Below, piece by piece: positions 1 through 64,000 of a stretch of DNA of 64,000 nucleotides; position 1 is the stretch's first letter; every line of letters starts with the position of its first letter. Made by a program: the position numbers and the translations under genes. The notes beneath the pieces were generated by a model that was given only the letters and a program-made list of their open reading frames with translations, made no database searches and was not told the origin of the DNA. The DNA is from Micromonospora endophytica. Lineage in GTDB: Bacteria > Actinomycetota > Actinomycetes > Mycobacteriales > Micromonosporaceae. The stretch is taken from positions 1 to 64,000 of the forward strand of contig NZ_POTX01000001.1 in the NCBI RefSeq assembly GCF_003236305.1, read 5' to 3'.

Positions 1-870
1 ACCTTCCCCCGGCCGGGCCGCTCTCGGAAACCCCGGGACCGGGCCAAGATCGTCCCCACCCTCGTGCTCGCCCTCGGCGCGATCTACTGCGTCCTGCCGG
101 TGATCTGGGTGCTGATCGCCGCCACCAAGACCACCGACGAACTCTTCAGCACCTACTCCGGCTGGCCCAGCTTCAACGGCGGTTTCACCGAGAACATCAG
201 CACCCTGAGCACCTACGCCGACGGCCGGTTCTGGTGGTGGACCCTGAACAGCCTGATCTACGCCGGCGGCGGGGCGCTGCTGACCGTCATCGTCTCCTCG
301 ATGGCCGGCTACGCGATGGCGAAGTTCCGGTTCCACGGGCAGAAGCTGCTCTTCGGCGCGCTCCTCGCCGGGGTGCTCATCCCGCAGATCACCCTCGCCA
401 TCCCGCAGTACCTGCTGCTGTCCGAGATCGGCCTGGCCGGCGGCTACTGGTCGGTGATCCTGCCGAGCATCATCAGCCCGTACAGCATCTACCTCTGCCG
501 GGTCTATGCCGGCGCGGCGATCCCCGACGAGATGCTGGAAGCCGGGCGGATGGACGGCGCCAGCGAGTTCCGGCTCTTCCGGTCGGTGGTGCTGCCGGTG
601 ATGGTGCCCGGACTGGTCACCGTCTTCCTGCTCCAGTTCATCTCGATCTGGAACAACTTCCTGCTGCCGTACATCATGCTCGCCAACGACGACCGGTTCC
701 CGCTCACCGTGGGGCTCTACTCGCTGCTCAACCGGGGTGCCTCGCAGCCCGCGCTCTACACCCTGGTGATCACCGGCGCACTCCTGTCGATCATTCCGAT
801 CTTCGCGCTCTTCCTCTTCCTCCAGCGCTTCTGGCGGCTCGACCTGGTCGCCGGGGGACTGAAGGGCTGA
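1..870 (+). CDS. Carbohydrate ABC transporter permease (MalG family), 5' end outside window
   Basis: Inner-membrane permease of a sugar importer. The reading frame is open from base 1 (codons before the GTG at 64 remain in frame and encode a basic N-terminal tail), so the true start probably lies upstream of the window. Several hydrophobic segments are visible. The cytoplasmic EAA loop that docks to the ATPase is present near residues 160-185 of the 268-aa reading (EAGRMDGASEFRLF, then LPVMVPGL). It is followed after 35 bp by an alpha-xylosidase gene, so the imported substrate is plausibly an alpha-xyloside or xyloglucan fragment; this is inference from context. The family is secure; the substrate is not. 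Confidence 0.9.
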   Translation, partial: TFPRPGRSRKPRDRAKIVPTLVLALGAIYCVLPVIWVLIAATKTTDELFSTYSGWPSFNGGFTENISTLSTYADGRFWWWTLNSLIYAGGGALLTVIVSSMAGYAMAKFRFHGQKLLFGALLAGVLIPQITLAIPQYLLLSEIGLAGGYWSVILPSIISPYSIYLCRVYAGAAIPDEMLEAGRMDGASEFRLFRSVVLPVMVPGLVTVFLLQFISIWNNFLLPYIMLANDDRFPLTVGLYSLLNRGASQPALYTLVITGALLSIIPIFALFLFLQRFWRLDLVAGGLKG

Positions 871-905
871 CCGTCACCCACTGTGGAACACCGAACGGGG
901 AGACA

Positions 906-3266
906 ATGAAATTCAAGGACGGCTACTGGCAGATGCGTCCCGGGGTGCGGGGCAGCTACGCCACCGCCGCCCACGACGTCACCGTCGGCGCGCAGGCCAT
1001 CCGGGTGCTCGCCCCGGCCAAGCCGATCGGCCGTCGCGGCGACACGTTGGACGGGCCGGTGCTGCGGGTGGACCTCTCCGCACCGATGCCCGGCGTCGTC
1101 CGGGTCCGGGCCACCCACTTCGCCGGCTCCGTACCGGCCGGGCCGTCCTTCGCCCTCACCACCGAGGGCACACCGATCAGCACCGACCCGGCCGGTGACG
1201 GACCGCTCGCACAGGTCGACGACGAACACGTCAGCCTGACCAGCGGTGAACTCACCGTCCGGGTCGGCCGCGGCGCACCCTGGGGGCTCACCTTCAGCGC
1301 CGACGGCCGGGAAGTCACCCGCAGCGACCACAAATCCCTCGGCGCGATGACCGACGCCGACGGCGGCCACCACATGGTCGAACAGCTTCACCTCGGCGTC
1401 GGCGAACTCGTCTACGGCCTCGGCGAACGCTTCGGCCCACTGGTCCGCAACGGACAGGCCGTCGAGATCTGGAACGCCGACGGCGGCACCAACAGCGAAC
1501 AGGCGTACAAGAACGTCCCGTTCTACCTCAGCAACCGCGGATACGGCGTCTTCGTCAACCACCCCGGCCGGGTCTCCTTCGAAGTCGCCTCCGAAACCGT
1601 CACCCGGGTGCAGTTCAGCGTCTCCGGCCACGAACTGGAGTACCTCGTCATCCACGGCCCCACCCCGGCCGAGATCCTGCGCCGCTACACCGCCCTCACC
1701 GGCCGCCCCGCGCTGCCGCCCGCCTGGTCCTTCGGGCTCTGGCTGAGCACCTCCTTCACCACCGATTACGACGAGGCCACCGTCACCTCCTTCGTCGACG
1801 GCATGGCCGAGCGTGACATCCCACTGAGCGTCTTTCACTTCGACTGCTTCTGGATGCGGCAGTTCCGCTGGTGCGACTTCGAATGGGACCCGGAAACCTT
1901 CCCCGACCCGCCCGGCATGCTCGCCCGGCTGCACGAGCGCGACCTCAAGGTCTGCGTCTGGATCAACCCGTACATCGGCCAGGCATCCGCCCTCTTCGAC
2001 GAGGGCGCCGCGCGTGGCTACCTGCTGCGCCGCCCCGACGGCCGGATCTGGCAGGACGACCACTGGCAGGCCGGCCGCGCCCTGGTCGACCTCACCAACC
2101 CCGAGGCCCGCGACTGGTACGCCGGCAAGCTGCGCGACCTGCTCCGGATGGGCGTCGACTCCTTCAAGACCGACTTCGGCGAGCGGATCCCCACCGACGT
2201 GGTCTGGGCCGATGGCTCCGACCCGGAACGGATGCACAACTACTACAGCCTGCTCTACAACGAACTCGTCTTCGACCTGCTGGAGGAGGAACGGGGCACC
2301 GGCGACGCGGTCCTCTTCGCCCGCGCCGCCACCGTCGGCGGCCAGCGCCTGCCGGTGCATTGGGGCGGCGACTGCGAATCCTCCTACGAGGCGATGGCGG
2401 AGAGCCTGCGTGGCGGTCTCTCCCTCGGCATGGGCGGCTTCGGCTTCTGGAGCCACGACATCGGCGGCTTCGAGGGCCGCCCCGACCCCGCCGTCTTCAA
2501 ACGGTGGGTCGCCTTCGGGCTGCTCTCCTCGCACAGCCGGCTGCACGGCAGCCGCTCCTACCGGGTGCCGTGGCTCTTCGACGAGGAATCCGTCGACGTG
2601 CTGCGCGACTTCACCCGGCTGAAGGCCCGGCTGATGCCCTACCTCTACGCCGCCGCCGTCACCGCCCACACCGAGGGCATGCCGGTGATGCGGGCCATGG
2701 CGCTGGAGTTTCCCGACGACCCGGCCTGCGCCTACCTCGACGCCCAGTACCTGCTCGGCCCGGACCTGCTGGTCGCCCCGGTGCTCAGCGCCGAAGGCGA
2801 GGTGACCTACTACGTTCCCGCCGGACGCTGGACCCGCTGGCAGGACAGCCGGACCGTCGAGGGACCGGGCTGGCGCACCGAGACCCACGGCTTCGACAGC
2901 CTCCCGCTGCTCGTCCGCCCCGGCGCCGTCGTCCCCGTCGGTGCCCGCGACGACAGACCCGACTACCCGTACGCCGACGGGGTCATCCTGCGGGCGTACC
3001 AGCTTGCCGACGGCACCCACCGGGTAGTCACCGTGCCCGACACCGACGGCGCCCCGGCCGCCGTCTTCGAGATCACCCGAGACGGTGACCGGATCCGGGT
3101 GACTCGCGACAGCCTGGTGCGGGCACCCTGGCACCTGGTGCTCGTCGGCGTCACCGGCCACGAGTCGGTCACCGGCGGCACCGCGCAGACCGTCACCGAC
3201 GGCACCTGGGTCAGCGCCGAACCGGAGACCGACCAGCTGGAGATCGTCCTGCGCACCGAGGAGTGA
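906..3266 (+). CDS. yicI: Alpha-xylosidase, glycoside hydrolase family 31 (YicI-like)
   Basis: Retaining exo-glycosidase releasing alpha-linked xylose from xyloglucan-type oligosaccharides. The 786-aa length is close to YicI (772 aa). The N-terminus MKFKDGYWQMRPGV matches the family start. The nucleophile is Asp423 in KTDFGERIP and the acid/base is Asp489 in HWGGDCESS; both are offset by +7 from E. coli YicI Asp416/Asp482. The GFGFWSHDIGGFEG substrate-binding stretch follows. The ATG at 906 is chosen because it has GGGGAGA just upstream and gives the family N-terminus; the frame is open further upstream but there it overlaps the permease. No signal peptide, so it is cytoplasmic. It is probably co-transcribed with the upstream permease. 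Confidence 0.93.
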   Translation: MKFKDGYWQMRPGVRGSYATAAHDVTVGAQAIRVLAPAKPIGRRGDTLDGPVLRVDLSAPMPGVVRVRATHFAGSVPAGPSFALTTEGTPISTDPAGDGPLAQVDDEHVSLTSGELTVRVGRGAPWGLTFSADGREVTRSDHKSLGAMTDADGGHHMVEQLHLGVGELVYGLGERFGPLVRNGQAVEIWNADGGTNSEQAYKNVPFYLSNRGYGVFVNHPGRVSFEVASETVTRVQFSVSGHELEYLVIHGPTPAEILRRYTALTGRPALPPAWSFGLWLSTSFTTDYDEATVTSFVDGMAERDIPLSVFHFDCFWMRQFRWCDFEWDPETFPDPPGMLARLHERDLKVCVWINPYIGQASALFDEGAARGYLLRRPDGRIWQDDHWQAGRALVDLTNPEARDWYAGKLRDLLRMGVDSFKTDFGERIPTDVVWADGSDPERMHNYYSLLYNELVFDLLEEERGTGDAVLFARAATVGGQRLPVHWGGDCESSYEAMAESLRGGLSLGMGGFGFWSHDIGGFEGRPDPAVFKRWVAFGLLSSHSRLHGSRSYRVPWLFDEESVDVLRDFTRLKARLMPYLYAAAVTAHTEGMPVMRAMALEFPDDPACAYLDAQYLLGPDLLVAPVLSAEGEVTYYVPAGRWTRWQDSRTVEGPGWRTETHGFDSLPLLVRPGAVVPVGARDDRPDYPYADGVILRAYQLADGTHRVVTVPDTDGAPAAVFEITRDGDRIRVTRDSLVRAPWHLVLVGVTGHESVTGGTAQTVTDGTWVSAEPETDQLEIVLRTEE

Positions 3267-3290
3267 CCACCGATCGGCCGAAGCCCCGCC

Positions 3291-3306
3291 CGGTGCCCCG
3301 GCACCG
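3291..3306. terminator. Hairpin downstream of the alpha-xylosidase gene
   Basis: Perfect inverted repeat with 7-bp arms CGGTGCC/GGCACCG and a 2-base loop, 25 bp after the alpha-xylosidase stop. There is no T-tract, so it is only a possible GC-rich terminator. Confidence 0.25.
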
Positions 3307-3424
3307 AAGCCGCGTCTCGTCGCCGATCACCTCTGCTGAGGGCCGCAGGCACCGACGACGGCGACTCGTAGCTACGCAGTTGTCGCCGAGGCGACGGCAC
3401 CGCCTGCCGCGACATGGTTGTCTC

Positions 3425-4924
3425 ATGAGACGTCGTACGGTGCTGAAGGCATTCGGGTGGGGAATCGGGGGCGCGGTCGCCCTGGGCGGCGGCTTTGGGG
3501 CCTACTACCTGGGCGCGAAGCGGGACACCGTCGGGAAAGTCGCCTTCGACGCGGCGTTATCGATTCCCGCCCTGGCCCGGTCGCAGCGTGGTGCCTCGGG
3601 AGCCCGGGTCTTCACCCTCGGCATCCAGCCGGGCGAGACCCGGTTCAAAGCCGGCAGAGCCACCCGCACGTGGGGTGTGAACGGCACGTACCTGGGTCCG
3701 ACCATCCGGGCCCGGCGCGGCGAGCCCGTCGAGTTCGTGGTGCACAACGGCCTCGACGAGGAGACCTCGCTGCATTGGCATGGCATGCATCTGCCGGCGG
3801 TGATGGACGGTGGTCCGCACCAGACGGTGGCGGCTGGGCAGAGCTGGACGCCACGGTGGACGATCGACCAACCCGCCGCGACGCTCTGGTACCACCCACA
3901 TCTGCACGGTTCGACGGCCGAGCACATGTACCGCGGCCTGGCCGGACTGTTCATCGTCGACGACGAGCAGGTCGAGCCGCTGAACCTGCCGTCCGAGTAC
4001 GGTGTCGACGACGTCCCGATGATCGTCCAGGACCGCGCGTTCGACGGTGACCAGCAGTTCGCGCAGCGGGAACCGCTGGCCGGTTCGCTGGGGGTGATCG
4101 GTGACGAGATCCTCGTCAACGGCACGATCGGGCCGTACTTCGACGTCACGACCCGGCTCGTGCGACTGCGGCTGTTGAACGGTTCCCCCGCGCGCCTGTA
4201 CCACTTCGGCTTCTCCGACGATCGGCGCTTCTCGCTCATCGCCACGGACGGTGGGCTGCTCGCCGCGCCGTGGCAGACCGACCGGCTGTACCTCTCGCCG
4301 GGGGAGCGCGCGGAGATCGTGGTGGCCTTCGAACCGGGGGAGCGGGTCGAGCTGCGTTCGTACCCGGCAGCGCACGGCGGTGTGCTGGGACGGCTCGACG
4401 GCTTCGACGATCGCCTCGACATCTGCCAGTTTCGGGCCGCGGGTTCGCTCTCCGGCGACGCCGCCGTTCCCGCCGTGCTCGGCGCCGCACCGGACCTCGC
4501 TGGCGAGGCGGTCGCCCAGGAGCGCTCCTTCGTGCTCGCGTCGAACCAGATCAACGGCCGATCGATGGCAATGGACCGGATCGACTTCGGTGTCCGGGAG
4601 GGCACCGTGGAGGTGTGGGAGGTGACCAACGACAACGGGTATCTGCACAACTTCCACGTCCACGACGTGCAGTTCCAGGTGCTGACCGTCGATGGCGGGG
4701 CGCCGGAGCCACATCTGCGCGGCTGGAAGGACACCGTCCTGCTGGTCCAGGGGAGGCGTTACCGGCTGGCGATGCGCTTCCGGGACCACACCGACCCGAA
4801 CATGCCGTACATGTACCACTGTCACCTGCTCGCGCACGAGGACGACGGGATGATGGGTCAGTTCGTCGTCCTCGGCGCGGGCGAGCAGGTAGGCGTACCA
4901 CCGGGCCAGCACCGGCACCCGTGA
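3425..4924 (+). CDS. Multicopper oxidase (CueO/CotA/bilirubin oxidase type), twin-arginine-like leader
   Basis: Exported or membrane-anchored copper oxidase of 499 aa. All four copper-ligand motifs are visible: HWHGMH (from His117), WYHPHLHG, HNFHVHD, and the C-terminal YHCHLLAHEDDGMMG with His465-Cys466-His467 for the T1/trinuclear centre. The N-terminus MRRRTVLKAFGWG, followed by a Gly/Ala-rich hydrophobic stretch, resembles a Tat leader or anchor. The ATG at 3425 is chosen because the longer open frame upstream encodes only Arg-rich sequence and would remove the leader. Its stop abuts the stop of the convergent oxidoreductase gene (TGA immediately followed by TCA). Natural substrate (phenols, Cu(I), Mn) cannot be told from sequence. 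Confidence 0.92.
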   Translation: MRRRTVLKAFGWGIGGAVALGGGFGAYYLGAKRDTVGKVAFDAALSIPALARSQRGASGARVFTLGIQPGETRFKAGRATRTWGVNGTYLGPTIRARRGEPVEFVVHNGLDEETSLHWHGMHLPAVMDGGPHQTVAAGQSWTPRWTIDQPAATLWYHPHLHGSTAEHMYRGLAGLFIVDDEQVEPLNLPSEYGVDDVPMIVQDRAFDGDQQFAQREPLAGSLGVIGDEILVNGTIGPYFDVTTRLVRLRLLNGSPARLYHFGFSDDRRFSLIATDGGLLAAPWQTDRLYLSPGERAEIVVAFEPGERVELRSYPAAHGGVLGRLDGFDDRLDICQFRAAGSLSGDAAVPAVLGAAPDLAGEAVAQERSFVLASNQINGRSMAMDRIDFGVREGTVEVWEVTNDNGYLHNFHVHDVQFQVLTVDGGAPEPHLRGWKDTVLLVQGRRYRLAMRFRDHTDPNMPYMYHCHLLAHEDDGMMGQFVVLGAGEQVGVPPGQHRHP

Positions 4925-5962
4925 TCAGGGCACCAGGACGACCTTGCCGGCGACGGTGCGGGACTCGGCGAGCGCCAGTGCCGTCGCGGCCTCGGCCAGG
5001 GGGAGCTCCGCGGCGATCTGCGGGTCGAGCACGCCGTCGGCGAGCAACCGGAACACCTGGGTCAGATCCTCGGCCAGGGTGCGCCGGAAGGCCGCCAGGT
5101 CGCGGTGGCCCGCCCAGAAGTTGTAGAAGTAGGCGCTGCGGTGGTTGGGCAGGGTGTGCCAGAGCTTCAGCTGCGCGAAGAGCTTCAGCACCGGCAGTCG
5201 TGAGCTGCCCTCCTCGTTCTTCGTCGCCGCCGTGCCGTAGGACACCAGCGTGCCGCCCTTGCGCAGCAGCTGCCAGGACTGTTCCACGCCGGGGCCGCCG
5301 ACGTGGTCGAACACCGCGTCCACACCGTCCGGCGCCAACGCCCTGATCCGGTGGTACATGCCCGGGTCGCGGTAGTCGACGGGGGTGGCGCCCAGCGCGC
5401 GTACCGCGTCGTGGTGTCGGGCCGACGCCGTGCCGATCACGCGGATGCCGGCGTGCCGGGCCAGCTGGACGAGCGTGGAGCCGACGCCGCCGTTCGCTCC
5501 CAGCACCACGATGACGCCCCCGGCGCGGACCTTGGCCAGCCGGTGCAGCATCTGCCAGGCCGTGATTCCGTTGACGACCACGGTTTCCGCGGCGGCGGGG
5601 GAGACCCCATCCGGCACCGGGACCAGGTCGGCGGCCTCGATCAGTACCTGGCTGGCCCACGCACCGATCTTGGTGACCGCGGCGAACCGGCGTCCGGTCA
5701 GGCCGGGGTCCACGCCGGGTCCGACGGCCGTGACGGTGCCGACCAGGTCATACCCGGGTACGAAGGGAAACGGCGGCTGATCGTAGTACTTGCCCCGGCG
5801 CATCTGTTGCTCGGCGAACGACACACCGGTGGCCTCCACTCGCAGGACGACCTGTCCCGCAGCCGGCGCGGGCAGTTCGCGGGTACGCACCTGCAGCCCG
5901 ATCGGTTCGACCACGCCCGGTAGGACTATCTCGGTCGTACTGGTGTTGACGGCGTTGGTCAT
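4925..5962 (-). CDS. Zinc-type alcohol dehydrogenase / NADPH:quinone oxidoreductase family protein
   Basis: MDR-superfamily oxidoreductase of 345 aa. An N-terminal GroES-like fold (VVEPIGLQVRTRELPAP, FPFVPGYDLVGTV) is followed by a Rossmann nucleotide-binding motif, VLGANGGVGSTLVQLARHAG. No structural-zinc cysteine cluster is visible, which fits the quinone oxidoreductase branch. The ATG at 5962 is chosen because GGAGGAA lies 8 bases upstream; the frame extends to 6049 but has no support there. It lies 34 bp after a small membrane protein gene on the same strand and is probably co-transcribed with it. Both are divergent from the LAL regulator at 6586, a plausible controller. The exact substrate is unknown. 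Confidence 0.88.
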   Translation of the reverse strand: MTNAVNTSTTEIVLPGVVEPIGLQVRTRELPAPAAGQVVLRVEATGVSFAEQQMRRGKYYDQPPFPFVPGYDLVGTVTAVGPGVDPGLTGRRFAAVTKIGAWASQVLIEAADLVPVPDGVSPAAAETVVVNGITAWQMLHRLAKVRAGGVIVVLGANGGVGSTLVQLARHAGIRVIGTASARHHDAVRALGATPVDYRDPGMYHRIRALAPDGVDAVFDHVGGPGVEQSWQLLRKGGTLVSYGTAATKNEEGSSRLPVLKLFAQLKLWHTLPNHRSAYFYNFWAGHRDLAAFRRTLAEDLTQVFRLLADGVLDPQIAAELPLAEAATALALAESRTVAGKVVLVP

Positions 5963-5996
5963 GACGGCATTCCTCCGCAGGTTCTCGGCTGCTGGT

Positions 5997-6437
5997 TCAG
6001 CGGTTGTCGTTGGGCCCCAGCGCCCCGGGGCGCCAGGTGTGCCAGCCACGGCAGAGCAGGTAGGCGGCGATGGTGGTCGCCGAGACGAACGCGTCGGCGA
6101 TCAGGGTCAGCTCCGCGCGGGGGACGTCGAGGATGAAAGCGGCCTGGACGGTGACCGCGATCTTGTGGAACAGCAGGAGTTCCCACATGCCGCGCTGCTT
6201 TCGGGGAGCGACCGCCAGCATGGCCCACATCCCGGCGAAGACGATGTAGGCGCAGGTCCGCCAGTACTCGGTCAGGATCAGCTCTTCGGGGAGGTCACCG
6301 AGGCGGGTGAGGCCCTCGACGAAGGGCACCAGGGTGACGGCTGCCGTGATCGCCATCAGGACCCGTCCGGTCCGATCCTGCCAGCGCGTCGGTGCCGCTA
6401 CGGCCGGGGCGGCGGCGATGTCGGTGTGGGTTGTCAT
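5997..6437 (-). CDS. Small integral membrane protein of unknown function
   Basis: A 146-aa protein with about four hydrophobic segments (around residues 27-42, 60-80, 88-105 and 112-128) separated by short charged loops. I do not recognise the family; the size and topology resemble small DoxX-like membrane proteins, but no diagnostic motif was seen. It starts with ATG at 6437 and precedes the quinone-oxidoreductase-like gene by 34 bp, suggesting a two-gene operon. The start lies about 150 bp from the divergently transcribed LAL regulator. Confidence 0.7.
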   Translation of the reverse strand: MTTHTDIAAAPAVAAPTRWQDRTGRVLMAITAAVTLVPFVEGLTRLGDLPEELILTEYWRTCAYIVFAGMWAMLAVAPRKQRGMWELLLFHKIAVTVQAAFILDVPRAELTLIADAFVSATTIAAYLLCRGWHTWRPGALGPNDNR

Positions 6438-6585
6438 GAAGCTTCCCCGTCTGCTCGATCACTACATAGGTGTGGACCGGAAAAGCATTCATCAGCGCGG
6501 CTCGGCACCGCGTCGGCGGGAATTGCGTAGTCGCCCGCGGATGCACGGAACCGACACCGCGCGCCGCAGGAGTAGCCTGTCCGGC

Positions 6586-9279
6586 GTGCGATCCGCGGCT
6601 GCCTCCCAGGGCCCACTGGTCGGCAGGGACGTCGAACTCAAGGTTCTCGACGAGTTGATCCAGGGCGCCCGGTCGGGCCGGGGTGGGGCGCTCGTGGTGC
6701 GCGGCGAAGCCGGCATCGGCAAGAGCACGCTGCTGGCGTACGCCCGCGACGCGGCGTCCGGCCTGCACGTCATCCAGGCGTCCGGGGCGCAGTTCGAGCA
6801 GGAGCTGCCCTTCGGCGCGCTGCATCAGCTCTGTGTGCCGGTGCTCGGTCACCTCGCGGACCTGCCGTCCCGGCACGCCGACGCGCTCCGGGTGGCGTTC
6901 GGGCTGGCGGCGGGCACACCCGACCTGTTCCACATCGGGGTGGCGACCCTGGGGCTGCTGGCCGCCGCGGCCCGGGTGCGACCGCTGCTGTGCGTGGTCG
7001 ACGACGCCCACTGGTTGGACTCGGCGTCGTCGAAGGCGCTGGCGTTCGTCGGTCGGCGGGTGGCCGCCGAGCCCATCGCCATGCTGTACGCACTGCGGCA
7101 GCCCGCCCGGGACGAACTGCATGAGCTGCCCGGCCTCGACGTCACCGGATTGAGTGACGCCGAGGCGCGGATGTTGCTCGCGGCGCAACGGCACCTTCTC
7201 CTCGACGAGCAGGTGCTGCACCGGCTGCTGGCCGAGGCCCGGGGGAACCCGTTGGCGTTGCTCGAACTGCCCCGGGCAGGCGGCTTCGGGCCGCCGGACA
7301 CCGTGCCGGTGCCGACCCGGATCGAGCGCAGCTTCCGGGCCCGGCTGTCGGACCTGTCGGACCAGGCCCGTCTCCTGCTGACCGTGGCGAGCGCCGACCC
7401 GACGGGCGACCCCGCCCTGCTGTGGCCGGCCGCGCGCCTGGCGGGCATCGACGTGTCGACCGCCAGCGCCAGCGTGGCCGTGACCGGGCTTGTCGAGTTC
7501 TCCACCGGCGTCCGCTTCTGTCACCCGCTGGCCCGCTCCGCGGTCTACCAGGCCGCATCCGGGCCGCAACGACAGCGAGCGCACCGGGCACTGGCCGAGG
7601 CGACCAACGCCGACACCGACCCGGACCGGCGAGCCTGGCACCGTGCCCAGGCCAGCGTCGGCCCCGACGACGCTGTCGCCGCCGAACTCGTCCGATCGGC
7701 CGCCCGCGCCCAGGCGCGCGGCGGTGTGGTGGCCGCGGCGGCCTTCCTGGAACGCGCGGCCGAGCTTTCCGAGGACCCCGCCCGCCGGGTCGAACGCACG
7801 CTCGCAGCGGCACAGGCCACCCTCGCCGCAGGCCGCCCCGACCAGGCCGCGACACTGGTCCGGGCCGTCGAGCACAGCGCGCTCGACGAGTTCCAACTCG
7901 CGCAAGCCGACCTGTTGCGGGGCCAGGTCGCCTTCCAGAGCCCCCGGGACGAGAGCGGCCCGGAGTGCATGATCCGTGCCGGGCGGCGGCTGGCCGGGCT
8001 GGATCCGGAACGCGCCCGCCGGTGCTTCCTGGACGCGATCGAGATGAGCCTCCTCGTCGGCCGGGCCAGCGGCGTGCTGGATCTGGTGCTGGCCGCGGCG
8101 CGGTCGGTACGGGCGACCGCGTCGCGTCCGCCGGACGTGCTGGATGCGTTGAGCCTGTTGAACTCGGCGGAACACCGCCGCGCGGTCCCGCTGATCCGGC
8201 AGTTCCTCGACGGTCACGACGGTCCCGGATGGACCGAGCACCCCGCGCTCGCCCTCATGCTCGCGGCGGAGATCTGGGATCCGCACCGATACTGGACCAT
8301 CGTCGAGTGGCTGCTGCGGACCGGCCGCGAGTCCGGCTCGCCGCTGCTGCTGCGTCTCGGGCTCGCACAGACCGCCTCGTACGGCGCGCTCACCGCCGAC
8401 CTCGGGCTGGCGATGGCGTCGATCGCCGAGGAGGAGGCGATCGCCGACGCGATCGGCGGGCCGCCGATGCACTACCACCGGATCCATCTGGCGGCCATGC
8501 GCGGTCGCCGTACCGAGGCGCTCGCGCTGTTCGAGAGCGCCACAGTCACCGCCACCACGAGCGGCAGCGGTCTCCTGATCGGCAACATCGACTGGGCGTC
8601 CGCGATGCTGCACAACGGTCTCGCCGACTATCCGACCGCGCTGGCCGCCGCCCGCCGGGCCGTCGCGGACGGAACCCTCTTCCTCGCCAGCTTCTCCCTG
8701 CCCGAACTGGTCGAAGCGGCGGTCCGCTGCGGCGACTCCGCCGCCGCCGCGACGGCGCTGGAGTCGCTTGTCGACCGCGCCGAGGCCAGCGGGACCGCCA
8801 CCGGCCTGGGCATCGCGGCGTACGCCCACGGGCTGGTGACCGGCTCCGAGGAGCACTATCGGGCCGCCGTCGCGCACCTGGAGCAGAGTCCGTTGTCGGC
8901 CTACCGGGCCAGAGCCCACCTCGTGTACGGGGAATGGCTGCGGCGCGCGGGGCGCCGGCGGGACTGCCGGGAGCATCTGCGTACCGCGCACCACCTGCTG
9001 TCCGAGGCGGGCTTGGACGCGTTCGCCCGGCGGGCCGCTGTCGAGCTGCGCGCCACCGGGGAGCGGCCACGGCAGCGGTCACCACACACGTACGACCAGC
9101 TGACGATCCAGGAGCTGCACATCGCCCGGCTGGTCGCCGCCGGCGCGACGTCCAGCGAGGTGGCCGCTCAGCTGTTCATCAGCCCGCGCACCGTCGACGC
9201 CCACCTGCGCAACATCTTCCGCAAGCTCGGCATCAACTCCCGCCGGCAACTCAGGCACCGGCCCGATCTCGGCGCGTGA
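6586..9279 (+). CDS. LAL-type LuxR family transcriptional regulator with AAA ATPase domain
   Basis: Large ATP-binding LuxR regulator of about 897 aa. The N-terminal STAND-like NTPase module has Walker A GEAGIGKST (Lys46) and Walker B LLCVVDDAHWLD. A long helical, TPR-like sensor region follows. The C-terminal LuxR helix-turn-helix is clear: LTIQELHIARLVAAG, EVAAQLFISPRTVDAHLRN, KLGINSRRQL. The GTG at 6586 places the ATPase motif normally, with AGGAG 13 bases upstream; an in-frame ATG at 6541 is an alternative. It is divergent from the membrane protein/oxidoreductase pair, which it may control. It ends in a convergent arrangement 54 bp from the kinase gene. Effector ligand unknown. Confidence 0.88.
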   Translation: MRSAAASQGPLVGRDVELKVLDELIQGARSGRGGALVVRGEAGIGKSTLLAYARDAASGLHVIQASGAQFEQELPFGALHQLCVPVLGHLADLPSRHADALRVAFGLAAGTPDLFHIGVATLGLLAAAARVRPLLCVVDDAHWLDSASSKALAFVGRRVAAEPIAMLYALRQPARDELHELPGLDVTGLSDAEARMLLAAQRHLLLDEQVLHRLLAEARGNPLALLELPRAGGFGPPDTVPVPTRIERSFRARLSDLSDQARLLLTVASADPTGDPALLWPAARLAGIDVSTASASVAVTGLVEFSTGVRFCHPLARSAVYQAASGPQRQRAHRALAEATNADTDPDRRAWHRAQASVGPDDAVAAELVRSAARAQARGGVVAAAAFLERAAELSEDPARRVERTLAAAQATLAAGRPDQAATLVRAVEHSALDEFQLAQADLLRGQVAFQSPRDESGPECMIRAGRRLAGLDPERARRCFLDAIEMSLLVGRASGVLDLVLAAARSVRATASRPPDVLDALSLLNSAEHRRAVPLIRQFLDGHDGPGWTEHPALALMLAAEIWDPHRYWTIVEWLLRTGRESGSPLLLRLGLAQTASYGALTADLGLAMASIAEEEAIADAIGGPPMHYHRIHLAAMRGRRTEALALFESATVTATTSGSGLLIGNIDWASAMLHNGLADYPTALAAARRAVADGTLFLASFSLPELVEAAVRCGDSAAAATALESLVDRAEASGTATGLGIAAYAHGLVTGSEEHYRAAVAHLEQSPLSAYRARAHLVYGEWLRRAGRRRDCREHLRTAHHLLSEAGLDAFARRAAVELRATGERPRQRSPHTYDQLTIQELHIARLVAAGATSSEVAAQLFISPRTVDAHLRNIFRKLGINSRRQLRHRPDLGA

Positions 9280-9333
9280 ACCCGCCGGGGCGATGACGAA
9301 GCTCGCGCAAAGAAGCCGATCGCGGGAGGCCCA

Positions 9334-10905
9334 TCAGTCGGCTGCGAATCGGAGCCGGGCGAGCACTTCGGCGACCTCCCGGGTCTCCTCATGCTGTGGC
9401 CCGTAGACGATGCAGAGGTCGTCGTACAGCGGCCGCAACTCGTCCCCTGCCTCCGTGGCCTTTCCTTCGGAAAGCAGCAGCATGCCGATGTTGCGGCGTA
9501 AATCCAGGGCTGTGGGGGAGGCGTCGCCGGCGGCGGCGCGCACGTGACTGAGCACCTGCCGGAACTGGCGCAGGGCTGTGGTGGCGTGGCCGAGTTCGGC
9601 CCGGCAGTGGGCTGCCTGGCGGAGGCATTCCAGGGCATCTTCGCTGGTGGGGCCGGCGGTGCGGGCGTAGGCGGCGGCGAGGGCGTCGAATTCCGGCAGC
9701 GCCCGCCGGAAATCCCCACCGATGACGAGGATGGCCGCTCGTCGTGACCGCAGGACCAGCACACGAGGGCTTTCGGCGCCGAGCAAGGCACTGGCGGGCC
9801 CGATCACCTGTTCAAGGATCTCTGCGGCCTGGGTGAAACGTTCGTCGTCCAGCAGTTCGTCGGATTGCGCCACGGCGGCCTTTATGGCGTCTCGGACACC
9901 GGTCCGGAGGATCGCCGCAGGGTCGGCGGCGGCGTCGCTTCGTGGTGTCGGGACGACCGGAGTGGGTTCGGGCCGGCGACGGGGTGCGTTGGGTCGGCGG
10001 TACACCAGCGTCGGGTCGGGCATGGTGCTGTGGGCGGCGTCGGATCCGGGCGGGGCCGATCCAGGCAGGGGAAGGAAGGGCAGTAGCTGCTCGTAGACGT
10101 CATAGGCCTCTGGGGGCCGGTCCTCGGGGGCCTTTGCCAACAGATCGAGGACCAGCTTTTCGATCTCTGCGGGCACGTCGGGGCGGAGCGTACGTAGGGG
10201 TGGTGGTGGCTCGGTGACGTGCTGGCGCCACAGTTCGAAGTCGCTGCTACCGGTGAAGACCCGCTGACCGGCGAAGAGTTCGTGCAGGACGCAGCCGAGG
10301 GCGTACAGGTCGCTCTGGGGTGTGATCTGTGCGCCTTGGATCTGCTCGGGCGGCATGTAGTGGTGGGTGCCGAGGGCGCTGCCGGTAGCGGTGATCTGGG
10401 TGACGTCGGTGCGCAGGATGGCGGCGATGCCGAAGTCGAGGAGCTTGACCGCTCCGTCTGCGGTGACCAGGACGTTGTCGGGTTTGAGGTCACGGTGCAC
10501 GACGGGGATGGCGTGGGCGTGGGACAGGACGGTGCAGATCTGCGCGGCGATCGCGGCGGCCCAGGTGACGGGCAGCGGCTGCTGTGGGTCGATGAAGGCT
10601 CGCAGGGTGGTGCCGCGGACGAACTCCATCACCAGGTAGAGCCGGTCGTAGGAGTGGTCGAGGACGGCGTCGTACACCTGGGGGACGCCGTGGTGTTGGA
10701 TGCGTGCGGTGACGCGGGCCTCGCGGCGGAACCGCCTGGTCAGTTCTTCCGCCTGCTCGGGAGTGTGTACGGCGTCGGGGCGGATGAGCTTGATGGCGAC
10801 CTCGCGGTCGAGGACGCTGTCGTAGCCGCGCCAGACCTGTCCCATCCCGCCGGAGCCGATCTCCTCGACTCGCTCGTACCGGCCCGCGATCGGCTCTGCC
10901 CGCAC
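9334..10905 (-). CDS. Soluble Ser/Thr protein kinase with C-terminal TPR-like domain
   Basis: A 523-aa Hanks-type kinase. Residues 10-270 form the kinase domain, with glycine loop GSGGMGQVW, ATP-binding Lys39 in VAIK, catalytic HRDLKPDN (Asp139) and DFG at 157-159. A Pro-rich linker is followed by a helical C-terminal third (about residues 330-520) that looks like tetratricopeptide repeats. No transmembrane segment is present, unlike PknB-type sensors. Start GTG at 10905 has GGAGG five bases upstream. It follows hsdR by 49 bp on the same strand, so it is probably translated from the same transcript. Kinases occur in phage defence (Stk2, PglW), so a role in the restriction island is plausible but unproven. 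Confidence 0.92.
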   Translation of the reverse strand: MRAEPIAGRYERVEEIGSGGMGQVWRGYDSVLDREVAIKLIRPDAVHTPEQAEELTRRFRREARVTARIQHHGVPQVYDAVLDHSYDRLYLVMEFVRGTTLRAFIDPQQPLPVTWAAAIAAQICTVLSHAHAIPVVHRDLKPDNVLVTADGAVKLLDFGIAAILRTDVTQITATGSALGTHHYMPPEQIQGAQITPQSDLYALGCVLHELFAGQRVFTGSSDFELWRQHVTEPPPPLRTLRPDVPAEIEKLVLDLLAKAPEDRPPEAYDVYEQLLPFLPLPGSAPPGSDAAHSTMPDPTLVYRRPNAPRRRPEPTPVVPTPRSDAAADPAAILRTGVRDAIKAAVAQSDELLDDERFTQAAEILEQVIGPASALLGAESPRVLVLRSRRAAILVIGGDFRRALPEFDALAAAYARTAGPTSEDALECLRQAAHCRAELGHATTALRQFRQVLSHVRAAAGDASPTALDLRRNIGMLLLSEGKATEAGDELRPLYDDLCIVYGPQHEETREVAEVLARLRFAAD

Positions 10906-10954
10906 GTTGCCTCCGTCTCGTCCCGACTGTCAGGGGCCAGAAGACCGCCGCCGG

Positions 10955-13900
10955 TCAGGCGGCCTCGTCGTCGACGACTCCCTCCTGCCTGCGGATCAGC
11001 CGCCAGGCGGCGCTGCGGGCACTGCGGTTGAGCGAGCTGCGGAAGTCGGACTGGGACTGCGGGCCGAAGTAGCGGCGACCGAGGTCTGCGGCGGTTTCGA
11101 AATGATCCATCATCTTCTCTTCGAAGACCGGGATGAAGACGTGGCCGAAGTTTTCCTCGTCGTTGGCGACGGCGGCCTGGCGGACCTTCGGTTCGGCCAT
11201 CGCCTCGTTGAGCGGCTTGACCATGTCGTCGTCGGTGAAGCTGGTGCCGAACCGTTCGTTGAACCGTTCGACAAGCGCCGAGAGCAGGGACTTTTCCGGC
11301 TCGTTGGCTCCACCGGAGCCGTCGCCGAAGCCTTTCATCTCGGCGGCGCCCTCAGGGTTGAGGCTGATGTCGTGCTCGCCGGTCTTCTCCACCCGCAGGT
11401 GGCTGAGGTCGACCTCGCCGATGTCGACGCCGCCGTCGCCGCGCCGGGGCAGCCGGTTGAGCAGGTGCCGGCCGTAGAGGTAGAGCCGTTCCAGCTCCGC
11501 GTCGGCGTAGGGCACGATCTGGGCGAGGAAGCCGTACTTGCGAACGTAGTCGACGAGGTCGGCGCGGAACTTCTCGGCGTCTTCCCAGCCGTCCTCGTCC
11601 GCCAGCAACTCCGCGAAACGGTCGACGGCGGGCTGAAGGTGCCGGTACAGCTCGGCGTGCAGCTTCTCCCACTTCACCGTGTTGCCGCCGGCCTGCTCCT
11701 CGGCGGCCAGGTAGGCCTCGACGAACTCCTGCATCTCCGCCTCGACCAGCAGGTGGGCGGACATGACCCGGCTCTGCGCGGTGTAGAGCAGGTTGGGGTC
11801 CGAGGGGAGGGTCTCGGCTTTTTCGAAGTACGGCCGGAACGCCTCCTTGATCTCCTCGGCGTCGTTGCAGAAGTCCAGCACCGCCAGGTCGCCCTGGCTC
11901 TTGCGGTCGGCGGTCCGGTTGATCCGGGACAGCGTCTGCACGGCGGAGACACCGGAGAGCTTCTTGTTGACGTACATGGTGGTGAGTAGCGGTTGGTCGA
12001 AGCCGGTCTGGTATTTCTCCGCGACCACCAGGATGCGGTATTCGCGCTGTCCGGCGGCGGTGCCGGCGCGGGCGGACTTGTCGTCGGCCCGGGTGTAGCC
12101 GAACGCCTTCGGCAGGGCGCTCTCGGCCAGGCCGCCGTTCTCCTTCGACTCGGTGACCTCCTCGCCCTCATACGTCAACGTGCCGGAGAATGCAACAAGC
12201 ACGCCCGGGTCGGGGTAGTCGCGGTCGTCGAGGTACCGCTTGATCGCCCGAGACATTTGCACGGCGCTCAACCGGGAGGCGGTGACGACCATCGCCTTGG
12301 CCCGCCCGCCGAGCCGGCCGGCGGTGTGGGCCCGGAAATGCTCGACGATGATCTGCGCGTGCTGAGCCACTGTGGAGTCGTGGGTCAGCGCGTACCGAGC
12401 GAGCTCCTTGTTGGCCTTGGAGGAGTCGACCTCCCGCTCGTCCGGGTTTTCGTTTACCAGCTTCCAGTACGTGTCGTAGGTGACGTAATTGCGCAGCGGA
12501 TCGAGGATGAAGCCCTCATCGATGGCCTGCCGCATCGAGTAGGTGTGGAACGGGTGGTACTTGCCGTCCTCGCCGAGAGTGCCGAAGTCTTCGAGGGTCT
12601 TGTGCTTCGGTGTGGCGGTGAAGGCGAAGTAGGAGAGGTTGGCGCTGCGCTGCCGCCTGCGGGCGCTGGCGGCGAGCTTCTCCTCGGCGGTCTGTGGCCC
12701 GGCGGCGCTTATCGCGCCGGCGTCGTCGGAGTCGGCGTCGAGGCCGAGGTCGCGGAGCACCCGCCGCACATCGGTGGCAGCCTCGCCGGACTGCGACGAA
12801 TGAGCCTCGTCCACGACGATCGCGAATCGGCTGCCCCGGATCTCGGTCGGGCTCCGCTTGAGGTAATCCACGAGGGCCGGGAACGTGGCCAGGGTGACCG
12901 TGAGGATTTTGCCGGTCTCCTGGGAGAGCGCCTTGGCGAGTTGCTCCGACTTCGCGCCGTACCGCTCGTCGATCTTCACGACGAGCCCAGCGGTCTGCTC
13001 GAAGCTGCCGACGGTGTCCCGCAGCTGGGAGTCCAGGTTCCGGCGGTCGGTGATGATGAGGACCTTGTCGAAGACCGGGCTGCCGGGTTTGACGCCGGCG
13101 GCGAGCGCGTCCGGGTCGAGCGCCGCCGGGTCGTTCGGGGTGTGCAGCGACGACAGCCGGTGCGCGAGCCAGGCGATGGTGTTCGACTTGCCCGAGCCGG
13201 CCGAGGCCATCACCAGGTAGTTGTGCCCGGCGCCGTGCCGGGCGGCGTGCGCGGTCAGCCGCTTCACCGCATGCCACTGGTGATAACGGGGGAAGATCAA
13301 AGTCTTGCGGGTACGACCACCCGCGCCCTTCTCCTGGTGCAGGTGGACGAAGCGTTCCAGCAGGTCGAGCCAGTTGTCCGGCTGCCAGATCTGCTCCCAC
13401 AGGTAGGAGGCGGCGTATGTGCCGTACTCGGTGGCCGGCGGGTTGCCCTCGCCGCCGGGGCGGCCCGGCCCGGCGCTACCGGTGTTGAACGGCAGGAACG
13501 TGGTCGGCTTGCCCCGCAACTGGGTGGTGACGAAGACCAGGTCCGGGTCGACGGCGAAGTTCGCCACCACCCGGCGGGAGAAGATCAGCTCAGTGGGGTC
13601 ACGCTCCTTGCGGTACTGCTCCTTGGCGTGCACCACGCCGGAGCCGGTGAGCGGGTTCTTCAGCTCGGCCGTGGCCACCGGGATGCCGTTGAGGAAGAGC
13701 GTCAGGTCGAGCCGGTTGCCCCGGTCGGCCTGCTTGGTCGCGTACGCCAACTCCCGCACCACTGTGAGTCGGTTGCGGCGGTAGTCGGCCAGGATCGCTT
13801 CGGACTCCATGAAGGATGGCTTGAAGTACGCCACCCGGAACCGCAGACCGTGAATCTTGAACCCCTTGCGGAGTACGTCGAGCAGTCCGTCCTCCGCGAT

Positions 13901-14134
13901 CGCCCGATCGAGCCGCTTGACGAACTCCCGCTGGGCCGACACCTGGTCACCGCCACAGCGGGTTATCAGCTCTGTCCACTCCTCGGCCTGGGTCGCGCCG
14001 ACGAAGGTAAAAAGTTGGCCGCTGTCGAGGCCGAGCTCAGGACGGTAGTCGTCTCGGTCGCCCTCTTCCCATCCGTTGGCGAGTAGCGCCGCGACGATCG
14101 CGTCCCCGAACGCCGACTCGTGATGCACCGCCAC
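10955..14134 (-). CDS. hsdR: Type I restriction enzyme, restriction/translocation subunit HsdR
   Basis: Motor and nuclease subunit of a type I restriction system, 1059 aa. The N-terminal PD-(D/E)xK nuclease signature is present (Asp143, then Glu157-Leu-Lys159 in ATAELKN). Two RecA-like helicase domains follow, with Walker A ASAGSGKSN (about 310-318), DEAH at 442-445 and FAFTATPKH (motif III). A C-terminal helical region probably contacts the methylase. The GTG at 14134 has GGGGGAGG upstream and gives a normal HsdR N-terminus. The partner genes hsdM and hsdS lie about 7 kb away on the same strand. The upstream small gene appears to run into this one by frameshift; the kinase gene follows by 49 bp. 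Confidence 0.95.
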   Translation of the reverse strand: MAVHHESAFGDAIVAALLANGWEEGDRDDYRPELGLDSGQLFTFVGATQAEEWTELITRCGGDQVSAQREFVKRLDRAIAEDGLLDVLRKGFKIHGLRFRVAYFKPSFMESEAILADYRRNRLTVVRELAYATKQADRGNRLDLTLFLNGIPVATAELKNPLTGSGVVHAKEQYRKERDPTELIFSRRVVANFAVDPDLVFVTTQLRGKPTTFLPFNTGSAGPGRPGGEGNPPATEYGTYAASYLWEQIWQPDNWLDLLERFVHLHQEKGAGGRTRKTLIFPRYHQWHAVKRLTAHAARHGAGHNYLVMASAGSGKSNTIAWLAHRLSSLHTPNDPAALDPDALAAGVKPGSPVFDKVLIITDRRNLDSQLRDTVGSFEQTAGLVVKIDERYGAKSEQLAKALSQETGKILTVTLATFPALVDYLKRSPTEIRGSRFAIVVDEAHSSQSGEAATDVRRVLRDLGLDADSDDAGAISAAGPQTAEEKLAASARRRQRSANLSYFAFTATPKHKTLEDFGTLGEDGKYHPFHTYSMRQAIDEGFILDPLRNYVTYDTYWKLVNENPDEREVDSSKANKELARYALTHDSTVAQHAQIIVEHFRAHTAGRLGGRAKAMVVTASRLSAVQMSRAIKRYLDDRDYPDPGVLVAFSGTLTYEGEEVTESKENGGLAESALPKAFGYTRADDKSARAGTAAGQREYRILVVAEKYQTGFDQPLLTTMYVNKKLSGVSAVQTLSRINRTADRKSQGDLAVLDFCNDAEEIKEAFRPYFEKAETLPSDPNLLYTAQSRVMSAHLLVEAEMQEFVEAYLAAEEQAGGNTVKWEKLHAELYRHLQPAVDRFAELLADEDGWEDAEKFRADLVDYVRKYGFLAQIVPYADAELERLYLYGRHLLNRLPRRGDGGVDIGEVDLSHLRVEKTGEHDISLNPEGAAEMKGFGDGSGGANEPEKSLLSALVERFNERFGTSFTDDDMVKPLNEAMAEPKVRQAAVANDEENFGHVFIPVFEEKMMDHFETAADLGRRYFGPQSQSDFRSSLNRSARSAAWRLIRRQEGVVDDEAA

Positions 14135-14766
14135 GTCGCCTCCCCCACCAACGGATCGGGGCGCTCACCCTGATCCATCCGTCGGAGCCTACTGAGAAGC
14201 GGACGTACCGAACAGTCACCTTTCGACCACAGCACGGTACGCCAGGGCGTCACGGTGGCCCTGGACATATTCGTGCAGCCATCGGGCGTCATGCCACGAT
14301 CAAGTTCCGTCAACGTCGGGTCAAGCCGGCGAAGGCGGGCGCGGTACTCGGCGGCGAGTTCCTCCGCGTCAGCCACCAACTCGTCGACTTCCGCGGCGCT
14401 CAGGTGCGCGTCCATGAGTAGCTGTCCGAGAATGAACACCTCGACTCCGAGCGCGGTTTCGGCGGGGATGTTGTCGACCAGTTCCGGTTCACCGAGGGCG
14501 GCGCGGATGAGCCCTTCCATCTCCAGGGCCGGCAGGGTGTCGCGGTCGTTGTACCGGAGGCGGGTGGCGCTGACCCAGGCGGCCACATCGTTCGGGGTGG
14601 TGCCCGGGGGAAAGTGCATGTTGACGGCGAGCGCGAACGCCCCACCGATGATCAGGGGGTTGCCGAGTCGGTCGCTACGGCGGATCTCCTCAAGAATGGC
14701 GTCGACGCCGTCCCAGTCGGTTCGGGCCATGGCCCGGATCATGTCGCTCAGTGGTTGTTCGTTCAT
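13966..14766 (-). CDS. Paralogue of the 17628-18056 protein; C-terminus apparently frameshifted into hsdR
   Basis: Unknown family. The first ~140 residues align with the protein encoded at 17628-18056: MNEQPLSDMIRAMARTDWD, a shared LPALEMEGLIRAALGEPELV block, and VDELVADAEELAAEY. As read, the frame continues to 13966 and overlaps hsdR by 169 bp, giving 266 aa. In the -1 frame from about 14299 the sequence instead reads a coding-like tail (HDARWLHEYVQGHRDALAYR) and stops at 14216, 81 bp before hsdR. Base composition by codon position (lowest GC at position 2) fits the -1 frame better. A one-base deletion or sequencing error is therefore likely. The N-terminal domain is intact. It probably shares an operon with the HTH gene upstream (55 bp) and hsdR. 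Confidence 0.6.
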   Translation of the reverse strand: MNEQPLSDMIRAMARTDWDGVDAILEEIRRSDRLGNPLIIGGAFALAVNMHFPPGTTPNDVAAWVSATRLRYNDRDTLPALEMEGLIRAALGEPELVDNIPAETALGVEVFILGQLLMDAHLSAAEVDELVADAEELAAEYRARLRRLDPTLTELDRGMTPDGCTNMSRATVTPWRTVLWSKGDCSVRPLLSRLRRMDQGERPDPLVGEATWRCITSRRSGTRSSRRYSPTDGKRATETTTVLSSASTAANFLPSSARPRPRSGQS

Positions 14767-14821
14767 GTCGAGTGCCTCATCGAATGGGTGTGTGGAGCGC
14801 CGCGATCGGCGGTCGTGCGGG

Positions 14822-15964
14822 TCAGGGTTGGCGGGTCAGGCCGACGATGGTGGCGAGTCGCGCGACGTCGGCCGCTGCCGGTCCACGCTGGACGACCTGG
14901 GCGAGGAGGGTACGGGCGACAGGTCGGCTGCGGACCTCGGCGGGCGCGACGCTGTCGGCGTGCAGCAGGGCTTGTCCGGCCTGGGTGGGGTCGCCGGTGT
15001 CGAGGTAGGCGCGGGCGGCGTCGAGGAGGTGGGCGGCGCGGTGTTCGGGCGGCAGGCGTCGCCATTCGTGGCTGCGGATGGCATGTTCGTGTCGTTGGAT
15101 GGCGTCGGTGGTGTCGCCGAGGTGGTGGGCGGCGAGGAAACGGGCGATCTGGACTGCGACCGGTCCGAAGCCGGTGTGGTGCCGGTCGGCGTCGCGGGGG
15201 TGCCGGTCGGCGAGGTCGGCGGCGTGGTCTAGCAGGTCGAGGGCGTTGCGGCGATCACCGGAGCCGGCGGCGGCGAGCCCGGCCTGGGCGAACAGGGTGC
15301 CGCGTACGGTGTGGTCGTCCACGGTGTCAGCGGCGCTGAGGGCCGCGGTGAGCGCGAGGGGGTGGTGCCCGAGCGCGCGCAGCGCCTGCGTCACCGCGAT
15401 GCTGGCGGTGGCGGTGAGGGTGGGGCTGCCGGCGGCGGTGACGGCCCGATCGGCAGCGAGCCACGCGAGTTCGGCATGGTCGAGTTTGATCAGTACGGCG
15501 GCGGTGATCCGGTAGGTCGACACGAGCAGGCTGCGGGTGCCGTGGGTGCTGTCGAGCAGCCCGGGTAGGGCGTCGAGCAGTTGCGGGTAGCGGGCGTGCT
15601 GGTAGGTCATCCAGGCGTAGCCGACCTGCCGGCTGACCTGTTGCGCGGTGCCGGCCCGTTCAGGTCGGTGGTGGTAGCGGGCGAGGGCGGCGCGGACCCC
15701 GTCGACGCCGTCCAGGCGGGGTGCGGTCGGTGACGGCCGGCGGGGACCGAGCAGCATCTCCGGGTCGAGCCGCAACACGTCGGCGATCTCCCGGATGACC
15801 GAGTAACGGTCGAGTCGACGTACGCCTCGCTCGATCTTGTCGACCCAACTTTTCGACTTGCCGATCCGATCGGCGAACGCCTGCTGGCTCATACCCCGGC
15901 GGGTCCGGAACTCGGCGACCCGCCGCCCGATGGGTACGGAGTTGTGGTCGCGCCGGTGGTTCAT
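14822..15964 (-). CDS. XRE-family HTH regulator with helical TPR-like C-terminal region
   Basis: A 380-aa protein. The N-terminal helix-turn-helix lies at about residues 12-65 (RVAEFRTRRGMSQQAFADRI, KSKSWVDKIERGVRRLDRYS). About 280 residues of Ala/Leu-rich helical pairs follow, like the TPR region of actinobacterial XRE regulators. The ATG at 15964 has GGAGGGA upstream and overlaps by 4 bases (ATGA) the stop of a 48-codon gene, so the two are translationally coupled. It lies upstream of the paralogous small gene and hsdR on the same strand and is a candidate controller of restriction. No effector domain was recognised. Confidence 0.85.
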   Translation of the reverse strand: MNHRRDHNSVPIGRRVAEFRTRRGMSQQAFADRIGKSKSWVDKIERGVRRLDRYSVIREIADVLRLDPEMLLGPRRPSPTAPRLDGVDGVRAALARYHHRPERAGTAQQVSRQVGYAWMTYQHARYPQLLDALPGLLDSTHGTRSLLVSTYRITAAVLIKLDHAELAWLAADRAVTAAGSPTLTATASIAVTQALRALGHHPLALTAALSAADTVDDHTVRGTLFAQAGLAAAGSGDRRNALDLLDHAADLADRHPRDADRHHTGFGPVAVQIARFLAAHHLGDTTDAIQRHEHAIRSHEWRRLPPEHRAAHLLDAARAYLDTGDPTQAGQALLHADSVAPAEVRSRPVARTLLAQVVQRGPAAADVARLATIVGLTRQP

Positions 15965-16107
15965 CGCGGTCCCTCCACCGGCGGCATGACGTGGGTCGAC
16001 TCCCCACAACGCGGACACCACCGCGACTTCACCCGAAACGCGAACAGCCCAGCCACGAACCCCAGCAGCACAGCACTGAGGATCATCATCGTCAGCTCGA
16101 CAACCAC
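15961..16107 (-). CDS. 48-aa membrane peptide with a CxxC zinc-ribbon half-site, coupled to the HTH gene
   Basis: Small gene with clear translation signals. It starts with GTG at 16107, with AAGG nine bases upstream, and its TGA overlaps the ATG of the HTH gene in ATGA. The peptide has one hydrophobic helix (about residues 6-24, ILSAVLLGFVAGLFAF), then a basic turn and WCPRCGESTH, half of a zinc ribbon. An ATG pair at residues 7-8 is an alternative start. It could act as a membrane tether or partner for the coupled regulator. Function unknown; the call rests on RBS, overlap and composition. Confidence 0.55.
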   Translation of the reverse strand: MVVELTMMILSAVLLGFVAGLFAFRVKSRWCPRCGESTHVMPPVEGPR

Positions 16108-16363
16108 AACCGCTCACCTTCCATCGAGACCGACAGCCGAGAATGAGTCCGCGATGGCTCGCGACCACTCGGAGCCGGCGGGCGGACGGGAGACGACCAG
16201 GAGCGACGCATCGGGGCTTGCGGCGTGTCGCGGTAAGCGCCAGCACGCTGAGCCAACGCCGTGTACGGGGGAGGACAGTGCATCTCAGATCCCTTCGGGG
16301 TTCTGGCAAGCCCTCACAACGGAGGTCTTGGTCGGATGGCCGGTCTGAGGGCTTCTCCGTGCG

Positions 16364-16375
16364 CTGATCGATCAG
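16364..16375. promoter_or_regulatory. 12-bp perfect palindrome, candidate operator
   Basis: CTGATCGATCAG is fully self-complementary and sits in the divergent regulatory region. Which of the flanking HTH proteins binds it is unknown. Confidence 0.35.
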
Positions 16376-16401
16376 TGACCCAGCAGTGAATGCGCACCCA
16401 T

Positions 16402-16420
16402 TTTGCGCGCGCAAATTTGC
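16402..16420. promoter_or_regulatory. Two overlapping palindromes upstream of the XRE gene
   Basis: TTTGCGCGCGCAAA (16402-16415, 14 bp, perfect) overlaps GCAAATTTGC (16411-16420, 10 bp, perfect). Overlapping symmetric sites about 80 bp before the GTG of the XRE gene suggest operator DNA. Confidence 0.4.
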
Positions 16421-16427
16421 GGAGTCA

Positions 16428-16447
16428 ACTACATGGCGTCATGTAGT
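16428..16447. promoter_or_regulatory. Inverted repeat ACTACATG-N4-CATGTAGT, candidate XRE operator
   Basis: Perfect 8-bp arms with a 4-bp centre. It overlaps the expected -35 position of a -10 element (TATGGT, 16457-16462) in front of the XRE/DUF5753 gene, the layout expected for autorepression. Confidence 0.45.
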
Positions 16448-16498
16448 GCTGGCGCGTATGGTCGATGCCAGGCGCACTGGAAGACGGAGAATGCGAGC

Positions 16499-17338
16499 GT
16501 GGAGAGCCCAACCTTCGTTCGGTTTCAACTCGGTACGCAGCTGAAGCGAGCGCGCGAGAAAGCTGGCGTGACCACCGAGCAGGCAGCCGCACTCATCGAG
16601 GTGTCGCCGAGCACCTTGCGCAGGATCGAGCAGGGCAGGGTCGGCTTGAAGGGGCCGGCGCTGAACGCGCTGCTCGACCGCTACGGAGTGGCCGATGTCG
16701 AGCTGCGCGAGACGTTGCGATCGATGGCTCGAACGGGTAAGCAGCGCGGCTGGTGGGCGAAGTACAGCGACTTGCCCAACTCCTACCGGCAGTACATCGG
16801 ACTTGAGTCCGCAGCATCCGTGATCGAGAACTTCGAGACCCTTGTCGTGCCCGGCCTGTTGCAGACCGTTGACTACGCCCGAACGGTCATCAGCGCCGAC
16901 GCATCCCAGCCCACGCCGCAGGCGACAGAGGAGCGGATCGCGGTGCGCACGGAGCGGCAGAAGCTGCTCACCGAGGAGAAGCTACGCCTGGTTGCCGTGA
17001 TCGATGAGGCGGTCCTGCGCCGGCAGATCGGTGGCACCGAGGTGATGCGAGAGCAGCTATCGGCGCTGCTCGACGCGCAGAAGCGATGGAACGTGAGCAT
17101 CCAGGTCATCCCGTTCCGGGAAGGTGCTTATGCCTCGATGGTGTCGAGCTTCCACATCCTCAGCTTCGATGACGGACCAGGGGTGGTGTACATCGAGGGC
17201 TTGACCGGCGACCTCTACGCTGAAGGTGAGGACGTTGACAGGTGTATGCGGGTATTCAGCAGCCTTCGAGCAGAAGCCCTGTCTCCCACGGCCTCAACCG
17301 TGATGATCAAGAGGATTCGGGACGAGGAGACGCCATGA
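16499..17338 (+). CDS. XRE-family regulator with DUF5753 domain
   Basis: A 279-aa protein of the actinobacterial XRE/DUF5753 type. The helix-turn-helix lies at about residues 14-60 (LGTQLKRAREKAGVTTEQAA, then SPSTLRRIEQGRVGL). The DUF5753 sensor-like region follows (ALVVPGLLQT-type motif read as TLVVPGLLQTVDYARTVI; FREGAYASMVSSFHIL; VVYIEGLTGDLYAE). GTG at 16499 is chosen because GGAG is about nine bases upstream and the length then matches the family (about 280 aa). Its stop overlaps the ATG of the DUF397 gene by 4 bases. Such pairs control development or behave like toxin-antitoxin-style modules in streptomycetes. Codon GC is lower than in neighbouring genes. Confidence 0.9.
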   Translation: MESPTFVRFQLGTQLKRAREKAGVTTEQAAALIEVSPSTLRRIEQGRVGLKGPALNALLDRYGVADVELRETLRSMARTGKQRGWWAKYSDLPNSYRQYIGLESAASVIENFETLVVPGLLQTVDYARTVISADASQPTPQATEERIAVRTERQKLLTEEKLRLVAVIDEAVLRRQIGGTEVMREQLSALLDAQKRWNVSIQVIPFREGAYASMVSSFHILSFDDGPGVVYIEGLTGDLYAEGEDVDRCMRVFSSLRAEALSPTASTVMIKRIRDEETP

Positions 17339-17565
17339 AGGCGCTCGACAACCGGTGGCGCACCAGCAGCCGCAGCGGCGGCAACGGCGCGTGCGTTGAG
17401 GCCCGGTACGCCAACCACGCCACGCAGGTCCGCGACAGCAAAGATCAGCAGGGGCCGGTGCTGAGGTTCAGCTCCGGTCAGTGGACCGGCTTCATCGGTG
17501 GCATCAAGGCCGGCGAATTCGCGGCTGAATCGGCTTCCGGAGACCCGCACCGCCCGGGACGCTGA
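17335..17565 (+). CDS. DUF397 domain protein
   Basis: A 76-aa partner of the preceding XRE regulator. The DUF397 signature is recognisable: RWRTSSRSGGNGACVEA near the N-terminus, VRDSK, and a C-terminal aromatic W-x-x-F-I (QWTGFIGGIKAGEF). ATG at 17335 overlaps the upstream stop (ATGA), so translation is coupled. Known homologues sit next to XRE/DUF5753 regulators throughout actinomycetes; their molecular role is only partly understood. Confidence 0.9.
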   Translation: MKALDNRWRTSSRSGGNGACVEARYANHATQVRDSKDQQGPVLRFSSGQWTGFIGGIKAGEFAAESASGDPHRPGR

Positions 17566-17627
17566 GCTTCGCCGCCGCCGAAGCGGTCGTCGGGCTGCTG
17601 GGGTCGCTGCTACCGGACGACTGGTGC

Positions 17628-18056
17628 CTACAGGTGCTCGGCCGCGAGTTCCTCCGCGTCGGTAACGAGCTCGTCGAGTTCCGTTGCGCTGAGGTTCTCT
17701 TCCAGAAGTATCTGTCCGAGCATGAAGAGTTCGGCACCGAGCGCGGTTTTGGGGGCGATGGTGTCGACCAGCTCCGGTTCGCCGAGGGCGGCTCGGATGA
17801 GACCCTCCATTTCGAGGGCGGGGAAAGGCTCTTGTCCTCGGTATGTAGCGCGGAGCCCCGCTACCCAGTGAGCCACCTCGGTAGGGGTGGTGCCAGGGCC
17901 GAAGCGTCGGTTGGCTGCGAGGGCGAAGGCGGCCCCGATGATCTGCAGGCTGTTCGCCATACCGTGCTGACCGATTTCGACCACCAGCGTGTCGACAGCA
18001 TCCCAGTCAGCCTTGGCTAGAGCCCGGATCAGGTCGCCGAGCGGTTGTTCCTTCAC
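17628..18056 (-). CDS. Unknown 142-aa protein, fourth gene of the coiled-coil operon; paralogue of the 14.3-14.8 kb gene
   Basis: No family recognised. The predicted protein is acidic and helical. It shares extended blocks with the gene at 13966-14766 (EQPLxDxIRAxAxxDWDxVD, GTTP, PALEMEGLIRAALGEPELVD, DELVxDAEELAAE). I chose the GTG at 18056 over the in-frame ATG at 18080 for two reasons. It makes a 4-base GTGA overlap with the upstream stop, and it gives the N-terminus MKEQPL that matches the paralogue's MNEQPL. It ends with a stop directly after EELAAEHL, so it lacks the longer tail seen or implied in the paralogue. Gene order suggests it works with the coiled-coil proteins upstream. Confidence 0.75.
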   Translation of the reverse strand: MKEQPLGDLIRALAKADWDAVDTLVVEIGQHGMANSLQIIGAAFALAANRRFGPGTTPTEVAHWVAGLRATYRGQEPFPALEMEGLIRAALGEPELVDTIAPKTALGAELFMLGQILLEENLSATELDELVTDAEELAAEHL

Positions 18057-18709
18057 CTCTGTTGTCTCCTCGCTCTCCATTTGCGGATCAACCTGGCGGC
18101 GCGCTGAGTTGCCACGCCAGCCAGCAGACCGACCACGACAAGGTTTCCTGCGGCCTCTGCCCCGTCTATCTTCTGCCGTGGTGTGGGTGCCGGGGTAGGC
18201 GGGGTTCCTGTGCCGGCTGATTGGGTGCCGGCGGGACCGTTGGAATCGCGAAGGGCCTTCGCCCACTCTTGAAGTGTCCCGGTCGTCGATGACGCTACGT
18301 CCTGCACATCGTCGGCGCGTCGTGCCCAGCTATTGAGGAATCCTCCCGAACTCGCACGGGCTCGGGCGCGTCGGTCGCTGTCGGCGACGAGTTCTTCGCC
18401 AGACGGTGACCCCGATTCGGCAGCTGCTTGAGGTGCCGAGCCCGGGGCGATGGCATTGAGGTACGCGCTGACATTCCGGGCAGCTTCGCTGCTGAGCCGG
18501 GCCAACCGGTGTGCCTTGTCAGTGCCGGTGCGGCTGTTGGTCACCGCCGCGCGGAGCGTCGGATGATCGGAACCCCTGCCAGCCGCCACGTACCGGGTGT
18601 TCGCCTCGGCGACGTCTGTTGCCGCGCGGGTGGCGCGGACCGCGATTTCGTCCAGTTGGTCCATAGCGGACTTGAGTTGGGCGATGACCTGGGCGAGCAG
18701 GCTGCTCAT
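18053..18709 (-). CDS. Membrane-anchored coiled-coil protein, third gene of the operon
   Basis: A 218-aa protein of unknown family. Residues 1-95 are a Leu/Ala heptad-like helix pair. Part of it (SDHPTLRAAVTNSRTGTDKA, then ARNVSAYLNAI) resembles the end of the 87-aa protein two genes upstream (GHPTISEAISRTEQSKQ, then ARQYISIL). A Ser/Pro/Thr-rich linker precedes one hydrophobic helix near the C-terminus (about 184-202, NLVVVGLLAGVATQ), then a basic RKWRARRQQR end. This fits a single-pass protein with a long helical domain. The ATG at 18709 overlaps the preceding stop by 4 bases. No enzymatic motif seen. Confidence 0.75.
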   Translation of the reverse strand: MSSLLAQVIAQLKSAMDQLDEIAVRATRAATDVAEANTRYVAAGRGSDHPTLRAAVTNSRTGTDKAHRLARLSSEAARNVSAYLNAIAPGSAPQAAAESGSPSGEELVADSDRRARARASSGGFLNSWARRADDVQDVASSTTGTLQEWAKALRDSNGPAGTQSAGTGTPPTPAPTPRQKIDGAEAAGNLVVVGLLAGVATQRAARLIRKWRARRQQR

Positions 18710-18966
18710 CCCAGCACTTCCCGGTACGCGTTGCCGCTCTCTTCGGCGGCGGCGATGGCCCGGAGGGCCAGTTTCACTTCGCGTACGGCGTCGGCGATGG
18801 CCTTGCGGGCCTGTTGTGCCTCGGTCCGCTGGCTGTCGTGCAGGGTGGCGAGCACGAGCGTGGAGACCTCGTCGAGGGTCGTGCCGACCCCTTCGATCGT
18901 CGTCTTGCTCTGCTCAAGCAGGTAGTTGGCCTCTCCGAGGGCGGCCTTGACCTCACCGATGCTCAC
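18706..18966 (-). CDS. Small coiled-coil protein (86 aa), second gene of the operon
   Basis: Helical, Ala/Glu/Gln-rich protein without cysteine or catalytic motifs. It starts MSIGEVKAALGEAN and ends NAYREVLG, an ending that echoes the ARQYISILG end of the 87-aa protein upstream. Size and composition are ESAT-6/WXG100-like, but there is no W-x-G turn. It begins 3 bp after the upstream stop and overlaps the next gene by 4 bp. Confidence 0.7.
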   Translation of the reverse strand: MSIGEVKAALGEANYLLEQSKTTIEGVGTTLDEVSTLVLATLHDSQRTEAQQARKAIADAVREVKLALRAIAAAEESGNAYREVLG

Positions 18967-18969
18967 GGG

Positions 18970-19233
18970 TCAGCCAAGGATGCTGATGTATTGCCGGGCC
19001 GCCTGGGCGCTGCCCTGAAGGACCGTCGCCGCCTCGATCAGCCGTTGCTTGCTCTGCTCGGTTCGGCTGATCGCCTCCGAGATCGTGGGATGTCCGGTCC
19101 CGGCCGCGACCGCGCGAAGGCGGGAGAGCACCTGCTCGGTCCCGTCGATGGCGGCTCGGATCTGGTTCGTCGTCGCGTTGCACTGCTCGGCTGCCTGGGC
19201 AAGTTCGGCTTTGACTTGCTCGATGCTGGCCAT
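18970..19233 (-). CDS. Small coiled-coil protein (87 aa), first gene of the operon
   Basis: The ATG at 19233 is chosen because GGAAGGA lies close upstream; the frame extends to 19296 without support. The protein is predicted helical (MASIEQVKAELAQAAEQ and following). It contains the GTGHPTISEAISRTEQSKQ segment shared with the 218-aa protein. It leads a tightly packed four-gene operon (3-bp gap, then two 4-bp overlaps). No WXG motif, no cysteines, no signal peptide. Function unknown; a scaffold or small secreted/assembly subunit is conceivable but not shown. Confidence 0.7.
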   Translation of the reverse strand: MASIEQVKAELAQAAEQCNATTNQIRAAIDGTEQVLSRLRAVAAGTGHPTISEAISRTEQSKQRLIEAATVLQGSAQAARQYISILG

Positions 19234-19310
19234 GCCGTCCTTCCGGTCACTGCGCGGGACGCTGGGATACTTCACTTCTGGTAGCGATGCAGACACTATC
19301 CAACGTGAAT

Positions 19311-19351
19311 CCGCTTCCGCAGCCCCGTTTGTAGGGCCAAGGCGGAAGCGG
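19311..19351 (-). terminator. Stem-loop between the ATPase/DUF4276 operon and the coiled-coil operon
   Basis: Perfect 10-bp inverted repeat, CCGCTTCCGC (19311-19320) and GCGGAAGCGG (19342-19351), with a 21-base loop, just after the DUF4276 stop in the direction of transcription. No T-tract, so termination is inferred. Confidence 0.45.
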
Positions 19352-19375
19352 CAGCCCGACCGTGCCGACAGTCGG

Positions 19376-19987
19376 TTACTCCCGTTTGCCGGTCACCAGG
19401 TAGTTGACGTCACGGCAGAACTTGTCGAAGGAGGGCGCGTTGTAACGAGCCATGGACAGATCGAATGCGGCGGCCAAGGCAGGCTGATCGACTCGAGGCC
19501 GATAGCTTCCGCCGTCGTTCCGGTGATGACTGAGCCAGCCCTTGCAGTCTCGTGGCCGCTCGCTGTCGTCGGGGACGGGGATGCCCGCGGGGAGCCCAGC
19601 CCGGCCAGCCAACGACGGTGCGGCCGCGAGAAACCATGCCTCGAACTCTCGATTCGCCAGGACAACGGCGGTGCGCCGGTCCGGTCGTACGGCCTGTGCC
19701 CGTTGAAGTAGCTCAGGTCCCAGGCTCGCCGGGCAGTCGTCGTCGGCATCGATGACGACAAGGATTCCGCCGGGAGCGGTCGGTGGCAGCCGGCGGGCAA
19801 GGCTCTCTACCGCCGCCTCAAGACCGCCACGCTTCACGAGCTTGCTGCGATTCGTCAGGAAGGGGCGCTGGATATCCGCATCCCAGATCATCATGTCGGA
19901 CATCATCCGCCGCAATACGACCGGTAGTGCCGTCAGCTCGCCCTCACCCTCGACCACTGACGCGATGGTCACCCGTTGGGCCGTCAT
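19376..19987 (-). CDS. DUF4276 family protein, Toprim-like nuclease candidate (AriB-like, PARIS)
   Basis: A 203-aa protein. It has an N-terminal acidic motif VEGEGELTALPVVLRRM (Glu13-Glu17), a second acidic cluster VVIDADDD (80-84) and the REFEAWFLA block, all features of the DUF4276/Toprim-like fold. In PARIS (AriA ATPase + AriB DUF4276), AriB is the effector released on sensing anti-restriction proteins and acts as a tRNA-cleaving nuclease. Start ATG at 19987 overlaps the ATPase stop by 4 bp, so the pair is translationally coupled. It is shorter than typical AriB (about 250-300 aa), so I call it PARIS-like only. Confidence 0.8.
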   Translation of the reverse strand: MTAQRVTIASVVEGEGELTALPVVLRRMMSDMMIWDADIQRPFLTNRSKLVKRGGLEAAVESLARRLPPTAPGGILVVIDADDDCPASLGPELLQRAQAVRPDRRTAVVLANREFEAWFLAAAPSLAGRAGLPAGIPVPDDSERPRDCKGWLSHHRNDGGSYRPRVDQPALAAAFDLSMARYNAPSFDKFCRDVNYLVTGKRE

Positions 19988-21213
19988 CGTTGGTGCGACT
20001 CCTCGCCGGGCTCATCCGTTGTGCTGACCGGCCGCAACTGGTCGGAGCGCAGCAGCTCTCCCATTGTGGCCAGCCCGTCCGACACGATGGATCGGCTCAC
20101 CGGATCGATGGGGCCGATGGTGGTCACGCCGTTGTCGGCGGCGGCAACGAGGACCGCAGACAGGTCGGCCTCCTTCCGGTCGAAAAGTTCGGCGCTCTGG
20201 CTGGTCGCGATGACCTGAGTCCAGGTGCTGGCCTCGGTCAACGCGTCGAAGACCACACCCGCGGCCATCGGGTGCAGGGCGAGCTCCGGTTCCTCCAGGG
20301 CCACGAGCGGGATCCGGCCGTCCCGTGCGGGCGGCTGGAATAGGGCGGTGAGTAGGCCGACCGCACGGATGGTTCCCTCAGACAGCGACTCCGCTCGGAA
20401 GCTCTGCTCCGTGCCGTTGGGGCCGGTGGCGGTGGTCATCTGGGCGGCCACGTAATTCTGATCGGGCGCGGTTGGCCCGATCGCAGTCAGGTGCGGCACG
20501 ATCGCGGCTGCGTAAGCAGAGATGCGCTCCCGCTCCCAATCGCCTAGTTGGGCCAGCACGCTACCGACGTCACTGCCGTTCTCACCGAGCACACCGACTT
20601 GAGTGGCTGGACGAGCATCGCGTAACACGGTCAGGTCCGGCTCGTAGAAGAACATGCTGCTCAACGCGTCGTAGAACTGCGCGTACGGCTCAGTGAGACG
20701 GACTAGGCCCAGATACGGGCCACCACGGGTCAGCCTTCGATGGCGAGTGTTGACCGAATCCTCCACCTCCATGTCCCTGACCAGAAACCGGGCCTGTGGT
20801 GGACCGCCGGGCGGACCGATTATGCACTCCTCCCGCCTTACATGGACGCCGGTCTCTCTGGCGTGAGAATGGCCCACGGTCAACTCGTACCGGACCTCCC
20901 AGAGAGCACCGTCAGATTGCGGCGATGGGATATGGCACTCCAGGGCGATGGTGGCATGGTCGGTCGGCTCGGGCGTGCGGCGTAGCAGCTCGTTCAAGCC
21001 GCCGCGCGCCTCAGTGGAGCGGCTGAGTCCATGCGTCGCCGCATCCCGGACGTAACGCAGCGCATCGAGGAAGTTCGACTTGCCGGCGGCGTTCAACCCG
21101 AGAAGGACAGCGAACGGGCCTAGGGTCACGTCGCAGTACCCGATTGACTTGTAGTTCTCGATCCGCAGCCGGCGGATGAACGGAACTGGGTGGTCAGGCG
21201 CACTGCTGGTCAT
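19984..21213 (-). CDS. AAA ATPase of the OLD/RecF type (AriA-like, PARIS)
   Basis: A 409-aa ABC-type ATPase. Features are an N-terminal IRRLRIENYKSIGYCDVTLG strand, Walker A GLNAAGKSN (39-47), an ABC signature AESLSEGTIRAVGLL, Walker B LVALEEPELALHP (Glu307/Glu308), and a final switch region VIATSQSAELFD. There is no C-terminal Toprim, which is instead encoded by the coupled DUF4276 gene downstream; this is the gene order of PARIS. It starts 59 bp after hsdS on the same strand and is probably part of the same transcript. Established PARIS systems sense DNA-mimic anti-restriction proteins such as Ocr, which makes the position inside a type I locus meaningful. Confidence 0.85.
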   Translation of the reverse strand: MTSSAPDHPVPFIRRLRIENYKSIGYCDVTLGPFAVLLGLNAAGKSNFLDALRYVRDAATHGLSRSTEARGGLNELLRRTPEPTDHATIALECHIPSPQSDGALWEVRYELTVGHSHARETGVHVRREECIIGPPGGPPQARFLVRDMEVEDSVNTRHRRLTRGGPYLGLVRLTEPYAQFYDALSSMFFYEPDLTVLRDARPATQVGVLGENGSDVGSVLAQLGDWERERISAYAAAIVPHLTAIGPTAPDQNYVAAQMTTATGPNGTEQSFRAESLSEGTIRAVGLLTALFQPPARDGRIPLVALEEPELALHPMAAGVVFDALTEASTWTQVIATSQSAELFDRKEADLSAVLVAAADNGVTTIGPIDPVSRSIVSDGLATMGELLRSDQLRPVSTTDEPGEESHQR

Positions 21214-21272
21214 AACACTTCAACGCCTCTCCTGTGGCGCAGCGACGGGTATGCCGGGGAATCGGCAGATTG

Positions 21273-22490
21273 TCATGGCGAAACCCCCTCTGCAACTCCA
21301 CGCCCGCTTGCGGTGGACACATCAACCTGCCCCGTAACCGCCGCCGTAATCAACGCCTGCCGCCGCTCGGCAAGCAGTGTCTCCTGCTGAAGGAGTCGTG
21401 CCAGCAGGTTATCGATTCTCCCGATCTGCTCGTCAAGAGTTGCTACCACTTGGTCCTGCTTTGTTCGAGAGATGGCCGGGAAGGGGATTTCTTTCATTGC
21501 GCCGACGTTGAAATGCGCCTGAATGCTGCCGACCGCATGTTCGGCAACGCGTTCGCGGGCGTAGTCCGAGTTCAGTACATACTCGACGAACCTCGGTGAC
21601 AGGTCGGGGCCGGGCCGGATTAGAATAAGATCGATGCAGTTCGCTCCGTCCAACTCTCGTGGAACAACCGCCGCAGCGCCCGCCTGGCCGGTTCGAACGA
21701 CTACAACGTCACCAGCTTCCAGGCGTGACTTCTGATTCTCCCGCTCTCCCTCTTTGCTGATCTCGACCAGGTTCTCAAGGCTAATCTGTGCTGGTTTGAC
21801 ATTAATTCCCCGGAGCGCTGGCGTTCCCCCGGCTTCGACGTACCACTTGGCAGGCGTAATTACAATGCCAACCGTGATTTCGGTCGCGAGGTATTTCAGC
21901 GGCACTAGAGGCGCTGTGCCATCGGCGATCCCGAGCTCGTCCTCAATGCTCCTCTCCCGCTTGAGCGTCAACAGTCCTCGCATCTGAACGCGTCGCCGAA
22001 CCAGTGTGTCGATGCGGGCGGTTTCGGCGTCGAGAAAGTCGGCGATACGCCGCTGTTCGTGCAGGGGTGGAACGGGAATGTCGAGATTCCGGAAGGCGTC
22101 AATGTCGATTGCTTGGCCCTGTCGGATACCTTGAGTGATGTTTGCCAGTTGTGAGATTAGAAAGCTTGATCGGAAGTAATACTTGTAGTAGTGCGGGTCG
22201 ATTTCGGGTGCTGCTCGAAGAACGGTGTAGGCAGGGCTGACGATTCCCTTTACGGTTGAGTGGGATATCCCGTGCTGGAACGACCGGAGTCCAATAACAA
22301 AGTCGTCCGACTCGACCAGCTTGTAGTTTGATATATCAGATCCGGGGTTCCAAACTGAGAACTCGAGTTCCGTCCGCAGAAAAACTCCATCTTTCGTTGC
22401 GGATGCCAGCGGTGCCTCTACTCCTCGTATATCGCGTCGAATGAAGGCGAACCTTGCGCGACGGATGGGCCAAGTGCTGATTTTCGTCAC
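21273..22490 (-). CDS. hsdS: Type I restriction-modification specificity subunit HsdS
   Basis: DNA-recognition subunit, 405 aa. Two target-recognition domains (about residues 10-150 and 205-350) are each followed by a conserved helical spacer: PVPPLHEQRRIADFLDAETA and, at the end, QVVATLDEQIGRIDNLLARL. The start is the GTG at 22490, which overlaps the hsdM stop by 4 bases (GTGA). The open frame continues far upstream only as a shadow of hsdM. The recognition-domain DNA has visibly lower GC than hsdM, suggesting exchange of specificity by transfer. Sequence specificity cannot be predicted here. Confidence 0.93.
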   Translation of the reverse strand: MTKISTWPIRRARFAFIRRDIRGVEAPLASATKDGVFLRTELEFSVWNPGSDISNYKLVESDDFVIGLRSFQHGISHSTVKGIVSPAYTVLRAAPEIDPHYYKYYFRSSFLISQLANITQGIRQGQAIDIDAFRNLDIPVPPLHEQRRIADFLDAETARIDTLVRRRVQMRGLLTLKRERSIEDELGIADGTAPLVPLKYLATEITVGIVITPAKWYVEAGGTPALRGINVKPAQISLENLVEISKEGERENQKSRLEAGDVVVVRTGQAGAAAVVPRELDGANCIDLILIRPGPDLSPRFVEYVLNSDYARERVAEHAVGSIQAHFNVGAMKEIPFPAISRTKQDQVVATLDEQIGRIDNLLARLLQQETLLAERRQALITAAVTGQVDVSTASGRGVAEGVSP

Positions 22491-24532
22491 CCCGTCACCT
22501 CGCCCAGTAGTGCCTGGATCTCTGCCTCCAGCGCCTTCAACTCGGCGTCGATCTCGGCGAGGGGGCGTGGTGGCTTGTAGACGTAGAAGTGGCGGGTGAA
22601 GGGGATTTCGTACCCGATTTTGGTTTTGGTGTGGTCGATCCAGGCGTCGGGGACGTGGGGGAGGACTTCGCGGCGGAGGTATTCCTCGATGTCCTCGTGT
22701 AGGGGCACGTTCTCGTAGTCGCGTAGGTCGGGGTCGGGTTCGGGGTCGCCCTTGACGAGTTGGACTTCGCCGTCGGGGTCGCGGACGCCGATGACCTCGC
22801 GGAGCGCCTTCTGGAAGGGGGCGCCGGTCGGCCAGAGGACGCCGCCTTCGGCCATCGCCGAGCGGATCGCGTCCCAGGCTGCCCGCTTGGTGGTCCACGA
22901 GCGGCCGAGTAGCGGCTTGAGTGCGGCGGTGAACAGGTCGACGTCGAGGGCCTTGGCGAACGGCTTGGCGTCGCGTACCCGGGTCAGGGTTTCGTCGGTG
23001 ACTTCGAAGCGGAGCTTGAGGGGGCGTTCGACGGTGATCCGGCGGTAGCCGAAGTCCTCGTTGGCGAAGATCTTCACCTTCTGGTGCTGCGGGTGCTCGG
23101 GGTCGTCGGCGATGTGCAGCGCCTCGGCGTAGCGGCGGGTGATCTCGCTGATCTGGTCGTCGGTGAGGTATTTGCGCTTGTCGCCGAGGGACTTGCGCAT
23201 CTTGGCGAACTGGTCGCGGGCGTCCAGCAGGATCACCTTGCCGACGTGGTCCGGCGACTTGCGGTTGGTGAGGATCCAGAAGTACGTCGAGATGCCGGTG
23301 TTGTAGAAGAGCTGGTCGGGCAGGGCGACAATCCCCTCCAGCCAGTCGTTCTCCAGGATCCACCGGCGGATCCGCGACTCGCCGGAGTCGGCGGCGCCGG
23401 TGAAGAGCGGCGAGCCGTTGAAGACGATGGCGACCCGGCTGCCGCCCTTGCCGTCGGCGGTGACCGGTTTCATTTTTGAAATCATGTGCTGGAGGAAGAG
23501 CAGCGAGCCGTCGTTGATGCGGGGCAGGCCGGCACCGAAGCGACCGTCGTCGCCGAGTGTTTCGTGCTCCTGCTCGACCTCGTCCTTGACCTTCTTCCAC
23601 TCCACCCCGAACGGTGGGTTGGCCAGCAGGTAGTCGAAGCGTTCGCCGCGGTGGCCGTCGTCGCTGAACGAGTTGCCGAACTTGATGTTCTCCGGGTCCT
23701 GGCCTTTGATCATCATGTCGGACCGGCAGATCGCCCAGGACTCCGGATTGAGCTCCTGCCCGAAGACCTGCACGGTGGCCGACTTGTTCAGACTGGTGAT
23801 GTGCTCCTCGGCCGCGCTCAGCATGCCGCCGGTGCCGCAGGCCGGGTCCATCACGGTACGCACCACGCCGGGGACGCTCAACGCGTCGTCATCGGGAGCG
23901 ACCAGCAGGTTCACCATCAGCTCGATGACCTCGCGCGGGGTGAAGTGCTCACCGGCGGTCTCGTTCGACTGTTCCGCGAAACGTCGGATCAGCTCCTCGA
24001 AGACGTACCCCATCTGGTGGTTGGAGACGACGACCTTGGGTCGCCCGCGGTCGTCCGTGACCACCTGGCCGTGCTCGTCCAGCTCCACCGGCCGCAGGTC
24101 CAGATCCGCGAAGCGCGCGATCACCTTGTAGAGCAGGTTCGCGCTGTCGAGCCGGCGGATCTGCTGCGGGAACTCGTAGCGGTGCAGCACCTCCTGTGCG
24201 TTCTCGGAGAACGCTCCGATGTAGGCGAGCAGGTGCTTGGCGGCCTGGCTGGAGTCGTTGGCGATCGACTTCAGGGTGTAGCGGCTGGTGTTGTAGAAGC
24301 TGTGGCCGGCGGCGCGGCGCAGGAAGCGGGCCACGTCGACGTCCTGGCCGGCGAACCGCTCATGGGTCTCCTGCACCTTCGGCCGGGTCGGCTCCAGGAC
24401 ACACTCCAGCCGGCGCAGCACAGTGAACGGCAGGATCACCTTGCCGTAGTCGGACTGCTTGTAGTCACCGCGCAGGAGATCGGCGACCGACCAGGCGTTG
24501 TTCGCCAGTTCGGTGTGCTTGCTGCTGTTCAA
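22487..24532 (-). CDS. hsdM: Type I restriction-modification N6-adenine methyltransferase HsdM
   Basis: Modification subunit, 681 aa. The HsdM N-terminal helical domain (about 1-150) precedes the Rossmann methyltransferase. S-adenosylmethionine-binding motif I is DPACGTGG (229-236) and catalytic motif IV is NPPF (305-308). The GEHFTPREVIELMV stretch is typical for the family. The C-terminal extension to 681 aa is longer than E. coli HsdM. ATG at 24532; the downstream hsdS overlaps by 4 bp and the upstream HTH-methyltransferase ends 44 bp before it, so they probably form one operon read from the 26.6-kb promoter region. Confidence 0.95.
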   Translation of the reverse strand: MNSSKHTELANNAWSVADLLRGDYKQSDYGKVILPFTVLRRLECVLEPTRPKVQETHERFAGQDVDVARFLRRAAGHSFYNTSRYTLKSIANDSSQAAKHLLAYIGAFSENAQEVLHRYEFPQQIRRLDSANLLYKVIARFADLDLRPVELDEHGQVVTDDRGRPKVVVSNHQMGYVFEELIRRFAEQSNETAGEHFTPREVIELMVNLLVAPDDDALSVPGVVRTVMDPACGTGGMLSAAEEHITSLNKSATVQVFGQELNPESWAICRSDMMIKGQDPENIKFGNSFSDDGHRGERFDYLLANPPFGVEWKKVKDEVEQEHETLGDDGRFGAGLPRINDGSLLFLQHMISKMKPVTADGKGGSRVAIVFNGSPLFTGAADSGESRIRRWILENDWLEGIVALPDQLFYNTGISTYFWILTNRKSPDHVGKVILLDARDQFAKMRKSLGDKRKYLTDDQISEITRRYAEALHIADDPEHPQHQKVKIFANEDFGYRRITVERPLKLRFEVTDETLTRVRDAKPFAKALDVDLFTAALKPLLGRSWTTKRAAWDAIRSAMAEGGVLWPTGAPFQKALREVIGVRDPDGEVQLVKGDPEPDPDLRDYENVPLHEDIEEYLRREVLPHVPDAWIDHTKTKIGYEIPFTRHFYVYKPPRPLAEIDAELKALEAEIQALLGEVTG

Positions 24533-24576
24533 CGGGTTCCTTCCGATGAGCCGGTGCCGGGGGGGTCGGGTCGGTT

Positions 24577-26601
24577 TCAGGATGTCGGTTGGCCGACGTC
24601 AGGTGGTTGCAGTGCGCCGCCGGTGAGACCCGCCGCGAGCGTACGGGCGGTCTCGTCGGCGAGGCGGTGGGCGAGGTCGGCTGCGGTGCGCAGGGCGTGG
24701 AGCTGGCGGAACGCCCGGCCGTAGCGCTGCTGCTCGGCCAGCGGCAGCAGCGGCACCCGCAGGCGGCGGGGGTCCAGCCGGACCACGCTGGTGCCGGACG
24801 ACGCGGCGCTGACATTCTCCTCGGCGGCCAGGAAACCGGCCAGAAACCACGGGTCGAGCCGGGCCGGGTCGGGCCGCAGGAGATGCAGGTGCCGACCGAG
24901 GTGACTGCCGGCGTCGTGGGCGTCGGCGACCCGCGTGACGCCGGTGCCGCCGGTGCCGTCGTGCAGAACATCCGGGAGGATCACGTCCCCCTCGCGGAGC
25001 TCGATCTCGGCTTGCGGCCGCAGCAGCTCCAGCGCGTCCCCGCGCAGGAGGTCGGCGACACTGGCCGTGCGCCAGGACAGTGGAGCGCTGCCGACGGGCG
25101 GCCAGGGCTCGGCGCCGCTGAGCGTGAACAGGCCGGTGGCCGCTCGGCGCAATCGCGAACGCAGCTCGTAGCTCATCGCGGCGAGCTCGTCGGGCATCGC
25201 CGGTACCGGGGTGGCCCGGACGTGGCGGGCCGGGGTGAGGTCGACAGTGTCGTCGAGCAGATCGATGATGGGCACCGCCTGCGCGAGCCCCGGCACCGGA
25301 TCGAAATTGTCCGGATGGCGGTCGTAGTCGTGCCACGCCGTCAGGACACTGTCGTGCAGCGCGGGCCAGTCCACCGCCACCCGCTTGCCGGTGGGCCTGG
25401 CGTCCCGGGCCGGGCCGGGCGTGGCGGGGTCGGGCGTGGCGGGGTCGACGAACAGGACGTTCAGCGGCAACGTGGCCTGCGGATGTGGGCGTTCGAGCAG
25501 CCACAGGTGCAGGCCGACGTGCAGCGGTTGCGCGACGCCGGGCGGTAGGGCGATGACGGCGCGCAGCGCACCGCTGCGGAGGATCTCGGCTCTGATCCGG
25601 CGACCCGAAGCGCGTTCCGCGACGGCCGGCGGCATGAGGAGCACGGCGCGTCCGCCGTCGTCCAGGTGCGCGAGGCAGTGTTGGAGCCAGGCCAGCTCCG
25701 ACTCGATCTTCGGCGGCAGACCGAACAACCACCGCGAGTCGTACGCCAACTCCTCGTGACCCCATTCGCGGTCGCCGTAGGGCGGGGCGCAGAGCACGGC
25801 CTCCGCTGTCAGCGCCGGGAAGGCGTCGGCCCGGATGCTGTCGCCGACGCGCACGCTGGTGTCCACCGCCTGGAGGGCCAGGCGGACGGCTGCCTGCGCG
25901 GCTTGTGCGGGGACGATGTCCTGTCCGTAGAGCTTCTGTGCGCCTCGGGCGGCGGCAGCGACCAGGAGACCGCCGGCACCGCAGGCAGGGTCGAAGACGG
26001 TCGCCGGGTACGGCATGCCCGGCTCGGTGAGCAGGTCGGCCATCAGTGCGGCCACCGGGGCGGGAGTGTCGTACAGGCCGTTGGCGCCGGTGCCGTCGAG
26101 GTCGCCCTCCGCGAGGACGTCCACCGTCCGTGGCGTCCCTTCGTCGGCGACACAGCGCAGCAGCGCCCGCAGCAGCGGTGCCTCACCCGATTGGTACGTC
26201 AGGTCGGCCAGCCCAGGGATCTCGGCCCGGTGTGGCTCGATTGCCTTCTGCGCCCGAGCGGGCAGTTGTGCATCGGGTAGGTCGACGAGTTGCTTCAGGT
26301 CGTCGTCGGACATCCGGGCTGCCGCCAGGACCAGGGGGAGCAGCCTGGTGGGTGTGGTGGCGCTGGACCCGGTGGCCCGCACGGCGGTCCGCAGGTCGTC
26401 GGCGGGTGAGGTGGCCGGGAGTTGACCTCGTGCGGCGAGCCAGGACTGGACCGCGTCCAAGTCGTACGCCGGGCTGGTGTCGGTGCCGCCCGTGGGGGCC
26501 GGGAAATCCGGGTGACGTCGCCGCCAGTTGCTGACGGTGGCGCGGGTGACGCCGGCCAGTCGAGAGATCTCGGCGGCGGTCACCTGGGCGGGTCTGGGCA
26601 T
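24577..26601 (-). CDS. HTH-methyltransferase-TRD single-chain protein, N-6 DNA methylase family with atypical motif IV
   Basis: A 674-aa protein combining three parts. The N-terminal helix-turn-helix (about 8-35, AAEISRLAGVTRATVSNWRR) is MerR/XRE-like. An HsdM-like methyltransferase core has motif I FDPACGAGG (near 203-211). A C-terminal HsdS-like recognition half ends with LPLAEQQRYGRAFRQLHALR. The catalytic motif IV reads CAPPYG (Ala272 where Asn/Asp/Ser is expected), so it may be inactive or have altered chemistry. ATG at 26601 is preferred because AGGAC lies six bases upstream; ATG at 26643 is an alternative. It is divergent from the SMC-like ATPase and may bind the shared promoter region through its HTH. 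Confidence 0.85.
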   Translation of the reverse strand: MPRPAQVTAAEISRLAGVTRATVSNWRRRHPDFPAPTGGTDTSPAYDLDAVQSWLAARGQLPATSPADDLRTAVRATGSSATTPTRLLPLVLAAARMSDDDLKQLVDLPDAQLPARAQKAIEPHRAEIPGLADLTYQSGEAPLLRALLRCVADEGTPRTVDVLAEGDLDGTGANGLYDTPAPVAALMADLLTEPGMPYPATVFDPACGAGGLLVAAAARGAQKLYGQDIVPAQAAQAAVRLALQAVDTSVRVGDSIRADAFPALTAEAVLCAPPYGDREWGHEELAYDSRWLFGLPPKIESELAWLQHCLAHLDDGGRAVLLMPPAVAERASGRRIRAEILRSGALRAVIALPPGVAQPLHVGLHLWLLERPHPQATLPLNVLFVDPATPDPATPGPARDARPTGKRVAVDWPALHDSVLTAWHDYDRHPDNFDPVPGLAQAVPIIDLLDDTVDLTPARHVRATPVPAMPDELAAMSYELRSRLRRAATGLFTLSGAEPWPPVGSAPLSWRTASVADLLRGDALELLRPQAEIELREGDVILPDVLHDGTGGTGVTRVADAHDAGSHLGRHLHLLRPDPARLDPWFLAGFLAAEENVSAASSGTSVVRLDPRRLRVPLLPLAEQQRYGRAFRQLHALRTAADLAHRLADETARTLAAGLTGGALQPPDVGQPTS

Positions 26602-26904
26602 CGACGTCCTGTCAGTTGGTGCATGATCCTGCTCGCGGATCACTGTACACGACAGCTGCGGCGTGTAAACGGTTTGACGTTGCTTTCACGCCGAGGTGTG
26701 CTAGTATCGCTTTCAGTGCGGCGGGTCGAGTATGCCTCGGTCGCCAACGATGCTTCCTGTCCGGATGCCGACATCTGGGCGCACCACCCCGTCTGTTGTG
26801 AACACGCTGGCAGGCACTCCACGTCCGGCCCGGCGCCTATCCGCCTGCCCTGGCGCGAGCGACGCCGTCTCTCCATCCCGCCATCCCTCGCGAGGAGGCA
26901 ACAC
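26602..26904. other. Divergent promoter region between the methyltransferase and SMC-ATPase arms
   Basis: 303 bp without a supported gene. It holds the start signals of both arms, the short palindromes TGTACA (about 26644) and CAGCTG, and the symmetric AAACGGTTT near 26668-26676. An extended -10 (TG-C-TAGTAT) lies at 26699-26707. The AGGAGG ribosome-binding site for the ATPase gene lies at its end. Confidence 0.5.
26680..26707 (+). promoter_or_regulatory. Candidate promoter for the SMC-like ATPase operon
   Basis: TTGCTT (26680-26685), 16-bp spacer, TAGTAT (26702-26707) preceded by an extended-10 TG. The region is AT-richer than its surroundings. Confidence 0.35.
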
Positions 26905-29364
26905 GTGACAGTCGACCCCCACGCTGACAGCGTCGACCAGCTCATCCTCGACCAGCTCGATCAATCCGAGCTGCCCGAACCCGCCAAGGACCTCGTCTTC
27001 GCGGCCCTGCTCGGCAGCGAAGACCTCGCCTCGGCGCTCGATGGCGCGGCACCGCGCCGACCGGCACCGCCATCGCCTGACACCGAAGACCCCGAGCCGA
27101 TCGGCACCTACCTCAACAGCATCGAGGTGACCGGGTTCCGCGGCATCGGACCGACCGCCACGCTCACCCTCGTACCCGGCCCCGGACTGACCATCGTGAC
27201 CGGTCGCAACGGCTCCGGAAAGTCCAGCTTCGCCGAAGCCGCCGAGTTCGCCCTGACCGGCCAGAACAAGCGGTGGGCCGGCCGCAGCGCGGTCTGGCAG
27301 GAAGGTTGGCGCAACCTACACGCCACCGAGAACCCCCGCATCCACGTACGACTCGGGATCGAAGGCCACCGCAACGGCGCCAGCGTCGAATGCAGCTGGG
27401 CACCCGGTGCCGACCTGGACGACCGTACGTCCTTCCTGCAGATCTCCGGCGAGCGTCGGCAGTCCGTCGCCGACCTCGGCTGGGAACAGCCGTTGGAGCT
27501 GTACCGGCCCTTCCTCTCCTACAGCGAACTCGGTGGCCTGCTCAGCGGCCGACCCAGCGAGATGCACGACTCGCTGCACCGCATCCTCGGCCTCAGTCGA
27601 CTCGTCGACATCGAGGCCATGCTCAAGACCGCGCGTAAGGAGATGGACGACCGGCGCAAGCTGGCCGCCGCCCAACTGCCGGCGCTGCGAGCCACGCTCG
27701 TGGCCCACCCCGACCCGCGCGCTCGCCGCGCCGAGCAGGCGCTCAGCGGGAAGTCCGCCGACTTGGACGAACTCGCCGCGCTGGTCACCGCCGACGAGCC
27801 CGACAGCGACACGACCAGCGTGCCGCTGCGCCAGCTCGACGTCCTCGACCTGCCCGAACGGGACGGCCTGGTCCGCGAGGTCGAGCGGCTCCAGGGCGCG
27901 TTGCGCGAGATCGACGACCTGGCCGGTACGCCGGTGGAGCAGGCTCGATCGCTCGCCAAGCTGATCGGTGACGCCCTACGGCACCATCACAGCCACCCGG
28001 GCCAGCCCTGTCCAGTGTGTGGGGGTCGCACCCTGGACGAGGCGTGGGCCGAGCAGGCGCAGAAGCAGCTGCACCACCTCACCGATCGGGCCGAGCGCCT
28101 CGACGAAGCCCACCGGCTGGAGCGGGAGTCGCGTCACGCGCTGCGTATCTGGCTGTCCACCCTGCCGCCCGTACTCGCCCTCGACCTCAGCGCCGAAGGG
28201 GTGGAATCCGGCGACGCCCGGGTCGCGTGGCAGCACTGGGACGAACTGATCGGATCGGCCGACCCGCACAAGATCGCCCACGCCGCGCTCGTCGCGTTCG
28301 ACGCGCTCGCCGCCGCTCTGCAACCGGTCAAGGTCGCGGCACGGCAGGCGCTCGAACGCCGGCAGGCTGCGTGGCAGCCGCTGGCCGACCAGATTCGCGT
28401 CTGGATCGACACCGAGAAGACCAGCCGAGAAGCAGCCCAGGCGTACGTGGCGCTGAAGGCAGCGGTCACCTGGCTGCAGAAAGCCGGCGGGAAGATCCGC
28501 AACGACAAGCTCGCACCGGTAGCCGCGGACGCGACCGAAATCTGGAACACCCTGCGTCAGCAGAGCAACGTCGACCTCGGCGCCATCCAACTCGCCGGCA
28601 CCGGTACGAGCCGGCGGGTGGACCTGAAGGTCAACGTCGACGGCGTACCCGGGGCGGCGCTGGGGGTGATGAGCCAGGGCGAACTGCACTCGCTCGCCCT
28701 CGCGCTCTTCCTCCCGCGCGCCACCATGCCCGAGAGCCCGTTCCGGTTCCTGGTCATCGACGACCCGGTGCAATCCATGGACCCTGCCAAGGTGTACGGC
28801 CTGGCCAGGGTCCTGGACCAGGTGGCCAAGCATCGGCAGGTCATCGTCTTCACCCACGACGACCGCCTCCCGGCCGCGGTGCGGCACCTGCAACTCGACG
28901 CCCGGATCCGGATCGTCAGCCGGCTGGCCCGGTCCCAGGTCACCGTCACCGGCGACAAGCATGGCGACCCCGCCCGGCGCTACCTCGACGACGCGATGAC
29001 CATCGCCCGCGACGAGGGCATGACCGAAGAGGTCCGCCGCCCGGTCGTCTGCAACCTCATCCGCGACGCCATCGAATACACCTGTCACGAGCGGATCCGT
29101 ACCCGAGACTTCCAAGCGGGACGGACGGTCGCGGAGACCGAGGCGGCGATCAGCGATGCCCAGGGACTGCGGCCGACCCTCGCGCTGGCCCTCCTCTCGG
29201 ACCACAAGCGCGCCGATGAGCTCCACCTGCCGCTGCAGAAACTGCACCACGCCGCCCCGCGCGTGGTGACCGTCGCCAACCGCGGTGCCCACGGCGGCGC
29301 GTCAGGCGACCTCGCTGCGCTGGTGACCGACGCGCGCGCAGTGGTGGAAAGGCTCAGCAAATGA
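26905..29364 (+). CDS. SMC/Rad50-like AAA ATPase with zinc-hook-like CxxC
   Basis: An 819-aa ATPase split by a long helical middle. An acidic N-terminal segment precedes FRGIGP and Walker A GRNGSGKS (100-107). A CPVCGG hook-like motif at 369-372 sits between two charged helical stretches. The signature MSQGELHSLALAL (about 590) and Walker B FLVIDDPVQSMDP (615-625) come late, as in SMC/Rad50. The final switch is IVFTHDDRLP. GTG at 26905 has a perfect GAGGAGG upstream. Its stop overlaps the next small gene (ATGA). Related ATPases serve in DNA-structure sensing and phage defence (Lamassu LmuB, Rad50-like); assignment to a named system is not secure. Confidence 0.85.
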   Translation: MTVDPHADSVDQLILDQLDQSELPEPAKDLVFAALLGSEDLASALDGAAPRRPAPPSPDTEDPEPIGTYLNSIEVTGFRGIGPTATLTLVPGPGLTIVTGRNGSGKSSFAEAAEFALTGQNKRWAGRSAVWQEGWRNLHATENPRIHVRLGIEGHRNGASVECSWAPGADLDDRTSFLQISGERRQSVADLGWEQPLELYRPFLSYSELGGLLSGRPSEMHDSLHRILGLSRLVDIEAMLKTARKEMDDRRKLAAAQLPALRATLVAHPDPRARRAEQALSGKSADLDELAALVTADEPDSDTTSVPLRQLDVLDLPERDGLVREVERLQGALREIDDLAGTPVEQARSLAKLIGDALRHHHSHPGQPCPVCGGRTLDEAWAEQAQKQLHHLTDRAERLDEAHRLERESRHALRIWLSTLPPVLALDLSAEGVESGDARVAWQHWDELIGSADPHKIAHAALVAFDALAAALQPVKVAARQALERRQAAWQPLADQIRVWIDTEKTSREAAQAYVALKAAVTWLQKAGGKIRNDKLAPVAADATEIWNTLRQQSNVDLGAIQLAGTGTSRRVDLKVNVDGVPGAALGVMSQGELHSLALALFLPRATMPESPFRFLVIDDPVQSMDPAKVYGLARVLDQVAKHRQVIVFTHDDRLPAAVRHLQLDARIRIVSRLARSQVTVTGDKHGDPARRYLDDAMTIARDEGMTEEVRRPVVCNLIRDAIEYTCHERIRTRDFQAGRTVAETEAAISDAQGLRPTLALALLSDHKRADELHLPLQKLHHAAPRVVTVANRGAHGGASGDLAALVTDARAVVERLSK

Positions 29365-29735
29365 TGACGCCACAGGACTATCTCGACGCCGCCGGTGCGC
29401 TGCTGCTCCAACCGCCATCCTGCATGCGTCGCTGCTGGCAGCGCGGATCCGCGTGCCTGACCCGCCTCGCTCTCGAACAGGGGCTGCGGGACTACTGGAG
29501 GGTGGTTGCGCCGTCCGTGGCAGACCGGCCCATGCATAACCAGCTGCTCGTCCTGCCGGCCTTCGCCAGCACCGAGGCGGCCTCGACCGCGCGGATCGCC
29601 TGGCACGGCCTGTGCCGGGCGATGCACCACCACACGTACGAGCTGGCGCCAACGGTTGCCGAACTACGCGGCTGGCACGACGACGTCACCGTACTGCTGC
29701 CCCAACTCGAGTCCGGTCCGAGCCCTAACGCCTGA
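29361..29735 (+). CDS. Small protein coupled to the SMC-like ATPase
   Basis: A 124-aa protein of unknown family. Its ATG at 29361 overlaps the ATPase stop by 4 bases, implying a fixed ratio of the two products. It is helical and rich in His/Trp/Leu, with two cysteines near residues 21-31 (CMRRCWQRGSAC). No catalytic motif was recognised. It probably forms a complex with, or regulates, the ATPase. Confidence 0.75.
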   Translation: MMTPQDYLDAAGALLLQPPSCMRRCWQRGSACLTRLALEQGLRDYWRVVAPSVADRPMHNQLLVLPAFASTEAASTARIAWHGLCRAMHHHTYELAPTVAELRGWHDDVTVLLPQLESGPSPNA

Positions 29736-29942
29736 CGCGTCCGTGACCCACCGATCCGAGGGCACGGCTGGTCTCACCTGCTCGCCACGTGACCAGCCCT
29801 GCCAGCCAGGCCAAGTCAGAGCCGCTATTTCTCACTCCCCTGAGTGGAGCTACGCCCGCCCTGAACTGTCCACCGTTGCGGCCGACTGGTCCCACCTCGA
29901 TGGCCGATCGGACAAGGCGGAGACCGGGGCCTGGGTTTGGTC

Positions 29943-29971
29943 TTGAAGACGCCTTGGCTTGCTTGCATAGT
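29943..29971 (+). promoter_or_regulatory. Candidate promoter of the Druantia-like operon
   Basis: TTGAAG (29943-29948), 17-bp spacer, CATAGT (29966-29971), about 43 bases before the GTG at 30014. It supports separate transcription of the next two genes and that choice of start. Confidence 0.4.
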
Positions 29972-30013
29972 CGCCCTACCGCGCTGACGACCCCAATCCA
30001 CAAGAGGGAGATC

Positions 30014-33000
30014 GTGTCACACGCATCCGAGATACTTCGTCTTCGGGAAGCCGAGTGGGCGCCAGCCCTGCGCGCGGTGTCGCTCGTCGCCGAGATTGAC
30101 GCACCGGAGGAGCAGGCTAAAGAGGTCATCCGTGCCCTGGGACGGGTCTTTTGGTACACCGCACCCCCCGACCGGCAGCGGCTGCTCACCCGTCACTATC
30201 CCGCGTGCCTGGTCGTCGGCCTGACCGGGATCGGTGCCGTCGGGTACGAGCATGGCGACTACTGGAGCGCCGTCCACAACGAGGCACCGGGTCAGGTCGA
30301 CCAGACGCTGTGGGGGAGGGCCTTCCGCGCGAACCTCGACCACTTCCGGCTGGCCCGGTTCCATGGGCTGTCGCAGGTCAACGTCGGTGAGATCCTCATG
30401 CACGCCGGAATCCCCGCGTACTGCCTCGGCGATCTGTTGAATCTTCTCCTGCAACGCCAGTCCCGCGAGCCCGGACTCACCGGTGAAGGCTTTCTTGCCT
30501 GGGCGCTCGCGCCCGGCCGCGAGTCGCGCCTGAGCGGGACCGACAAACCGGTGCAGCGGTTTCTCCAGCGCGGCGAAGACTACGCCGCGGACCTCATTGA
30601 CCGCTGCGTCGACCTGCTGGAGCGACTGCGGCAGCCGGCGTTCAACGCCGACGGACTCGGGCTCTCCCCACATCTGATCGCCAAGGCCCAGGCGCTCGCA
30701 GCGGCGGATCAACTCGACTGGACCGGCAGTTCAGACCGTGGGGAATCGGCTGCGGTGGCCACACATCAGCGTCCTCACCTGGAGTTGGAGCCGTACGGTC
30801 GGGGCCTGCTGGTGTGGCTGCCGCCGGTCCACGACGCAACGGACGGTCGCGTCTTGTGGCGGTTGCGCTTCGACGGCCAGGTCGAGTCGGTCGTCAGTCA
30901 GTCGCGTTGGCCGGGCACGCGCGAGACAGCCCCCGCAACAGCGGTAGCCGTCGTGCGCCCCGCTCGCCAGGTGGCAGTCGAGCCGGCCGGCTACGACCAA
31001 GAGTACGAACTGGACGTGGTCGACCCGCGCGACCCCTTGTTGGTCTTCACTGCGGATGGTCGACGGGTGCCGGCAACCTCCGGTCTGCCGCCTGAGCCGG
31101 TCTGGTTGCTCTATCCACAGGTGGGCGAGGGTGGTGGGCCGCTCGAACTGCGGTGCGAGGGCGATCTGCTCGACACGTACGACGTGCCGGCTCCGTACGG
31201 CTGGCTCGGTTGGACGCTGCGCCACGTCGATCTTCGCGAGGTGTCCCACCTGAGGCTGGGGGATGGGACGCCACGGCGGGTCAAGGGTGCCCGCCGCGCC
31301 CAACTGCAGCTCGCCCAGCCGCTGCCCGGGGTGAGCAGCCTCGCCGGCGCGCCAGTCGTCGCTACGGCCCCGCGCTTGAATCTGCCGACCGATCCCGGCG
31401 TAACCACCGAATGGTCGGTCCGGATTCGCCGGCCCGGCTCCGGTCAGCTTCTGCACGCTGAGAGCCTCTCCGTGGGCCACGACACGGCTGTCGACCCGTG
31501 GCGGCATCTGGTCCGCCCCTTGGTCGGCGCGTACGAGATCACCGTGCGGGGTCCGCTCGGCCGAGGCCTGGTGCGCACGTTGGAGTTCGCCGAAGGGCTG
31601 TCCGCCAGGTCGAACCCCTCCTGGCGGGAGGTCACGGCGGACGGGCTGGAACCGGTCACCGTGCGGGCCGACACCACCCTGCCCGGCCTATCGGTCATGC
31701 CCGCGCTGACTGAGTTGGGCCCCGCCGACACCGCTGTCGAACTGCAGCTCGACAGCCTGGCCGGCGCGGCCACCGTACGGGTCATGCCCGCCCACATGGC
31801 GATCCAACGGCTGGGCGGCGGAAGCCGCGGCGAATGGTCCCTACAGCCGCTGCGTTTGGACACCGAGACAATCGGCGAGGGTGAACTGCTGGTGCGGCTG
31901 CCGCGGGCGGCGGACGCACGGCTCATCGTCCGATCCGGGGGCCGTGAGCTGCAAACCGTTCCGTCGGGAGCGACATATGGCCAGCCGATGGCCCGGTTTT
32001 CGCTCGCGGCCATCGCTGACACGGTCGGCGCACACGGGCTCGTTCAGCTCGACGTGCGCTTTGATGGGCAGGACTTCCCGGCAGCGCGCTGCGTACCTCG
32101 ACGCCTCGCCAGCACGGTGCACATCGAGGGCGGCCGGCTGGTGCTGGTCGACGGCGTGCGGGCCGAGGGGCTGACGGCCGCGCTATACCGGGTGTACGCG
32201 CCATGGGAGCGGCCGTACCTCGTACACCTCGGCGTGAACATGGTCAGCGACCCGCTCCCCACGCGGGTCACGACGGCGGGGCCCCTCGTGGCGCTGCTGC
32301 GCATCGAGGATCCGTGGTTGCCGTCGGACTGGCCGGAGTGGCCAGGCCGCGACAACGCCTTCGAGCTCGCCGAGCTCAAGTGGCAACCGGCGGGCCAGGA
32401 CCCGGCGGGTGAGGCGGTCTCGGCGTACCTGGCCGGAGTAGGTGCCCTGCCCGAACGACCGGAGATCGCGCCGCTGCTGTTCGACCTCTACCCGCGCGCG
32501 GACGACCTCCGCGCCCGAGGCGTCACGGCCAACGTCCGGGGCGCCGCAGGCCTCCTTCGCCCGCATCCCGCCGCCGCGCTGGCCGCGCTCACCAAACACC
32601 GCGCCTCGGCAGACCAGGTGGTCGCGCCCCTGGTGCACTCCGGGCTGATCGCCCTGCCTCCCGACCGGTACGTCAGTACAGCCGACGAGGCGCGGCTATG
32701 GACGGCGAGCCCGCTGGCGGCGATGCTCGCCTCGGCTCACCGACTCCCTGACCTCGCCGCCCAAGTCGATCTGCGGGAACAGGTCGCTGCGGTGTGCGGG
32801 GAGGTGGCCGCGCACCTGCTCGCTGGCGGCTCCGACCCGTACGAGACGGTCGGCCGGTTCGACCAGTCGGCCGAGGTGTTCGCGTTGCTGCCAGCCGAGG
32901 AACGCGACCGAGTGTGGCGGGCGATGCGAGTCGTGCCCGGCGGCCTGCTCGACGCCGACGAACGGATGGCGGCGGCCCGCCACCTGTTCGAGGTGCGGGT

Positions 33001-33325
33001 GCGGCCCGGCCTGGGACGGCTCTCCAGCAGCGCGGAGGGGCTGCTGCGCGCCCTGCAGAAGCCCCTGGTCGAGTCCGGTGGGCCGCGGGTGGTAGGGGCG
33101 CTGCAGGCCCGCAATCCCACTCGAGGGTGGCTCGCTCTCCCCGCGCTGTCGCTGGCGTTCGCCTTTGTGGCGCGGCTGGCCGCCCGAGGGCACGCAGCCC
33201 CGGCCGGGCTGCTACCACGAACCCTGCCCCCGCACGCGACGCTCGCCCGCAGTGCGCCGCGTCTCGTCGCCATCGACCTTCTTCTCGCGGAGTTCCTCCT
33301 GACCGGAGCTGGAGTAGCCGAATGA
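30014..33325 (+). CDS. Large protein of unknown fold paired with a DUF1998 helicase (DruH-like by context)
   Basis: A 1103-aa protein. I see no nucleotide-binding, nuclease or membrane motif. The N-terminal ~300 residues are helical. The middle (about 330-800) is beta-rich with repeated W, GP and LRL patterns suggestive of immunoglobulin-like modules. The C-terminal third is helical and Ala-rich. GTG at 30014 is chosen because GAGGGAG precedes it and a plausible promoter lies at 29943-29971; the frame stays open to 29789, with an ATG at 29900 as alternative. The stop overlaps the helicase ATG by 4 bases. A ~1100-aa unknown followed by a DruE-size helicase is the layout of Druantia type III; this is inference. 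Confidence 0.7.
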   Translation: MSHASEILRLREAEWAPALRAVSLVAEIDAPEEQAKEVIRALGRVFWYTAPPDRQRLLTRHYPACLVVGLTGIGAVGYEHGDYWSAVHNEAPGQVDQTLWGRAFRANLDHFRLARFHGLSQVNVGEILMHAGIPAYCLGDLLNLLLQRQSREPGLTGEGFLAWALAPGRESRLSGTDKPVQRFLQRGEDYAADLIDRCVDLLERLRQPAFNADGLGLSPHLIAKAQALAAADQLDWTGSSDRGESAAVATHQRPHLELEPYGRGLLVWLPPVHDATDGRVLWRLRFDGQVESVVSQSRWPGTRETAPATAVAVVRPARQVAVEPAGYDQEYELDVVDPRDPLLVFTADGRRVPATSGLPPEPVWLLYPQVGEGGGPLELRCEGDLLDTYDVPAPYGWLGWTLRHVDLREVSHLRLGDGTPRRVKGARRAQLQLAQPLPGVSSLAGAPVVATAPRLNLPTDPGVTTEWSVRIRRPGSGQLLHAESLSVGHDTAVDPWRHLVRPLVGAYEITVRGPLGRGLVRTLEFAEGLSARSNPSWREVTADGLEPVTVRADTTLPGLSVMPALTELGPADTAVELQLDSLAGAATVRVMPAHMAIQRLGGGSRGEWSLQPLRLDTETIGEGELLVRLPRAADARLIVRSGGRELQTVPSGATYGQPMARFSLAAIADTVGAHGLVQLDVRFDGQDFPAARCVPRRLASTVHIEGGRLVLVDGVRAEGLTAALYRVYAPWERPYLVHLGVNMVSDPLPTRVTTAGPLVALLRIEDPWLPSDWPEWPGRDNAFELAELKWQPAGQDPAGEAVSAYLAGVGALPERPEIAPLLFDLYPRADDLRARGVTANVRGAAGLLRPHPAAALAALTKHRASADQVVAPLVHSGLIALPPDRYVSTADEARLWTASPLAAMLASAHRLPDLAAQVDLREQVAAVCGEVAAHLLAGGSDPYETVGRFDQSAEVFALLPAEERDRVWRAMRVVPGGLLDADERMAAARHLFEVRVRPGLGRLSSSAEGLLRALQKPLVESGGPRVVGALQARNPTRGWLALPALSLAFAFVARLAARGHAAPAGLLPRTLPPHATLARSAPRLVAIDLLLAEFLLTGAGVAE

Positions 33326-36300
33326 TCCTCGACCCCCTCGCCACCAGCGACGCGATCGTCTCCACCTACCGGCGCTATCTGCGTACCCTCGTGGAGCCGA
33401 AGGATCCCCGGCTCGCAACCGCGCTCGAGACCGCGATCGGCGACGCGATCAACCAGGAGATCACCAAGGGCCCGCTGCTCGAGGCGACCCCGCCCTACGT
33501 CACAAGCGCCACGCCCCGGCAACTCATCGACGCGGGCGTGCTCGATCCCGGCATCGCCAGCCTGGGTGCCGGACTGGCCATGGGCCGTCCGCTCTACCAA
33601 CACCAGGAACGGGCGATCCGGAAGGCGACCGCAGGACGCAACATCGTCGTCGCCACCGGCACCGGATCCGGCAAGACCGAGAGCTTCCTCATCCCCATCC
33701 TGAGCCAGTTGATGGCCGAACGTGCGGCGGGCACCCTCGGGCCCGGCGTGCGGGCGCTGCTGCTGTACCCGATGAACGCGCTGGCCAACGATCAGATGAA
33801 GCGGCTGCGTGGCCTGCTGGCCGAGGCGCCGGACATCACCTTTGGCCGCTACACGGGTGAGACCCGCCGCAGCCGCCGGGAGGCCGCGGAGGTCTTCGAG
33901 CAGCAAAACCCTGGCGACCGGCCGCTGCCCAACGAACTGCTCAGCCGGGAGGAGATGCAGCAACGACCGCCGCACTTCCTGCTGACCAACTACGCCATGC
34001 TCGAATACCTGCTGCTGCGGCCCTTGGACATGGACCTGTTCGAGGGCCAGCACGCCGGGCACTGGCGGTTCATTGTCGTCGACGAGGCGCACATCTACGA
34101 CGGGGCTCGCGGGGCCGAGCTGGCGATGCTGCTGCGCCGACTCGTCGACCGGGTGGATTCGGGCCGGCCGGTGCAGTGCATCGCAACGAGCGCGACCGTC
34201 GGGAACGACATGGGAGCCGTGGTCGACTTCGCTGCCTCCCTCTTCCCCGTTCCCTTCGAGTACGACCCCGCAGATGAGGGGAGGCAGGACGTCATCACCG
34301 CCGACCGGGTCCAGCTGCCGCCCGGGCCCGAGTGGGGACCCCTGCCCGCTACGGCGTACGAGAAGCTGCTCAACGCGCCCAACCCCGCCGACGCCGTCGT
34401 GGCCCTCGCCCGCGAGCACGGGTACGCCGGAGACGACCCCGCCGAGGCGCTGGCGTACGAGCAGCGCGTTCGCCGGCTCAAGGCGCTGCTCGCCCACGGG
34501 CCGATACCGCTGCACGAGGTCGCGCAGGCACTGTTCCCCGTTAGCGGAGCGTCCGAGACCACCTCGATGGTCGCCCTGGCCAACAGCGTGCACGACAAGG
34601 CCGGCACTCCGGTGCTGTCTGCTCGCTATCACCTCTTCGCCCGTGCGACGGAAGGAGCCTTCGCCTGCCTCGGAGCCAACGGGCCACACGTCAGCCTGAC
34701 CCGGCACGAGCGTTGCGAACGGTGTGGCGACGCTGCCTTCGAGTTCGGCACCTGCCGCCGCTGCGGGACCGTCTATCTCATGGGCACGCTGGAGCGGGTC
34801 GGTACCTTCTCAGTGTTTCGGTCCCGCCGCTCACGCGACGAGCAGCAGGTGTGGATGGCGCTGGTCGACGAAGTGGCGACCGACGAGGACGAGGAGATGT
34901 TCAGTGGCACCGCCCAAACCGCCGGCGAGCTGGGCGCGCTGTGCATCCGGTGCGGGGTGTTCCAGATCGGTAAGGCGACCACCTGCCCGCGTTGCCCGGA
35001 CGGCACCATGCGCGCCGTGCGTTTCTTACGGCAGCGCAGCGACGAGCTCACGGCATGCCTCGCATGCGGGGGACGGGGAGCCGGCCTGATCCGGCTCTTC
35101 GCCAGCGGCAACGAAGCCTCCGCCTCGGTCCTGGCGACCGCCCTCTATCAGAAGCTTCCCGTGGCCACCGATCCCGTCCAACGCGGCCTGCGAGGCGGCG
35201 GGCGCAAGCTGTTGCTGTTCAGCGACAGTCGGCAGTCTGCGGCGTACTTCGCGCCCTACCTTGAAGACTCCTACGAGCGAGTGCAGCGCCGGCGGCTGCT
35301 GCACGAGGGCGCCGTCGCCGCCGCAGCAGGCGGTGGCGAAGTACGCCTCGAGGACGTTGTCTACCACACCTCCCGGGCCGCTGACCGTTACGGCATCTTT
35401 GAACGGCGGCAGAGTCGACAGGCACGGGAACGGCAGGTCGCCCTCTGGGCGCAGGTGGAAGCCGTCGGCGTCGACGAGCGCAACTCACTGGAAGGCAGGG
35501 GACTGGTTGCCTGGGACATGTCCCGCGATCCCGCCTGGCGGCCACCCCAGCCACTGCTCGCCCTCGGCCTCACCGACGAGGAAGCCTGGGCGCTGCTCGG
35601 TGAACTGATCCGCTCGATCCGGCTCCAGGGTGCCGTCGCCGCCCTAGACGGCGTGGACCCGCGCGACGAGGCGTTCCAGCCGCGGCTCGGCCCGATCTAC
35701 GTACGCGGCACTGGCTCCGACCCGCGCCGCAAGGTGCTCAGCTGGTTGCCGACCAAGGGCACCAACCGGCGGACCGACTTCGTAGCCAGAGTGCTCACCA
35801 GGCTCGGCCAGCAGGCGGACCCGCTTCAACTGCTCGAGGGCGTGTGGCGCCTATTGACCAAGGGGCCACAGGCCGAGTGGCTGATCGCTGGCACCGAGCC
35901 GGGCATCGGGCAGGTCCATCAACTCGACCCCGCCCTGATTACCTGTACGCCCACGGCTGACGGCCTGGCTGTGTGGCAGTGCGCCCGGTGCCGCAAGCTC
36001 ACCCCGTTCAACGTCCGCGCCACCTGCCCCACCATGGCCTGCACCGGCGACCTCGAATCCTGGACGCCCCCTGCTGTGGACACCGACCCGGACCACTACC
36101 GCCACGTCTACCGGGACATGAACCCGGTGCCGCTGCGCGTACTCGAACACACCGCCCAGTGGACCAGCGAACGAGCCGCCGAAATCCAGCAGCAGTTCGT
36201 CCGTGGCGAAGTCAACGCCCTCTCCTGCTCCACCACGTTCGAACTCGGTGTCGACGTCGGGGAGCTACAAGCAGTCATGCTGCGCAACATGCCTCCCACC

Positions 36301-38250
36301 ACCGCGAACTATGTCCAGCGGGCTGGCCGGGCCGGCCGCCGAACCGATTCGGCCGCGCTCGTTCTCACCTATGCCCAGCGCCGCTCGCATGACCTCTCCC
36401 GCTTCGCCGAGCCCGACCGGATGATCGCCGGGGAGGTACGGGCGCCGTACGTGCCCCTGACCAACGTGCGAATCGATCGGCGGCATGGCCACTCGGTCGC
36501 GCTCGCTGCGTTCTTTCGGCACCAGTTTCGGACCCACGGCACCATCTGGCGTACGGCAGGAGATTTCTTTCTGCCGGGTGAGGACGGGATCGCCCCGGTC
36601 ACGTTGGTCCGGGATTTCCTTAACCCAGTACCTCCGCAGGTCACCGACTCGCTGCGGCAGGTGCTGCCGGCCGAGGTGCACGACATCATCGGCGTCAACT
36701 CCGAAGGGTGGGTCGAGCATCTGATCGACCTGCTGGAATCGGTCCGGGCCGAGTTGCAGCAGGATGTCGAGACGTACGAGCAGAAGCGACAGGAGGCCTT
36801 CGCCGCTCGCCAGGATGACAAGGCCGCGCGGTACGGCCGCGTGATGAACACGATCACTCGCCGAGAGCTACTCGGGCTGCTCGCCAACCGAAACGTCCTG
36901 CCAAAGTACGGATTTCCCGTTGACACCGTCGAGTTGCGGCTAGCCTTCGCGGACGCCTCAATCGCCAAGCAATTGGAGCTTGCCAGAGACCTCTCGTCGG
37001 CCATCTACGAGTACGCACCGGGTGCGGAGGTCGTCGCCGGGGGACTGGTCTGGCAGTCGGCTGGCCTGTACCGGCTGCCCGGGCGCGACCTTGAGCGACG
37101 CTACTACGCGGTGTGCGACGGGTGCGGCCACTACCGTGACTCCATCGACCGCCTCGACCAGGAGTGCCCAGCCTGCGGTGCTGCCCTCGTCGGCGTACCC
37201 CGTCAGTACGCCATTCCCGTCTTCGGGTTCGTCGCGGCACGCGGTACCGGCCGGCGACCCACCAGTGCGCCGCGTCGGGCATGGCACGGCGCAACCCATG
37301 TTGTGTCGCCCGGCGCCGAACTCTATGCGGACAAGTTGGACCTCGCCGGAGGCGCGATCACCGTCCGGGCCGGTGCCCGGGGCGAGCTGGTGGCAATCAG
37401 CGACGGTGCGATGGGGCGGGGCTTTCTCGTCTGCGCGACCTGTGGCTTCGCTGGCCCGGCCATCGAGGGTCGGTTTGATCACCAGAGTCCGCTTAGTGGC
37501 CGCGAGTGCCGTGGCCGCATGGAAAACCTGTCGCTGGCCCACAAATATCAGACGGACGTCCTCGACCTGAGCTTCGACGGTGCGGTCGTGATCGGAGTCG
37601 AGGACAACGCCTGGCGGTCCGTCGCCTACGCACTGGTGGAGGGGGCGGTGCGCGCGCTCGAGATCTCCCGCGACGACATCGACGCGACGGTCTACCGGAC
37701 CGACGCCGGCCGCAGCGTGATCATGCTGTATGACACCGTGCCCGGAGGAGCCGGCCACGTCCGACGCATCGCGGAGCAGCTGCGAGACGTACTCAACCAT
37801 GCCCTGCAGCGGGTCGTCGACTGTGAATGCGGCCCCGAAACCAGCTGCTACCGCTGCCTGCGGGTGTTTCGCAACGAGCGCTATCACGAGCAGCTACGCC
37901 GCGGTGTGGCGGCGGACGTGCTCAGCCGCCTCCTCGGCAAGCGCGACCAAGCGTCCGTCGGGGCGCTGCGGGTCTCGCTCTCGGACGTCGGGCCCGCACT
38001 TACCGCGACTCGCCGATTCCTGGTAACGGAGGCGCCCGGCGAGGTATTCGAGCCAGTCACCTCCGGACAACTCGATCTCTACGAAGGTCGTGTTGTCCTC
38101 GCCCGCCGTAACGGCGACGCTGCGGTGGGACGGCTCTGGCTCCGACGCGACGACAACGGTGTGGTCGGGGCGGGCCTGCAGCCGATAGCCGGAGCGCGGT
38201 TGGATGACGGTGCAGACGATCTCATGTTGATAGGCGTAGCGGTGTGGTGA
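33322..38250 (+). CDS. DEAD/DEAH-box helicase with C-terminal DUF1998/MZB region (DruE-like)
   Basis: A 1642-aa superfamily-2 helicase. Walker A is ATGTGSGKT (111-119), DEAH is at 254-257 in VVDEAHIYDGARGAE, and motif VI is QRAGRAGRR (999-1007). Several zinc-ribbon cysteine pairs are inserted: CERCGDAAF..CRRCG, CIRCG..CPRC, CARC, CDGCG..CPACG and CATCG. The DUF1998-type end carries CECGPETSCYRCLRVFRNE (from Cys1501). Size and architecture fit DruE of Druantia defence better than DISARM DrmA or DrmB. ATG at 33322 overlaps the preceding stop by 4 bases. It probably translocates on DNA with its partner; the mechanism in Druantia is not fully known. Confidence 0.85.
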   Translation: MILDPLATSDAIVSTYRRYLRTLVEPKDPRLATALETAIGDAINQEITKGPLLEATPPYVTSATPRQLIDAGVLDPGIASLGAGLAMGRPLYQHQERAIRKATAGRNIVVATGTGSGKTESFLIPILSQLMAERAAGTLGPGVRALLLYPMNALANDQMKRLRGLLAEAPDITFGRYTGETRRSRREAAEVFEQQNPGDRPLPNELLSREEMQQRPPHFLLTNYAMLEYLLLRPLDMDLFEGQHAGHWRFIVVDEAHIYDGARGAELAMLLRRLVDRVDSGRPVQCIATSATVGNDMGAVVDFAASLFPVPFEYDPADEGRQDVITADRVQLPPGPEWGPLPATAYEKLLNAPNPADAVVALAREHGYAGDDPAEALAYEQRVRRLKALLAHGPIPLHEVAQALFPVSGASETTSMVALANSVHDKAGTPVLSARYHLFARATEGAFACLGANGPHVSLTRHERCERCGDAAFEFGTCRRCGTVYLMGTLERVGTFSVFRSRRSRDEQQVWMALVDEVATDEDEEMFSGTAQTAGELGALCIRCGVFQIGKATTCPRCPDGTMRAVRFLRQRSDELTACLACGGRGAGLIRLFASGNEASASVLATALYQKLPVATDPVQRGLRGGGRKLLLFSDSRQSAAYFAPYLEDSYERVQRRRLLHEGAVAAAAGGGEVRLEDVVYHTSRAADRYGIFERRQSRQARERQVALWAQVEAVGVDERNSLEGRGLVAWDMSRDPAWRPPQPLLALGLTDEEAWALLGELIRSIRLQGAVAALDGVDPRDEAFQPRLGPIYVRGTGSDPRRKVLSWLPTKGTNRRTDFVARVLTRLGQQADPLQLLEGVWRLLTKGPQAEWLIAGTEPGIGQVHQLDPALITCTPTADGLAVWQCARCRKLTPFNVRATCPTMACTGDLESWTPPAVDTDPDHYRHVYRDMNPVPLRVLEHTAQWTSERAAEIQQQFVRGEVNALSCSTTFELGVDVGELQAVMLRNMPPTTANYVQRAGRAGRRTDSAALVLTYAQRRSHDLSRFAEPDRMIAGEVRAPYVPLTNVRIDRRHGHSVALAAFFRHQFRTHGTIWRTAGDFFLPGEDGIAPVTLVRDFLNPVPPQVTDSLRQVLPAEVHDIIGVNSEGWVEHLIDLLESVRAELQQDVETYEQKRQEAFAARQDDKAARYGRVMNTITRRELLGLLANRNVLPKYGFPVDTVELRLAFADASIAKQLELARDLSSAIYEYAPGAEVVAGGLVWQSAGLYRLPGRDLERRYYAVCDGCGHYRDSIDRLDQECPACGAALVGVPRQYAIPVFGFVAARGTGRRPTSAPRRAWHGATHVVSPGAELYADKLDLAGGAITVRAGARGELVAISDGAMGRGFLVCATCGFAGPAIEGRFDHQSPLSGRECRGRMENLSLAHKYQTDVLDLSFDGAVVIGVEDNAWRSVAYALVEGAVRALEISRDDIDATVYRTDAGRSVIMLYDTVPGGAGHVRRIAEQLRDVLNHALQRVVDCECGPETSCYRCLRVFRNERYHEQLRRGVAADVLSRLLGKRDQASVGALRVSLSDVGPALTATRRFLVTEAPGEVFEPVTSGQLDLYEGRVVLARRNGDAAVGRLWLRRDDNGVVGAGLQPIAGARLDDGADDLMLIGVAVW

Positions 38251-38317
38251 TGTACGACAAGACTTCCCGGCAGGCGCTTAACGGCACCTCATTGCAAAAC
38301 CGCAGGGGAACTCGTCG

Positions 38318-39571
38318 TCAGGGGGAAGGCCGGTCACTGTCGCTGCTCGGCGTCCGGACGTGTCGGGTCCGATCCCCGGTCCAGGCCGCTTCGAGGATCG
38401 CGGCCAGGCTGGCGGTGTCGGTCGGGCCGGGATGGTTCTGGATCAAGCGGGTGACGCCACCGGCCAGCTCCGCGAAGCGCGGGAGGTCGGCGCGTGCCAC
38501 GCCGATGTCCGCCAAGGTGGGCGGGATGCCGATGTCGGCAAGGAGCCCGTCGAGCCAGGTGAGGAAGGTGTCTGCGGCCTCGGCATCCGAGGCGTCGGTC
38601 ACGTCGAGCCCGCACACCCCGGCGAGGACGGCCAACCGGTCGCCGATGGCATCCCTGGCCGCGTCCAGCGCGTACGGCAGGAGCAGCCCGACGCCCAGGC
38701 CGTGCGGCGTGTGTGTGGCTGCGCCGATGGGGTACTGGAGAGCGTGCGGGACCGCGGTGCCCGCGTGGGAGAAGGCGAGCCCGGCGAGCATGGACCCGTA
38801 GGACATGTCCGCGCGCGCGTCCGTGTCGCCTCCGTCCCTGACCGCACGACGCAGGCTACGGGCGATCCGCTCCGCGGCCAGGAGCGCGTAGTGGTCGGTG
38901 ATCGGGTTACGGCCGAGGAAGACCTGCTCCACCGGGTCGCGCGGTCCGTGGGCCCGGGGCCGTGCGGTGTAGCTCTCCACCGCGTGACAGAACGCGTCGA
39001 TGCCGGAGTGGGCGGTGACGGTCGCAGGGCAGCTGTACGTGAGTTCGGGGTCGACGATGGCGAAGTCGGGCACGATGTGGACGCTGGAAACCCCCACCTT
39101 CAGCTCGCGGTCCGGGTCGGTCAACACCGAGACGGGTGTGAGTTCGGAGCCGGTGCCTGACGTCGTCGGGACCGCGACGAGAGGAATCGTCGGCCCCGGC
39201 ACCTTCGACTCGCCGTAGAAGTCGCGCGGCGTCCCACCGTGGCGCCGGATGACGCCGACGATTTTGGCAAGGTCGATCACTGTGCCACCCCCGACGGCGA
39301 GGATCACGTCGGCGTCCACCTCGGCGGCAACCGAGACGGCCAGGGCGACATCGGTGAGTGGCACGTCTGGAGTCGCGTCGGAGAACACCTCGACGGCCTC
39401 GACCCTCTCCCGCACGGCGGCCACGATCTCGGACACGCCCGGCTGCCCCAGAAGAACCTGGTCGGTCACGATGAGGACTCGCGAGCCACTCTCGGCCACC
39501 ACTCGTGGGATGTTCTGCGCGACCCCTTCGCCCACTATCAGCTGGCGTGGTCCGCGGACGGTCTCAAGCAT
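38318..39571 (-). CDS. Iron-containing alcohol dehydrogenase
   Basis: Group III Fe-dependent NAD(P) oxidoreductase, 417 aa. The nucleotide-binding motif is GGGTVIDLAK. The metal-binding set is Asp192-x3-His196 in SGIDAFCHAVESY, and the later histidines lie in FSHAGTAVPHAL and HTPHGLGVG. It oxidises an alcohol or reduces an aldehyde or maleylacetate-type substrate; the exact one is unknown. It is the last gene of a minus-strand run with aldehyde dehydrogenase (93 bp upstream) and the ABC importer, so together they could take an imported alcohol or polyol to an acid. It is convergent with the helicase gene, with a 67-bp gap. Confidence 0.92.
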   Translation of the reverse strand: MLETVRGPRQLIVGEGVAQNIPRVVAESGSRVLIVTDQVLLGQPGVSEIVAAVRERVEAVEVFSDATPDVPLTDVALAVSVAAEVDADVILAVGGGTVIDLAKIVGVIRRHGGTPRDFYGESKVPGPTIPLVAVPTTSGTGSELTPVSVLTDPDRELKVGVSSVHIVPDFAIVDPELTYSCPATVTAHSGIDAFCHAVESYTARPRAHGPRDPVEQVFLGRNPITDHYALLAAERIARSLRRAVRDGGDTDARADMSYGSMLAGLAFSHAGTAVPHALQYPIGAATHTPHGLGVGLLLPYALDAARDAIGDRLAVLAGVCGLDVTDASDAEAADTFLTWLDGLLADIGIPPTLADIGVARADLPRFAELAGGVTRLIQNHPGPTDTASLAAILEAAWTGDRTRHVRTPSSDSDRPSP

Positions 39572-39664
39572 GTCAGCTCCATCGCGATGAAGACGTCGCC
39601 CCTGGTGGGCGGGCGAGTCGGGTGGCGCGGTGATTCTCGACGGGCGCCCGCAACAGCCGGCTGG

Positions 39665-41125
39665 TCACGGTAGGTCGATCGCCGCGTAGGTGAGGTCGAG
39701 ATACTCGAGGATGCCCTCGTGTGACCCTTCCTTGCCGATCCCGGACTGCTTCACGCCGCCGAACGGGGCCGACGGGTCCGAGATCAGACCACGGTTGATG
39801 CCGATCATCCCCGTATCCAGCCCCTCGGTGAACCGGAGCGCCCGCGCAAGGTCACCGGTGAAGACGTATCCGACCAGGCCGTGTTCGGTGTCGTTGGCCT
39901 TCGCCAGCACCTCGTCGTCGGACGTGAACGAGATGATCGGCGCCACCGGGCCGAAGATCTCCGCCTGCAGCATCCGCGCATCGTCGGGCACGTCGACGAG
40001 GACTGTGGGCGGGTAGAAGTGGCCCGGCCCGTCCGGACGCTCGCCGCCCACCAGGACCCGGGCGCCGCGATCGACCGCGTCGGCGACGAGCTCGTCGATC
40101 CTGGTGACCGAAGCCTCGTCGATCAACGCCCCGACGTCCACGCCGTCGTCGAGACCATGGCCCACCGAGAGCGTGGCCATCCGCTCGGCGAAGCGCGCCG
40201 TGAACTCCTCGCGCACCGGCTCCTCGACGTAGATCCGGTTGGCCGCGATGCAGGACTCCCCGATGTTGCGCATCTTGGCCACCATGGCACCGTCGAGCGC
40301 GACGTCCAGGTCAGCGTCGGCGCAGACGATCAGGGCCGCGTTGCCACCCAGTTCCATGGAGGTACGCAGCACGTTGTCTGCGGCCTGTCGGAGCAGCACC
40401 CGTCCGACCTCGGTCGACCCGGTGAACGAGAGCTTGCGGGTCCGACTGTCGGCCAGCAGCGCGGAGACCACCTTGCCGGAGCGCTTGGTGGTCACCACGT
40501 TGACGACGCCCGGGGGAACGCCGACCTCCTGCATGATGCGGGCCAGCAACAGCATGGTCAGTGGCGTCTGGGCGGCCGGCTTGGTGATCGTCGTGCAGCC
40601 GGCAGCCAGCGCCGGAGCGATCTTGCGGGCACCCATGGCCAACGGAAAGTTCCAGGGTGTGACGAAGACGCACGGTCCGACCGGCTTCGGTACGGTGAGG
40701 ATGCGATATCCACCTGCGGGAGCGGTGCGGTAGCGCCCCTCGACGCGCACCGCCTCCTCGGCGAACCAGCGGAAGAACTCGGCGCCGTAGGCCACCTCGG
40801 CCCGAGCCTCGGCGAGCGGCTTGCCCATCTCGAGCGTGATCAGCCGGGCGATCTCCTCGGATCGTTCGGTCAGTGCCCGGTACGTCGCGGTCAACAACTC
40901 CGACCGTTTCCGCGGCGGGGTCGCCGCCCACTGCGCCATCGCCTTGCTCGCCACGTCCAGAGCGGCGAGCCCGTCGACCACGTCGGCGTCCGCCACCTCG
41001 GCGATGGTCTTGCCGGTGGCCGGGTCCTCGACGGCAAAGGTGGCTCCGCTTGCCGCGGCGTGCCAGGCGTCGCCGATCCGCAGCCGCCGGTGCTCGGGGG
41101 CCAGGACGTTCATCGGGTCACTCAT
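39665..41125 (-). CDS. Aldehyde dehydrogenase (NAD(P)+), succinate-semialdehyde-type
   Basis: A 486-aa ALDH-superfamily enzyme oxidising an aldehyde to an acid. Visible features are the general base Glu258 in MELGGNAAL, the nucleophile Cys292 in GESCIAANR, the oxyanion/cofactor region PWNFPLAMGARKIAPALAAG, and FTGSTEVGR. The sequence is closest in feel to succinate-semialdehyde dehydrogenases (GabD), but the substrate is set by the adjacent Fe-alcohol dehydrogenase and importer and remains unassigned. ATG at 41125 with an AGGAGG-like site. It lies 36 bp after the ABC ATPase gene. Confidence 0.92.
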   Translation of the reverse strand: MSDPMNVLAPEHRRLRIGDAWHAAASGATFAVEDPATGKTIAEVADADVVDGLAALDVASKAMAQWAATPPRKRSELLTATYRALTERSEEIARLITLEMGKPLAEARAEVAYGAEFFRWFAEEAVRVEGRYRTAPAGGYRILTVPKPVGPCVFVTPWNFPLAMGARKIAPALAAGCTTITKPAAQTPLTMLLLARIMQEVGVPPGVVNVVTTKRSGKVVSALLADSRTRKLSFTGSTEVGRVLLRQAADNVLRTSMELGGNAALIVCADADLDVALDGAMVAKMRNIGESCIAANRIYVEEPVREEFTARFAERMATLSVGHGLDDGVDVGALIDEASVTRIDELVADAVDRGARVLVGGERPDGPGHFYPPTVLVDVPDDARMLQAEIFGPVAPIISFTSDDEVLAKANDTEHGLVGYVFTGDLARALRFTEGLDTGMIGINRGLISDPSAPFGGVKQSGIGKEGSHEGILEYLDLTYAAIDLP

Positions 41126-41161
41126 CGCGTCGCCTCCTGTGATCTTCTTCGTCCGGCGCGG

Positions 41162-42238
41162 TTATCGCCCGGCCCCGGACAGCGACAGCCCGGTGTCCGC
41201 GTCGAACAGGTGCGCACGGTCCAGGTCGACCGCGACAGACAGCCGCTCGCCCGGCCTACCGGTGACGGTGGGTCGTGCCTTGACCTTGAGGATCTCCGTC
41301 CCCACCAGGACGTCGACCACCGTTCGGTCACCGAGCGGCTCGAGCCCGTAGAGTTCCCCCGACAACGACGCGTCCCCACACTGCTCGACGGACAGGTCCT
41401 CCGCGCGCAGGCCCAGCAGCAGCGCCCGACCGCCCTGCGCCGTGGTCCAGCGGGGTCGTGGCAGCGTCCAGCCTTGCGCACCGACCAGCCGGTCACCCTC
41501 GGCGTGGCAGGCGAGCAGGCTGATCGGGGGGCTCCCGACGAATCCGGCGACCCACCGGTTGGCGGGACGCTCGTACACCTCGGTCGGCGTGCCGACCTGT
41601 TGCACCTTCCCCTCCTTGAGGACCGCGACCTGGTCGGCCATGGACAGGGCCTCGACCTGGTCGTTGGTCACGTAGACGACTGTCGCGCCGAGGCTGCGGT
41701 GGATGCGGGTGAGCTCGGTGCGCATCTCGACGCGAAGCTTGAGGTCGAGGTTCGTCAGCGGCTCGTCCATGAGAAACGCGCGCGGACGACGGACCAGCGC
41801 CCGGGCCAGGGCGACCCGCTGCATCTCACCGCCTGACAACTGCGCGGGACGACGCTGCAGCAGCCGTTCGATGTGCAGCAGGCTCGACATCCGCTCGACG
41901 GCAGCGGCGATCTCGCGCGAAGAACAGCGGCGTGCCCGCAGCGGCGACGCGATGTTCTCGTACACGGTGTGTCGCGGGTAGAGGGCGTAGTTCTGGAAGA
42001 CCATGGCCAGGTCGCGTGTGGCCGGGGCGTCACCTGTCGCGTCCCGCCCGTCCAGATGCACCGACCCGGCGTCAAGCTTCTCCAGGCCGGCGATCGCTCG
42101 CAGGGTCGTCGTCTTGCCTGCCCCGGAGGGCCCGAGCACGACGAAGAACGAGCCGTCCGGCACGTCCAGCGTCACCCCGTCCAGGGCCTGGACCTTGCCG
42201 AAGGACTTGCACAGCCCGTGCGCTGCCACGGTTCCCAT
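41162..42238 (-). CDS. ABC importer ATPase (MalK/UgpC type), second of two
   Basis: A 358-aa ATPase. Walker A is GPSGAGKTT (36-44), the signature LSGGEMQRVALARAL and Walker B RAFLMDEPLTNLD. A C-terminal TOBE-like regulatory domain (about 240-355) is typical of carbohydrate importers. The gene overlaps the preceding ATPase gene by one base (TGATG). One position departs from the usual: the switch motif reads VTNDQVEA, with Asn where the catalytic histidine (THDQVEA) is expected, suggesting a weakened or asymmetric ATP site. Two different ATPases in one importer operon recall the glycerol transporter GlpST of rhizobia. Confidence 0.9.
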   Translation of the reverse strand: MGTVAAHGLCKSFGKVQALDGVTLDVPDGSFFVVLGPSGAGKTTTLRAIAGLEKLDAGSVHLDGRDATGDAPATRDLAMVFQNYALYPRHTVYENIASPLRARRCSSREIAAAVERMSSLLHIERLLQRRPAQLSGGEMQRVALARALVRRPRAFLMDEPLTNLDLKLRVEMRTELTRIHRSLGATVVYVTNDQVEALSMADQVAVLKEGKVQQVGTPTEVYERPANRWVAGFVGSPPISLLACHAEGDRLVGAQGWTLPRPRWTTAQGGRALLLGLRAEDLSVEQCGDASLSGELYGLEPLGDRTVVDVLVGTEILKVKARPTVTGRPGERLSVAVDLDRAHLFDADTGLSLSGAGR

Positions 42239-43305
42239 CAGGCCACCAGCTCTTCCGTGCGTACGTCGTAGACCGCCGGGGTCCCGCCGGTGTGCCGCAG
42301 CCCGACCGGTGCGTCGGCGGCGAACCGGACAGTCGGTGGCATCCGAACCCGTACGTCGCGCTGGCCGCTGTGGTCAACCACGTAGATGATTTCGTCGCCC
42401 AGCCACTCCGCCGAAACCACGCGGGCCGGGACCGAGCGTTCCGCCCCTGGTGCGGTGACTTCCAGCGCCTCCGGCCGGACGCCTGCGACCAGGCACCGGT
42501 CGCGCGGCAGGCCGGGCGGTGGCGGGAGGACCAGTCCGCCCTGACCGCGCAGCTTCCCGTCGGCCACCTCCACCTCGATCAAATTCATCGGCGGGGAGCC
42601 GATGAATGCGGCGCAGAAAAGGCTCGCCGGACGGTCGTAGACCTCCAGCGGCGTGCCTACCTGCTCGACGCGGCCCTTGTTGAGGATGGCGATTCGGTGC
42701 CCGAGCGACATCGCCTCGACCTGGTCGTGGGTGACGTAGACCATCGTCGCCCCCAGCTCTCCCTGCAGGTGCTTGATCTCCGTGCGCATGTCCGTCCTCA
42801 GCTCCGCGTCCAGATTGGTGAGAGGTTCGTCCATGAGGAACGCGCGCGGTCGTCGTACCAGGGCGCGAGCGAGCGCGACGCGCTGCTGCTCTCCGCCGGA
42901 CAGCTGGCGTGGTCGCCGGTCCAGGAGCGGGCCAAGCCGCATCAGCTGGGCGGCCTGGTTGACCCGCCGGTGCACCTCCGACTTGGGTAGCCCTTCGGCC
43001 CGCAGGGGGAACGCCAGGTTGTCGCGGGTTCTCAGATGCGGGTAGAGAGCGTAGAACTGGAACACCATGGCGATGTCGCGCTCGGCGGGCGGCAGGTCGT
43101 TGACCAGCGTGTCGCCGATGCGGATGTCGCCCGTCGTCTGCCGCTCCAGGCCGGCCATGGCCCGCAGCGTGGTCGTCTTGCCGCAACCCGAAGGGCCGAG
43201 CATCACGAACAGCTCGCCGTCGTCGATGGATAGGTCCACGCGGTCGACTGCGACCGTCCCGTCCGGGTAGCGCTTGTGCAGGGCGGTCACCTCGATGCCC
43301 GCCAT
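42238..43305 (-). CDS. ABC importer ATPase (MalK/UgpC type), first of two
   Basis: A 355-aa ATPase. Walker A is GPSGCGKTT (37-45), the signature LSGGEQQRVALARAL, Walker B AFLMDEPLTNLD, and a canonical switch histidine lies in VTHDQVEA. A C-terminal TOBE-like domain follows. ATG at 43305 is used; the longer open frame upstream only shadows the permease. One-base overlaps with both neighbours (TGATG) show tight coupling. It probably pairs with the second ATPase as a heterodimer; the substrate is inferred as a small polyol or related alcohol. Confidence 0.9.
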   Translation of the reverse strand: MAGIEVTALHKRYPDGTVAVDRVDLSIDDGELFVMLGPSGCGKTTTLRAMAGLERQTTGDIRIGDTLVNDLPPAERDIAMVFQFYALYPHLRTRDNLAFPLRAEGLPKSEVHRRVNQAAQLMRLGPLLDRRPRQLSGGEQQRVALARALVRRPRAFLMDEPLTNLDAELRTDMRTEIKHLQGELGATMVYVTHDQVEAMSLGHRIAILNKGRVEQVGTPLEVYDRPASLFCAAFIGSPPMNLIEVEVADGKLRGQGGLVLPPPPGLPRDRCLVAGVRPEALEVTAPGAERSVPARVVSAEWLGDEIIYVVDHSGQRDVRVRMPPTVRFAADAPVGLRHTGGTPAVYDVRTEELVA

Positions 43306-44216
43306 CAGCGTCGCACCGCCCCGAGCGTCACACCGGCGATGAGATGCTTGCGCACCAGGTAGGCGAAGACGAGCACCGGTAGGGCGAACACCACGGAGGC
43401 GGCGGCCACGAGACCCCAGTCCACAGTCGTGCCACCGATGAGGCCGGCGATGGCGGGTGGGGCCGTCCGCACGCTGTCGCTGGAGGTGAGGAAGATGGCG
43501 AACACGAACTCGTTCCACGAGAAGATGAGCGCGAAGACCGCCGTCGCGGCGATGCCGGGCACGAGCAGGGGCAGGGTGAATCGCCGGAACGCCTGCAGAC
43601 GGGTGTAGCCGTCGAGCATGGCGGCATCCTCGTACTCCGCGGGCACCTCGTCGACGAACCCCTTCATCATCCAGATCGTGAACGGAAGGTTGTACGCGGC
43701 GTAGATGAGGATCAGGCCGAGCTTGGTGTCGATGAGTCCGACCTGGCGGTACATGAGGAAGATCGGGATCACCACCACCACGGGCGGCATGAAGCGGGTG
43801 GACAGGATGAAGAACAGTTGGTCCTTCTTGGCCTTCACAGCGAAGCGCGAGTAGGCCCAGGCCGCCGGGACCCCCAGCACGGTGGCCAGCACCGTGGAGG
43901 CCCCGGCGACCAGGATGGAGTTGAGGAACGCGACGGACAGGGCCGAGCGACCGCCGTCGGGGCCGACGAACACGTCCTTGAAATGGTCCATGGTGACCGT
44001 GAAGCCGAAGAACTCGGCGGGGACGGCGTAGACGTCGCGGTTCTCCTTGATGGACGTCTCGATCATCCACAGCACCGGGAAGAGCATCACGACGGCCAGC
44101 ACGGTCAGCAGCGCGACCTCCAGCACGGAGCGGCTCCGGCCGCCGAGGCGGCGCGCGGGTGGCGGGTGATCCCGGGCCGGGCCGGTGGACACGGCCTCGT
44201 CGACGGAGACGGCCAT
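43305..44216 (-). CDS. ABC importer permease (MalG family)
   Basis: A 303-aa permease with about six hydrophobic segments. The EAA loop reads EYEDAAMLDGYTRLQAFRRF, followed by LPLLVPGI. The C-terminal LVRKHLIAGVTLGAVRR is characteristic of the glycerol/polyol-type MalG proteins. ATG at 44216 overlaps the previous stop by one base. It forms the channel with the upstream permease. Confidence 0.92.
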   Translation of the reverse strand: MAVSVDEAVSTGPARDHPPPARRLGGRSRSVLEVALLTVLAVVMLFPVLWMIETSIKENRDVYAVPAEFFGFTVTMDHFKDVFVGPDGGRSALSVAFLNSILVAGASTVLATVLGVPAAWAYSRFAVKAKKDQLFFILSTRFMPPVVVVIPIFLMYRQVGLIDTKLGLILIYAAYNLPFTIWMMKGFVDEVPAEYEDAAMLDGYTRLQAFRRFTLPLLVPGIAATAVFALIFSWNEFVFAIFLTSSDSVRTAPPAIAGLIGGTTVDWGLVAAASVVFALPVLVFAYLVRKHLIAGVTLGAVRR

Positions 44217-45166
44217 CAGCCCTCCTTGAGCTTGTTCAGGTAGCGCAGGTAGATCTGCGTGAGGACGATGACGACGAGGACCATGAGGATCCCGTACGCC
44301 GACGCGGTGCCGGTGTTGAAGCCCAGGAACGCGACCTTGTAGACGTGGAACGACAACGTCTCGGTGGAGACACCCGGACCTCCGCTGGTGAGGATGTAGA
44401 CCAGGTCGAACAGCCGGAACGCCTCGATGGCCCGGAACAGCACGGCGATGAGCAGCAGCGGCCACACCAGCGGAAGAGTGATGGTGCGGAACCGGAACCA
44501 CTCGGACGCCCGGTCGATCGAGGCGGCCTCGTACAGGTACTTGGGGATCGCGGTGAGGCCCGCGAGTGCGATGAGCATGATGAACGGCGTCCATTGCCAG
44601 GTGTCGACCACGATCAGGGAGATCAGTGCCGTTCGCTGCCGGGTGAGCCACTCCACCTGCCCCAGGCCGAGCGAGCCGAGCATGCTGTTGATCACGCCGA
44701 ACTGCGCGTCGAGCATGAATCGCCAGAACAGCCCGACCACCACCGGCGACAGCATCATCGGGACCAGGAACAGGGTGGTCAGCACTCCTCGCCCGTGCGT
44801 GCGCCGGGAGATCAGGTAGGCGATGGTGAAGCCGAGCACGGTCTGCAGGGTGACCGCGCCGACCACGTAGATCAACGTCGTCAGGGCCCGCTGGTGGACC
44901 TGCGCCGACGTCAGGATGGCGGTGTAGTTCCCGAACCCGACGAAATGGGCCGGCCCGCCACGGGTGGCCGAGTAGTCGGTGAACGACAGGAACAACGTCC
45001 ACAGCAACGGGAACACCGACATGGCGAGCAACAGCAGCAGCGCGGGGGAGATGAAGCCCACGGCGAGCCCGCGGTCGCTGAGCCGGCGGGACCGAACCGG
45101 TGCAGGTGGCGTCGCTGACGCCAACTGCCCGGGGTGGTCGGTCGTCAGGGGTACGGGGTCACTCAC
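44216..45166 (-). CDS. ABC importer permease (MalF/UgpA family)
   Basis: A 316-aa permease. An N-terminal cytoplasmic tail is followed by about six membrane segments, starting at GFISPALLLLLAMSVFPLLW. The EAA loop is YEAASIDRASEWFRFRTI followed by LPLVWPLLL. The start is GTG at 45166, overlapping the binding-protein stop by 4 bases (GTGA). It is the partner of the MalG-type permease downstream. Confidence 0.92.
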   Translation of the reverse strand: MSDPVPLTTDHPGQLASATPPAPVRSRRLSDRGLAVGFISPALLLLLAMSVFPLLWTLFLSFTDYSATRGGPAHFVGFGNYTAILTSAQVHQRALTTLIYVVGAVTLQTVLGFTIAYLISRRTHGRGVLTTLFLVPMMLSPVVVGLFWRFMLDAQFGVINSMLGSLGLGQVEWLTRQRTALISLIVVDTWQWTPFIMLIALAGLTAIPKYLYEAASIDRASEWFRFRTITLPLVWPLLLIAVLFRAIEAFRLFDLVYILTSGGPGVSTETLSFHVYKVAFLGFNTGTASAYGILMVLVVIVLTQIYLRYLNKLKEG

Positions 45167-46596
45167 AGTCCGCCGCCGCCCTTGCGGCTGCTGGAGTCGA
45201 GCACGTCCTGCTGCTGCCTGGCGATGTCGTCGAGCGCGTCCTTCGGCTTCTTCGCGCCGTTGAGAGCCGCGTTCACGCCTGTGTTCTCGATGTCGACGAG
45301 GCGCGCGTACTCGGGCACGTTCCACATGTCCCGCATCCGGGGAACCGAGTCGGCGTACACCTGGTTGAACGGCCCGGCGTTGAGGAACTCGGGCGACTCC
45401 AGGGCGTCCGTACGCGATGGCACCCCACCCGCCGCGGCCCACTTCTTCTGGATGTCGGCCCGCTCGAACCACCTCATGAAGTTCAGTGCTTCTGCCTGGT
45501 TCGCCGTGGGGGAGTAGGCCGACACGTGCATTCCCATGCCGCCGAGCGGGACCAGGTTCGTCTTCTGGCTCGGCAGGGTGGCAAAACCCAGCTTGTCGAG
45601 AATCTGCTCCCGCGTGGCGCCGAGGGTCGACTGCAACGGATCGAGCAGGCCGCCGCTCGCCGCGATCCAGTTGAACGCGATGCATGCCTTGCCCTGGGCG
45701 ACCGCCGCGTTGACCTCGTCGATGAACCAGTTGCCGGAGCCCTTGGCGGTCAGCGGCTTCATCTTGTTGACCAGGACGTCCATCGCCTCCTGGCCCGCAG
45801 CGTCGTTGAGGACGCCCTCGATCTTGCGCGCCTTGGCGTCCCAGAGGTTGCCGCCGTAGACGCCGTTGACCGTGTTGTAGGTGACGGCCGCGGCGTCGGA
45901 GCCGTTGGCCTGGTGGAAAGCCAGCCCGCTGACGCCAGGGTGTTCCGCCTGGCACCTCTCGGCGACTGAGATCATCTCGTCCCAGGTCTGCGGTGGCTTG
46001 TCGCCGATCAGGTCCTTGCGGTAGATCATCGTCCAGGTGTCGCCGAGCAGCGGCAGCCCGTACAGGCTGGCGTTTTCGTCGCGCTTGCCGGTCTCCGCCT
46101 GGGGGTACTGGCCGTAGGCAGCCAGGAGGTACGGGTTGTAGGCCGTGACGTCGATGTTGTTCTTGACGAAGTCGGTGATGTCGAGGATGTTGCCGTTCGT
46201 CACGGCCTCGCCGATGTGTTGCGAGTCCAGGATCGCGATGTCGAAGTCGGTCTTGCGCGCGGCGAACTGGGTGAACATCGCGTCGTGCCAGTTCGCGTTC
46301 GGCACGGTGTTGACCTTGATGGTCGCGTTCGGTCGTTCCTTTTTGTACTCCGCGTTCGCGAAGGCTTCCAGTGCGCGGGCGGGCGGCCAGTCGAACCAGA
46401 TGAAGCTGAGAGTCAGCGGGTCCGTGGTGAGCTCCGGGATGGTCGCGGGCGCCTTGGGGGCGCTTGCCGTCGTACCGCCGTCCTGGCCGTCGCCGCAAGC
46501 CGCCACGGTCGTGGCCACCAGCAGCATGGCGGCCGTCGCCAGCTGCACCTTTCGCCCGGGCACGGACGATCGTCCTGGTCGCTTCTGATGCCGCAT
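45163..46596 (-). CDS. ABC importer substrate-binding lipoprotein
   Basis: A 477-aa extracellular binding protein of the family 1 type. The signal peptide ends in a lipobox (LLVATTVAACGDG), so it is anchored to the outer face of the membrane. ATG at 46596 is preferred because it directly precedes the basic n-region (MRHQKRPGRSS) and has GAGAAG upstream; the frame is open to 46821 but there it contradicts a signal peptide. First gene of the importer-dehydrogenase operon; the start lies 263 bp from the divergent GntR gene. Substrate inferred only from context. Confidence 0.9.
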   Translation of the reverse strand: MRHQKRPGRSSVPGRKVQLATAAMLLVATTVAACGDGQDGGTTASAPKAPATIPELTTDPLTLSFIWFDWPPARALEAFANAEYKKERPNATIKVNTVPNANWHDAMFTQFAARKTDFDIAILDSQHIGEAVTNGNILDITDFVKNNIDVTAYNPYLLAAYGQYPQAETGKRDENASLYGLPLLGDTWTMIYRKDLIGDKPPQTWDEMISVAERCQAEHPGVSGLAFHQANGSDAAAVTYNTVNGVYGGNLWDAKARKIEGVLNDAAGQEAMDVLVNKMKPLTAKGSGNWFIDEVNAAVAQGKACIAFNWIAASGGLLDPLQSTLGATREQILDKLGFATLPSQKTNLVPLGGMGMHVSAYSPTANQAEALNFMRWFERADIQKKWAAAGGVPSRTDALESPEFLNAGPFNQVYADSVPRMRDMWNVPEYARLVDIENTGVNAALNGAKKPKDALDDIARQQQDVLDSSSRKGGGGL

Positions 46597-46859
46597 CTTC
46601 TCGCCTGCTTTCTGGGTGGGGACTTCTATGGCCTCGCTTTGTGCTTCGCCTAGCAGTTGCCGAACCGAGCAGGATGTCGAGCACGCTCTGGGAGCTTCAG
46701 GTGATCGAAGTGGAGCCGGTCGCGGGCGGTTCGCGACGGTGCAGGATGGCGGGCGCTCGCCACATTTCCTATACGATCTAGTGAGGGCGCCAGCATGTCG
46801 CAGCGTTGTGACTGATGTCAACAGGTTCCCGAAGACGCAAGAAAGGACCTCAGGTCACG

Positions 46860-47603
46860 ATGGACGACGATGCGATGATTGCGCGGGGCCGCAGGGCCGT
46901 GACGGGCGGAATGCCGCCGGGAAGATCTGGCGGCCGGCTTGCCGACGAGGTGTACGACACGCTGCTCGGACAGTTGATGTCGCTACGGATCGAGCCTGGC
47001 TCCCGCGTCACGATCGACGTCCTGGCGCGAGAGCTGGGGGTCTCGCAGACGCCGATCCGAGACGCCCTGAACCGCATGGAGGCCGAGGGCCTGGTCGTGC
47101 GGGTGCCCCATGCCGGCTACCGCATTCCCCCCCAGATAACCCGTCACCGATTCGAGGACATGCTTGAGGTCCGCCTGCTCCTCGAGCCGGCAGCGGCGCG
47201 CAGATCCGCCGAACGCGCATCCTTGCAGCAGGTGGCCGGCCTGCGGCGAATGCTGGAGGAGATGGCGGAGTTGGAGGGCGGCGGCGGTGCTGCGGCCTAT
47301 GGTGCCTTCGGTCTACGTGACGCCGCTTTTCACGATCTCATTGCGCTGAGCGCGGAGAACCAGGTCATCCGGGAAGCGCTCGCTCGTCTGCACAGCCACG
47401 TGCACCTCTTCCGGCTGCACCACGACACCCAGGTCACGCACTTGGCCATGGCCGAGCACGAGGAAGTGGTGGCCGCGATCGCCGCGCGTGACCCCGACGC
47501 CGCCGCCTACGCGATGCGTCGGCACATTTTGCGCTCCGGCGAGCGTTTTCGACGGTTGTTTGACGAAGTCAAGGACGTGAATGGTGTGGCGGTAGAGGCT
47601 TGA
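46860..47603 (+). CDS. GntR-family regulator, FCD subfamily
   Basis: A 247-aa regulator. The winged helix-turn-helix (about 25-90) carries VTIDVLARELGVSQTPIRDA and LNRMEAEGLVVRVPHAGYRI. The FCD ligand domain has the metal-binding-type residues in RDAAFHDLIALSAEN, HSHVHLFRLHH and the late AEHEEVVAAI/MRRHI region. ATG at 46860 is preferred for its nearer purine-rich leader; ATG at 46815 is in frame. It is divergent from the importer operon and upstream of a DJ-1/hydrolase pair, so it probably represses both until a catabolite binds. Confidence 0.9.
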   Translation: MDDDAMIARGRRAVTGGMPPGRSGGRLADEVYDTLLGQLMSLRIEPGSRVTIDVLARELGVSQTPIRDALNRMEAEGLVVRVPHAGYRIPPQITRHRFEDMLEVRLLLEPAAARRSAERASLQQVAGLRRMLEEMAELEGGGGAAAYGAFGLRDAAFHDLIALSAENQVIREALARLHSHVHLFRLHHDTQVTHLAMAEHEEVVAAIAARDPDAAAYAMRRHILRSGERFRRLFDEVKDVNGVAVEA

Positions 47604-47691
47604 CGGGTGGGCTGGGCCGAGGAATGCTGGCTCTACCGGATCGGATCGTATTGGATCTATCTCGCCCGTCCCCAGATGCGAGGAGAAGCAG

Positions 47692-48261
47692 ATGCCGAGA
47701 GCGCTGCTCCTGACCGGCGACGCCGCCGAGGAACTCGACACCATGTACCCCTACTACCGCGTGCAGGAGGGCGGCTGGGACGTTGACGTCTCGTCACGGA
47801 CGCTGCGTGACGTGCAACTGGTCATCCACGAGTTCGACCCCGACTCCGACGCCTACGTGGAGAAGGACGGCCGGAAGCTGCCGGTCGACGTGCCCTGGTC
47901 CGAGGTCGACGTGGAGCGCTATGACGCCCTCATCATCCCCGGGGGACGTGCCCCTGAGTGGATCCGGGTCGACGCCGACGTCAGGCGCATCACCGAGCAC
48001 TTCTTCGCGAGCAACCTTCCCATCGCGCTGGTGTGCCACGGCGCGCAGGTGCCAGCGGTGTACGGGCTGCTGAAGGGTCGAAAGACGGCCTGCTTCCCAC
48101 CCATCACCGGCGACATGGAGAACGCGGGCGCGACGGTCATCGACGCTCCCGACGTCGTGGACGGCAACCTCGTCTCCTGCCGCGGGTGGTCCGACATGCC
48201 GCAATTCGGCAGGGCGATGATGGAAGTCTTTTCGAAGTCGGTAAACCCCGCATCGGTATGA
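47692..48261 (+). CDS. DJ-1/PfpI family protein
   Basis: A 189-aa protein. The nucleophile-elbow cysteine is Cys115 in ALVCHGAQ, and the ALIIPGGRAPEW motif and the ISRGWSD-type end (CRGWSDMPQFGRAM) match the PfpI/DJ-1 fold. Known members are glyoxalase III/deglycase-like or act as small hydrolases or hydratases; which applies here is unclear. It lies 88 bp after GntR and is followed after 19 bp by an alpha/beta hydrolase, probably in one transcript. An AGGAGAAG ribosome-binding site precedes the ATG. Confidence 0.9.
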   Translation: MPRALLLTGDAAEELDTMYPYYRVQEGGWDVDVSSRTLRDVQLVIHEFDPDSDAYVEKDGRKLPVDVPWSEVDVERYDALIIPGGRAPEWIRVDADVRRITEHFFASNLPIALVCHGAQVPAVYGLLKGRKTACFPPITGDMENAGATVIDAPDVVDGNLVSCRGWSDMPQFGRAMMEVFSKSVNPASV

Positions 48262-48280
48262 GCGCACCTGGCCTGCCCCG

Positions 48281-49096
48281 GTGACGACACTTCGGACCAT
48301 CACCGTCGACGGCTCTCCCGTCCACGTCCTGGAGAGCGGCACCGGGCCCGCAGTGCTGATGTTGCACGGCTCCGGGCCCGGCACGACCGGGACCGGAGCC
48401 TGGGCAACCACGGCGCAGGCGCTGGGCACGTCCTGGCACCTGGTGGCTCCCGACCAGGCGGGGTTCGGCCGGACACCCGTCCCGGCGGGCTCAAGGGGCG
48501 GGCTCCGGCTGTGGACGGAGCAGGCCGCGGGCCTGATGGATGCGCTCGGTATCGACCAGTACGCCGTGGCGGGGCACTCCATGGGCGGTGCCGTGGCGTT
48601 GGCGTTGGCGGCCGCCCGCCCCCAACAGGTCACCCGGGTCGTGGCGGTCTCGACGATGGGCGCCCCCGGGGCACCGCTCTCCGCCGAGCTCGACGCGCTC
48701 TGGGCCGCCCCCGCCGGCACCCACGGGGCCCGAGACATGCTGAGTCGCCTCGTCTTCGACCAAGCGCTCGTGACCGATTCGGCAGTCGATGCCCGGGCCG
48801 CCGCGATGCGAGCGGGAGCGGCCGCGTACGCGTCGTTGTTCCCGCCACCCAGGGCCCGGTGGGTCGACGAGCTCACCCTCTCGACGCAGACGCTGGCAGC
48901 GATCCGCGCGCCGGTGCTGCTCGTGCACGGCGCCGAGGACAAGATCACCCCGCTCGGGACCGCAACCCAGCCCTTACTCGAACAGCTGGCCGATGTCCGT
49001 CTGCACGTGCTCGGCCGATGCGGGCACGTGCCGGCGATCGAGCACCCGTACGAGTTCAGGCAACTGCTGTCGTGCTTCCTGCGCCAGGACCGCTGA
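48281..49096 (+). CDS. Alpha/beta hydrolase, meta-cleavage-product hydrolase-like
   Basis: A 271-aa serine hydrolase. The oxyanion-hole motif is LHGSGPGTTG, the nucleophile is Ser100 in GHSMGGA, the acid lies in HGAEDKITP and the histidine in GRCGHVPAIEHP. The HGSGPG and DQAGFGR motifs are typical of C-C bond hydrolases of aromatic ring-cleavage (BphD/MhpC). Start GTG at 48281. Together with the dehydrogenases and importer it may belong to catabolism of an unidentified compound; that link is inference. Confidence 0.88.
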   Translation: MTTLRTITVDGSPVHVLESGTGPAVLMLHGSGPGTTGTGAWATTAQALGTSWHLVAPDQAGFGRTPVPAGSRGGLRLWTEQAAGLMDALGIDQYAVAGHSMGGAVALALAAARPQQVTRVVAVSTMGAPGAPLSAELDALWAAPAGTHGARDMLSRLVFDQALVTDSAVDARAAAMRAGAAAYASLFPPPRARWVDELTLSTQTLAAIRAPVLLVHGAEDKITPLGTATQPLLEQLADVRLHVLGRCGHVPAIEHPYEFRQLLSCFLRQDR

Positions 49097-49098
49097 CC

Positions 49099-51042
49099 CT
49101 AGATTGCCGCGGCGGCCAGTGCTTGCCTCGCCAGGTCTCGCGCCTCGTCGTCTTCGCTGATACCGCGCCAACCTCCGCTGTACAGCAGTCGTTCGTCCTG
49201 CTCGGCGGCGCGGTGCAGCAGAGGTGTGAACGTGGTGGCGGCCGGCCCGAGGGCGACGAGGTAGCGCAGTGCCTGGCGGCTGACCGGCAGTTGCTGACTG
49301 TGCCGCAGCGGGTCGAGGGCCGCGTCGAAAACGTTCAGGCAGAGGGTCGGGTCGCTGGTGATGCGGTAGTGCGCGAAGCCCAGCTCGACACCGTCCCAGG
49401 TGGGCCAGTCAGCTGGTTGCTCCACGAGTTGCCGTTCGATGTCTGGCAGGTAGCGCGCGGCCAGCGGACCGAGGTCGCCCAGCCTGCGGGCAGCTGCGGC
49501 ATTGATGCGTCGTGCGTCGCGCACGTCGTCGCGGGCCAGGAACGGTTCGGGGTCGCCGGTTACCCGGAACAGGGTCCAGGCGGCGGCAGAGGCTTCGGGG
49601 CCGTCACCGACGGCCATCCGCGTCAGGGTGGTGCGCGCCGCCGCGGCCGCGGGGCCGAGTTCGGCAAGGACATTGCAGGCCGGTACGGGCAGTTGCGTGT
49701 CGAGCATGGCGGTCAGTTCGGGCACTGCTGCCGCGGCTGCTGGGCCGTAGGCCTTCAGCACCTCGGTGAGCTGGTAGGCCGTCGCTGTGCCGGGATCGTT
49801 GCGCAGTCGCCATCGGATCGCGGGCACGAGGTCGTCGGCGTACGCGGCCAGCGACAGGCAGACGTCGGCGATTCCCGGGTCCTGGTCCAGCCAGTAGAAG
49901 TCGTCGCCGTAATGCGTCGAACCCATCCGGAAGACTTCTGGATCACGGCGTAGCGACCGCTCGACGGCCGGAACCGCTCGGCGGTCTCCCCACCGCGCCA
50001 GGGCCCATGCGGCCAGCGCTCCCGTGCGACCCGGTTGGCTGAGCAGCTCCGCGACGCGGTCCGACCAGACACGACCGGCATCTCCCGACACGGCGAGCAG
50101 ATGGACAGCGGCTGCCCGGATGGGGGGTGGCCCGTCGAGTGCGGCACCGATGTCCGGGGTGAGCGCGACGGTGGCCGAGCGCCACTTCCGCATGACCGTG
50201 CCTACCTCGGCGAGCGGCCGGTCGTCCGGTGCCCGGGTTGCTTCGCCGATGGCGATCCGGGCCAGGGCGATCCGGGCTTCGCGGTCGTCGCCGAGTTCCC
50301 GGCTCAGCCAGCCGACGGTGCGTTTCGGCACGGAGTGCGGGTACGCCGCGAGAAGGTTCTCGGCCGTCCCGGCTTGGTGGCCGAGACGGCGGGCGGCGAC
50401 CAGGAAGGTGAGCCGCCGTGGATCGCCGGCCGGCGGGATGCGGTCGGACAGCCAGCCGGCGGTAGCTGCGCGCTTTCCGGGTGTCAAGGCGTCCCGCGCT
50501 GCCGCGCTGGCCAGGGCGAGAATGTAGTCGGCCGCGACGTCGGGGTCCGCCTCGCCGGGAAGGCGGCGGATCAGCTCATCGGCAAGGTCGTCGGCGCGCT
50601 CGACCAGCCCGACCAGGATCTCCACGCCGCCGCGCCGGATGGCGGGATCCGGATCGTCGAGCAGGCGCAGCAGGCTGTCGAAAGCCCCGAGCAGACCCTT
50701 GCGGCACGTCCGGGCCGAAGGCTGGGACCGCCAAGGCTGCCTCATCTCGTGGTGCAGCATGGCGAAGCTGCATACCAGGTCAAGGATGTCCACCCGATGA
50801 GGAACCGTCGGGTCCAGGGCGAAGCGAATGAGGAACGGCACCACCGCGGCACCGGCGGAGTACACCGCACCGCCCTGGTGATAGACCGCTGCGTCGAGAT
50901 CGCCGAGAGCGTCAACGCAGGTTTCCGGGTCGGTCATCGCCGCCAGCCAACCCGGCACCTCATCCGCCGAGCCGTACGCGTGCTCCAGCGCCGACCAGTC
51001 GATCTCGGAAACCCCGTCCAACAGCCCAGCCACGCCGCACAT
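49099..51042 (-). CDS. HEAT-repeat-like protein of unknown function
   Basis: A 647-aa all-helical protein with recurring helix pairs rich in Ala/Leu/Arg (SLLRLLDDPDPAIRRGGVEI, ALAAWALARWGDRRAVPAVE, VLAELGPAAAAARTTLTRMA), the pattern of HEAT or armadillo scaffolds. No catalytic motif, signal peptide or membrane segment. ATG at 51042 is chosen over GTG at 51093 because the extra residues are unlike the rest; neither has a strong ribosome-binding site. It ends 2 bp from the convergent hydrolase gene. Probably a binding scaffold. Confidence 0.75.
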   Translation of the reverse strand: MCGVAGLLDGVSEIDWSALEHAYGSADEVPGWLAAMTDPETCVDALGDLDAAVYHQGGAVYSAGAAVVPFLIRFALDPTVPHRVDILDLVCSFAMLHHEMRQPWRSQPSARTCRKGLLGAFDSLLRLLDDPDPAIRRGGVEILVGLVERADDLADELIRRLPGEADPDVAADYILALASAAARDALTPGKRAATAGWLSDRIPPAGDPRRLTFLVAARRLGHQAGTAENLLAAYPHSVPKRTVGWLSRELGDDREARIALARIAIGEATRAPDDRPLAEVGTVMRKWRSATVALTPDIGAALDGPPPIRAAAVHLLAVSGDAGRVWSDRVAELLSQPGRTGALAAWALARWGDRRAVPAVERSLRRDPEVFRMGSTHYGDDFYWLDQDPGIADVCLSLAAYADDLVPAIRWRLRNDPGTATAYQLTEVLKAYGPAAAAAVPELTAMLDTQLPVPACNVLAELGPAAAAARTTLTRMAVGDGPEASAAAWTLFRVTGDPEPFLARDDVRDARRINAAAARRLGDLGPLAARYLPDIERQLVEQPADWPTWDGVELGFAHYRITSDPTLCLNVFDAALDPLRHSQQLPVSRQALRYLVALGPAATTFTPLLHRAAEQDERLLYSGGWRGISEDDEARDLARQALAAAAI

Positions 51043-51290
51043 TAAACCGCACCGAAAGGTAACGGCGGCCGCTGGCCGCGAGGCGCTCGTCACCGAGGTG
51101 ATCTCAACCTGACATGCGAGCCAACCTACTCGCCGGCCCGCGGGGTCTGATCCGCGTGCGGTTTGGTCACTCCCGGCTGCCGCAGATGGACGATCCCCAC
51201 GCAGGGATCAACCGGCATCGCGGCGCCGACGGCGCACCTCAGGAGCGGACTCCTCCACCCTGTGTGGAAAGAGCCCCCTCGGGTACGTAT

Positions 51291-51962
51291 CTACCGCTCT
51301 ACTCTGGTGAGCCAGCGGGTGTGGATGTCCTGGTAACGGAGCGGGTCGACGGCTGCCGGGTCATCGAGGAGTTCGACGAGTAGGGCGCCGTTCGGGAGCC
51401 GGCGTGCCTGGACGGCGATCTCAGGCAGCGGGGCTGCTGGCAGCTGGCGATCGGTGCCCAGGTAGGTCCACCAGCCGAGTTCGGCCGGCCATCCACCGGC
51501 GGGATGAGACGTGTGGTGGATGTCGAGGTGCCACACCTGCTCGGATGACCATTCATCGAGAATCCGCCCGACGTCGGCCTGTAGTCGTTCGGCGGCATCA
51601 AGCCACAAGCTGGTCAGCCGAGCGTGCAATTGACGGAAGGTGTTGGCCTCTGGCCCTGGGCGGCGGTGACAGAACGCCGCGTCCAACGACCAGGTGAGGG
51701 TCCCCGCCTTCCACTCCACGAAGACATCGACGTCGTCGTCCGTCCAGAGTTGGCCACCCGCGGTGCCCGCCGCCACGGCGTCGAGTGCCGCCTGCGGGTC
51801 CTTGACCGGGTGGACGTCGCCGTTCGGATTGGTGAACAGGTTGACCAGCCCGTCGGAACGCTGCGGCACCAGGCCGCGGACCGCAGCCAGGGCGTACAGC
51901 TGGCGGAGAGCCGGCTCTGCCGCCGCCTGCACCTGTAGTTCCCAGATCCAGTCCGATCCCAC
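51291..51962 (-). CDS. Hypothetical protein, 223 aa
   Basis: Single-domain cytoplasmic protein I do not recognise. It is rich in Trp (more than ten) and acidic residues (GGQLWTDDDVDVFVEWKAGT, WHLDIHHTSHP). ATG at 51962; no signal peptide or membrane segment. It is separate from the HEAT-like gene by 248 bp on the same strand; that gap shows no further gene. Confidence 0.65.
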   Translation of the reverse strand: MGSDWIWELQVQAAAEPALRQLYALAAVRGLVPQRSDGLVNLFTNPNGDVHPVKDPQAALDAVAAGTAGGQLWTDDDVDVFVEWKAGTLTWSLDAAFCHRRPGPEANTFRQLHARLTSLWLDAAERLQADVGRILDEWSSEQVWHLDIHHTSHPAGGWPAELGWWTYLGTDRQLPAAPLPEIAVQARRLPNGALLVELLDDPAAVDPLRYQDIHTRWLTRVER

Positions 51963-52012
51963 CGCGGAATGATGACATTCGGCTGACGGCTGTGAGGGGG
52001 AGGATCACCTGC

Positions 52013-52090
52013 GTGGACACCGGCACCTCGGACTACCTCGTCGAGCTCAAGCTCCCGGCCACGATGCCCACCTGCTCCGGCCAGGGGTGA
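52013..52090 (+). pseudogene. Possible 25-codon gene remnant
   Basis: A GTG at 52013 with GGGGGAGG upstream opens a short frame (MDTGTSDYLVELKLP...) that stops at 52090. The good ribosome-binding site and coding-like beginning followed by an early stop suggest a decayed 5' end. Could equally be chance. Confidence 0.2.
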
Positions 52091-52199
52091 TTCACAGGTG
52101 GCACGAGATGTCACGGCGAGGTGGTGACGTGGTGGCACTGCCCGCAGCGCACGGTGCGCGCTGCAATGGGACGTCCACAATCTTCGGAGGAACTTCCCG

Positions 52200-52943
52200 A
52201 TGAACGCCCCACGATCCGACGGATCCTGGAATACGACTGATCGCCCGAGCCACTCCGACGTGGGAAGCTCGCGCCTGATGACACCGGAGCATTCTCGCCC
52301 GGCCGTCGACACCTCCCGACCGTTCGGCGCCCACCTGCGCATGAGCTGGTGGAAGCCGCTCGTGGTCATCCTCGTGCCGCCGCTGGTGATGGTGGTTCTG
52401 CAGGTTCTGCTCTACCAGATCGTGGGCGTCATCGAGGGCAGCGACGATCCGATGTCGGCCACCTTCACACCCTTGAAGTTCCTGGCCATCAACATCAGCG
52501 TCGGCACGGCGGGCGTCCTGGCGATCCTGCTCCTGGTGTGGATCGCCAAGGTGCCGTGGCGAAGTCTGATCAGCTCACCGCGAGCCTTCGACGTCCGCCG
52601 CCTGACGTACTACCTGGCCGGGGCGGCGCTGCTGGTGGGCGCGGGGATTGGTGTCGTGGCGCTGGTCGCACCCGATGCACCGGGCTGGACCGCTTTCGGT
52701 GTCACCGGTACGACGATCGGCATGTTGGCGGTCATCCTGCTGAGCACCCCGATTCAGTCCGTCGGTGAGGAGCTGATGTTCCGCAGCGCCACGCTGCCCG
52801 CCGCCGCGTCCTGGGTGCGCGCGGTCCGCCCTGCTCTGGTCGTCGGGCTCGTCGTCTCCAGCCTGGGCTTCGCCGTGGTCCACGGGTCGGCCGACCCCTG
52901 GCTGTTCAGCTACTACACGGTGGTCGGCATCAGCGCCGGCTGA
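52200..52943 (+). CDS. CPBP-family intramembrane protease, C-terminally truncated
   Basis: A 247-aa membrane protein of the CAAX-protease/bacteriocin-processing (CPBP) family. It has hydrophobic segments after residue 50. The first catalytic motif is Glu190-Glu191-x3-Arg195 in SVGEELMFRS, and the second, F-x3-H (His228), is in GFAVVHGS. The frame stops just after YYTVVGISAG, so the last membrane helices, which normally carry a further conserved histidine, are missing. ATG at 52200 has GGAGGA eight bases upstream. The end lies 12 bp from the exporter gene on the other strand, suggesting loss at a junction. Activity is doubtful. Confidence 0.8.
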   Translation: MNAPRSDGSWNTTDRPSHSDVGSSRLMTPEHSRPAVDTSRPFGAHLRMSWWKPLVVILVPPLVMVVLQVLLYQIVGVIEGSDDPMSATFTPLKFLAINISVGTAGVLAILLLVWIAKVPWRSLISSPRAFDVRRLTYYLAGAALLVGAGIGVVALVAPDAPGWTAFGVTGTTIGMLAVILLSTPIQSVGEELMFRSATLPAAASWVRAVRPALVVGLVVSSLGFAVVHGSADPWLFSYYTVVGISAG

Positions 52944-52955
52944 CCTGGCGGAACG

Positions 52956-55718
52956 CTACTGGTCACCGGCGCGGAGTACCTCGCTGAGCCGGTCGCGTCG
53001 CCGCAGCGCCGACTCGACAGGTACGACCACGGCGGCAGCCGCCAGCAGCGCCACGCTCACCAGGCCGAACAGCCACCACGGCAGGACCGCCGCCGGGTCG
53101 GCGGCTTGACCGGTGAGCAGCCGTAGCTCGATCGGACCGAGTGTCAGGCGGGCGAGCAGGGCCCCGAGCAGCGGGCCGCACACCGCGGCGACCACCACCG
53201 GCGGCAGCAGTTCTCCGGCGGCGACCCAGCGGGCGTCGCGTGGCCGTAGGCCGAGGGTCCGCAGCCGGGTCAGGGTCTGCCACCGCTCCGACGCACCGGC
53301 GGCGGCGGAGAGTGTGAGGCCGAGCAGCCCCAGCGCCAGCAACGCCGCTGCGGCCGTCCAGGCCAGTCGTAGTATCCCGGCGGTCAGCGGAGCCACTCGC
53401 TGTGCCCGCAGGACGTCTGCGCGCAGCACGACGTCGGCGGCGACGCCGCTGTTCGACACGGCCCGCGCCGCGCCGGGGCCGGTCACCCAGACGGTATTGG
53501 GAACGGCGGGCAGCCCCGCGTCGGCGAGGGCCGTGGCGTCGACGATGACGACGTCGTCGGCACCACCGACGGAGGGAGCGGTACCGACCGCAGCGAGGTG
53601 GATCGCCGGGGCGTCGTCCCGGGACAGTTGTAGTCGCGTGCCGGTCCGCAGGTCGCCGTTGCTCGATCGGACCAGCGCGGGGACGCCCCCGGGGCCAGGA
53701 CCGGGTGCGGTGAGCCGGGCCAGTGCCGGCGCGTCGGGCAGCGGGGTGGTGGCCAGCAGGCGCTGGAACGCGGCGGCGTCCACGATGACCAGCCGTGGAG
53801 TGAGCAGCGTCGATTCGGTGAAGACGCGCGCCGAGTCGGTCACCTGCGCGACGACGACCTGCCCTACCCCGGGTGCGGCAACGATGCGCTCGGCGAGCGC
53901 GGGCGTCGCGGCGTCGGCGTCGGCGCCGATGTCGAGGCGGGCGTCGGCGCCGACGGTGCTCCACGCGCCGTCGGCCAGACCCCGGGTGACGGTGGCGCCG
54001 ACGACGAGCGCGAACGACGCGAGCGCCGTGGCGCTGACCAGCACCAGCAGCGGCAGCGCGCGTCCGGCGGTGGTGGCCGCCCGGGCGGCGCCGAACACGG
54101 CCAGCGGGCGGCGCGAGCGCAGGGCCTGGCGGAGCGTGAACCCTACTCCGACGGGCAGCAGCCGCAGCAGGACGATCGCTGCGGCGAGCACGCCCAGCGC
54201 GACGGCGCCGAGCGGTAGGACCAGGTCGCCGGTCAGCTCACCGGCGTCGCCGTCGGAGGCGACGGGCAGGAGCCCACGCTGATGCAGCGTGACGAAGGCG
54301 GCGACCGCGGTGATCAGAACGGCGGACTCCACGACGGCGCGGCGCAGTTGGCCGGTGGCCAGGATCCAGCGCCGAGCCGCCCGGTTGGCGGGTTGGCGCC
54401 GGTCGCGGCTGGCGCGGGCGGCGGCGAGGATGCCGAACGCCGGCCCGGCGACGGCACCGGCCAGGACCACGGGAACGCTCCAGGTCCAGCAGACCCCCGG
54501 TGCGGCCACGCGGGCGAGCGCGAGCCCGACGGCGGCGGCAGACAGGGACACCACACTGGACTCGATGATCAGTTCCGTACCGAGGTCGGGTAGCGCCGCA
54601 CCACGCTGCCGGGCGGCGCGTAGCGCCGGGGCACGGCGGCGGACCAGCAGGTCGGCGGCGAGCAGCAGGACCAGTACCGTGACGGTCAGGACTCCGGCGA
54701 GCAGCACGGCGGCCTGTGCGAAAGCGGCGCTGATCTGGGTACGGGCGTCGCGTAGGACGGTGTCGAGCTGCGATTCCCACTTCAGGGACTGGCTGCGGTC
54801 GGCTGATGCGCCGGAGGCTGCCTTGAGCTTCACCACCTGGCTGGCGATCGTCTCGGTGGCGTCCCAGGTGAGCGCGTCGGGTTCGGGGGCGAAGTGGATG
54901 GTGCGCCGGAGTTGATCCTCGTCGATGGCGAGCCGGGCGTCCGGCAGCGACTCGCGCGACAGCAGGCCGGCGAACCGGGTGGTGCCCACACCGTCGGCAC
55001 CAGGCACGGGGCGTAGCAGCGCTGGGGCGAGTTGCCAGGCCGGGTCGGCGCTGTCCGCGGGTCGGTAGATCCCGCTGATCCGGACGTCCTTGTCCTGACC
55101 GTGGCCGTCCTGGACCGGGATTCGATCGCCGGGACCGAGGTCGAGGGCGGTGGCGTCGGTCTCGGAGAGGCCGACCTGCAGCGGCCAGGGCGGTCCGTGG
55201 GAGGGGATCTCGATGAACTGTTCGGGGACGGCGGGGCCGGGTGCGCTGCCGGAGATCCAGGTCACGTCCGGGCCGCCGAGGTCACCGGCCAGGTAGGTGA
55301 ACTGGAAGGTACGCGGCACATCACCGCCGGTGATGCGCAGGATCGGGCCGTTGACAACGGCGACGGGCGGGCGCAGCGCGGTGTCCAGGTCGGGCCCGAG
55401 CAGGTAGGTCGCCCGGGCGCGGAAGTCGTCGATGTCCTCGGCGAGGCGGGTCATCCGTACCCGTCCGCCGGTCGGACCGTTGTCGTGTTCCCAGTTGGCG
55501 TGTACGAGGACGTTCGAGCCCTGGCCGGCGCGGCGTACCGTGTCCTGGACGGCGTTGTCGGCGCCGGCCCGGAGCAGCGCCGGCACGGCCCCGGCGAGCA
55601 GCGTGACGGCCGCGATGACGGCGGCGGTGAGCAGCAGCGCACCGGCGTCGGCACGGCCACGGCCACGGACGCTGGGCCAGTGCGGCGCCGGCCACCGGCG
55701 GGTCAGCCACCGGTTCAC
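52956..55718 (-). CDS. FtsX/MacB-type ABC exporter permease, second of two
   Basis: A 920-aa membrane protein. One membrane helix near the N-terminus (about 25-45) is followed by a large extracytoplasmic domain. A block of helices near 310-330 and 360-440 and a second permease-like unit with helices at the C-terminal end (LRLAWTAAAALLALGLLGLT and beyond) follow. This is the duplicated FtsX layout. Start GTG at 55718 overlaps the upstream permease stop by 4 bases. It works with two ATPases encoded upstream; substrate unknown, often peptides or lipids in this family. Confidence 0.85.
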   Translation of the reverse strand: MNRWLTRRWPAPHWPSVRGRGRADAGALLLTAAVIAAVTLLAGAVPALLRAGADNAVQDTVRRAGQGSNVLVHANWEHDNGPTGGRVRMTRLAEDIDDFRARATYLLGPDLDTALRPPVAVVNGPILRITGGDVPRTFQFTYLAGDLGGPDVTWISGSAPGPAVPEQFIEIPSHGPPWPLQVGLSETDATALDLGPGDRIPVQDGHGQDKDVRISGIYRPADSADPAWQLAPALLRPVPGADGVGTTRFAGLLSRESLPDARLAIDEDQLRRTIHFAPEPDALTWDATETIASQVVKLKAASGASADRSQSLKWESQLDTVLRDARTQISAAFAQAAVLLAGVLTVTVLVLLLAADLLVRRRAPALRAARQRGAALPDLGTELIIESSVVSLSAAAVGLALARVAAPGVCWTWSVPVVLAGAVAGPAFGILAAARASRDRRQPANRAARRWILATGQLRRAVVESAVLITAVAAFVTLHQRGLLPVASDGDAGELTGDLVLPLGAVALGVLAAAIVLLRLLPVGVGFTLRQALRSRRPLAVFGAARAATTAGRALPLLVLVSATALASFALVVGATVTRGLADGAWSTVGADARLDIGADADAATPALAERIVAAPGVGQVVVAQVTDSARVFTESTLLTPRLVIVDAAAFQRLLATTPLPDAPALARLTAPGPGPGGVPALVRSSNGDLRTGTRLQLSRDDAPAIHLAAVGTAPSVGGADDVVIVDATALADAGLPAVPNTVWVTGPGAARAVSNSGVAADVVLRADVLRAQRVAPLTAGILRLAWTAAAALLALGLLGLTLSAAAGASERWQTLTRLRTLGLRPRDARWVAAGELLPPVVVAAVCGPLLGALLARLTLGPIELRLLTGQAADPAAVLPWWLFGLVSVALLAAAAVVVPVESALRRRDRLSEVLRAGDQ

Positions 55719-58700
55719 GGTGCCACCCGCAGGTGCGCCGCGTCGGCCCGGCGGACCTGGACGATGACCACCACGGCGACCGCCAGCAGGCATCCGGCCA
55801 GCAGCACGGCGAGCAGCGCGGCCTCGGCCGGCCACGGCCAGTGTGGCTGGGCGGCCGGGACCGGCGCGGCGCCGGTGTCGGAGCGTACGAGCAGGGGAGC
55901 GACGACGCGGGTGGCGAGCGCGCCGACGGCCGCGCCCGCCGCGAGCAGGGGCAGCAGCACGCCGGCGTGCTGACCGAGCAGTACCGCCCGGATGCCGCGC
56001 CGGGACATCCCCAGCCCACGCAGCCGCGCCACCTCGACGGCGCGGACCTGGAGATCGCAGGTCACGTGCAGCACGACGCCGGCGAGCAGCAGCAGGGCCG
56101 AGGCCGGGACGATGAGCCGGAGCGCGGCCGGCAGCCCGGCGTGCAGCGGGCCACCGGTGAGCCGGGCGGTCTCCGCCTCGCGGGTCGCGACGGTGCCCAG
56201 GTGCAGGGCGGTGGCCCGCTCGGCGGCACCGGGATCGGCGGGGTGGCCGACCCACCAGGCGTCGACCGGGAAGGTCAGGTCACCGGCGACGGCGCGGGCG
56301 CGCGACAGCATGTCCAGGTCGGCCAGGACGGCGACGGCGCCAGGAGCGGACGGTACGGTCGGCACCACCTCGGTGACGACGATCGGGACGGGCGTGGTGC
56401 CGACCGTGACGCTGAGCTGGCTGCCGCTGTCGGCACCGACCTCGCTGGCGAAGCGGGCGGAGACGGCGACGGGCACCGGGCCGGGGTCCGGGAAGGCGGT
56501 GGCGGCGAGGGTGCGGGCGGCGTCCGGGGCACCGCCGAGGTCGACTGTCATCGCCATTCGCAGCGCGGTCCCCGTCGGCGTGGCGGAGAGCACCACGGTT
56601 GGGTCACGCAACTTGCTCGGCACCGGCGGCGCGGATGTGGCGGTCCAATCCGATCCGTCGGCCGATCCAGCGGGCGGCATGGTGAGGGTGACGGCCAGGG
56701 CGGTGCGGCCGCCGACCGTGGGCTCGGCATCCGGGTCGGCCGTGACCGGCAGGGAGACCGCGACGAGACGCAGTCCGTCGGCGGTGGCGCACTCGGGCAG
56801 CCGGTGCTCCCGGCCGTCGAGCGGCACGGGGGGACCGGTGCAGGTTATCCGCAGACCGGCGGCGTCCTGCAGCAGCAGCTGGGGCGTCACGGCGATCGAG
56901 GTGTCGTCGGTCGCGGTCCCGCTCAGGACGAGCGGGGCACCAGCCGCAATGGCGAGGCCGGTGACGCGGGTCGGTGGGGCGAGCCGGGCGCCCACCTCCG
57001 CCCAGGTGCGGCCATGGTCGAGCCGCCCACGTAGCAGCGCGTCGGCGCGGGTGGTGTCGACGGCGACCAGGCGCGGCGGATCGCCGGCGGTGCCGAGCCA
57101 CTGACCGACGGCCGTACCCCGATTGAGGGCTGGACTCGCCGCCCCGGAGGTGGCCGTGCCGACGACCGTCCCCTCTCCGGCCACCGGCGCCGTGCTGAGG
57201 GTGAGTGCCAGGTCGGTGCCGACGGCAAGCGCGGCCTGGTCGCGCTGCGACTGGTGCCACGTGGCGTCGAAGGCGAGGCCGAAGGTTGCGGCTGCGCAGG
57301 CCAGCCCGACGAGCAGCCCGGCGGCGACCGCCTGGGGTCGACGGGCGGCCTCGGAGACCGCCAGCGGAAGCGCCAGCCCACGGGCGCGGTACGCCAGCCG
57401 GTCGACGCCGCGCAGGGCGGGCAGTACCACCCGCAGCGCCAGGGCGGCGCCTGCGGTGAGCAGCAGCGCCGGCGCGATCACCCGGACCGGGTCGGCGCGT
57501 GGGCTGGCGGCGGTGGGCTGCGCGTACAGCTGCCACCATCCGGCGGCGGCGAAGACCGCGAGCATCAGGTCGGCGCCGGACCGGGTCAGCAGCTCGCGGC
57601 GGGTGCGCCGGTCGCCGGCTGCCGGGCCGGGCCGGATCGCCAGGAGGGTGATCACCGCGGCGAGTACCAGCGCGCCGCCAGCGACCACGAGGACCTGGAT
57701 GCCGGTGATGGCCGGCCGGACGGCCAGGCCGGCGCCGTCCAGCGGCGGCAGCTGGGTCAGGCCGGCGTGCAGGGCCGACGACGCCGGTATCGCGAGGGCG
57801 ACGGCGACGGCGGCGACGAGCCCGGCCTCGAGTGTCGCGGTGGCGGCGAGTTGGCGGCGGCTGGTGCCGAGGGCGGACCGCAGGGCCGTCTCGTCGGCGC
57901 GGATGCCCGCGGTCAGCCGGCCGGCGAGGACGAGCGCCGTCGCGGCCAGGACACCACCGAGGACGGCGATGGCGAGCACGACGGCGGCGGTGGCCTGCCG
58001 CTGGTCGTCGGCGGAGCGCAGGGTCAGCGGCAGGTCGGAGGCGACCCGGGCGAGCCGGACGCGGTCGCCGAGGGTGCCGGCCAGCCGACGGTCGGCACCG
58101 CGGACGGCCCCGGCCACGGCCTCCAGGTCGCGGCGGTTGGCGTTGGACAGGTCCGGATGGGCGGTGACCTCCATCCGGTCGACTGTGGCACCGGTGGTGA
58201 ACAGGTCGGCGAGGTCGACGAGGAACGGGCCGTAGGCGTTGACCGGCTGCCGGAAGCGACCGTCCTGGTGGCCGCTGGTGGAGCCGGCCGCGGCCAGCGG
58301 GTCGCGGTCCCAGCCGCGCCCCGGCAACGGGCGCACCACACCGACGACCGTCACGTCGATGGCCGGGACGGGATCGTGGGCCAGCTCGGCGCCGAGGCGC
58401 ACCCGGCGACCGGGGGAGAGGCCGAGCAGGTGGGCGGTGGACTCCAGCACCACCGCGTCACCACGCTCGCGCGGCCAGCGTCCGGTGACCAGCTCGGCTC
58501 GGGTCGGCAGGTCGTCCAGCCCCGACAGGTACGCCTGGGCCGGGACGGTGGTGCCCGGGGCGAGCGCGGGCGGCAGCGCCCGCAGCACTGTCGACGCCCG
58601 CGCGGTGGTGGTCACCGGGAACGGTGCGAGCGCGGCGGCGACCACGGTGCGGGTGTCGGCGGCGACGGACCGCGCGTCCGGACCCTCGACGGTGCCGGTG

Positions 58701-58885
58701 TAGACGGTCACGCCGACGTCGGTGGGATCCGCGCCGGCCATGGCGACCTCCAGCGCCCGCTCGGCGGTGCGGGTACTCAGCAGGGCGCAGGTGCCCAGCA
58801 CTGTCGCGCCGACCGTGACCACCCCGATCAGGGCCGCCAGCAACGGCCACTGCGCACGGGCGCGCCGGCTGACCAGCCTCAGCAT
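55715..58885 (-). CDS. FtsX/MacB-type ABC exporter permease, first of two
   Basis: A 1056-aa paralogue of the downstream permease. It has an N-terminal membrane anchor (about 15-35), a long extracytoplasmic domain, a core of membrane helices around 290-460, a second extracytoplasmic domain, and a C-terminal helical trio (LRLIVPASALLLLAGVVLHV and after). ATG at 58885, 7 bp after the ATPase stop. Probably a heteromeric pair with the 920-aa protein. Confidence 0.85.
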   Translation of the reverse strand: MLRLVSRRARAQWPLLAALIGVVTVGATVLGTCALLSTRTAERALEVAMAGADPTDVGVTVYTGTVEGPDARSVAADTRTVVAAALAPFPVTTTARASTVLRALPPALAPGTTVPAQAYLSGLDDLPTRAELVTGRWPRERGDAVVLESTAHLLGLSPGRRVRLGAELAHDPVPAIDVTVVGVVRPLPGRGWDRDPLAAAGSTSGHQDGRFRQPVNAYGPFLVDLADLFTTGATVDRMEVTAHPDLSNANRRDLEAVAGAVRGADRRLAGTLGDRVRLARVASDLPLTLRSADDQRQATAAVVLAIAVLGGVLAATALVLAGRLTAGIRADETALRSALGTSRRQLAATATLEAGLVAAVAVALAIPASSALHAGLTQLPPLDGAGLAVRPAITGIQVLVVAGGALVLAAVITLLAIRPGPAAGDRRTRRELLTRSGADLMLAVFAAAGWWQLYAQPTAASPRADPVRVIAPALLLTAGAALALRVVLPALRGVDRLAYRARGLALPLAVSEAARRPQAVAAGLLVGLACAAATFGLAFDATWHQSQRDQAALAVGTDLALTLSTAPVAGEGTVVGTATSGAASPALNRGTAVGQWLGTAGDPPRLVAVDTTRADALLRGRLDHGRTWAEVGARLAPPTRVTGLAIAAGAPLVLSGTATDDTSIAVTPQLLLQDAAGLRITCTGPPVPLDGREHRLPECATADGLRLVAVSLPVTADPDAEPTVGGRTALAVTLTMPPAGSADGSDWTATSAPPVPSKLRDPTVVLSATPTGTALRMAMTVDLGGAPDAARTLAATAFPDPGPVPVAVSARFASEVGADSGSQLSVTVGTTPVPIVVTEVVPTVPSAPGAVAVLADLDMLSRARAVAGDLTFPVDAWWVGHPADPGAAERATALHLGTVATREAETARLTGGPLHAGLPAALRLIVPASALLLLAGVVLHVTCDLQVRAVEVARLRGLGMSRRGIRAVLLGQHAGVLLPLLAAGAAVGALATRVVAPLLVRSDTGAAPVPAAQPHWPWPAEAALLAVLLAGCLLAVAVVVIVQVRRADAAHLRVAP

Positions 58886-58892
58886 CGGCGCG

Positions 58893-59615
58893 TCACCCGG
58901 CGTCCGGCGCGGGCTCGTCCGGCTGCCCGGCCGCTGCCTCGTCGAGTAGCCCGTCGTGGATGCGGATCACCCGGTCCGCCAACGCCATCATCACCGGGTC
59001 GTGGGTGGACACCAGAACGGTGACGCCTTCGGACTCGACCACCCCGCGCAGCAGGGCCATCACCGACAGGCCGGTCTCCGCGTCCAGTTGCCCGGTGGGT
59101 TCGTCGGCGATCAGCAGCCGGGGCGAGGCGGCCAGCGCGCGGGCGATCGCCACCCGCTGCTGCTGGCCGCCGGACAGCTCAGCCGGCCGCTGCCGGGCGT
59201 GGTCGGCCAGGCCGACCAGCTCCAGCAGCAACTCGACCCGCCGCTCGCGCTCGGCCGGGGCGACGCGGGCCAGCCGCAGCGGGGCGGCGACGTTCTCCGC
59301 GGCCGACAGCACCGGGATCAACCCGAAGCTCTGGAAGACGTACGACACCTTCTCGCGCCGCAGCCGGGACAGGCCGTCCTCGTCGAGCGCGGTCACCTCG
59401 GTGCCGTCGACGTGCACGCTGCCGGCGTCCGGGCGATCCAGGCCGCCGACGGTGTTGAGCAGGGTGGTCTTGCCCGAGCCGGACCGTCCGACCAGCGCCA
59501 CCATGGTGCCGGCGGCCACGTCGAACGACACCCCGCGCAGGGCGGGTACGACGGTCGGCCCGGTGCGGAAGCTCCGGTGCACGCCGCGCACCCGCAGCAG
59601 CGGCTCGCTGCTCAT
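58893..59615 (-). CDS. MacB/LolD-type ABC exporter ATPase
   Basis: A 240-aa ATPase. Walker A is GRSGSGKTT (43-51), the signature LSGGQQQRVAIARAL, Walker B LLIADEPTGQLD, and the switch histidine lies in VSTHDP. It partners the two FtsX-like permeases. It overlaps the previous ATPase gene by 4 bases. A short acidic, Pro/Ala-rich C-terminal tail follows the domain. Confidence 0.93.
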   Translation of the reverse strand: MSSEPLLRVRGVHRSFRTGPTVVPALRGVSFDVAAGTMVALVGRSGSGKTTLLNTVGGLDRPDAGSVHVDGTEVTALDEDGLSRLRREKVSYVFQSFGLIPVLSAAENVAAPLRLARVAPAERERRVELLLELVGLADHARQRPAELSGGQQQRVAIARALAASPRLLIADEPTGQLDAETGLSVMALLRGVVESEGVTVLVSTHDPVMMALADRVIRIHDGLLDEAAAGQPDEPAPDAG

Positions 59616-60544
59616 TCGCCGCTTCCCGAGGGGCGGATCGTGATGTGGTCGGGTTCCAGGGCCAGCCGGACCCGTCGGGTCAGCGCCAACGCCTGGCGGA
59701 AGTCCCGGGGCACCTGTACCCGTCCGGCCCGGTCCATCACGGCGTACTCCTCGGCGATCGTGTGCGTGTCGCCCACCGCGTCGGTGGTGGTGCGGCGCAG
59801 CACCTCGCTGCTGGTGCGCCCATCCCGGATCGCGACGGTCCGTTCGACCTGGCCGCTGACCTCCCGGTCGTGGGTCACCACGACAACGGTGACGCCGTAC
59901 CGCCGGTTGACCTCCCGCAGCACACCGAAGACCTCAGCGGAGGTGGCGGCGTCCAGCTCGCCGGTCGGCTCGTCGGCGAGCAGCACCCGCGGCCGGTTGG
60001 CCAGCGCCACCGCGATCGCCACCCGCATCTGCTGTCCGCCGGAGAGTTGCCCGGGGCGCCGGTCGGCGCAGTCGGCGACACCGAGGCTGTCCAGCAGCTC
60101 CGCCGCGCGCTCCCGGCGCTCCTTCTTCGCGGTACGGGCCGCCGTCATCGGCAGGTCCACCATCTCCTGTGCGGTCAGGTAAGGGATCAGGTTGCTCGCC
60201 GTCTGCTGCCGTACGAACCCGACGGTCTGCCGCCGGTATTCCACCCGGTCGGCGGGGGACATCGCCAGCAGATTCCACCTGTCGACCCGGACCCGCCCGG
60301 CGGTGGGGGCGTCGATGCCGGCCAGGATGGCGAGCAGCGTCGACTTGCCCGACCCGGAGGCACCGACGACGGCGACCAGCTCACCGCTCTCCACGGCCAG
60401 GTCCAGACCCTGCAGTGCCTGCACCTCTATCGAGCCGGTCTGGTAGATCCGCACCAGGTTCTCGCAGACGATGAGCGCGTCCCGGCCGAACTCGGGTGCC
60501 CGCGCGGATGGCTGCGGCAGGGACAGCGGTGTGCGGGACATCAT
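59612..60544 (-). CDS. MacB-type ABC exporter ATPase fused to a C-terminal AbrB-like hairpin
   Basis: A 310-aa ATPase. Walker A is GASGSGKST (61-69), the signature LSGGQQMRVAIAVAL, Walker B VLLADEPTGELD, and the switch histidine lies in VVTHDREV. After the nucleotide-binding domain a ~40-residue tail (from about 268) reads VMDRAGRVQVPRDFRQAL, then RVRLALEPDHITI, the swapped-hairpin AbrB/SpoVT pattern. ATG at 60544 (with a second ATG directly after) has GAGG five bases upstream. First ATPase of the exporter operon. Confidence 0.9.
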   Translation of the reverse strand: MMSRTPLSLPQPSARAPEFGRDALIVCENLVRIYQTGSIEVQALQGLDLAVESGELVAVVGASGSGKSTLLAILAGIDAPTAGRVRVDRWNLLAMSPADRVEYRRQTVGFVRQQTASNLIPYLTAQEMVDLPMTAARTAKKERRERAAELLDSLGVADCADRRPGQLSGGQQMRVAIAVALANRPRVLLADEPTGELDAATSAEVFGVLREVNRRYGVTVVVVTHDREVSGQVERTVAIRDGRTSSEVLRRTTTDAVGDTHTIAEEYAVMDRAGRVQVPRDFRQALALTRRVRLALEPDHITIRPSGSGE

Positions 60545-60551
60545 GGCTGCC

Positions 60552-60731
60552 TCATGCGTCACGAACCTCCATTGTCGGCGCTGAAGCAGTCTCGCAAGCC
60601 GCGGCTCCGTTGACCATGCCCCCGGGGCGGCTGAGGGCGAGCAGCGACCACCACGGGTAGCCGGCGGTGACGGTCCCGACGACGACGAGGGCCGCGAACA
60701 GTGCCGCCACGTCACAGGTCGGATGTGACAC
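60552..60731 (-). CDS. Possible 59-aa membrane peptide leading the exporter operon
   Basis: A GTG at 60731 opens VSHPTCDVAALFAALVVVG, one long hydrophobic stretch, then YPWWSLLAL. It ends 7 bp before the ATPase ATG. Third-position GC is high, as in real genes, but there is no clear ribosome-binding site and the start is uncertain. Confidence 0.3.
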   Translation of the reverse strand: MSHPTCDVAALFAALVVVGTVTAGYPWWSLLALSRPGGMVNGAAACETASAPTMEVRDA

Positions 60732-60927
60732 GGCGGCACTGACGTGCGGCGGGTGAACGCGATCGTCCCGGTCCGGGCACCCCTGCCGTCGACCACAGTC
60801 TGCCCCGGCACCTGCTGATGCCTCCCCACCACAAGGAGGTAAGCGGGGTGATCGACCGGAGCATCCACTGACTGCGGTGTGGTCGGTCCGTGGGCCGGCC
60901 ACACCCAGGGACCGAACTAGCAATTGC

Positions 60928-60950
60928 AAATGACAACCGTTATCGTCTGG
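60928..60950. promoter_or_regulatory. Fur/Zur-family-like palindrome upstream of the ATP-grasp gene
   Basis: Imperfect 11-1-11 palindrome, core ATGACAACCGTTATCGT, with 8 of 11 arm positions complementary, centred at 60939 and ending 34 bp before the GTG at 60985. The AT-richer ATGAnAAC-N-GTTnTC shape resembles actinobacterial Zur/Fur boxes; the identity of the binder is inference. Confidence 0.5.
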
Positions 60951-60984
60951 TGGTCCGGGATCCCCTGAACGTCGGGAGCGCGCG

Positions 60985-62259
60985 GTGGGCCACGTGTTGT
61001 TAGTCGAGAGCTGGGTCGGTGCGATGAGCACCCTGCTGCCCCGGGCGATCCGGGAAGCAGGGCATCGGTTCACCTTCCTGACCAGGAACCTGCATCACTA
61101 CCTGCGCCAGGGCGTCGGCGAAGATGTGCACCCGTTGCTCACCGCGGACAACGTGATCACCGCCGAGACCAACGACCTGGACACGCTGCGGCACCAGGTC
61201 CAGCGGCTGCACGAGGTGCTGCGGTTCGACGGGGTCATCACGTCGTGTGACTACTACCTCAGCACCGCGGCTCAGTTGGCCGCACAGCTGGACCTGCCTG
61301 GTGCACGCCCGGAAGCCGTCGAGTGTGCCTACCGCAAGGACTTGGCGCGGCAGCGGATGCAGGCGGCCGGCCTGCCTGGTCCGGCGTTCGCGATCACCGA
61401 GGACTGGCCGGGCACCGAGGCCGCCGCACGCAGGCTGGGCTTCCCTCTGGTCGTCAAACCGGTCGACCTGTGCGCCGGGATGTTCGTCCGGCTGGTGGCC
61501 GACAGGACACAGCTGCGCGAGGCGTTCGATGCCCTCGGCGATTTCCCGGTCAATGCCCGTGGCCAGCAGCGCTCGTCGCTGGTGCTGTTGGAGGAAGTTC
61601 TGGTCGGGCCGGAGGTCAGCGTCGAGACCGTCACGATCGACCGGGCGACCACAGTGCTCGGCGTGACGGACAAGAGCCTGGCCGGTGAGCCGTGGTTCGT
61701 GGAGACGGGGCACATGTTCCCCGCGGCGCTCGATGCCGCCACGGCCACCGCGGTGTGTGACATGGCGGTCGCCGCCCTCGCCGCGGTCGGGTTCGACCGC
61801 GGCGTGGCACACACCGAGCTGCGGCTGACGGCAGCCGGGCCGCGGGTGGTGGAGATCAACCCTCGCCCGGCGGGTAACCAGATCACCGAGTTGGTCCGGC
61901 GGGCGACAGGGGTGGATCTCCCCATGGTGTTCGCCCAGCTCGCCCTCGGGGAACAGCCGGACCTCGGGGTGGCCGACACGGGGGTACGCAGCGCAGCCAT
62001 CTCGTTCCTGCTTCCGCCCCGAGCCGGAACCGTTGCCGGGATCGACGGTTCGGCCGCGCTCACCGCGGCTCCCGATGTCGTGGACTGGGCGGTGAAACCC
62101 GCCGGGCACCGCACCGCTGACGCGGTCAGCAACAACAACTACCTCGGCCATGTCATGACCGTGGACACCGTAGGCCACGGCGCCCGGGCCCGGGCCGAGG
62201 AACTGGTTGCCGGGCTGGGCGTTCGGTACGCCGACGACATGGCGGGAGCCCTCGCGTGA
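60985..62259 (+). CDS. ATP-grasp carboxylate-amine ligase
   Basis: A 424-aa ligase that would activate a carboxylate as acyl-phosphate and join it to an amine. Its pre-ATP-grasp domain begins MGHVLLVESWVGA. ATP-binding Lys158 is in PLVVKPVDLCAG, and the metal/ATP site is Glu290-x-Asn292 in VVEINPRPAGNQ. Length and layout match amino-acid ligases of small peptide or siderophore pathways. GTG at 60985. The next gene overlaps its stop by 4 bases. With the DUF364 and PLP genes it forms a coupled operon behind a Fur/Zur-like site, so a chelator is a reasonable product. Confidence 0.88.
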   Translation: MGHVLLVESWVGAMSTLLPRAIREAGHRFTFLTRNLHHYLRQGVGEDVHPLLTADNVITAETNDLDTLRHQVQRLHEVLRFDGVITSCDYYLSTAAQLAAQLDLPGARPEAVECAYRKDLARQRMQAAGLPGPAFAITEDWPGTEAAARRLGFPLVVKPVDLCAGMFVRLVADRTQLREAFDALGDFPVNARGQQRSSLVLLEEVLVGPEVSVETVTIDRATTVLGVTDKSLAGEPWFVETGHMFPAALDAATATAVCDMAVAALAAVGFDRGVAHTELRLTAAGPRVVEINPRPAGNQITELVRRATGVDLPMVFAQLALGEQPDLGVADTGVRSAAISFLLPPRAGTVAGIDGSAALTAAPDVVDWAVKPAGHRTADAVSNNNYLGHVMTVDTVGHGARARAEELVAGLGVRYADDMAGALA

Positions 62260-63104
62260 CGACGCCGACGCCGGTCGAGACCGGTGAGCCGTTCACGTCG
62301 GTGACCGATCTGATCGAGGCCGTCCGCGCGGCCCACCTCGGCCCCGACCCGGCCGATGAACTGGTCAGCGTCGCGTTCACCACCCGGCAAGGTGCCCGGC
62401 ACGCCGGTCGTCTCCGGGGCTACCGCAACCACGTGCTCAGCCTCCGGGTGGGTTCCACCGTCGGTTCATGCGCGGTGGAGCCGGACGAGCTGACCGACGA
62501 GGTCGCCTACGACTGTGTGGGGCGCGGCGTCGCGGAACTGCTGACCCACCCGGTACGGGCGGTCCGCGTCGCGGCCCTCGACGCCTACCTCGCCGCGGCC
62601 CGCCCGCATGCGCAGGCCGCCCACGACACGGTGACGATCCCCGCAGGTGGCTCGCTGGCCAAATCGACCGCCCGGGCCACCGCGGTGGCGGAGCTGATAC
62701 CGGTGGCTCCGGGGCGGCGTGTCCTGGTCGTCGGTGTGGTGAATTCCCTGCTCGAACAGTTGCGCCGCCGCGGCGTCAGCTACCTGCCCTGCGATCTGGC
62801 GGGCGGCAGCACTGAATGGGGCGAGCCGTGCCTGCCGGACGCCGCCGCCCTGCTGGAAGGCTGCGACGCCCTGCTGGTGTCCGGGATGACCCTGGGCAAC
62901 GGCACATTCGAGCCGCTGCTGCGGCACGCCCGCGCGACCGGCAAGCCGATGGTGGCCTTCGCGCAGACCGGCAGCGCCGTCCTACCGTGCTTCCTCGGCT
63001 CTGGACTGAGCGCCGTGTCGGCCGAGCCGTACCCGTTCTTCTGGCTCGACGGCGGACCGACGACGATCTACCGCTATCGGGTCGCCGCCGGGTCGCCGTG
63101 CTGA
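62256..63104 (+). CDS. DUF364/DUF4213 'putative heavy-metal chelation' domain protein
   Basis: A 282-aa protein. The N-terminal ~110 residues fit a DUF4213-like cap. The C-terminal Rossmann-like domain carries [40 protein letters not shown] and [14 protein letters not shown], the DUF364 pattern. The family name comes from association with metal-related loci; no reaction is firmly established. GTG-type start overlaps the ATP-grasp stop by 4 bases, and the next gene overlaps its end by 7. It may bind metal or act on the chelator made by its neighbours. Confidence 0.75.
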
Positions 63105-64000
63105 CCGTCCCCGCCCCGGCCACGTGCGTACCGCACCTGCTGGGGTTGCTGGGGCGCTCCCCGGTGGCGTTCGTCGATGTCCCGCTGCCGCACCCGCACG
63201 GCGGCTTCCACGCCAAGGTGGAGTACCTGAGCCCGGGCGGCATGAAAGCCCGCGCCGCCGTGGCCATGCTGCGGGCCGCTCGGCTGCGCGGCGAGCTTCG
63301 ACCAGGAGCCACAGTGGTGGAGTCCACCAGCGGCACCCTCGGGCTGGGGCTGGCGTTCGCCGGGCAGGCTCTGGGCCACCCGGTCGTCCTGGTGGTGGAT
63401 CGCGAACTGGAACGATCGATGCGGGCGCTGCTGACCGCCTACGGGGCGGCGGTCGAAAAGGTCGAGCAGCCGCATCCGGTCGGCGGATGGCAGCAGGCCC
63501 GCCTGGACCGGCTGCACGAGGTGCTGGCGCGCATTCCGGGCGCCTACTGGCCCGACCAGTACCACAACCCGGACAACGTCACCGGCTACTGCACCCTCGC
63601 CGAGGAGTTGACCGCACAGGTCGAGGCCGTTGATGTGCTGGTGTGCAGCGTCGGCACCGGCGGGCACAGTGCCGGCCTGGCCCGAGCGCTCAGGCGGCAC
63701 TGGCCCGGGATGCGGCTCGTCGGTGTCGACACCGTCGGCTCGACGATCTTCGGTCAGCCCGCGAGGCCGCGGCTCATGCGCGGATTGGGCAGCAGCATCT
63801 TCCCCCGCAACGTCGACTACGCCGCCTTCGACGAGGTGCACTGGGTCGGCCCGGTGGAGGCGGTGGACACCTGCCGCCGGCTGGCGCGTTCGGCGTTCGT
63901 CACCGGCGGCTGGAGCACCGGCGCCGTCGCCCGGGTCGCCGCGTGGATCAGCCGCATGCAGCCCGGTGCCCGGGTGGTCACGATCTTCCCGGATGGTCCG
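63098..64000 (+). CDS. Cysteine-synthase-like PLP enzyme (partial, runs off the window)
   Basis: The first 301 codons of a fold-type II PLP enzyme. The Schiff-base lysine is Lys50 in [10 protein letters not shown] (family norm GGSVKDR-like). [16 protein letters not shown] binds substrate and [12 protein letters not shown] binds the cofactor phosphate. Relatives include CysK, cystathionine beta-synthase and SbnA, which makes an intermediate of diaminopropionate for siderophores. GTG at 63098 overlaps the DUF364 stop by 7 bases. In this context a beta-substitution making an unusual amino acid for a metallophore is plausible; the 3' end is outside the window. Confidence 0.88.

Follow-up and report, generated by a model that had tools for sequence, protein, structure and literature searches.

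Staphylopine is a small amino-acid product that is made without an NRPS and carries an epimerised residue, coelibactin of Streptomyces coelicolor is NRPS-made, and the EDDS-type and diaminopropionate routes use an ornithine-cyclodeaminase- or SbnB-like partner. The cnt operons of the opine-like zincophores (staphylopine and pseudopaline) use CntL, a nicotianamine-synthase-like enzyme with a Rossmann-like half, and the opine dehydrogenase CntM. Excerpts of previous studies indicate that these opine-zincophore clusters bring together biosynthesis, efflux and an ABC importer of the Opp or FecCD type (PMC7438024), that coelibactin is a Zur-controlled putative actinobacterial zincophore (PMC5472717), and that EDDS is likewise under Zur control (PMC4993170, PMC9252823). 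In the excerpted gene list of the cluster class of [S,S]-EDDS and EDHA (aminopolycarboxylic acid in antiSMASH), an ornithine-cyclodeaminase-like and a diaminopimelate-decarboxylase-like enzyme stand beside the cysteine synthase (PMC13206832). In addition, the DUF364 family (PF04016) was proposed in 2010, from gene context, to take part in heavy-metal chelation (PMC2954201, excerpt).

The locus compared here is a conserved nine-gene operon of a soil actinobacterium that looks built to make a small zinc scavenger of an undescribed kind. It spans contig positions 60985-72148, numbered as in the window (the whole stretch of 64,000 nt that was analysed), and the three genes in the window are its first third (Table 1). 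An earlier note had described these as translationally overlapped genes for an ATP-grasp, a DUF364 and a cysteine-synthase-like protein, which is confirmed by their Pfam matches and by overlaps of 4 bp (GTG at 62256, stop ending at 62259) and 7 bp (GTG at 63098, stop ending at 63104). The PLP enzyme gene ends at contig position 64174, past the window (full span 63098-64174), and is followed by genes for a dipeptide-epimerase-like enzyme, an MFS transporter, a methyltransferase, a Nik/Opp-type binding protein and an ABC importer; the downstream proteins contain the Pfam domains MFS_1, SBP_bac_5, BPD_transp_1 and ABC_tran. An exporter, an importer and a dehydrogenase had been proposed as genes to look for past position 64000. 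By these domains, the cluster would hold an exporter and an Opp-type importer, as cnt-type clusters do; the nine proteins yielded no dehydrogenase. Compared with the cnt operons, neither the CntL nor the CntM domain occurs among the nine proteins, and a PLP-dependent beta-replacement-type enzyme, an ATP-grasp ligase, DUF364 and an enolase-superfamily enzyme are found instead. Compared with coelibactin, the Pfam scan of the nine proteins gave no NRPS domain. We consider it quite probable that the operon is Zur-controlled and serves to produce, secrete and recover a small metabolite that binds zinc (zincophore). Among the open-licence PMC papers listed, judged by title and opening of the abstract, none contradicted the earlier remark that the combination matches no recognised pathway.

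Table 1. Features of the window at the start of the operon
Feature	Position	Strand	Remarks
Possible -35 element TTGCAA	60924..60929	+	directly 5' of operator; TTG favoured at this place
Zur-like operator (predicted)	60927..60949	.	15-bp core TGACAACCGTTATCG at 60931-60945; 9/10 actinobacterial consensus positions
ATP-grasp ligase gene, L-amino-acid-ligase type (predicted)	60985..62259	+	424 aa; Pfam ATP-grasp_4, LAL_C2
DUF364 protein gene	62256..63104	+	282 aa; PF04016 above cut-off, C-terminal part only
PLP-dependent beta-replacement-type enzyme gene (cysteine synthase / CBS / SbnA-like)	63098..64000	+	358 aa; PF00291

We took the best 80 of 285 stretches encoding a DUF364 relative (one scan) as related loci. 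The complete nine-gene set, with its order kept, is present in 68 of these 80 loci, which belong to many actinobacterial genera; four of the other 12 end at a contig end. An ATP-grasp relative is present in all 80, and the methyltransferase gene is absent from three copies that are complete in all else. A search for further conserved neighbour genes gave mostly antisense shadow ORFs.

The first base of the operator core lies 54 bp 5' of the ATP-grasp start codon. The pairing places the 23-bp palindrome of the earlier note at 60927-60949 (8/11, with 5/7 in the core) and not one base further on at 60928-60950 (2/11). As a bare palindrome it is unremarkable, since 265 of the 63,978 23-mers in the window equal its pairing; what goes beyond chance is how well it fits the Zur consensus and how it recurs across loci. 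With the actinobacterial consensus used for scoring (PMC5472717, excerpt), the best 15-mer agrees at 8/10 positions or more in 73 of 79 upstream regions of 200 bp and at just 7/10 in the remaining six, against a mean of 1.6 and a maximum of 6 of 79 in 100 runs of dinucleotide shuffles. L044, which is masked, and L038, with 34 bp of upstream sequence, did not enter these statistics. In many genera the box is found again, between flanks that have diverged. A promoter operator that fits this consensus is what a member of the Zur regulon would carry, and the proposal of a metallophore pathway behind a Fur/Zur-like box was upheld in its Zur-type box and its metallophore-type gene set, and not in an iron-type box. 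Iron control was rejected: in the 200 bp upstream, no IdeR/DmdR-like site agrees with the consensus at more than 9 of 19 positions. Riboswitch control was likewise rejected, as a 13-kb stretch gave no Rfam match at gathering scores. Across 61 thinned loci, TTG is favoured at the -35 place and a TAnnnT-like element lies at the other flank of the box; the window's own sequence is weak on the -10 side, and no sigma-70-like promoter came out of the promoter scan.

A site one mismatch from the operator pattern, TGACAATCATTCTCG, lies 20 bp 5' of znuA in the same genome. The gene behind this site is the genome's only full-length ZnuA match, and after it come ATPase- and permease-like ORFs (by eye) as well as the best FUR-family match. 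The pattern was composed once the boxes had already been seen, so its exact match in the window is by construction. Four places in the genome match it with one mismatch, and the three others look incidental: they lie between ORFs (C29), in a lower-GC region (C518) and within a gyrB-like ORF (C561, by eye). With two mismatches, the matches were too numerous to be of value (64 and 64, against 12 and 8 in the control). A match at contig position 118151 has neighbouring genes without a visible zinc tie, and a check of the motif on zinc-sparing ribosomal proteins found just one L28 gene.

The binding protein and the permease resemble nickel, opine and peptide transporters, and since the closest families of the importer carry all of these, the metal is not readable from it. 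It is conceivable, if unlikely, that the product is a metallophore for nickel, cobalt or several metals, with an operon that is induced by zinc starvation or mis-assigned, and that the NikA/Opp-like importer takes in a nickel or cobalt complex. The best named models for the binding protein and the permease are nickel ABC transporters, and the solved matches include nickel-binding structures, but both scores stay below the model cut-offs, at 130 bits against 600 and 231.7 bits against 350. A TTGCAA half site at 60924, of the kind found in Nur boxes, also fits nickel; however, it is single in the stretch checked and coincides with the supposed -35 element, whereas the recurrent element matches the Zur consensus and has a related site at znuA.

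The ATP-grasp protein matches PF13535 with 64.8 bits and LAL_C2 with 53 bits, and its best solved relative is the L-amino acid ligase 3VOT (99 bits), so that the LAL_C2 domain and the 3VOT similarity point to a ligase of the L-amino-acid-ligase type. Catalytic motifs are kept across the relatives of the ATP-grasp, PLP and enolase-type enzymes. In the epimerase-like enzyme, K154, K156, D181, E207, D232, K254, D304 and D306 are conserved in 76 to 78 of the 78 relatives (some of which, few in number, aligned just in part); these residues presumably represent the KxK motif, the D/E/D metal ligands, the second-side lysine and the DxD motif, as would fit a dipeptide epimerase of the enolase superfamily. 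ATP-grasp ligases and epimerases serve dipeptide antibiotics too, and the weak matches include the models of BacD and dapdiamide synthase. A zinc-regulated natural product other than a metallophore (e.g., a zinc-targeting antibiotic or a signal), with ABC genes that import a precursor peptide, nevertheless seems quite unlikely to us: the joint presence of exporter-type and importer genes in the 68 complete loci and the siderophore-type FecCD importer of a second operon type (below) fit a shuttle molecule better, and the absence of an NRPS domain from the nine proteins also counts against it.

The in-window part of the PLP enzyme matches PF00291 with 177.6 bits, and the enzyme also matches models of the cysteine-synthase type. 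Its best NCBIfam model is TIGR03945 (SbnA), at 256.9 bits against a cut-off of 349.95. The SbnA label is weak for the PLP enzyme: a further gene in this genome reaches 254.7 bits with the model, matches below the cut-off occur in 14 of 14 control genomes, and the best solved match is the cystathionine beta-synthase Rv1077, ahead of the SbnA structures 5D84-5D87. The PLP lysine is conserved in 79 of 79 relatives, but two SbnA motif residues are replaced in all 79 (SGN to SGT and KDR to KAR), so the substrates may differ from those of SbnA. Assembly of an EDDS/EDHA aminopolycarboxylate or an SbnA/SbnB diaminopropionate siderophore, close to the models of the earlier note (EDDS and diaminopropionate-based siderophores), shares with the operon the cysteine-synthase-like enzyme and, in the case of EDDS, Zur control. 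However, we found neither an ornithine-cyclodeaminase/SbnB-like nor a diaminopimelate-decarboxylase-like member among the nine proteins, and the ATP-grasp, DUF364 and epimerase genes are additional; here the EDDS/EDHA clusters are set apart by the published gene list of an aminopolycarboxylic-acid cluster (PMC13206832, excerpt). The EDDS cluster belongs to Amycolatopsis japonicum and the EDHA cluster to S. scabiei (scab_5231-5311); a length of 11 kb is given for the latter, close to that of the present operon. At E 1e-60, SbnB has no match in 21 of 32 DUF364 genomes (this one and 20 others). We regard membership of the operon in either class as very improbable. That a chance palindrome precedes an ordinary amino-acid-metabolism operon without metal control is hardly credible, common as equally strong palindromes are in the window, in view of the recurrence of the box against diverged flanks, the shuffle control and the boxes in distant loci.

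The DUF364 protein matches PF04016 with 39.6 bits (cut-off 23), and its N-terminal half is without a Pfam match. As a single sequence it gave no convincing solved relative; the profile search gave 3NPG at 6.7e-6. Its AlphaFold2 model (pLDDT 90.7), built on an alignment of 39 rows from which L048 was omitted for a stop codon in the DUF364 stretch, superimposes over 221 residues on 3L5O (Z 18.6, rmsd 3.6) and over 217 residues on 3NPG (Z 18.5). The operon protein thus shares the C-terminal Pfam match and the overall fold with the family, and mostly fold-type-I PLP enzymes follow in the list at Z about 9 to 10. DUF364 as a stand-in for CntL, considered because both have a Rossmann-like half, was set aside tentatively, as no nicotianamine synthase was found among the 50 fold-comparison matches listed or in the Foldseek list. 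The excerpt of the published DUF364 context mentions no operon of such make-up and no Zur link (PMC2954201).

From a distant DUF364 set of 20 rows at 46% identity or less, 17 were taken with their flanks. A Zur-like box (at least 8/10) lies within 4 kb upstream of DUF364 in 16 of 17 distant DUF364+PLP loci, against a background of 0.14 per 4.5 kb (nine loci), and those examined have a siderophore-type FecCD importer. L163 is without a box, and two related loci, L175 and L177, are without a box and without ATP-grasp, epimerase and methyltransferase matches. With about even confidence, we propose that actinobacteria have an undescribed and widespread class of zincophores whose biosynthetic core consists of DUF364 and the SbnA-like PLP enzyme. 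Its members would be small aminopolycarboxylates of pseudo-dipeptide type, and neither an NRPS nor an opine dehydrogenase nor SbnB would take part in making them. Such a class would exist in two versions, one with the ATP-grasp ligase, the epimerase and the Nik/Opp-type importer, as in this operon, and the other with the FecCD-type importer and a GHMP kinase, which perhaps makes O-phosphoserine.

In the proposed zincophore pathway, Zn-Zur would occupy the operator within the promoter spacer and block transcription when zinc is present, and would leave it when zinc is scarce, turning the operon on. The PLP enzyme may join the amine of an amino acid to an aminoacrylate that derives from serine, and the secondary amine so formed would bridge carboxylates. 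The ATP-grasp ligase would then form an amide bond from this product to another amino acid, and the enolase-superfamily enzyme would invert the centre adjoining the amide. The methyltransferase may optionally add a methyl group, and DUF364 would carry out a core step common to both operon types. The MFS protein would export the product, and import of the metal complex would fall to the ABC transporter together with the lipoprotein-like binding protein.

If this reading is true, many actinobacteria share a zinc-scavenging small molecule (285 DUF364-relative stretches in the one scan, the best 80 examined), natural metal chelators have a new biosynthetic logic, and DUF364, which context alone has tied to heavy-metal chelation since 2010 (PMC2954201, excerpt), gains its first function; the compact operon with its predicted switch would also make a simple test bed. 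The genes of the putative zinc-scavenging operon bear only generic names in annotated records. Annotated copies with the same gene order occur on plasmids of Streptomyces angustmyceticus and Rhodococcus sp. ZPP, where the genes are named as ATP-grasp, DUF364 (in the Rhodococcus copy, hypothetical protein), cysteine synthase family, dipeptide epimerase, MFS, methyltransferase and ABC genes. Zur-like boxes (9/10) lie 119 bp before the first gene in Streptomyces angustmyceticus and 58 bp before it in Rhodococcus sp. ZPP.

The window covers the first 64,000 bases of a contig of 122,618 bp (genome 6.5 Mb), and its end truncates the operon, the remaining genes of which we read on the contig, all on the same strand. 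The three genes claimed by the earlier note, encoding an ATP-grasp protein, a DUF364 protein and a cysteine-synthase-like PLP enzyme, are present, with overlaps of 4 and 7 bp between neighbours. The exporter and importer that it suggested looking for past 64000 were also found there, as an MFS transporter, an SBP_bac_5 protein, a permease and a fused permease-ATPase gene. Divergent from the operon, on the minus strand of the window (52956-60544), lie two large ABC-exporter-permease-like ORFs and two MacB/LolD-type ATPases, with the nearest likely start ~440 bp before the ATP-grasp gene; no tie between these genes and the operon was seen.

Operon genes downstream of the PLP gene, in contig coordinates
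Feature	Coordinates	Strand	Remark
Enolase-superfamily enzyme	64171-65193	same as operon	
MFS transporter	65190-66425	same as operon	
Class I SAM methyltransferase	66422-67225	same as operon	
SBP_bac_5 binding protein	67258-68820	same as operon	twin-arginine and lipobox-like start, by eye
Permease	68817-69761	same as operon	
Permease fused to two ATPase domains	69758-72148	same as operon	

The operon is real and conserved, and it is probably a Zur-controlled metallophore operon with a gene combination that we have not found described. The DUF364 protein, scanned once against contigs of named genomes, gave 285 stretches encoding a relative; 68 of the best 80 carry all nine genes, identically ordered on a single strand, in a span of at most 14 kb (tblastn, E 1e-20). 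The hosts of these 80 loci are Micromonospora, Actinoplanes, Frankia, Streptoalloteichus, Actinokineospora, Saccharothrix, Lentzea, Nonomuraea, Saccharopolyspora, Kitasatospora, Nocardia, Streptomyces and others, and the closest copy among the named genomes scanned is that of Micromonospora qiuiae (91-96% protein identity). The ORF following the operon has no Pfam match and no match in the 80 loci. Among the 12 incomplete operons, four reach a contig end (L091, L096, L099, L105) and L044 is partly masked; the methyltransferase is the sole missing gene in L039, L063 and L072, and in L048, L078 and L114 the matches stop after gene four or five. In L060 (Nonomuraea roseoviolacea), the operon is broken at 10780-11350, where the start of the PLP gene is fused to the last permease and the intervening stretch is lost, with the ATP-grasp and DUF364 matches still full length. 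A DUF364 relative occurs in 32 of 298 genomes across the order (E 1e-10, distant type counted) and in 6 of 396 in a thinner sample of the phylum (1e-30).

We assign zinc because of the box upstream of the ATP-grasp gene. Excerpts of PMC5472717 give the Zur motif tGaNNatSatNNtCa from Streptomyces coelicolor chromatin data and taaTGaNAANNNTTNtCANta from the znuA genes of 17 actinobacteria; the core of the window box, TGACAACCGTTATCG, matches 9 of the 10 informative consensus positions. Across 79 upstream regions (the 80 loci and the window, minus two), which are related loci and not independent cases, the consensus score reaches at least 8 in 73 (shuffle mean 1.6) and at least 9 in 53 (shuffle mean 0.14). 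A prior-free expectation-maximisation search of the upstream regions gave AATGAAAATGATTAT in its best run out of 25 random starts. In a set of 61 loci thinned from the 79, the box holds 1.42 bits per column vs 0.12 in the flanks, in an alignment anchored on the best consensus match, which itself inflates box conservation; columns free in, or outside, the consensus are also conserved (G at +7, 0.77; A at +8, 0.72; A at -2, 0.87). The thinned loci show TTG at -7 and a TAnnnT-like element at +16 on either side of the box, which would thus sit in a promoter spacer; a consensus promoter scan of the window's own sequence returned no promoter. The pattern TGAHAAYSRTTWTCR, composed after the boxes had been seen, has a single exact match in this genome, the operon box, and none when reversed. 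With one mismatch allowed, four more places appear, one of them 20 bp ahead of the gene that encodes the genome's only full-length ZnuA match; ATPase- and permease-like ORFs follow this gene, and the best FUR-family match lies just downstream. The other three look incidental. In 27 of the 80 loci (e.g., L047, 6979-8637), the intergenic region that carries the box is bordered by a divergent hydrolase gene, secreted-peptidase-like by eye, and hence the same box could control it too; in L202 (8021-9508), this gene is annotated as an alpha/beta hydrolase.

The PLP protein (gene 63098-64174, motif ESTSGTLG) groups with cysteine synthase, cystathionine beta-synthase and SbnA. Its best NCBIfam model is SbnA, by 94 bits, yet under the cut-off, and a second gene in the genome comes close to its score on that model (254.7 bits); the best solved relative is the cystathionine beta-synthase Rv1077, with SbnA next. 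The PLP lysine is kept in 79/79 relatives, as are the replacements of SbnA SGN by SGT and KDR by KAR, which possibly mark a substrate switch. The ATP-grasp protein is similar to L-amino acid ligases and also to the ATP-grasp half of an ATP-grasp/argininosuccinate-lyase model, the lyase half being absent. The enolase-superfamily protein matches dipeptide epimerases, as its plasmid copies are annotated, and keeps the catalytic lysines, metal ligands and DxD in nearly all of 78 relatives. The DUF364 model (pLDDT 90.7) matches both DUF364 structures along most of the chain, and its C-terminal half is also like fold-type-I PLP domains, a likeness that the authors of 3L5O note for their own protein (excerpts of PMC2954201). 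Residues including G160, D180, M211, N215 and E257 hardly vary across the aligned relatives, a pattern that suits an enzyme.

A second operon type appears among distant DUF364 relatives (37-46% identity), of which 17 of 20 rows were taken with flanks. All 17 loci have a PLP gene near DUF364 (31-36%), and in 16 of them a Zur-like box lies in the 4 kb preceding DUF364 (11 at 9/10 or more, 5 at 8/10; L163 is the exception), against a background at 8/10 of 0.14 per 4.5 kb in nine loci outside the 4-kb stretch. By Pfam, L158 encodes a FecB-type binding protein, a FecCD permease and a GHMP-family kinase; L166 has the binding protein and kinase by scan and the permease and ATPase by eye, and this content describes these two of the 17 loci. 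Two Streptomyces plasmids have similar gene tables, and L158, L166, L203 and L204 combine DUF364, GHMP kinase, PLP enzyme, FecCD importer, a nearby MFS gene and Zur-like boxes. Neither the L158 kinase nor that of L166 matches an NCBIfam model at 1e-8. O-phosphoserine is the substrate of SbnA, and our guess is that the kinase supplies it. The intermediate loci L175 and L177 keep DUF364, PLP, MFS and Opp-type importer genes; they show neither a box nor any match to the ATP-grasp protein, epimerase or methyltransferase. DUF364 and PLP are therefore the core common to these loci, with Zur-like boxes alongside it in two architectures.

The best explanation, held with good confidence, is a nine-gene Zur-controlled operon for making, secreting and re-importing a small zinc-binding metabolite, whose chemistry we infer; our confidence is slightly reduced by the weak SbnA label and the self-made genome pattern. 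That the product is not a metallophore seems very unlikely. Staphylopine-type zincophores follow the logic predicted for this operon (make, export, re-import, zinc switch), and their clusters have Opp-type or FecCD-type importers (excerpts of PMC7438024). At 1e-60, 21 of the 32 DUF364-bearing genomes of the order, this genome among them, lack an SbnB match. A point of caution is that the EDHA cluster, given as 11 kb from scab_5231 to scab_5311 (excerpts of PMC8914351), is about the size of the operon, which is set apart from it by description, not by sequence. Titles and abstract openings of open-licence papers gave no account of such an operon.

Nine plasmid records carry a DUF364 relative, with the operon's gene order in 2 of the four examined. 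A complete copy (L205, 8640-19839) lies on a plasmid of Rhodococcus sp. ZPP typed as mobilizable, ~240 bp from a recombinase gene; the operon may move between genera. In the Rhodococcus copy, the last permease and the ATPase are encoded separately, and a further Zur-like match (8/10) stands at 19821 of L205, preceding a hypothetical gene and one for a DUF1490 protein.
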